From a virus, in IMG/VR virus record IMGVR_UViG_3300047546_000751, positions 1 to 24,316 of that record: a stretch of 24,316 nucleotides of DNA, one strand, 5' to 3'. The stretch's first letter is position 1; each line of letters starts with the position of its first letter. A model generated the notes under the pieces. It was not told the origin of the DNA. It saw only the letters and a program-made list of their open reading frames with translations, and made no database searches. A program made the translations under genes and the position numbers. This document shows, in pieces, positions 1 through 24,316 of the stretch.

Positions 1-1310
1 TAAAGGCAACTCAGACCACAATCACTGGGGTTTCCACTTTAGGAATCGTTAATGGTTCCCAATTAAGCATCACTGGTGTTACTACCGTAGGAGATATTAA
101 AGCAACTCAAACAACAATTACTGGAGTTTCTACTCTAGGTGTTGTTAATGGATCTCAGTTGAGTATCACTGGAGTCTCAACTTTTGCTGGAATCACTACA
201 GTTACTGGATCAACTTTATTTGCTAAGCAACTTGATGTAATTGGTGTCTCAACAGTAACTGATCTCAAAGCAACTCAAACTACAATCACTGGAGTTTCTA
301 CTCTTGGTGTCATTGGAGCATCACAACTTAATATAACTGGAGTTTCTACTTTCGCTGGAATCACTACAGTTACCGGATCCACCCTATTCTCCAAGCAACT
401 ATGGGTTTCTGGTGTCTCAACAGTAACTGACTTAAAAGCAACTCAGACCACTATTACCGGTGTTTCTACTCTTGGTGTTGTTAATGGTTCCCAATTAAGT
501 ATCACTGGAGTCTCAACAGTAACTGATCTCAAAGCAACTCAGACCACCATTACTGGCGTTTCTACTTTAGGTGTCACTGGAGCATCACAGCTTAATGTAT
601 CCGGTGTCACGACAGTAACTGATCTTAAGGCAACTCAAACTACAATCACTGGTGTTTCAACTCTTGGTGTTGTTAATGGATCTCAATTAAGTATCACTGG
701 TGTCTCAACAGTAACTGATCTCAAAGCAACTCAAACTACAATCACTGGTGTTTCAACTCTTGGTGTTGTTAATGGATCTCAATTAAGTATCACTGGTGTT
801 ACAACACTAAGCACCACCAATACTAATGCCTTAGGTGCAACTCAACTGAGTATCACTGGAGTCTCCACTCTAAGCACCACCAATACTAATGCCTTAGGTG
901 CAACTCAACTTAATGTTTCTGGTGTTACTACTGTAACAGACTTAAAGGCAACTCAGACCACTATTACTGGTGTTTCTACTTTAGGAATCGTTAATGGGTC
1001 TCAACTGAGTATCACTGGAGTCTCCACTCTAAGCACCACCAATACTAATGCCTTAGGTGCAACACAAATTAATGTAACTGGTGTTACAACACTAAGCACT
1101 ACTAATACTAATGCCTTAGGTGCAACTCAACTTAATGTTTCTGGTGTTACTACTGTAACAGACTTAAAGGCAACTCAGACCACTATTACTGGTGTTTCTA
1201 CTTTAAGTACAACTAATACCAATTCCTTGGATGCCACTCAGATTAATGTATCCGGTGTTTCTACTTTCGCTGGAATCACTACAGTCACATCAGCAACTTT
1301 ATTTGCTAAG
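1..1310 (+). repeat. Coding repeat block 1 of the modular fibre protein
   Basis: Near-identical in-frame repeats code for 16-, 21- and 25-residue modules. The clearest tandem copy is a 74-nt exact match at 630-703 and 726-799, a 96-nt period equal to two 16-residue modules. The block beginning CTAAGCACCACC recurs near 809, 869 and 1029, with a variant near 1090. All unit lengths are multiples of three. Confidence 0.85.
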
Positions 1311-3086
1311 CAAATAAATGCTACTGGAATAGTTACAGCATCTTCATTTGTTGGAAATGGGGCAAATCTATCTGGAATTGTTACTCAGATTGTTGCAGGA
1401 AATAATATTACAATTAGTCCTGTTGGGGGCACTGGAGCAGTCACCATTAATTCAACTGGTGGCAGTGGATCTCTAGGTGTTTTTGATAATTATCCAACAT
1501 ATGTTGGTGTTGTAACAGGAATAGATTTTGGAACTAATCTAACAGTATCTCCAGTTTCTGCTGGTATTGTGACTGTATCGGCATCGGGTGGGACTGGTGA
1601 ATCATATTGGTCTTCCACAGGGGCTGGAATTCATACATTATCTAATGTTGGAATAGGAACAACCAATCCAATTGAAACCTTAACAATTAATGGAGGAATT
1701 GGTGCAACAACGCTGAATATAAGTGGAATTGCGACCTTTGCTGGAATCACTACAGTTACTGGATCCACATTATTTTCTAAGCAACTATGGGTTTCTGGTG
1801 TAACCACAGTAACAGACTTAAAGGCAACTCAAACGACAATCACTGGAGTCTCAACTTTAGGTGTTGTTAATGGATCTCAGTTGAGTATTACTGGTGTTAC
1901 TACTTTAAGCACAACTAATACCAATTCTTTAGTCGTCACCCAACTCAATGTTTCTGGTATAACAACTCTAGATGGAACTGGAGCATCACAACTTAATGTT
2001 ACTGGTGTAACCACAGTAACTGATCTCAAAGCAACTCAAACAACCATCACTGGAGTCTCAACTTTAGGAATCATTAATGGGTCTCAGTTGAGTATTACTG
2101 GAGTTTCTACCTTTGCAGGAATCACTACAGTTACTGGATCTACTTTATTTGCTAAGCAACTTGATGTAATTGGTGTCACTACCTTAAGAACAACTAATAC
2201 TGCTTCTTTGGATTGTGATCAACTTGATGTCCTAGGAATCTCCACCTTCGGGGGAATCACCACAGTTACTGGATCTACTTTATTCTCCAAGCAACTATGG
2301 GTTTCTGGAGTTACTACTGTAACTGATCTCAAAGCAACTCAGACCACCATTACTGGAGTTTCTACTCTAGGTGTTGTTAATGGATCTCAGTTGAGAATCA
2401 CTGGTGTTACTACTTTAAGCACAACTAATACTGCTTCTTTGGATTGTGATCAACTTGATGTCCTAGGAATCTCCACCTTCGGGGGAATCACCACAGTTAC
2501 ATCAGCAACATTTTTTGCCAAGCAAATAAACGCTACTGGAATAGTTACAGCATCTTCATTTAGGGGTGATGGTGGACAACTCACTGGCATAGGATTGGGT
2601 ATTCGTAGTGATGCAACTACAATTGCAGGAGCTGGTGTAACCATTCTTGATTTCACTGGTCCTGGAATTGCAACTGTAACATCTTCCGGAAGCATATCAA
2701 CAATAACAGTTGCAGCAGAAGAAGTTTTTATCATTCCACTGAGTGATGAAACATCCAACATTGCGATCGGAAATAGTGTAATCGCGTTTAGAGCACCCTT
2801 TCCGATGAGGATTGTTTCAATTCCAAGGGCAAGTGTTTCTACTGCCGCAACAACAGGTTTAGTGACCGTTGATATTGCTGTGAATGGATCTACTATTCTT
2901 GGTGCGAATAAATTAACTATAGATGCCAATGAGGTGTCAAGCACTACTGCTGCAACAGCAACAACACTTGCATCAAATCCAACAACTATTGCCGATGATG
3001 CAGCAATTCGTTTTGATATAACTGGAATTGGCACCGGTGCCAAAGGATTAAAAATAAATCTTTATTATTATAAAAATAGCAATTAA
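1..3086 (+). CDS. Modular-repeat virion fibre/structural protein (5'-partial)
   Basis: The reading frame is open from base 3 of the window, so the true start lies upstream; a TTG at 159 is only an internal codon. The visible part, over 1000 residues, is built from about 38 short modules, each beginning (I/V)-x-G-(V/I)-(S/T)-T. They come in a few recurring cassette types of 16, 21 and 25 residues. Two linker domains interrupt them, each containing TGIVTASSF (about 1311-1720 and 2520-2710). A non-repetitive C-terminal part (about 2715-3083) contains IPLSDET and TVDIAVNGS, resembling the jelly-roll head seen at the end of many phage tail and fibre proteins. The composition (Gly, Thr, Ser, Val; almost no Cys or Trp) suggests an extended beta-structured fibre. 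The glycine-rich adhesin-like gene follows 5 nt later. A virion fibre or surface role is inferred; the host receptor is unknown. Confidence 0.75.
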   Translation, partial: KATQTTITGVSTLGIVNGSQLSITGVTTVGDIKATQTTITGVSTLGVVNGSQLSITGVSTFAGITTVTGSTLFAKQLDVIGVSTVTDLKATQTTITGVSTLGVIGASQLNITGVSTFAGITTVTGSTLFSKQLWVSGVSTVTDLKATQTTITGVSTLGVVNGSQLSITGVSTVTDLKATQTTITGVSTLGVTGASQLNVSGVTTVTDLKATQTTITGVSTLGVVNGSQLSITGVSTVTDLKATQTTITGVSTLGVVNGSQLSITGVTTLSTTNTNALGATQLSITGVSTLSTTNTNALGATQLNVSGVTTVTDLKATQTTITGVSTLGIVNGSQLSITGVSTLSTTNTNALGATQINVTGVTTLSTTNTNALGATQLNVSGVTTVTDLKATQTTITGVSTLSTTNTNSLDATQINVSGVSTFAGITTVTSATLFAKQINATGIVTASSFVGNGANLSGIVTQIVAGNNITISPVGGTGAVTINSTGGSGSLGVFDNYPTYVGVVTGIDFGTNLTVSPVSAGIVTVSASGGTGESYWSSTGAGIHTLSNVGIGTTNPIETLTINGGIGATTLNISGIATFAGITTVTGSTLFSKQLWVSGVTTVTDLKATQTTITGVSTLGVVNGSQLSITGVTTLSTTNTNSLVVTQLNVSGITTLDGTGASQLNVTGVTTVTDLKATQTTITGVSTLGIINGSQLSITGVSTFAGITTVTGSTLFAKQLDVIGVTTLRTTNTASLDCDQLDVLGISTFGGITTVTGSTLFSKQLWVSGVTTVTDLKATQTTITGVSTLGVVNGSQLRITGVTTLSTTNTASLDCDQLDVLGISTFGGITTVTSATFFAKQINATGIVTASSFRGDGGQLTGIGLGIRSDATTIAGAGVTILDFTGPGIATVTSSGSISTITVAAEEVFIIPLSDETSNIAIGNSVIAFRAPFPMRIVSIPRASVSTAATTGLVTVDIAVNGSTILGANKLTIDANEVSSTTAATATTLASNPTTIADDAAIRFDITGIGTGAKGLKINLYYYKNSN
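1720..2515 (+). repeat. Coding repeat block 2 of the modular fibre protein
   Basis: This is the second run of the same modules, after the first linker domain. An exact repeat of about 80 nt starting at 2190 recurs at 2421, a distance of 231 nt (77 codons). It includes the segment coding for ASLDCDQLDVLGIST. Confidence 0.8.
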
Positions 3087-3091
3087 CTAAC

Positions 3092-3937
3092 ATGAGCTTC
3101 GTAGCAAATCCATTTTTACTTCCTCACGTTAATCAATTAACTGTCACTACAGTTGGTATAAGCACCTGGACAGTTCCAGTTGGTATTACAAGTATTTCTA
3201 TTGTTTGTGTCGGCGGCGGTGGTGGTGGGGCCCGTGGTGCAAACGGAACAGAAAACTCTGGCGGCGGCGGCGGAGGTCTTCGTTATATTAACCAAACCCC
3301 TGTTACACCTGGAGAACAATTAACATTACGAATCGGAATTGGTGGTACGGGAGCAACTGCTAATGCTGGTAGTGGTGGTGATGGTGGAAATTCATCTGTT
3401 TATAGGGGAAATACTGTTATAATATTTGCTGGCGGCGGAAGAGGTTCTGTTTATAGTGTTGGTGGTGGAACAGCTGGTGTTGGCGGAACTGGAAGTATTG
3501 TGGGTGGCAACGTTGGTGGTGGCGACGGCGGATGGGGAGGAACAAGTAATACCACAAATAATGGAGGAGGTGGAGGTGGAGGTGGTTATGTTGGTGCAGG
3601 AGGATCTGCAAGTGGGGATGTTGGATTAACTACTCCAGCTGCTGGAGCAGGCGGCGGTGGTGGTGGTGGAACTCGTAGCGCAACTGCTGCCCTTGGCGGT
3701 GGTGGTGTTGGTATTGCTACAGGACAGGGAATTAATGGATCTGCTGGCGGTGGTGGTGGATCTGCTGGAAATAGCAATAGCACCACAAATGGCGGACTTT
3801 ATGGCGGCGGTGGAGCAGGAAATGATGCTGCAAACGCAGGCAATGGAGCATCTGGTGTAATCAAAATCATATGGGCAAGTGCAAATGCAGGAATTGCTAG
3901 GACATATCCAACTACAAATGCTGGTGATTTACCGTAA
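3092..3937 (+). CDS. Glycine-rich adhesin-like virion protein
   Basis: The protein has 281 residues. A short N-terminal region (LTVTTVGISTWTVPVGITSISIVCV) leads into long runs of glycine (GGGGGG repeatedly, residues about 40-250) broken by polar segments with N, S, T and A. The C-terminal motif GASGVIKIIW is typical of phage glycine-rich domain proteins. Such domains can fold as polyglycine-II helix bundles, as in the distal receptor-binding adhesin (gp38) of T-even relatives; that fold is inferred here. The ATG lies 5 nt after the stop of the modular fibre gene, so the two are probably one unit. No Shine-Dalgarno sequence is evident. Confidence 0.65.
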   Translation: MSFVANPFLLPHVNQLTVTTVGISTWTVPVGITSISIVCVGGGGGGARGANGTENSGGGGGGLRYINQTPVTPGEQLTLRIGIGGTGATANAGSGGDGGNSSVYRGNTVIIFAGGGRGSVYSVGGGTAGVGGTGSIVGGNVGGGDGGWGGTSNTTNNGGGGGGGGYVGAGGSASGDVGLTTPAAGAGGGGGGGTRSATAALGGGGVGIATGQGINGSAGGGGGSAGNSNSTTNGGLYGGGGAGNDAANAGNGASGVIKIIWASANAGIARTYPTTNAGDLP

Positions 3938-3972
3938 ATTTTAAAATAAATAAAACATGCGCAACCCCAAAT

Positions 3973-4002
3973 TTGACATGCGGAACGTTCTCATGCTATA
4001 CT
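3973..4002 (+). promoter_or_regulatory. Sigma-70-type early promoter
   Basis: A perfect -35 TTGACA (3973-3978) is followed by an 18-nt spacer and a -10 TATACT (3997-4002). Transcription would start near 4009, about 15 nt before the ATG at 4024. Downstream of the -10 box it shares TAGTAGT with the promoter at 7320-7348. Confidence 0.75.
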
Positions 4003-4023
4003 ACTAGTAGTCCCTTAGGTAAT

Positions 4024-4260
4024 ATGAATAAGGAACTTTTAGAAAAAATTGAATACCTTGTGAATGAATTAAATTGGTCTGAGAATGATGAAATAGACAT
4101 TCAAATTGGTGGATGTGCTTCAAGTGGTTTATCCGCAAGCGATACTGCAAATCCAAAATGGCATCGTCCACATGGAACTACAGTATATCAAAATGATGCA
4201 TTTATTGTGATTAAGAATCAGAGTAGAAATCCGGTCATTCGGACAAATTCACAACAATAA
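4024..4260 (+). CDS. Small hypothetical cyanophage protein
   Basis: The protein has 78 residues, beginning MNKELLEKIEYLVNELNW, with an N-terminal helix-forming segment and a later polar part containing GGCASSGLSAS and HRPHGTTVY. The frame extends upstream to a TTG at 3973, but that TTG is the -35 box of a promoter and would lie upstream of the transcript start; the ATG at 4024 is therefore chosen. It is the first gene of the block that leads into the HNH nuclease. I do not recognise the family and see no catalytic motif. Confidence 0.7.
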   Translation: MNKELLEKIEYLVNELNWSENDEIDIQIGGCASSGLSASDTANPKWHRPHGTTVYQNDAFIVIKNQSRNPVIRTNSQQ

Positions 4261-4267
4261 TAAACAT

Positions 4268-4639
4268 ATGCCACTCTATAACTCTTCCGGAGATTATTTG
4301 TATAATCTCCAAGCATGTTCTTCAGCAGAAGCTAAAAGAATGTGGAGGAATGAGATAAAAGAAAAATGGAATCATGAATGTGCGTATTGTGGATCTAATG
4401 ATGAACTAACACTTGACCATATTATTCCTCTTGCTAAAGGTGGTGTTGATTATACACACAATGTTCTTTGTAGTTGCAGAAAATGCAATTCTGATAAAGG
4501 ACATACACCTTGGAGGGATTGGTATGGAGGACAAGAATTCTTCTCATATGAGAGAATGGAAAAAATAGAAGAGTGGATCAGACCACCACGACCATCAAAT
4601 TTATATACTTACCGACAAAGGAGAAATAATGCATCATGA
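4268..4639 (+). CDS. HNH endonuclease
   Basis: The protein has 123 residues. The HNH core runs from about residue 36 to 80: a zinc-knuckle pair C38-x2-C41, the catalytic D50-H51 in LTLDHIIPLAKGG, N65, and a second pair C70-x2-C73 followed by N74 and K77-G78. This is the complete ββα-metal arrangement of McrA-like HNH nucleases (PF01844 type), so the enzyme looks intact. HNH proteins of this size in phages include free-standing homing endonucleases and packaging-associated nicking enzymes; which applies is not visible. Its last 4 nt overlap the glutaredoxin start (ATGA). The C-terminal tail (RPPRPSNLYTYRQRRNN) is basic and may help bind DNA. Confidence 0.85.
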   Translation: MPLYNSSGDYLYNLQACSSAEAKRMWRNEIKEKWNHECAYCGSNDELTLDHIIPLAKGGVDYTHNVLCSCRKCNSDKGHTPWRDWYGGQEFFSYERMEKIEEWIRPPRPSNLYTYRQRRNNAS

Positions 4640-4878
4640 GGTTCACAGTTTATGCTAAGGATGGTTGTGTATATTGTGACAAGATTAAAACAATCTTCAA
4701 TCTTGCCGAGATAGACTATGTTGCATACACATTAGAGAGTGGGGCGTTTACTTATAATCAATTCGTTGAAGTTTTTGGTGAAGACGCTACATTCCCTCAG
4801 GTTGTTTTGAATGATACTCAATCTTTAGGTGGATGTCATCAAACAATTAAATACCTACGCGAAAATAATGTACTTTAA
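4636..4878 (+). CDS. Glutaredoxin
   Basis: The protein has 80 residues with a single glutaredoxin/thioredoxin fold. The redox motif C11-V-Y-C14 follows the first strand (FTVYAKDG). The cis-proline segment is T52-F53-P54-Q-V, and the glutathione-side motif GGC is at 65-67. The size and motifs match phage NrdC-type glutaredoxins, which supply electrons to ribonucleotide reductase in T4; no reductase gene is in this window, so the partner is inferred. The start overlaps the HNH stop by 4 nt, suggesting translational coupling. It is followed directly by the next ATG with no gap. Confidence 0.85.
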   Translation: MRFTVYAKDGCVYCDKIKTIFNLAEIDYVAYTLESGAFTYNQFVEVFGEDATFPQVVLNDTQSLGGCHQTIKYLRENNVL

Positions 4879-5094
4879 ATGTCTATTGAAAAATCCAATA
4901 AATCTGGAATAAATAAAAGAGAACAAAATCATGATATTGATCGTGGTTTTGAGTTCATGCTAAGAAAAAAGAAAGGGAGGGACCAACAAGATCGACCAAA
5001 AACTTTTCACATAAAGTTTGGCAAAATGGTCTCTCTCTTTTACCGGGAGTTCCATTTCCATTTTGAATTTTCATTTGACACTAGAAAACGATAA
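4879..5094 (+). CDS. Small basic/aromatic hypothetical protein
   Basis: The protein has 71 residues, starting immediately after the glutaredoxin TAA (TAAATG). It is rich in Lys and Arg in the first two thirds (MLRKKKGRDQQDRPK). It ends in a striking alternation of aromatic and charged residues, FYREFHFHFEFSFDTRKR, which would form an amphipathic beta strand. The direct abutment supports it as a real gene in the same transcript. I do not recognise the function. Confidence 0.55.
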   Translation: MSIEKSNKSGINKREQNHDIDRGFEFMLRKKKGRDQQDRPKTFHIKFGKMVSLFYREFHFHFEFSFDTRKR

Positions 5095-5110
5095 CTCTCT
5101 GGGGGAAGTC

Positions 5111-5353
5111 ATGTTAGCACTAACTCTGACCATTACAACTTTAATTTCAATAATGTTCTTTTTCGTTGGAGGTGTAGTAGGATGGTTGACAAAGCAACAT
5201 TTCTACGAAAAAGCGTACTTATCATCTCTACCAGTAACTCATCCAGAAATGTTTGATAGTGATGGAAATTTAATCCCAGATGAAATTATAGCAATCCGAT
5301 TTGAAAATACAGACGATTATGACTACAACTACGACGAAGAAGAGAACGACTAG
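5111..5353 (+). CDS. Small single-pass membrane protein
   Basis: The protein has 80 residues, beginning MLALTLTITTLISIMFFFVG. One hydrophobic helix (about residues 2-26) carries a GGVVGW glycine motif and is followed by a polar tail ending in DDYDYNYDEEEND. The ATG at 5111 is preceded by a good Shine-Dalgarno sequence (GGGGGAAG, 5101-5108); the frame is open further upstream, but the SD decides for this start. The acidic tail codons overlap the start of the next gene by 35 nt. It is probably inserted in the host membrane with the C-terminus as the soluble part; function unknown. Confidence 0.65.
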   Translation: MLALTLTITTLISIMFFFVGGVVGWLTKQHFYEKAYLSSLPVTHPEMFDSDGNLIPDEIIAIRFENTDDYDYNYDEEEND

Positions 5354-5888
5354 AAAACCAGTATCGCTAGACCTGCCGATAAATCCATTTGTATTTGAGG
5401 TTCTGGAACTGGCGTCAAAGCAAAGAAGTAAAGCTTTAAAGGTGGAAGTTCTGCGCAAGTATGAGCATCCATCTTTAAAGTCTCTTTTTATTTGGAATTT
5501 TGATCCAAGTGTGGTTTCCATGCTTCCAGATGGACCGGTTCCTTATTCTGACATTACTAAACAAACAGTTAATTCTGGAACGCTTAGTGAGAATGTGTCC
5601 AGGGGATTGGACATAAGAGATGCTCAGTCACAGGATTTGAAGGGTGATGGAAGAACTTCATTGCGTAATGAATATGTCCATCTCTACAATTTTGTGAGGG
5701 GTGGAAACAATACGCTCTCTCAGATTCGCAGAGAGACTATGTTTATCAGTATCGTTGAGGCACTTCATCCTAGGGAAGCAGAGGTTCTTTGTTTGGTAAA
5801 GGATAAGAATCTCACTGACAAATATAATATTCCATTTGAAGTTGTGAAGGAAGCATATCAGGATATTCAATGGGGAAATCGCTCTTGA
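5319..5888 (+). CDS. Conserved cyanophage hypothetical protein (possibly DUF6433 family)
   Basis: The protein has 189 residues from the ATG at 5319 (MTTTTTKKRTTRKPVSL); an in-frame TTG at 5301 is a less likely start. Recognisable stretches are INPFVFEVLELASKQRSKA, YEHPSLKSLFIWNFDPSVV and EALHPREAEVLCLVKDKNL. A disordered Ser/Asp/Arg/Gly-rich linker (about 85-125) separates two predicted helical parts. I associate this pattern with a protein family common in T4-like cyanophages, perhaps the one called DUF6433, but cannot confirm the number from sequence alone. No catalytic motif is visible. The start lies inside the last 35 nt of the membrane-protein gene. Confidence 0.65.
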   Translation: MTTTTTKKRTTRKPVSLDLPINPFVFEVLELASKQRSKALKVEVLRKYEHPSLKSLFIWNFDPSVVSMLPDGPVPYSDITKQTVNSGTLSENVSRGLDIRDAQSQDLKGDGRTSLRNEYVHLYNFVRGGNNTLSQIRRETMFISIVEALHPREAEVLCLVKDKNLTDKYNIPFEVVKEAYQDIQWGNRS

Positions 5889-5904
5889 TCTAATTTAAAT
5901 TATT

Positions 5905-6192
5905 ATGAATGAATTAAATCCTAAAGATTATGGTTGTCAGGTTCTTCTAGAGAAGACTACATTAGAACGAGCAAAGGATACATCATATCCAAATGATGCA
6001 TATTTAATTTGGTATGTAGTTGATGATGTAGAGTATATTGATTTAACTCGCACTCATAAGAGAGTTGCCTTATTTGATTTTTATTATGATAAATACGGTC
6101 CCGGAGCAGTTCAGAAAATTGACTTTGGATATGGAAGAACCAATCCAAAACTTTGGGGATGTGCTCCTAAGATTAAAGGTAAGAAAAAATGA
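5905..6192 (+). CDS. Conserved hypothetical protein
   Basis: The protein has 95 residues, MNELNPKDYGCQVLLEKTTL to a Lys-rich end (KIKGKKK). The middle (YLIWYVVDDVEYIDLTRTHKRVALFDFYYDKYG) looks like mixed alpha/beta structure. The sequence GYGRTNPKLWGCAPKIKG has the look of a conserved cyanophage tail. No catalytic or binding motif is recognised. It overlaps the following gene by 4 nt (ATGA), so it belongs to the same transcript as the gene upstream of speD. Function unknown. Confidence 0.6.
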   Translation: MNELNPKDYGCQVLLEKTTLERAKDTSYPNDAYLIWYVVDDVEYIDLTRTHKRVALFDFYYDKYGPGAVQKIDFGYGRTNPKLWGCAPKIKGKKK

Positions 6193-6386
6193 CTGAAGGA
6201 AAAGGTGGGTTTGGGGAAAAAAATCCAAACGTTATTATTCATAAAGATGAAGTGGGTAAACTTCTTCGAAGTTATAAAAAAGTCAAGAGATATATGCGAT
6301 CTAGCATATATGATGTGAAGAAGATGGATGGAACTGAAACTATGGTGTCAGATCTTCTAGATAAGTATTATGATCCGGATGTCTGA
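6189..6386 (+). CDS. Small hypothetical protein
   Basis: The protein has 65 residues, starting MTEGKGGFGEKNPNVIIHKD and followed by a basic helix (GKLLRSYKKVKRYMRSSIYD) and an acidic end (LLDKYYDPDV). It overlaps the upstream gene by 4 nt and stops 2 nt before the speD ATG, so all three are probably co-translated. The basic helix could bind nucleic acid, but nothing specific supports this. Confidence 0.6.
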   Translation: MTEGKGGFGEKNPNVIIHKDEVGKLLRSYKKVKRYMRSSIYDVKKMDGTETMVSDLLDKYYDPDV

Positions 6387-6388
6387 CA

Positions 6389-6718
6389 ATGTTGGGAAAA
6401 CATTACCTATTAAATCTCTATGATTGTCCCTTTCATCTTTTAAACGATGAAAGGTTTCTTATTGATTTACTGGAGAACGCAGCATCTGCGAGTGGGGCAA
6501 CGGTAGTCCAGACAATCTTCAAAAAATTTGATCCACAGGGTGTAACTGTATTAACTCTTTTGGAAGAAAGTCACATTTCAATTCACACTTGGCCGGAAAC
6601 TGGTGAAGCAGCTGTTGACATTTTTACATGCGGAGATGCGAATCCTAAGGTCGGATGTGATATAATTTGTATTCAGTTGAAATCTGAAAATCACAATATG
6701 AGTTACATCGAAAGATAA
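6389..6718 (+). CDS. speD: S-adenosylmethionine decarboxylase proenzyme
   Basis: The protein has 109 residues, the size of the short prokaryotic class 1b enzyme. The self-cleavage and pyruvoyl-forming site is E60-S61 in LLEESHISIHTWPE; S61 becomes the pyruvoyl group, H66 is the processing histidine and C81 (TCGD) the proton-donor cysteine. All key residues are present, so it should be active. The product decarboxylates AdoMet to provide aminopropyl groups for spermidine synthesis. speD is a known cyanophage auxiliary metabolic gene; more polyamine during infection is the usual explanation and remains an inference. It follows the upstream small gene with a 2-nt gap. Confidence 0.92.
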   Translation: MLGKHYLLNLYDCPFHLLNDERFLIDLLENAASASGATVVQTIFKKFDPQGVTVLTLLEESHISIHTWPETGEAAVDIFTCGDANPKVGCDIICIQLKSENHNMSYIER

Positions 6719-6785
6719 CTTAATGGGATTTGGTATAAGATTGATACTATTTTGTATAAATTGCTACTAAAAATCAGGATTTCGA

Positions 6786-6793
6786 CATAAATA
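6786..6793 (+). promoter_or_regulatory. Possible T4-type late promoter (CATAAATA)
   Basis: CATAAATA matches the T4 late -10 element TATAAATA at 7 of 8 positions. It lies in the 119-nt gap between speD and the 55-codon gene at 6838. A second 7-of-8 match, TATAAATT, is at 6755-6762. The region is AT-rich, so chance matches are possible. The rest of the gap holds only reading frames of fewer than 20 codons. Confidence 0.35.
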
Positions 6794-6814
6794 TGTTTGA
6801 AAAGGAGACATAAG

Positions 6815-6828
6815 GAACGTAGACGTTC
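6815..6828. repeat. Perfect palindrome with 2-nt centre upstream of mini-genes
   Basis: GAACGT-AG-ACGTTC is a perfect inverted repeat with a dinucleotide centre, 9 nt before the ATG at 6838. The two-base centre is too tight for an RNA hairpin with all six pairs, so a protein-binding site is as likely as an RNA structure. Confidence 0.4.
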
Positions 6829-6837
6829 ATTACTATC

Positions 6838-7005
6838 ATGTTCGAAATAGCTCTTCCATTAGTGCTCTCATGTTCCCAGGCAAATATTCTAATGATTAGA
6901 ATATATGGCAAGGACTATCCACCAAAAATTGAAAGGGAATTGTTTAGAGAGATTAAAGATCTTTCACCAAAATGGTGTGAGTGGAGACTTTGGAATAACG
7001 CTTAG
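6838..7005 (+). CDS. Small hypothetical protein (55 residues)
   Basis: This short reading frame encodes MFEIALPLVLSCSQANILMI, then RIYGKDYPPKIERELFREIK and a Trp-rich end (WCEWRLWNNA). It is supported by position: it fills a gap that would otherwise be empty and is followed 11 nt later by the next ATG, whose Shine-Dalgarno sequence overlaps its stop. The codon pattern resembles the neighbours. The N-terminus is hydrophobic but lacks positive charge, so it is not a clear signal peptide. An internal ATG (MIRIYGKDY) is an alternative start. Function unknown. Confidence 0.55.
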   Translation: MFEIALPLVLSCSQANILMIRIYGKDYPPKIERELFREIKDLSPKWCEWRLWNNA

Positions 7006-7016
7006 GAGTAACTAAA

Positions 7017-7193
7017 ATGGCAAAAGCTTGTTATCGTGGTGTTTGGTATGACACCGAAACACCAAAAAAAGAGTTTGTGGAATGGCATCGCAAAGTTGAC
7101 ACAAAAGATCATTCATATCGGGGGCAGCATTATTATCCCATTCAGACTATGAATGATGATACTAAACAACAAATTTATAAGGGGATATTATAA
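7017..7193 (+). CDS. DUF4278-like small protein
   Basis: The protein has 58 residues, MAKACYRGVWYDTETP through HSYRGQHYYPI to the end. The paired YRG-x-x-Y motifs (CYRGVWYD near the start, YRGQHYYP about 27 residues later) are the hallmark of the cyanobacterial DUF4278 family. The ATG has a clear Shine-Dalgarno sequence (AGGAG, 7004-7008). Its TAA overlaps the ATG of the next gene by one base (TAATG). A cyanobacterial origin is plausible but inferred; the biochemical role is unknown. Confidence 0.65.
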   Translation: MAKACYRGVWYDTETPKKEFVEWHRKVDTKDHSYRGQHYYPIQTMNDDTKQQIYKGIL

Positions 7194-7306
7194 TGCAAAC
7201 TCCATTCCAAATAATAGGAGAACTTACATTATTGCAAATTGCGTTTGTGTGTTTAATTTCGTTTTTTATATGTCAAATCTGTTCGAATAAACACAATAAA
7301 AAATGA
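7193..7306 (+). CDS. Single-pass membrane micropeptide (37 residues)
   Basis: The reading frame encodes MQTPFQIIGELTLLQIAFVC, continues LISFFICQICSN and ends in KHNKK. A hydrophobic helix spans about residues 12-30 and the tail is positively charged, so a topology with the C-terminus in the cytoplasm is expected. AAGGGG (7179-7184) is a suitable Shine-Dalgarno sequence, and the start is coupled to the preceding stop (TAATG). It is the last gene before the intrinsic terminator at 7315. No known small photosystem or cytochrome subunit is recognised in it. Confidence 0.55.
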   Translation: MQTPFQIIGELTLLQIAFVCLISFFICQICSNKHNKK

Positions 7307-7314
7307 ATAGATAT

Positions 7315-7340
7315 GGGGGTTGACACCCCCTATTTTTTTG
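7315..7340 (+). terminator. Rho-independent terminator overlapping a promoter
   Basis: A perfect 6-bp stem, GGGGGT (7315-7320) with ACCCCC (7325-7330), has loop TGAC and is followed by TATTTTTTTG. It would end the speD/mini-gene transcript. The loop and flanking bases spell the -35 box of the following promoter. Confidence 0.75.
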
Positions 7341-7348
7341 TGTATACT
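7320..7348 (+). promoter_or_regulatory. Sigma-70-type early promoter
   Basis: TTGACA (7320-7325) is followed by a 17-nt spacer and TATACT (7343-7348): a consensus -35, ideal spacing and 5 of 6 in the -10. The start would be near 7355, 15 nt before the ATG at 7370. TAGTAGT follows the -10 box exactly as at the 3973 promoter. Confidence 0.87.
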
Positions 7349-7369
7349 GATAGTAGTTTCTGGAGGACC

Positions 7370-7564
7370 ATGAACGCTGATAAATTAGAAAGGATACGTC
7401 TCATATGTAAGAATATGAACGTTCTGATTTCTTGTTTGGAAAAGGAACTTTGTGGTATTGAAGATGACTCCGAACCTGAAGAGGATCTAACTTTTACCTC
7501 ACTATATCAGAACGAATCTTGCGTATATTATCCAGATGACTATGATGAAGTATTTAACGACTGA
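7370..7564 (+). CDS. Small acidic hypothetical protein
   Basis: The protein has 64 residues from the ATG at 7370, which has a Shine-Dalgarno sequence (GGAGG, 7362-7366). The frame is open further upstream, but that part covers the promoter and cannot be translated from it. The N-terminal half (MNADKLERIRLICKNMNVLI) is helical; the C-terminal half is strongly acidic (EDDSEPEEDL, PDDYDEVFND). It is the first gene of the thyX-phoH-gp32 region and directly downstream of the strongest-looking early promoter. A small acidic protein made first is typical of host-takeover or DNA-mimic proteins, but there is no direct evidence for that here. Confidence 0.65.
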   Translation: MNADKLERIRLICKNMNVLISCLEKELCGIEDDSEPEEDLTFTSLYQNESCVYYPDDYDEVFND

Positions 7565-7573
7565 GGGAATAGA

Positions 7574-8326
7574 ATGAAGCCAGTAAAAGCAAAAGACCTT
7601 GTTGAGCTCGATGGGTATATGGGCGTAGTTTCCCTTCAGAGAACACCCCTTCCACAGACTGTGATTTGGCAGGCAGGTAAGAATGATTATAGTGAGGATC
7701 CTATTCATACTAAAAATCCGCCAAATGAAACTAAAGCAGGTGAATGGGTCATTGAGCAACTTCTAGCAAATGATCGCGGACATTGGGGACCACTGGAGCA
7801 TCCTGCAATCACATTCGATTGCTATGGGTTTGTGCACAATGTTCCCATGCAGGCAAGAACTCACCGAGTTGGTGTATCATTTGATGTTCAGTCACAGCGA
7901 TATACTGGTCGCAGGGTGTTGAAAGTTGCCAAGGGAGAACTCAAACCAGAAGAAGTTTTTTACGTGCGTCCTCCTGGTCTCTATCTGGACCGTAAAGGGC
8001 ACAAATACGAGTGGACCCACGGAGATTGGCAACGTGAGTTAAGTCACTGTGTAGGGGCATCTGCGCGTTACTCAGACGGTTATGAGAGGGGTATGGCAGA
8101 GGAGCATCTGAGAGATTATCTTCCTCAGAATATTCGTCAGAACTTTGTAGTCTCATTCTCTCTGCGAGCAGCACTTCACTTCCTGGATCTTCGTGCTAAA
8201 TTGGATGCACAACTTGAAATCCAGGCACTATGTGAGTGTATGGTTCCAGTGATTAAGGAATGGGTTCCTGAAGTGTTTAGTTATTATGAAGTAAAACGTT
8301 TGCACAAAGCAAGACTATCTCCATGA
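7574..8326 (+). CDS. thyX: Flavin-dependent thymidylate synthase
   Basis: The protein has 250 residues. It uses FAD, NADPH and methylene-tetrahydrofolate to methylate dUMP. The ThyX signature is at residues 95-110: R95, H97-R98, S102, then DVQSQRY with S107 and R109-Y110. The LEH motif (H76) precedes it. The signature is spaced one residue differently from the classical RHRxxSxNExSxRY, a divergent form I associate with cyanobacterial and cyanophage enzymes. GAGGG upstream of the ATG serves as ribosome site. It supplies dTTP for phage DNA. Its stop overlaps the next ATG by 4 nt. Confidence 0.93.
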   Translation: MKPVKAKDLVELDGYMGVVSLQRTPLPQTVIWQAGKNDYSEDPIHTKNPPNETKAGEWVIEQLLANDRGHWGPLEHPAITFDCYGFVHNVPMQARTHRVGVSFDVQSQRYTGRRVLKVAKGELKPEEVFYVRPPGLYLDRKGHKYEWTHGDWQRELSHCVGASARYSDGYERGMAEEHLRDYLPQNIRQNFVVSFSLRAALHFLDLRAKLDAQLEIQALCECMVPVIKEWVPEVFSYYEVKRLHKARLSP

Positions 8327-8526
8327 TTAAATCAATTGTTGATGATATTACTGGTATGAAATCATACTTTTTCAAAGATACTTTGACCGGACATACATTT
8401 AAAGTTCTTGCTACTGAGGAAGAAGTTCAAAAGTTGTTTCGATCAAATCCGGATTTAGAACCTGCCGATGTTTCTGATTATTTGGCAGAAGAATCTACAT
8501 CCATATATCTTGATACATTTGAATAA
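8323..8526 (+). CDS. Small hypothetical protein downstream of thyX
   Basis: The protein has 67 residues, MIKSIVDDITGMKSYFFKDT followed by a Thr/Gly turn, EEEVQKLFRSNPDLEPADV and an acidic end (LAEESTSIYLDTFE). The start overlaps the thyX stop by 4 nt (ATGA), which supports translation. No motif is recognised. Confidence 0.65.
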   Translation: MIKSIVDDITGMKSYFFKDTLTGHTFKVLATEEEVQKLFRSNPDLEPADVSDYLAEESTSIYLDTFE

Positions 8527-8529
8527 ATA
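8522..8529 (+). promoter_or_regulatory. Weak late-promoter-like element (AATAAATA)
   Basis: AATAAATA matches TATAAATA at 7 of 8 positions, lies 24 nt before the ATG at 8553 and overlaps the previous stop codon. Sequence alone cannot separate it from AT-rich background. Confidence 0.25.
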
Positions 8530-8552
8530 AACGTAACATATAATTCTTAATT

Positions 8553-8795
8553 ATGCCGATATATCCTGTAAAGAATTTGAAGACAGGTGAGACGCAAGAA
8601 CTTACTATGTCTTTAAGTGACTATGAAAATTGGCGAAAAGAAAATCCGGATTGGGATAAAGATTGGTCTGCTGGAGTTGCTGGCGTCGGGGAGGTGGGCG
8701 ACTGGCAAAATAAACTAATCCAAAAACATCCGGGTTGGAATGATGTGCTTCACCGTGCATCAAAAATGCCAGGATCCAGAGTAAAACCCTTCTAA
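8553..8795 (+). CDS. Conserved small hypothetical protein
   Basis: The protein has 80 residues. The N-terminus MPIYPVKNLKTGETQELTMS resembles the first strands of FmdB-type zinc-ribbon proteins (MPxYxYxNLKTGE), but there is no cysteine at all, so no zinc ribbon can form. The middle has YENWRKENPDWDKDW; the end has GWNDVLHRASKMPGSRVKPF, reminiscent of the C-terminus of small cyanophage proteins near phoH. Nine nucleotides separate it from the phoH ATG. Function unknown; the FmdB resemblance is only suggestive. Confidence 0.6.
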   Translation: MPIYPVKNLKTGETQELTMSLSDYENWRKENPDWDKDWSAGVAGVGEVGDWQNKLIQKHPGWNDVLHRASKMPGSRVKPF

Positions 8796-8804
8796 GTTAA
8801 AATA

Positions 8805-9563
8805 ATGGCAAGAAAAAGAAAGTCTACATCACAGCAACCAATTGGTGTTGGTATGACAGCAAAACAATTGAAGAGAAAGAAACCAATCAACTTAGATCTA
8901 CTTTTAGAAATTGAACCTCTAACAGACAATCAAGAAAGATTGTTTGATGCTTATGATGCAGGAAAACACGTAATTGCATATGGAGTAGCGGGTACAGGTA
9001 AAACTTTTATTACTCTCTATAATGCAATTCAGGATGTTCTTGATGAAAAGACTCCGTATGAAAAAATCTATCTGGTAAGATCTCTTGTCGCCACCAGAGA
9101 GATTGGTTTTCTTCCCGGAGACCATGAGGATAAATCATCTCTGTATCAAATTCCATACAAGAACATGGTAAAATACATGTTCCAAATGCCAAGTGATGCT
9201 GACTTTGAAATGTTGTATGGAAACCTGAAGACTCAGGGAACAATTAGTTTCTGGTCAACTTCTTTCATTCGTGGAACTACTCTGGATAATGCTATTATTA
9301 TTGTAGATGAATTTCAAAATTTGAACTTTCATGAATTGGATTCTATTATCACCCGCGTTGGTGAAAATAGTAAAATTATGTTCTGTGGTGATGCGTCGCA
9401 GTCAGACCTTATTAAGACAAATGAGAAGAATGGTATTATTGACTTCATGAGAATTCTTCGCACCATGCCTTCTATGGAATTGATTGAGTTTGGCATCGAT
9501 GATATTGTCCGCTCAGGAATCTGTAAAGAATACATTATTGCAAAAACCGAATTGGGACTTTGA
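8805..9563 (+). CDS. phoH: PhoH-like ATPase
   Basis: The protein has 252 residues, a P-loop ATPase of the PhoH family. After a basic N-terminus, the Walker A motif GVAGTGKT is at 60-67 and Walker B (IIIVDEFQN, D168-E169) is followed by the sensor segment FCGDASQSDL. The family resembles the helicase core of RecD-like enzymes. phoH is common in marine phages, where a link to host phosphate stress was proposed; the true role remains uncertain. The gene is followed with a 1-nt overlap (TGATG) by a nuclease gene, suggesting a joint role in nucleic-acid processing. Confidence 0.92.
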   Translation: MARKRKSTSQQPIGVGMTAKQLKRKKPINLDLLLEIEPLTDNQERLFDAYDAGKHVIAYGVAGTGKTFITLYNAIQDVLDEKTPYEKIYLVRSLVATREIGFLPGDHEDKSSLYQIPYKNMVKYMFQMPSDADFEMLYGNLKTQGTISFWSTSFIRGTTLDNAIIIVDEFQNLNFHELDSIITRVGENSKIMFCGDASQSDLIKTNEKNGIIDFMRILRTMPSMELIEFGIDDIVRSGICKEYIIAKTELGL

Positions 9564-10246
9564 TGACTTTCACACATGTTGATTTGAGTCTCCCTCAAAT
9601 TGAGAGGGAGACAATAGATGGTATTCGATATTATAAAGTCTCCGATGCAGAGAATGCGCTTCGGAGACTAGTCTCTATTACATCAGTAATTAGTCACTTC
9701 AATCGTGAAAAATTTGCAGATTGGAGAAAGCGGGTTGGTGATGCAGAGGCAGATAAAGTTACAAGACTGGCAACAAGTCGGGGAACTGATATGCATACTC
9801 TTGTAGAGATGTATTTGAGGAACCTCGACCGTCCTTCTGATATTCTTCCGATCTCAGAAATGTTGTTTCAGATGTCGGTGCCTACACTTAAGCGTATAAA
9901 TAATATACGTGCTCTTGAGGGGGCACTCTATAGCACTTATCTTGGTGTAGCTGGAACCGTCGATTGTATTGCCGAATTTGATGGCGAACTAGCGATTATA
10001 GATTTCAAAACGTCTAAAAAACCAAAACCACGTGAGTGGATCGAGCATTATTTCGTTCAGTGTTGCGCATATGCATGTATGTTGCATGAAATGACTGGAA
10101 TTTCAGTTAAAAAATTCGTAATCATCATGGCGTGTGAAAATGGGGAAGTTGTTGTTTACGAAGAAAATGACAAGAAAAAATATCTGAAACTTCTAATTCA
10201 ATACATCAAAAACTTTGTTGAAACAGCATCTCAGCAATACGCTTGA
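9563..10246 (+). CDS. PD-(D/E)XK exonuclease (RecB/MGME1-like)
   Basis: The protein has 227 residues from the ATG at 9563, which overlaps the phoH stop by one base. The motifs are those of the RecB-like PD-(D/E)XK superfamily in the MGME1/Cas4 style. RGTDMHTLVE (residues 73-82, H78) is the N-terminal helical motif. E119 is a conserved acidic candidate, D134 lies in GVAGTVDCIAEF and D147-x-K149 in AIIDFKTSKK. These would bind the metals for DNA cleavage; a downstream Q-x3-YA (VQCCAYA) fits motif IV. It probably trims single-stranded or double-stranded DNA ends in replication/recombination, with gp59 and gp32 encoded downstream. The exact substrate is not visible. Confidence 0.85.
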   Translation: MTFTHVDLSLPQIERETIDGIRYYKVSDAENALRRLVSITSVISHFNREKFADWRKRVGDAEADKVTRLATSRGTDMHTLVEMYLRNLDRPSDILPISEMLFQMSVPTLKRINNIRALEGALYSTYLGVAGTVDCIAEFDGELAIIDFKTSKKPKPREWIEHYFVQCCAYACMLHEMTGISVKKFVIIMACENGEVVVYEENDKKKYLKLLIQYIKNFVETASQQYA

Positions 10247-10270
10247 CGGACACGGCACTATATGTTAAAC
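10243..10270 (+). promoter_or_regulatory. Weak promoter candidate upstream of gene 33
   Basis: TTGACG (10243-10248) overlaps the exonuclease stop. The best downstream -10 options are TTAAAC (16-nt spacing, 3 of 6) and TATGTT (12-nt spacing, 4 of 6); neither is good. If real, transcription would begin around 10275 and favour the gp33 start at 10320. Confidence 0.3.
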
Positions 10271-10319
10271 TTGAATGAGTCATATAGGTATCAAATTGCA
10301 CGTAACAGTCCTAGGGTAC

Positions 10320-10577
10320 ATGGAAGAAGATCTAAAAGAAGCTTTTGAGAAGAAGTTTTTCTGCTCATCAAAATTTGCTCAAGAAATTGAGATTTTAGTC
10401 AGAGATAATATCGATATGAGTTATATCGATGCGATCATCTATTTCTGTGAGATGAATTCTCTTGACTTGGAATCAATTCCCAAATTGATTTCAAAGCCAC
10501 TGAAGGAGAAGATTAAATATGAGGCGATGGAACTGAATTTCCTAAAGAGAACTTCTCACGCCAAACTTCCTATATGA
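10320..10577 (+). CDS. 33: Late transcription coactivator gp33
   Basis: The protein has 85 residues from the ATG at 10320. The segment MSYIDAIIYFCEMNSLDLES, then IPKLISKPLKEKIKYEAMELNFL, aligns by eye with the core of T4 gp33 (MSYLEATTAFLEENS ... KIQSEA). In T4, gp33 bridges RNA polymerase and the sliding clamp to activate late promoters; the hydrophobic C-terminus (AKLPI) may be the clamp contact. An in-frame ATG at 10275 would add 15 residues. I prefer 10320 because AGGG stands 4 nt before it, it still covers the conserved part, and a possible promoter would start transcription near 10275. T4-type late promoters are present at the structural genes of this window, consistent with this role. 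Confidence 0.8.
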   Translation: MEEDLKEAFEKKFFCSSKFAQEIEILVRDNIDMSYIDAIIYFCEMNSLDLESIPKLISKPLKEKIKYEAMELNFLKRTSHAKLPI

Positions 10578-10585
10578 TGATGTGA

Positions 10586-11179
10586 ATGACACCTTTTGAT
10601 TGTTATAAAACTTATCTTGCTTTAAAGAATCATTTTACAAAGGAAAAGTATGACTACCACAAGTATTGTGGTAAGAGTCGAGCATCATTACAATCTTTTT
10701 ATAAACGTAAAGATCGATTTTGGTTTGAGAAACTATCCAGAAACAAAACTGATAGGGAAATTGTAGACTTTTTCGTATCTAATTTTGTATCTAAGGATAA
10801 TCCAGACACCCTATGGATTGGTGAGATTATTCGTAGTGGTGACAAAACATATTCCGAATGGAAAAAAAGAACTCAATCTTTGAACTATTTGTTTAAAGAA
10901 GAGACTGAAAAATTATTTAAGGATCATTCTCTTGATGATATATTTGATTGCTCCAAGGGACATCCACTTGTTCTAAAATGTTTTCTGAATGGGGAAATCA
11001 GCATTGAAACTTTGGTGATTTACAATCGAATATTTGAGATTGGAAAGCATTTTGATAAGAAACTAAATGATCCGGTATGGAGTTTAGTATCTTTGAAACT
11101 TAGAAAGTATAATGACTTTCTAAATATTAATATCTTCCTTTATAGAAAGAACTTGAAAAGTATGCTACTTGGAGATTGA
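10586..11179 (+). CDS. 59: Replicative helicase loader gp59
   Basis: The protein has 197 residues against about 217 in T4. The N-terminal pattern YKTYLALKNHFTKEKYDYHK, YKRKDRFWFEKLSR and the middle (VDFFVSNFVS, LWIGEI) match T4 gp59 (YKLYLMIKQHM, RRDKYFFQKLS, FISNLVANQDAWIGDI). The C-terminal half (FEIGKHFDKKL ... LRKYNDFLNI) matches the second helical domain. Gp59 binds fork DNA and gp32 and loads the gp41 helicase. Lys and aromatic residues dominate, as expected for a DNA-binding helical protein. It lies 8 nt after gp33 and 1 nt before the next ATG, in an operon with gp32. Confidence 0.9.
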   Translation: MTPFDCYKTYLALKNHFTKEKYDYHKYCGKSRASLQSFYKRKDRFWFEKLSRNKTDREIVDFFVSNFVSKDNPDTLWIGEIIRSGDKTYSEWKKRTQSLNYLFKEETEKLFKDHSLDDIFDCSKGHPLVLKCFLNGEISIETLVIYNRIFEIGKHFDKKLNDPVWSLVSLKLRKYNDFLNINIFLYRKNLKSMLLGD

Positions 11180-11180
11180 T

Positions 11181-11525
11181 ATGGGATTTTTTGATTCTGA
11201 TATTGTGAGGTCGGAACTTGCAGAAATCTCTGACTTGCAGGAAAGGATTTATTCTAATGTGTTTAAGTTTTCTTCTATGACCAGAGAGGAAAAACTTGAA
11301 CATGTTGATTTATTAGATCGTTTGCTACAAACTCAACAAGTTCTTTATACACGTTTGAAACTATCAGATGATCCGAAGGCGAAGGAAATGAAAAATCGTA
11401 TTAGCGAATCTGCTTTTATGATGGGACTTCCTACAAATTCTGATGTTGGAGTTATTTTTAAAAACATGGCAGCAGTTCTGCAGTCAATGCGCGAAAGAAT
11501 TGACAAGACGGGTTCAGACCTGTAG
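11181..11525 (+). CDS. DUF1825-like protein
   Basis: The protein has 114 residues from the ATG at 11181, with GGAG (11171-11174) as ribosome site; an in-frame TTG at 11169 lies inside gp59 and is less likely. The N-terminus MGFFDSDIVRSELAEISDLQ strongly resembles the cyanobacterial DUF1825 family (MGFFDSEIVQ...). The rest is helical with heptad-like leucines (LLDRLLQTQQVLYTRLKL) and ends IDKTGSDL. Its place between gp59 and gp32 is where T4 has other replication and recombination genes, so a mediator or accessory role in DNA metabolism is possible. It does not look like T4 UvsY. The promoter for gp32 lies inside its last codons. Confidence 0.7.
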   Translation: MGFFDSDIVRSELAEISDLQERIYSNVFKFSSMTREEKLEHVDLLDRLLQTQQVLYTRLKLSDDPKAKEMKNRISESAFMMGLPTNSDVGVIFKNMAAVLQSMRERIDKTGSDL

Positions 11526-11528
11526 AAT
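11500..11528 (+). promoter_or_regulatory. Sigma-70-type promoter of gene 32
   Basis: TTGACA (11500-11505), a 17-nt spacer and TAGAAT (11523-11528) give a near-perfect host-type promoter. The -35 box is inside the end of the DUF1825-like gene (codons for I-D-K). The start would be near 11535, giving a leader of about 44 nt. This allows gp32 to be made in large amounts independently of the upstream operon. Confidence 0.87.
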
Positions 11529-11547
11529 AAGGAAGTAAAGGCCAAAT

Positions 11548-11577
11548 ACGCCGAATACAAAACATACGGAGAATACA
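11548..11577 (+). promoter_or_regulatory. Unstructured A/C-rich gp32 leader with imperfect direct repeats
   Basis: ACGCCGAATACA (11548-11559) and ACGGAGAATACA (11566-11577) agree at 10 of 12 positions; the second contains the GGAG ribosome site (11568-11571). T4 gp32 represses its own mRNA by binding an unstructured leader; an equivalent function here is inferred. Confidence 0.4.
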
Positions 11578-11578
11578 C

Positions 11579-12508
11579 ATGTCTTTTGCTGATCTTAAAA
11601 AGCAATCCAAACTTGGTTCGCTGACCGACAAACTGGTGAAGCAAGTCGAAAAACTGAATACTGGTAGTGGATCTGGAGTTGATGACCGCTTCTGGAAACC
11701 CGAAATGGATAAGAGTGGCGTCGGATCCGCTGTAATTCGCTTTCTTCCCGCACCTAAGGGAGAAGATCTTCCTTGGGTCCAAATGTTTTCTCATGCCTTC
11801 CAGGGTCCCGGTGGATGGTATATTGAAAACTCTCTGACAACTCTTGGTCAAAAAGATCCCGTCTCTGAGTATAATCGTACTCTGTGGAACAGTGGCAATG
11901 AAAAGGACAAAGAGACTGTGCGCAAGCAAAAGCGCAAACTGTCCTACTATGCAAACATTTACGTTGTTCGCGATCCTGCACATCCTGAGAATGAGGGACG
12001 TGTGTTCCTGTTCAAATTTGGTAAGAAGATCTTTGATAAAATTCTGAATGCCATGCAACCAGAATTTGAAGATGAGACCCCCATCAATCCATTTGACTTC
12101 TGGACCGGTGCCAATTTTAAACTGAAGTTGGTTAAGAAGGATGGTTACTGGAATTATGATAAGTCAGAATTTGCTGCTTCCAAACCTCTTATGGAGGATG
12201 ATGATGCACTAGAAGCAATCTGGGAGAAACAGCATCTTCTGCAACCTCTTGTTGCTGCTGATCAATTCAAGTCCTATCAGGATCTTGAAAAGCGTCTGAA
12301 GTATGTGATTGGACAAAAACAGGCCCCCCGTAGGGAAGATCCTGAGGTTATGGATGAGGAAACTTTCGAAGAGCGTTCTCCTGAACTTCCAGACAATCTA
12401 CGTGATCAACTCAACAGTCTGTCTTCCAGTCGCGTAGAAAGTTCCTCCGATAGTGATGAGGATGAGGATGATGCAATGTCTTACTTTCAACGACTAGTTG
12501 ATATGTGA
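11579..12508 (+). CDS. 32: Single-stranded DNA-binding protein gp32
   Basis: The protein has 309 residues in three parts. The basic N-terminus (SFADLKKQSKLGSLTDKLVK) has the KRxST/LAST-like region for cooperativity. The OB-fold core includes YYANIYVVRDPAHPENEG, FLFKFGKKIFDKI and PFDFWTGANFKLKL, all close to T4 gp32. The acidic tail (SSDSDEDEDDAMSYFQRLVDM) is for protein partners such as gp59. The T4 zinc site (His, then C-x9-C-P-V-C) is not conserved: the CPVC part reads D93-P-V-S96 and the whole protein has no cysteine. GGAG lies 7 nt before the ATG. It has its own promoter at 11500 and terminator at 12545. It coats ssDNA during replication and recombination. Confidence 0.93.
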   Translation: MSFADLKKQSKLGSLTDKLVKQVEKLNTGSGSGVDDRFWKPEMDKSGVGSAVIRFLPAPKGEDLPWVQMFSHAFQGPGGWYIENSLTTLGQKDPVSEYNRTLWNSGNEKDKETVRKQKRKLSYYANIYVVRDPAHPENEGRVFLFKFGKKIFDKILNAMQPEFEDETPINPFDFWTGANFKLKLVKKDGYWNYDKSEFAASKPLMEDDDALEAIWEKQHLLQPLVAADQFKSYQDLEKRLKYVIGQKQAPRREDPEVMDEETFEERSPELPDNLRDQLNSLSSSRVESSSDSDEDEDDAMSYFQRLVDM

Positions 12509-13186
12509 TCATTCAAATAGTCTGATATTATCGCCTCTCTTAAGGGTTCTGCTCACATACTGAGTAGAACCTTTTTTATATGGCATTAATCTCTCAATGT
12601 CATCCAATACGAGTCCCAGATACTTCGGTTTAAGAAGATTAATACTCCGTTTTGCATTTTCTTTTTTGGATTCCCATTCATAATATGTCACTGGTCTGGC
12701 GACACCTTCGGAGATCATTTCTTCACCACGGCCAGGATCAAAATAAGTAATGGAGAAATCTTCAGGAACTTTGATTCCTTCATTCATGATCACAACTCCC
12801 AAAGTATTACGAATCTCTACGGTCTCATAGTGATGAATTCCATTGTATAGATTCTCATACGACCCATATTTTTCAAGCATAATGCTGTCAAATACGGTTT
12901 GCTTAACTGGCCACTCAGAGTGGACGTTGACAATATTATTTGAAAGAAGAACTACCCAATCAAGATTTGAATCTTTATATATTTTATATGCCACATTATC
13001 CGGACGCTCATCGCCAACAATCTCATATTTGGTAAAGAACGCCAGGTTGTCAAGAATATCTTCACGTATTTTTCCGCGTTTAAAGATGTTCTTTACTTCT
13101 GTGAAGTCAGAAATGTTTTTATGATCCTTATCCCTACTGACATATTCAAAATTGGGAAGATATTTAAAATATGAATACGATGCCAT
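12509..13186 (-). CDS. 53: Baseplate wedge subunit gp53
   Basis: The protein has 225 residues against about 196 in T4. The pattern YEIVGDERPDNVAYKIYKDS then NLDWVVLLSNNI corresponds to the conserved gp53 core (YYIKGSPRPEELANAIYGNPQLYWVLLMCND in T4). The C-terminal part (YYEWESKKENAKRSINLLKP, VLDDIERLM) matches the region where gp53 clamps baseplate wedges. LysM-like structure is reported for the family N-terminus; I cannot judge it here. The ATG is 2 nt after the gp48 stop, so it is the last gene of the minus-strand operon. Its stop abuts the gp32 stop, and its last ~25 codons contain the gp32 terminator on the other strand. Confidence 0.88.
   Translation of the reverse strand: MASYSYFKYLPNFEYVSRDKDHKNISDFTEVKNIFKRGKIREDILDNLAFFTKYEIVGDERPDNVAYKIYKDSNLDWVVLLSNNIVNVHSEWPVKQTVFDSIMLEKYGSYENLYNGIHHYETVEIRNTLGVVIMNEGIKVPEDFSITYFDPGRGEEMISEGVARPVTYYEWESKKENAKRSINLLKPKYLGLVLDDIERLMPYKKGSTQYVSRTLKRGDNIRLFE
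12545..12577 (+). terminator. Rho-independent terminator of gene 32
   Basis: An 11-bp stem pairs 12545-12555 (GGTTCTGCTCA) with 12561-12571 (TGAGTAGAACC), with one G-T wobble, a CATAC loop and six T residues (12572-12577). It is oriented to end plus-strand transcripts from gp32 and lies within the coding sequence of the convergent gp53 gene. Confidence 0.87.
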
Positions 13187-13188
13187 GA

Positions 13189-14097
13189 TTAGTAACCGAT
13201 TGGATGATCTGATTCTCTTTGATAATCTACATCGTAGATTGGTTCGATCTCTGTAAATTGTAGTTGCATGGAATACTGCGCCATGGTTGCGTCAGAATCA
13301 TCATATGTCATGTATGAACCAAGGGGAGTATAATCAACTGCACAATTTTTTAGAGCGCAACATTTCTTAATTAAATTAATCGATGGGTGTGTTTGAGATG
13401 TTCCCTTTAGATACTTAATCTCAAAGACATATGGTGCCTTAAGGAACAACCTGCCAGGGGTAAGTCTGACAGCCATGTTTTCTTTGAAGAACCGAATAAT
13501 TCTTTTTACTGATTTACCCTCTCTTTCATTTCTTGCAGTCATCTTAAATGTGAATTGAAAATCTCTAAGAGTTGGTCCTTGGAAAAGCAATTCAAGGTTT
13601 GGGTTAATGATTTGTCCGGTTGCCCTAGAAAGAAGACCTTCTCCAACACCAGCAGCTTGTTCTGCCATGTAGAGATTTGCGAGTTTTGGATCCTGAAGAA
13701 CGTCTTTAGCAAGTCCACCAAGATTCTGACCAAGATTATCAAAGCTCTTAGTGTCCATGAAGTCCAGAGATGAATTGACAAGTCTTCTCTGAAGTTCGTT
13801 TAGTGACTTTGCTTCCCACTGAACAGAGTTACTATCTGTAATTGGTGCTTGAACTGGAAGATATGCAGTTGGGCCGATTCTTCTATACTTCACATCACCA
13901 ACTTGCAGACCACCAGACGCTGCCGTGCCAAGAGCTTTGGCCAACTCCCAAACAGTAAATGAAACCCGATCCTGTTCGGGATCCATGTTGATAGGGTAGG
14001 TTAGAAATGCACCGCCAAAAGAATCGCTAGTATCTGGTGATGCAATAGGAGTTGATGATACATCTCCTGCTTGTGCTGGATCCGTTGCTTCTGGCAT
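13189..14097 (-). CDS. 48: Baseplate tail-tube cap protein gp48
   Basis: The protein has 302 residues (T4 gp48 is about 364). The C-terminal half holds the family hallmark: NPNLELLFQGPTLRDFQFTF, then KMTARNEREGKSVKRIIRFFK and the end GSYMTYDDSDATMAQYSMQL with FTEIEPIYDVDY. This fold is tail-tube-like and forms the ring from which tube polymerisation starts on the hub. The N-terminal 30 residues are low-complexity (TDPAQAGDVSSTPIASPDTS). A late promoter (CATAAATA) lies 22 nt upstream of the ATG. A central helical insertion (about 115-160) with AAGVGEGLLS resembles a membrane- or assembly-related helix. Gp53 follows directly. Confidence 0.88.
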   Translation of the reverse strand: MPEATDPAQAGDVSSTPIASPDTSDSFGGAFLTYPINMDPEQDRVSFTVWELAKALGTAASGGLQVGDVKYRRIGPTAYLPVQAPITDSNSVQWEAKSLNELQRRLVNSSLDFMDTKSFDNLGQNLGGLAKDVLQDPKLANLYMAEQAAGVGEGLLSRATGQIINPNLELLFQGPTLRDFQFTFKMTARNEREGKSVKRIIRFFKENMAVRLTPGRLFLKAPYVFEIKYLKGTSQTHPSINLIKKCCALKNCAVDYTPLGSYMTYDDSDATMAQYSMQLQFTEIEPIYDVDYQRESDHPIGY

Positions 14098-14117
14098 TAT
14101 GAGATAATGGTTTGTAT

Positions 14118-14462
14118 TTATTTATGAGAGAATTTGGCGAACGGTATTTTTCGTAATTCTGAGATTTCTTCTGGATATACTATATGAAGTTTTCCAATCA
14201 CTTCAATCCATGTATATTGTCTTGCCATTCCCCAATGAAAATTGATCGCTCTGAATCCCCATTTTTCAATTGAAGTAACCGCAACTAGTGGATGGGCGTC
14301 ATATTCAAAGTTACTTGTCTTTGGATAATAAACAAATGTATAATACCCACCAACTTCGGGTATTAATACCGATTCTGTAAAGACTTCCAAAATACTCATC
14401 ATAAGAGAGTCTGGATCTAGTTGCCCCTCTATCTTTTTATTGAGATCTTGTATTCTACTCAT
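14118..14462 (-). CDS. Conserved structural-operon protein of unknown function
   Basis: The protein has 114 residues, MSRIQDLNKKIEGQLDPDSL with SILEVFTESVLIPEVGGYYT, FVYYPKTSNFEYDAHPLVAV and GFRAINFHWGMARQYTW. The strong aromatic and Gly pattern suggests a compact beta-rich fold. I recognise it as a protein that recurs between gp48 and gp4 in cyanophages but know no confirmed role; a small baseplate or tail component is the likely reading from context. It overlaps gp4 by 4 nt (ATGA), and its stop codon overlaps the late promoter for gp48. Confidence 0.65.
   Translation of the reverse strand: MSRIQDLNKKIEGQLDPDSLMMSILEVFTESVLIPEVGGYYTFVYYPKTSNFEYDAHPLVAVTSIEKWGFRAINFHWGMARQYTWIEVIGKLHIVYPEEISELRKIPFAKFSHK
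14119..14126 (-). promoter_or_regulatory. T4-type late promoter of gp48-gp53
   Basis: Read on the minus strand, CATAAATA matches the T4 late element at 7 of 8 positions. It ends 21 nt before the gp48 ATG and overlaps the last codons of the upstream gene. Confidence 0.6.
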
Positions 14463-14914
14463 CCCTTTAATCCCAACTCATCTTCGGTGATAACCTTAAA
14501 TTCAATCATATTATCCTTACAGAATTCTCTTGCTGCCTGCCACTTTGATTGATTTACAGCATAAGTTTGAACTTCTGTGATATATGATTTTGTTGTCCTA
14601 GATCTTGGTTTTGGTGGTAAAGTTGATTTTTTGGGTTTGACTTCAATCAGATACTTATGTTTTTTTCCATCATTCTCCAAAACTTCAATTAGAAAATCCG
14701 GATAATATCTACACACCTTTTCTTTCACTGGATTCCAATATGGAATTGAGAACTCTTCGGACCCATATCTAAGAACCGCTGATGTCCTATCGCACCACTT
14801 CATAAATTTAAGTTCCCAACTGCTTCTGTAAATTATGTTTGAAGGATCTCCAATATATTTCTCTGGGTTTTGTGGATGGAATCTTCCTTGATAATACTTA
14901 GAATCTTTGGGCAT
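14459..14914 (-). CDS. 4: Head completion protein gp4 (nuclease-fold)
   Basis: The protein has 151 residues from the ATG at 14914 (MPKDSKYYQGRFHPQNPEKY). The family pattern SSWELKFMKWCD, YGSEEFSIPYWNPVKEKVCRYYPDF and YLIEVKPK is clear. It contains a PD-(D/E)XK-type site: E34, P72-D73 and E91-V-K93, as in TnsA-like nucleases. T4 gp4 (gp50/65) stabilises filled heads and possibly trims the DNA end before tail joining. A GTG at 14959 would extend the frame, but the late promoter at 14938-14945 lies inside that extension, so the ATG at 14914 is preferred. It is the first gene of the minus-strand late operon. Confidence 0.88.
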   Translation of the reverse strand: MPKDSKYYQGRFHPQNPEKYIGDPSNIIYRSSWELKFMKWCDRTSAVLRYGSEEFSIPYWNPVKEKVCRYYPDFLIEVLENDGKKHKYLIEVKPKKSTLPPKPRSRTTKSYITEVQTYAVNQSKWQAAREFCKDNMIEFKVITEDELGLKG

Positions 14915-14937
14915 ACATAATATATAAGAGTAAGCTT

Positions 14938-14945
14938 TATTTATA
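14938..14945 (-). promoter_or_regulatory. T4-type late promoter of the gp4 operon
   Basis: A perfect TATAAATA on the minus strand, 23 nt before the gp4 ATG. It is immediately next to the ATG (14947) of the divergent plus-strand tail gene. Confidence 0.68.
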
Positions 14946-14946
14946 A

Positions 14947-15777
14947 ATGCCCGCACCAAAACCGGTAATTAAGACTAACTCTCAGATTAAGTCTCTCCTA
15001 CTTCAACCATCCCTAACGTCACACTTTCAGGCATGGTTGGAACCGCCACCGGATCTGCGTCAGTTCTATGATGCCGAGCATCTTTCTTTATCATGTCATG
15101 AGGCAGCCCTTCCTGGTTCTGCAATCATGACTGCAGAATTGAATGATGATTATACCGGAGTCACAGAAAGACTTGGTTATCGCAGGCAGCATGATGAAAG
15201 AGCAACCTTTACATTCTATGTTGATCTTGGTGGATCCACAAAGGGATCATATAGTGTAATTTGGTTTTTTGAGAAGTGGATTCAATATGCTATGAATGAT
15301 GACGATCAAAGAAAAGATAAGAATCGTTTCTATCGAGTAAGATATTCTGATCGATACAGATCTCCGGAAATTTATATCAATAAGTTTGAACGCGAAATGC
15401 AAGGAACATATCTTGCATATACATTCCTGCAAGCATATCCAGTTGAAATGATTACCATGCCTGTCAAGTATACTACATCAGAATTGATGATGTGTACGGT
15501 GTCATTTACATATAACAGATTTATTGTTGAGAGATTGGGATATGGAAGTGGAAATAACAATCCGCGATTTGCTGGTAATCCTGCGCAAACTCCAGTCAAT
15601 CAGAATAGAAATTCACCAAGTCCTCAAAATCCAAATAATAGACCCGTTAATGGTGCAGTGTATAATGATTTCTTGAATGGAGATACTCAAAGAAATGGTA
15701 GAGCAATTGGCAATCCGGCCCTTGATCAATATGGCACAAGAGATCAACTTGGCAGATCACAGGGTCTATTGGGGTGA
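14947..15777 (+). CDS. Tail-tube-fold (gp19-like) baseplate/tube protein
   Basis: The protein has 276 residues. The core (about 40-200) has the pattern of the T4 gp19 tail-tube family: LSLSCHEAALPGS, TGVTERLGYRR, ATFTFYVDLG, WFFEKWIQY, IYINKFEREMQGTYLAYTFL, AYPVEMITMP and CTVSFTYNRF. It is longer than gp19 (about 163 residues) because of an Asn/Pro/Gln-rich disordered tail (about 205-276). Such longer gp19-like proteins in cyanophages are probably hub- or tube-associated baseplate parts (compare gp54/gp48) rather than the main tube protein. The start is 33 nt from the divergent gp4 start. No clear plus-strand late promoter is seen in that small gap. Confidence 0.75.
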   Translation: MPAPKPVIKTNSQIKSLLLQPSLTSHFQAWLEPPPDLRQFYDAEHLSLSCHEAALPGSAIMTAELNDDYTGVTERLGYRRQHDERATFTFYVDLGGSTKGSYSVIWFFEKWIQYAMNDDDQRKDKNRFYRVRYSDRYRSPEIYINKFEREMQGTYLAYTFLQAYPVEMITMPVKYTTSELMMCTVSFTYNRFIVERLGYGSGNNNPRFAGNPAQTPVNQNRNSPSPQNPNNRPVNGAVYNDFLNGDTQRNGRAIGNPALDQYGTRDQLGRSQGLLG

Positions 15778-15783
15778 TAAATA
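15776..15783 (+). promoter_or_regulatory. T4-type late promoter of gp26-gp51-tape-measure genes
   Basis: GATAAATA matches the late element at 7 of 8 positions. It starts in the TGA stop of the preceding gene, and its end is 25 nt before the gp26 ATG. Confidence 0.5.
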
Positions 15784-15808
15784 AAGCATCTGAACTTTTT
15801 GAGAGATT

Positions 15809-16528
15809 ATGCCATTACCAAAGATTTCTACTCCGACTTATGAATTGGAACTGCCATCAACGGGAAAAAAGATAGAGTATAGACCATTTTTGGTCAGGGA
15901 AGAAAAGCTCCTTGTGTTGGCATTAGAAAGTCAGGATACTAAACAAATTTCCACAGCAATTAAAAACGTAATCAAGAATTGTATTGAGACAAAAGGAATT
16001 AAGGTAGAAACTCTTCCCACCTTTGATATTGAATACATCTTCTTGAACATCAGAGGAAAGTCTGTTGGAGAGGAGATTGAAGTGAATATCATTTGTCCCG
16101 ATGATGAAATAACTACTGTCTTAACTAAGATCAGTGTTGATGATATTCATGTCCAAAAGAATCCTGAGCACAATAAAAAAATTAATCTTGATGATTCGTT
16201 AATGATGGAGATGAAATATCCATCATTGGATCAATTTGTCAAGAGTAATTTTGATCTTGAATCTGACAATAACATGGAGCAATCGTTTGATTTGATTGCA
16301 TCATGTATCGATAAAATTTATAATGAAGAGGAAGTCTGGGTTGCTTCTGATGTAACCAAAAAGGAACTTAGTGATTTCCTTGATCAGATGAATACAACTC
16401 AATTCAAACAGATTGAAAAATTCTTTGAAACGATGCCTAAACTATCACATACTGTGACGGTTAAGAATCCAAACACTGGAGTTGAGAGTGAGGTTGTTCT
16501 AGAGGGACTATCAAGTTTTTTCGCTTAG
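15809..16528 (+). CDS. 26: Baseplate hub assembly protein gp26 (tail chaperone-like)
   Basis: The protein has 239 residues. The N-terminus (PLPKISTPTYELELPSTGKK, then IEYRPFLVREEKLLVLALES) is the typical start of the T4 gp26-type baseplate family. It is followed by helical regions (ISTAIKNVIKNCI, NNMEQSFDLIASCIDKIYN) and the end LEGLSSFFA. It is needed for hub assembly in T4. Its position directly before gp51 and two tape-measure-like genes matches lambda gpG, and the last codons contain a T_TTT_TTC heptamer that could shift ribosomes into gp51. It lies 31 nt after the preceding gene with a late promoter between. Confidence 0.82.
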   Translation: MPLPKISTPTYELELPSTGKKIEYRPFLVREEKLLVLALESQDTKQISTAIKNVIKNCIETKGIKVETLPTFDIEYIFLNIRGKSVGEEIEVNIICPDDEITTVLTKISVDDIHVQKNPEHNKKINLDDSLMMEMKYPSLDQFVKSNFDLESDNNMEQSFDLIASCIDKIYNEEEVWVASDVTKKELSDFLDQMNTTQFKQIEKFFETMPKLSHTVTVKNPNTGVESEVVLEGLSSFFA

Positions 16529-16543
16529 CCATGTCCCACATGG
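16516..16543 (+). promoter_or_regulatory. Candidate -1 programmed ribosomal frameshift signal
   Basis: The heptamer T_TTT_TTC (16516-16522) is in phase with gp26 codons TTT-TTC. A 6-nt spacer (16523-16528, including the TAG stop) leads to a perfect 6-bp hairpin, CCATGT (16529-16534), loop CCC, ACATGG (16538-16543). After a -1 slip, translation continues CGC-TTA-GCC-ATG directly into gp51. The hairpin also buries the gp51 ATG. Confidence 0.6.
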
Positions 16544-16713
16544 ATCTTGAAAACTATTTCGTATTAAATTTCTCTTTAATGCAGTATCATAAATATTCAT
16601 TAACAGAGATAGAAAATATGATTCCTTGGGAGAGAGATGTCTATGTGGGTATGTTGAAGAATCATCTTGAAGAAGAACGATTAAAAGCAGAGGCTCAGAA
16701 AAATGCCCGTTGA
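16531..16713 (+). CDS. 51: Baseplate hub assembly catalyst gp51
   Basis: The protein has 60 residues, MSHMDLENYFVLNFSLMQYH, then KYSLTEIENMIPWERDVYVG and a charged helix (LKNHLEEERLKAEAQKNAR). The sequence LxxxEx(M/I)xPWERDxY matches the C-terminal conserved part of gp51-type and G/T-type tail chaperones. It is much shorter than T4 gp51 (about 249). It could be made alone from the ATG at 16531 (or 16540) or as a C-terminal extension of gp26 by -1 frameshift, since its frame is open back through CGC-TTA-GCC to the slippery site. It overlaps the tape-measure gene by 11 nt. Confidence 0.75.
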   Translation: MSHMDLENYFVLNFSLMQYHKYSLTEIENMIPWERDVYVGMLKNHLEEERLKAEAQKNAR

Positions 16714-19700
16714 TTCTTTGGGAAAACTTTCCCTCTATACTGGCACTAAACAGACTGATTCAATATCAGAAGAAGATATTAACGATATTATCCTCCGACT
16801 CCTTGGGTTGGAGGATACTTTTGATATTGACTATGATACATATAAGACCCTGCTAAAACAAAGATTAATTGAGAATCAGATTCTTACCAGTAAGGGAAGG
16901 GCGATGCCTTCCGAAGAAGCTGAACTTCTTACCGGAGAATTAAAGAGAATCAAAGGAAAGGTTGGCAGATTTACAATCAAGAAGAAGAAGATTGGTGTAG
17001 ATGCGTTTAAGAAATCTACTGCTGGAGCAACTGATTCTGGAGTAAAGAATAATGTAAAGACTGCTGGATTTTTATTTGGAAAACCTGGCAACGGGCCACG
17101 TAAAACAGAATCTCCAGCGAGTAGTGTTAGACCAGTAGATGATAAAGAAGAAAAAAAGGGTGCTGATAGGAGCACACGATTCGTAGACTCTTTAAAAAAT
17201 ATTGGGGAATCCCTACAAAATATCCTTAACACTTTAAGGAATCAGTCCAAATCAGAAAAGAAGGAAGAGGAAAAGAATAGACGGGAAAAAGTAAGATCAA
17301 AAAGATCAAAGGAAGAAGAAAAATTAGAGAAGAAAAGAGCAAAAGAATTAAAAAAATTGCAGGAACAATTAATTGCTCCAATTAAAGGTCCCCTTGAAAG
17401 AATTTGGAATTTCATTAAGTATACTTTCCTTGGTGCAGCATTCAATTCATTAATGAAGTGGATAAGTGATCCAAAAAATGCCAAGAAAGTTGAGGTTCTT
17501 GGGCGTTTACTTAAGACATTCTGGCCAGCTCTATTAGCAGCATTCTTGTTGTTCATGACGCCCTTTGGTGGGTTTGTTCGCAATACTATTAAATTAGTGG
17601 GATTCTTTGCCAAAGGTATGGCAAAGATTATGCCTATGCTTCTGTCGGCATTAAGGAATTTAAAGCTCACTGCTGGAGGAAGATTAACTGGTCGCGGAAA
17701 GGTTGCAGCAGCTGCTGGTCTTTTTCTGGCGGGTGCTGCTATTCCTGCTCTATTTCCAGGAACAGTTGATGCTCAAGAAAGAAAAACCGAAAGTGCTCCC
17801 GGATCAAAAGAGGAAAAGATAAAGAAACTGCAAGCAGAAAAATCACAGGTTGGATTATTTGATCCGTGGGGCAAAAAAGCAGAGATTGATGAGCAAATTT
17901 ATCGCCTCAGAACCGGAGAAACTAAGAGATATGCTGGCGGCGGCCGAATCTTTAGTGGATTTGTTGGTCATGATACGGGAACTTCTGTAACCGGAGCGGG
18001 ACAAGATACTCAATTGATGCCAGTAGAAGGTGGTGGCAGTGCTGTATTGGCAAAGGGCGAATTGGTTCTTAATGAAGAGCAGCAACAAAGACTTGCTAAT
18101 GAGACTGGTGTAGATCCAGCAAAATTTGCAGTTGGAGGTGGAGGGTCAGATGTTGCCGGTCAACTTAGACCAGTTGGTGCTCAAGATCCTCTAGGTGCAA
18201 TTAGGTCTCAAACTCAAGCATTCTCTCAGGGTGGCATAATTGGTTCAGGAAAAATTGGATCAACCGGTTCACAATCTTCAACGGCAAATTCCACCAACAT
18301 TTGGGACTACTATAGTGAACTCATAAAGTCTGGTAAGTTTAAAGACATTTTTACACAAAAACCAGAACCAGAAAAGGAAAAGAAAGAAGGTGATTATAAT
18401 AGTGTATGGAATGACTTTGTAAAAAATGCATTCCTAAATCATGGATTGGGAGGCACACAAACCTCAGCACCGAAGACTACTGTTAGTGGACCATCAAATG
18501 CTGCCAATACATCCACAAGTGGCAAGATCGATCTTGCTATGGGCATGTGGAGAAAGTATAGAGATCAAAAGGATTATAAGAACGCTGATGCAATAGGCAA
18601 GAATATTTGGAATCTTAAGTATGGTGCTCAGCATAAAGCATCTCAAACACCAAATCCCCTAATGAAGGGTTTTGTTGCAGCACCTACAACACCATCTCTG
18701 GCGCCAGTATCAGTACCTGCCCCAGCAGCACCTAAAGTAGAAGGATATGCTGGAGGAGGAAGAGTTGCACCTGCCCAATTAGGTGCAATTGTTGGTGGGG
18801 CGAATGCGAAAAATATTAATTCTGTATATAAGCAATCACTACCACTTCTTTTCCAAATGCTTCAGGGTGGAAGATGGAAGGATAAGGGGTGGGGAAGTAA
18901 GGAGTTTATGCAAATGCTTACTGCACGAATGTTGCAGGAAAGTCATAACTTCACAAAAACCAGAGAACTTGCTGACGTATCACCATCAGATCCAAAGGGC
19001 AAGCCGGGTTGGAATTACTTTAATCGTATTCGCGGATATGGAAATAATCCCGCATTAGGTAATAAAGGAGATGCTGATGGTTATAATTTCATTGGAAGAG
19101 GTCCAGTTCAACTTACTGGAAGAGCAAATTATGAGATGTTTAATAAATGGTTGCAGAGAAATGGATATAAGGGATATGACGTTGTAAAAAATCCCGGATT
19201 GATTGAAAAGGACCCCAAGGTTCAAGCACTTTCAGTCCTTTCATATTTGGAAAATCGCCAAAAGTTATTCCCGGATGCTAATCTGGCACAGATGGCATCT
19301 AGTGGAAATCTTAAAGATTTTGTTTACGCTATTAATGGTGGACATCATGGATTGGATGTGACGCAAAAAAATCTTCAGGCAATCAAAACTCATAATGTGG
19401 ATTTCAATAAACCACCAAGTATTGTTGCAACACAACCACAAGCACCAAAGAGAAATTGGGTTCAGAGATTATTGAATAGACCTGCCGCACCCGCAGCTAA
19501 ACCTGCTACAAAACCATCTGCACCCGCAGCAGCACCACAAAGATCCTGGTATGATCCACGTGGTTGGGTCGGTAAGAAAGATGGTGGTTCTATGATCACC
19601 GAAAATACTGGCATGAATATTCCTGGAGCGACTGCAGATAGGCAATTGGTTGCCCTTCAACCAGGAGAAAACCATTATATCTTCACTAAGAGATTTGTTG

Positions 19701-20017
19701 ATCGTGGGGGTCTTGATGCTGTTGATAATTTGGTTGCTCAGTTCGATCCACATTCTGCTCCAGCAAAAGATGGTCGTCGTTCAAACTTTGCCCAAATTAG
19801 CAATCAGGTAAATAGAGATGTGCCTGGACCACCAGTAAAGAATTCTGGAAATAGCATGTCACTTCCAGCTATTAGACAATCCGCTATGTCTGGACCACTT
19901 GGACAAATGGAAGCAATGGATACTACTGGTTCTGAGGTTCCAATATTCTCTGCAGCTGCTGGTTCTGGAATACCAGAAAGAAGTAGACTTTGTGAAATCT
20001 ACGGGATTGTGGGGTAA
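16703..20017 (+). CDS. Tape-measure-like tail protein with GH19 chitinase/lysozyme domain
   Basis: The protein has 1104 residues. In order: a helical N-terminus; a Lys/Glu coiled coil (about 181-225); IWNFIKYTFLGAAFNSL and hydrophobic helices (about 230-340, clearest at 272-292); tape-measure-type motifs YAGGGRIF and GGGSAVLAKGELVLNEEQ (about 410-460); a GH19-like domain (about 690-895) with the catalytic Glu candidate E746 in LQESHNF and the signature GRGPVQLTG (798-806); a Pro/Ala linker; and the motif WYDPRGWVGK, followed by QLVALQPGENHYIFTKRFVD. GH19 enzymes cut chitin or peptidoglycan glycan strands. Position after gp26/gp51, length, hydrophobic helices and hydrolase domain support a tape measure that helps DNA pass the cell wall. 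A fibre-like or internal virion protein is the alternative. Confidence 0.72.
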   Translation: MPVDSLGKLSLYTGTKQTDSISEEDINDIILRLLGLEDTFDIDYDTYKTLLKQRLIENQILTSKGRAMPSEEAELLTGELKRIKGKVGRFTIKKKKIGVDAFKKSTAGATDSGVKNNVKTAGFLFGKPGNGPRKTESPASSVRPVDDKEEKKGADRSTRFVDSLKNIGESLQNILNTLRNQSKSEKKEEEKNRREKVRSKRSKEEEKLEKKRAKELKKLQEQLIAPIKGPLERIWNFIKYTFLGAAFNSLMKWISDPKNAKKVEVLGRLLKTFWPALLAAFLLFMTPFGGFVRNTIKLVGFFAKGMAKIMPMLLSALRNLKLTAGGRLTGRGKVAAAAGLFLAGAAIPALFPGTVDAQERKTESAPGSKEEKIKKLQAEKSQVGLFDPWGKKAEIDEQIYRLRTGETKRYAGGGRIFSGFVGHDTGTSVTGAGQDTQLMPVEGGGSAVLAKGELVLNEEQQQRLANETGVDPAKFAVGGGGSDVAGQLRPVGAQDPLGAIRSQTQAFSQGGIIGSGKIGSTGSQSSTANSTNIWDYYSELIKSGKFKDIFTQKPEPEKEKKEGDYNSVWNDFVKNAFLNHGLGGTQTSAPKTTVSGPSNAANTSTSGKIDLAMGMWRKYRDQKDYKNADAIGKNIWNLKYGAQHKASQTPNPLMKGFVAAPTTPSLAPVSVPAPAAPKVEGYAGGGRVAPAQLGAIVGGANAKNINSVYKQSLPLLFQMLQGGRWKDKGWGSKEFMQMLTARMLQESHNFTKTRELADVSPSDPKGKPGWNYFNRIRGYGNNPALGNKGDADGYNFIGRGPVQLTGRANYEMFNKWLQRNGYKGYDVVKNPGLIEKDPKVQALSVLSYLENRQKLFPDANLAQMASSGNLKDFVYAINGGHHGLDVTQKNLQAIKTHNVDFNKPPSIVATQPQAPKRNWVQRLLNRPAAPAAKPATKPSAPAAAPQRSWYDPRGWVGKKDGGSMITENTGMNIPGATADRQLVALQPGENHYIFTKRFVDRGGLDAVDNLVAQFDPHSAPAKDGRRSNFAQISNQVNRDVPGPPVKNSGNSMSLPAIRQSAMSGPLGQMEAMDTTGSEVPIFSAAAGSGIPERSRLCEIYGIVG

Positions 20018-20023
20018 TACAAA

Positions 20024-23000
20024 ATGGCAAAAATAGATACGTCAAAGTTATTACCACAAGTAAATAAAACTGCTGGAATTGTAAAGAGAACTACGTCTTT
20101 CGATCCGAAGAAATATATTCCAGTTACAAAAACTATTGCTCCAGCACAAAGAAACAATGTCGATACTGATAAAGATGATATTGATGAAGTACATGTAAAA
20201 GAAGTAAGCAGAGTAGAAAGTATTGTAGGAAATATTTCTAATTTATTAATGTCTTCTGAGGCATTTAAAGCGAGACGTGCGGAGCGAGAGAGAAAGCTTC
20301 TAGTGTCCGCAGACCGCCAGAATAAAGAAGCAGAATTAGAAGCAGACAAGGCCGAGAGTAACTTCAACGGACCCAAACTTCTTAGAAAGATTGTAGGTGG
20401 TAATATTATCGATGCCATTTACAGATTTTTCTTATACACATTTCTTGGAGCAATCTTCAATAGCACTAAGGATATTATTCCACCACTCATTAAAACATTT
20501 GGAAAGGTATTAGATCCAATCGCAAAGATTTTCACATCACTTGTTGGTTTCTTATTTGAGGGATTTGTATTTTTTGTAGACCTTGGATTTAAGGTACATG
20601 ATACAATCAGAGGAACTGCTAAGTTTCTTGGTGGAGATTTTGGAGTTAAAATATTTGATTCATTTACGGGTGGTTTGACCACCTTCTTAAATACTGCACT
20701 TATTGTTGGAATGCTACTTGCTTCGGCAGGTATGATGCCCGATCTTGGATTGGGTGGAGGAGGAAAGAGAGGTGCAGCTCCTGATAGTAGACCTGGAGGA
20801 AAACCTGGAACAAGACCCCCAGCACCGGGCACAAGACCTGGAGCAAGACCCCCAGCGCCCGGCGCAAGACCCAGCAGACCGGGTGGGCCTGCCGCAAGAC
20901 CGGGAGCTCCCTCAGTAAGACCCCCAAGACCGGGAATGCCCAGAGGCGTGGGTGGTGTATCTGGGGGCGTTTCTAAGGCAGGAAGTGGAATTGGTTCAAA
21001 GTTTGTGCCATTCATTGGCCCAATTATCGACTTTGCGATTCGAACATTAGTCTTCGGTGATTCTCCCGGAAGAGCAGCTGCTGGTGCTGCCGGGGTTGCG
21101 GCCGGTCAGGCACTTGGTGCTTGGTTGGGCGGAACAATCGGCACTATTGCTGGCACAGTAGTTCCAATTATTGGAAATCTACTTGCCGGCGGCGCAGGTG
21201 CTATGATTGGTTCTATCATCGGTGGTTTCGTTGGTGATGCCATCGGAACGGCTCTTTATGATATGATCTTTGAAAAGGCATCGCAGAATAAACCACAAAA
21301 GAGAGCAACTGGAGGAAAAATTTCTCCAAAACCAACACGTTCAACCACAAAAACAGTAACAAGAAGAAGACGCTTAAAGGTCAATTCAAAAACTCAACAG
21401 AAACAAAGAACAGAACCCGGAAAGGATATTGGCGGAAAAAATATTATTCAAAGACTCTTCCCAGATACTGATTCTCCTGACGGTGGTGGCGAAAACAAAG
21501 GTGGTGGAATTCTTGGCTGGGCAAAAAGAATGCTCGGAATGGATGAGCAATCAAAAGATAAAGGAAAGAGAGGAAATCCATACAAGGCACTTACAGAGAC
21601 TTCTGACATCCTGAAGAAGATTCCTGTGGTTGGTGGAATCATGGGAGCATCAATTGATATTGTTCTTGGACAAAAACCACATGACATGGTTTATAACCAG
21701 TTGGGTGAATCTATTGCTGCTATTATTCAATCAGCAGGAGAAAGATCTTCAGCAGAAGCTTTAAGACAGATCGTTTCTGCATATGCATCTGGTGGTGTTG
21801 TAACAGAACCCACAAGATTTTCAGCAGATAATAATACTCTTGGAGAATCATTAGGCAAAGCATTTAAACATGCAATTGGCATTGAATCTGCAATTGCAAT
21901 TAGAAATATTCAAACTGAGAGTGGTAAAGCTAGAGATGGGGCACAAAGAGATGGTACTCAGCCAGCTACTGGTGAAGATGGCCCCGGTGGACCGGAGCCT
22001 GGCGCAGAACCTGGATCCCCAGCTGGTGGGGGTATGGGCGGCCGCAGGGGAGGCAGGGGCACCCAACCATTAATTCCTGGTACTAAACCTGGCGGAGCTC
22101 CGGAGGCCCCTGCAGGGGCCCCTACACCATCAGGAGGTGGTGGAAATATCAACGTAACCATGACAGAAAATCAAAAGAAAGCGTTGAATATTCTTTCAAA
22201 ATATGAATCAGCTAGTTCTGGTGGATACAATGCAGTGAATCAGATTGGTGTTGCTGGCGGTAGAGGAACTAAAGGATTCGCTGGAGATTTCCGCAAAATG
22301 ACGCAGCATGGCGGAAGATCACTTACTGATATGACTATTGGTGAAATTATGGCACTTCAGGCACCAAGTAAAATGTCTGATGCAGAATGGATTAAAAAGG
22401 GTAGATTACATGCCGTTGGTAGATATCAGTTTATTGGCAGCACTCTTCCTGGAGTAGTTGCTCGCGCAGGAATACCTAGGGATGCTAAGTTTACACCACA
22501 AGTTCAAGACTTGCTTGCGCTTCAATACATGAAAGAAGCTGGCATTGGAGCTTGGGTCGGGCCTTCCGATAATGCAACAGATGCTGAAAGAAGAATTATT
22601 GAGGCGGCAAGAAAGGATCCAATTAAGTTTGCAAAGGCAAAAGGTAAAGCGGGAGTTCCTGCAACGGCTTCAGCGCCACCTGGAAAGGCATTGGGATCTA
22701 TTTACCAACATCTTCATGGAGATCCAAATAGACCTGGATATGATTATGCTGGTCATGGAACTTCGGGAAATGCCCATGATCACTTCTCATTCTCGAATCG
22801 TGCCGCGGCCATTGCAGCATATAAAGCACTTAAGGATGCTGGTTACGACGTAACTGAATTTGAAGGTTATGGTAAAGTTGGAGATCACTCGGCAAGAGGT
22901 GGTCATTATGGGAAAGCCGGTGCTGATCCAACTTATGAGGATGCCAGTGATGGAGTAGCATTTGATGTTCCATGGTATCAGTTTGGTAGTGGTGCAATTG

Positions 23001-23734
23001 GAGAACGTGACTTTAAAAAATCAAGAGAAGTTGAGAGAATTGTTAAGCAAGCAATTGCCGGTCAACTCACAACTGCCGATGGAAAAACTAAAGTTTGGGA
23101 TTCTAAAAGTCAGTCTTGGGTGGCAGGAACTCCTGGAAATCAACCGGCTGCTACATCGCAAAGAAAAGTTGGACAAGAGGCAACGCTTAATGGAAAACCA
23201 GTAGTCTGGGATGGAAACAAATGGGCAGCAAAAAGAGATTCTTCTGGAAACATACTCTCAAAAATCTCTGAAATTTTTGCACCAAAGGCATCTGCGGCAG
23301 AAGGTCCAGGAACTACACAAGGATCACGTGGAGTTAAACCAACGGGAACACCAACATCAAGAGGTGGACCTTCTACTCCCGCAAGAACACAAGCAGCAAG
23401 GGCGGCAGTTAGACCAACTCCAAAACCAACACCAAAGCCAGTGGCGAAACCTGCACCAAAAAGGGCTTGGTATGATCCACGTGGTTGGGTCGGTAAGGAA
23501 GAAGGTGGAAGAATTGCCCCAACTCCGTCCAGAAATAATTTTGATTCACTAAAATCTCAAGCATCATATGAGGGAACTGATTCTCAAGTAATGATACAAC
23601 CTATCATTATTGACAACTTTGTTCCTATGCAGATGCCATCAGGAACTACAAGTTTTGGTCATGGTGCTGCACGTGGTGCTGGCGGTGCAGGATTAAATAA
23701 AACATATAAACGTAATAGTTTGAGTAGACATTAA
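20024..23734 (+). CDS. Second tape-measure-like tail protein with lysozyme-like and putative metallopeptidase-like domains
   Basis: The protein has 1236 residues and is paralogous in layout to the preceding one. It shows a basic/acidic helical N-terminus; FFLYTFLGAIFNST (about 143-156) with hydrophobic helices to about 240; a Pro-Gly-Arg collagen-like segment (about 248-310); a glycine-zipper membrane stretch (about 345-410); and YASGGVVTEPTRF. A lysozyme-like domain (about 708-870) has E728 in SKYESAS and HAVGRYQFIGSTLPG (796-810), similar to lambda-R/GH104 or transglycosylase enzymes. A further domain holds HDHF (918-921), GHYG (H961) and GVAFDVPW (D981). Two NGK-type WD turns (KVWDSKSQSW, VVWDGNKW) and WYDPRGWVGK near the end follow. 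It begins 6 nt after the first. Domain identities are by motif only. Confidence 0.7.
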   Translation: MAKIDTSKLLPQVNKTAGIVKRTTSFDPKKYIPVTKTIAPAQRNNVDTDKDDIDEVHVKEVSRVESIVGNISNLLMSSEAFKARRAERERKLLVSADRQNKEAELEADKAESNFNGPKLLRKIVGGNIIDAIYRFFLYTFLGAIFNSTKDIIPPLIKTFGKVLDPIAKIFTSLVGFLFEGFVFFVDLGFKVHDTIRGTAKFLGGDFGVKIFDSFTGGLTTFLNTALIVGMLLASAGMMPDLGLGGGGKRGAAPDSRPGGKPGTRPPAPGTRPGARPPAPGARPSRPGGPAARPGAPSVRPPRPGMPRGVGGVSGGVSKAGSGIGSKFVPFIGPIIDFAIRTLVFGDSPGRAAAGAAGVAAGQALGAWLGGTIGTIAGTVVPIIGNLLAGGAGAMIGSIIGGFVGDAIGTALYDMIFEKASQNKPQKRATGGKISPKPTRSTTKTVTRRRRLKVNSKTQQKQRTEPGKDIGGKNIIQRLFPDTDSPDGGGENKGGGILGWAKRMLGMDEQSKDKGKRGNPYKALTETSDILKKIPVVGGIMGASIDIVLGQKPHDMVYNQLGESIAAIIQSAGERSSAEALRQIVSAYASGGVVTEPTRFSADNNTLGESLGKAFKHAIGIESAIAIRNIQTESGKARDGAQRDGTQPATGEDGPGGPEPGAEPGSPAGGGMGGRRGGRGTQPLIPGTKPGGAPEAPAGAPTPSGGGGNINVTMTENQKKALNILSKYESASSGGYNAVNQIGVAGGRGTKGFAGDFRKMTQHGGRSLTDMTIGEIMALQAPSKMSDAEWIKKGRLHAVGRYQFIGSTLPGVVARAGIPRDAKFTPQVQDLLALQYMKEAGIGAWVGPSDNATDAERRIIEAARKDPIKFAKAKGKAGVPATASAPPGKALGSIYQHLHGDPNRPGYDYAGHGTSGNAHDHFSFSNRAAAIAAYKALKDAGYDVTEFEGYGKVGDHSARGGHYGKAGADPTYEDASDGVAFDVPWYQFGSGAIGERDFKKSREVERIVKQAIAGQLTTADGKTKVWDSKSQSWVAGTPGNQPAATSQRKVGQEATLNGKPVVWDGNKWAAKRDSSGNILSKISEIFAPKASAAEGPGTTQGSRGVKPTGTPTSRGGPSTPARTQAARAAVRPTPKPTPKPVAKPAPKRAWYDPRGWVGKEEGGRIAPTPSRNNFDSLKSQASYEGTDSQVMIQPIIIDNFVPMQMPSGTTSFGHGAARGAGGAGLNKTYKRNSLSRH

Positions 23735-23736
23735 AA

Positions 23737-24316
23737 ATGCCGAATAACATCCATGCTCAAGGTGGGGAAGCTAATGTAACCCAGTTTGAAATCACATCAA
23801 ATTATACCGGGAAGACTACGGAAATTTCTGGTGGTATTGCTGAACTAGGCATATATGAAAGTCTATTGGACACCTCAGTAAGAACATCTGCAACTATTGC
23901 CGATACTGGATATTCGTCAAGTGAAGGCAATGCTGCCATGACACAGGATCATGGTAATGCTTTTGCATTGAACCTAACTTCCGGAGAAAAAACAGAACTT
24001 GCCGTTGAGGATTCTTATGGAAATAAATTGATGTTCCAAGGAGACTATGCACTTGCCGTAAAGGAAATGAGAGCGATTTCTGAACATGCAAGAAAGAGTG
24101 TTTATACGATTGATTTCTTTTCCCCGGAATCCATTCAAAATGAATTACAAAAAACTAGAGTTACTAAACGCTATGATGGAAAGATTCCAGATAATGTGAA
24201 TAAGATTTTGAGAGAAGTTTTACAAACTCCAAAGAATGTTACAGTAGATCCTGGATTAAATGATTTTAACTTTTTGGGTTATAGTCAGAAACCATTTTAT
24301 ATTATTCCATGGTTGG
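23737..24316 (+). CDS. Baseplate central hub protein, gp27-like (3'-partial)
   Basis: The first 193 residues are visible, and the frame is open to the window end. It starts 2 nt after the preceding stop: MPNNIHAQGGEANVTQFEIT. The middle has ELGIYESLLDTSVRTSATIA, SYGNKLMFQGDYALAV and YTIDFFSPESIQNELQKTRV, then KRYDGKIPDNVNKILREVLQ and FLGYSQKPFYIIPWL. This is the pattern of the first hub domain of T4-type gp27-like proteins (domain of barrel type, followed by the FFSPE(S/A) and KxYxGKIxDxV motifs). Gp27 forms the hub trimer that holds the central spike. Assignment rests on pattern and on its place after the tape-measure genes. Confidence 0.75.
   Translation, partial: MPNNIHAQGGEANVTQFEITSNYTGKTTEISGGIAELGIYESLLDTSVRTSATIADTGYSSSEGNAAMTQDHGNAFALNLTSGEKTELAVEDSYGNKLMFQGDYALAVKEMRAISEHARKSVYTIDFFSPESIQNELQKTRVTKRYDGKIPDNVNKILREVLQTPKNVTVDPGLNDFNFLGYSQKPFYIIPWL

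Follow-up and report, generated by a model that had tools for sequence, protein, structure and literature searches.

Phage lambda obtains a short and a long tail assembly chaperone (G and GT) by a shift into the -1 frame close to where the first ORF ends, immediately ahead of its tape measure gene, and a 2016 review described G-T frameshifting as a widely conserved trait of long-tailed phages, with T4 as the exception (PMC5009743). According to passages in PMC10885494 and PMC12846349, the tail assembly chaperones of T4-like phages were identified by Vladimirov, Gautam and Davidson (2022, Virology 566:9-15). Passages of these papers further indicate that some T4-like phages carry a short gene plus a separate, fused long gene (PMC10885494), and that the TAC-N genes of T4-like phages are known to contain polyT slippery sequences (PMC12846349). 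Similar to the locus described here, the Vandenendeviridae and Andersonviridae (phage Adele, PMC12846349) shift into the -1 frame at a polyT motif that is conserved, and this frame is open in every genome, but these are other phage families and their motif is GTTTTT. A sequence-only reading of the 24,316-nt stretch of uncultured cyanophage DNA analysed here (the window) had suggested an undescribed link between T4-like and lambda-like tail assembly. As passages in PMC10885494 and PMC12846349 indicate that such an arrangement in T4-like phages was already reported in 2022, the window should be regarded as a further case of a known arrangement. What we document here is a Shine–Dalgarno (SD)-like element upstream of the slip site, the lack of gp51 start codons in many relatives, and a contrast in the copy number of PF12322 genes.

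The analogy between lambda G/GT and gp26/gp51 proved to be right on comparative evidence. It is a likeness of arrangement, for which we claim no sequence similarity; the heptamer differs, that of lambda being G_GGA_AAG. As in G/GT loci, two overlapping frames lie between a tail tube gene and a candidate tape measure gene. The upstream ORF (14947-15777, + strand, as for all features given here) encodes a tail tube-type protein, matching PF23849 (E 1.8e-12) and the tail tube family phrog_45 (E 2.6e-21). It is followed by gp26 (15809-16528; 239 aa), the putative short zero-frame tail assembly chaperone, which matches phrog_150 (E 3.9e-81) and PF12322 (T4_baseplate; E 1.1e-75, 254.6 bits against a curated cut-off of 24.5) and is colinear with the T4 proteins. 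Downstream, a 1104-aa ORF (16703-20017) is the candidate tape measure (phrog_35029, E 3.6e-43); in Rhizobium phage RHph_I1_18, a gene that lies past the gp26/gp51 pair carries a tape measure annotation. The 1104-aa protein also contains a lytic-type domain of the endolysin/GH19 type at about aa 738-920 (phrog_181).

The gp26 ORF ends AGT TTT TTC GCT TAG, placing the slippery heptamer T_TTT_TTC (16516-16522) in the gp26 frame. The heptamer has the form X_XXY_YYZ in the zero frame, lies ahead of the stop, and is followed by an open -1 frame. It had been placed correctly in frame but five codons before the stop; its end is in fact one codon before the TAG (16526-16528). The 6-nt spacer (16523-16528) between the heptamer and a downstream hairpin was read correctly, as was the position of gp51 (16531-16713) in the -1 frame, which stays open back to the slip site (CGC TTA GCC ATG).

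The proposal that gp26 is fused to gp51 by a programmed -1 frameshift is supported by very strong comparative evidence, and the products of the locus are very probably the tail assembly chaperones of a T4-like cyanophage, in a short form and as a -1 frameshift fusion. We infer that it is the ribosome that slips, that it does so with limited efficiency, and that both products act as chaperones. Most ribosomes would stop at the TAG at 16526 and release the short chaperone gp26 (TAC-N, 239 aa), and a minority would move back by one base at T_TTT_TTC; pairing between 16S rRNA and the upstream AGAGGGA would help in this, as would local RNA structure immediately downstream. The slipped ribosomes would read on in the -1 frame, yielding a 301-residue fusion, ...LSSFF-RLAMSHMDLENYF... 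(TAC-NC). By analogy to lambda G/GT, the N part would coat the tape measure, with the extra C domain recruiting tail-tube subunits.

To assess conservation, relatives were gathered from viral contigs using several queries and from named phages by annotation; removal of duplicates left 162 readable junctions. TTTTTTC ended exactly 3 nt ahead of the gp26 stop in 158 of these distinct relatives, including Aeromonas phages CC2 and phiAS5, Vibrio phage 6E35.1a and Stenotrophomonas phage Moby. A general lack of the heptamer among relatives, which the sequence-only reading had named as an argument against the shift, was thus not seen. Within the 158 carriers, the heptamer codons TTT and TTC were each present in every sequence and were the sole fixed-codon columns among 104 conserved degenerate columns, whereas the ten other conserved Phe columns in the same set contained 5-48% of the alternative codon. 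Similarly, the base ahead of TTT TTC was T in 158/158, although its codon encodes Ser, Ala, Asp, Gly or Asn, residues for which 36-85% of the codons elsewhere in the gene end in T. Since the relatives form 22 clusters at 70% and 87 clusters at 85% amino acid identity, this conservation is not that of one recent lineage. As judged from these alignments, the heptamer is conserved beyond coding need.

Among the exceptions, S-CRM01 carries the heptamer in phase, with T_TTT_TTC directly next to TAA, and Rhizobium phage RHph_I1_18 has T_TTT_TTA, in phase and at another spacing. In the latter (L086, ~3195-3235), about ten further codons precede the gp26 stop, and the -1 frame is open and colinear with the fusion. 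K364 has no heptamer at the junction. In a fourth genome (L104), the stop is reached about 100 bases beyond that of its near relative Moby, so that its frame differs there. A viral-contig search for relatives of the Vibrio 6E35.1a and K364 proteins found none. The same heptamer was not found in Ackermannviridae and related Vibrio phages, in which gp51 lies in the -1 frame with no canonical slip site. GEC_vB_GOT, CBA120 and Vibrio phages K397 and K364 all have the gp51 domain in the -1 frame after gp26, with no canonical heptamer, and the kutterviruses GEC_vB_GOT and CBA120 also lack an ATG near the junction. One further relative (L055) has a mid-gene stop in the gp26 frame near 3414, probably a sequencing error.

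Upstream of the slip site, the window contains the SD-like sequence AGAGGGA (16501-16507), with 9 nt between its GGG and the heptamer, at the minimum of the anti-SD energy. This element had been missed by the sequence-only reading. Among the relatives, a GAGGG or AAGGG SD-like sequence is found ~10 nt upstream of the heptamer. Across the 158 carriers, predicted pairing with the 16S 3′ end was strongest in 10-nt segments starting 16-18 nt before the heptamer (mean -6.7 kcal/mol, compared to -5.2 kcal/mol for synonymous recoding). The conserved Glu-Gly pair is mostly encoded by GAG+GGN or GAA+GGG: GGG was used after GAA in 37 of 53 cases and after GAG in 6 of 97 (Fisher p 2e-16, relatedness ignored), and both GAG and GGG were commoner at this pair than elsewhere in the gene. 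The SD-like element is present and is kept by compensating codon choices, making it a putative stimulator of the shift.

Downstream, CCATGT (16529-16534) and ACATGG (16538-16543) are indeed perfect complements separated by a CCC loop, and the resulting local hairpin (16529-16543), which contains the gp51 ATG, is a possible stimulator. However, its six pairs fully form in only 3 of the 158 relatives, and we rejected it as a conserved element. Of the two signals that the sequence-only reading proposed to follow in an alignment of gp26-gp51 junctions, the heptamer was therefore kept, with its fixed Phe codons, and the hairpin was not. The downstream 50-nt fold of the window was itself not unusual (z -0.94). 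Folding just downstream of the slip site was nevertheless locally enhanced (mean z -2.17 at +13 versus about -0.4 elsewhere), with pairings that vary by lineage. RNAalifold consensus structures for the downstream region were empty or nearly so, with nothing above block-shuffled controls.

The -1 frame segment from 16522 to 16713, stop included, would encode the TAC-C domain (R-L-A-gp51) of the fused long form, and the C-terminus of T4 gp51 aligns with it (hhalign E 4.6e-7). Nearly all relatives have this frame open, typically over some 57-70 codons, and in 154 of 158 it runs 46-79 codons past the slip site to the first stop; a few relatives have short -1 frames of 14-51 codons. The ORF annotated as gp51 in relatives (16531-16713, 60 aa) matches phrog_634 (E 6.1e-27). 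It also has a weak match to positions 245-280 at the C-terminal end of phrog_150 (E 0.0015), which was a first hint that some family members hold both parts in one protein.

It could be argued that the heptamer is incidental and that gp51 is synthesised on its own, through reinitiation or translational coupling at the ATG at 16531, two bases past the gp26 stop. Such closeness of stop and start is typical of coupled genes, and an ATG is found at or close to this position in the window and in most relatives. However, 31 of the 162 distinct relatives lack ATG, GTG or TTG in the first nine -1 codons, and yet the peptide around FFR[IVL]AL is conserved, which makes frameshifting the plausible route to the gp51 domain. 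Furthermore, no SD sequence is present just upstream of the gp51 ATG, where predicted 16S pairing is weak, and separate synthesis would leave the fixed Phe codons and the fixed preceding T unexplained. We therefore consider it very unlikely. The annotations are in line with frameshifting: gp51 is not annotated at all in ACG-2014b, ACG-2014j and S-SSM6b, and the annotated gp51 of ACG-2014a is a downstream fragment only, which is what the absence of a start codon would lead one to expect. The deposited gp51 start sites for many cyanophages are probably wrong.

The frame could also be changed by RNA polymerase slippage on the T6 run, inserting one base, instead of by the ribosome. An invariant T6 run is what such slippage needs, too, but six T are a short run for it, and TTC is never swapped for TTT, which would lengthen the run. 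The phased SD-like element and the downstream folding are, moreover, features of ribosomal shifting, and we regard polymerase slippage as likewise very unlikely. Finally, the heptamer could be a common AT-rich motif that meets a -1 overlap by chance. This reading would fit the 14 copies of TTTTTTC in the window, as chance predicts (13.8 +/- 3.6), a count for which we rejected heptamer rarity as evidence, but it is refuted by the conservation in 158/162 relatives across the clusters given above and can for practical purposes be set aside. What goes beyond chance is the conservation of the motif, not its rarity in the window.

Vladimirov, Gautam and Davidson reportedly found in 2022 that frameshifting is conserved in several T4-like groups and that T4 uses separate genes 26 and 51. 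Unlike the two frames in the window, these T4 genes are divergently oriented, and a frameshift is not needed. Both T4 gp26 and gp51 match PF12322 and phrog_150, and the C-terminus of T4 gp51 additionally matches phrog_634. The cyanophage fusion aligned with T4 gp51 over 241 columns across the junction (hhalign, prob 98.6, E 7.5e-16), and T4 gp26 ends ...GLKEFFELL where the short product ends ...GLSSFFA (hhalign). T4 gp26 corresponds to the short product and T4 gp51 to the fused one. The earlier description as a gp26-gp51 fusion was thus correct as to the -1 fusion, but the 60-aa gp51 is not the whole of T4 gp51 (249 aa), which matches the entire fusion.

In each of the 13 non-T4-type records tested, we detected one PF12322 gene, compared to two in the T4-types (three pieces in one). 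On the simplest reading, duplication would give T4 what the others obtain by frameshift: its paralogous genes 26 (short) and 51 (long) would encode that same pair of products separately. The locus offers a natural comparison between two products made by frameshift and by gene duplication. In one T4-type genome (L192, G006:C1:125062-125666), gene 51 consists of two pieces that lie in different frames, reflecting either a sequencing error or another recoding event. We lean slightly towards a broader reading, in which the gp51 domain of cyanophages would exist only as part of the fusion and separate gp51 annotations would be artefacts. The signal would then consist of the codon-compensated SD-like element, the invariant heptamer and fast-changing hairpins, and T4 genes 26 and 51 would have arisen once, by a duplication that replaced an ancestral frameshift.

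The AlphaFold model of gp26 (pLDDT 87.7) gave no strong match when compared to the PDB. Among the matches listed, the HK97 tail assembly chaperone 2ob9_B had the highest probability (0.80), but the match was weak (E 1.1, 61 columns), and we treat this predicted similarity to the HK97 chaperone fold as a lead, not as proof. In a viral structure library, the close matches to the gp26 model were mostly baseplate hub proteins of T4-like phages.
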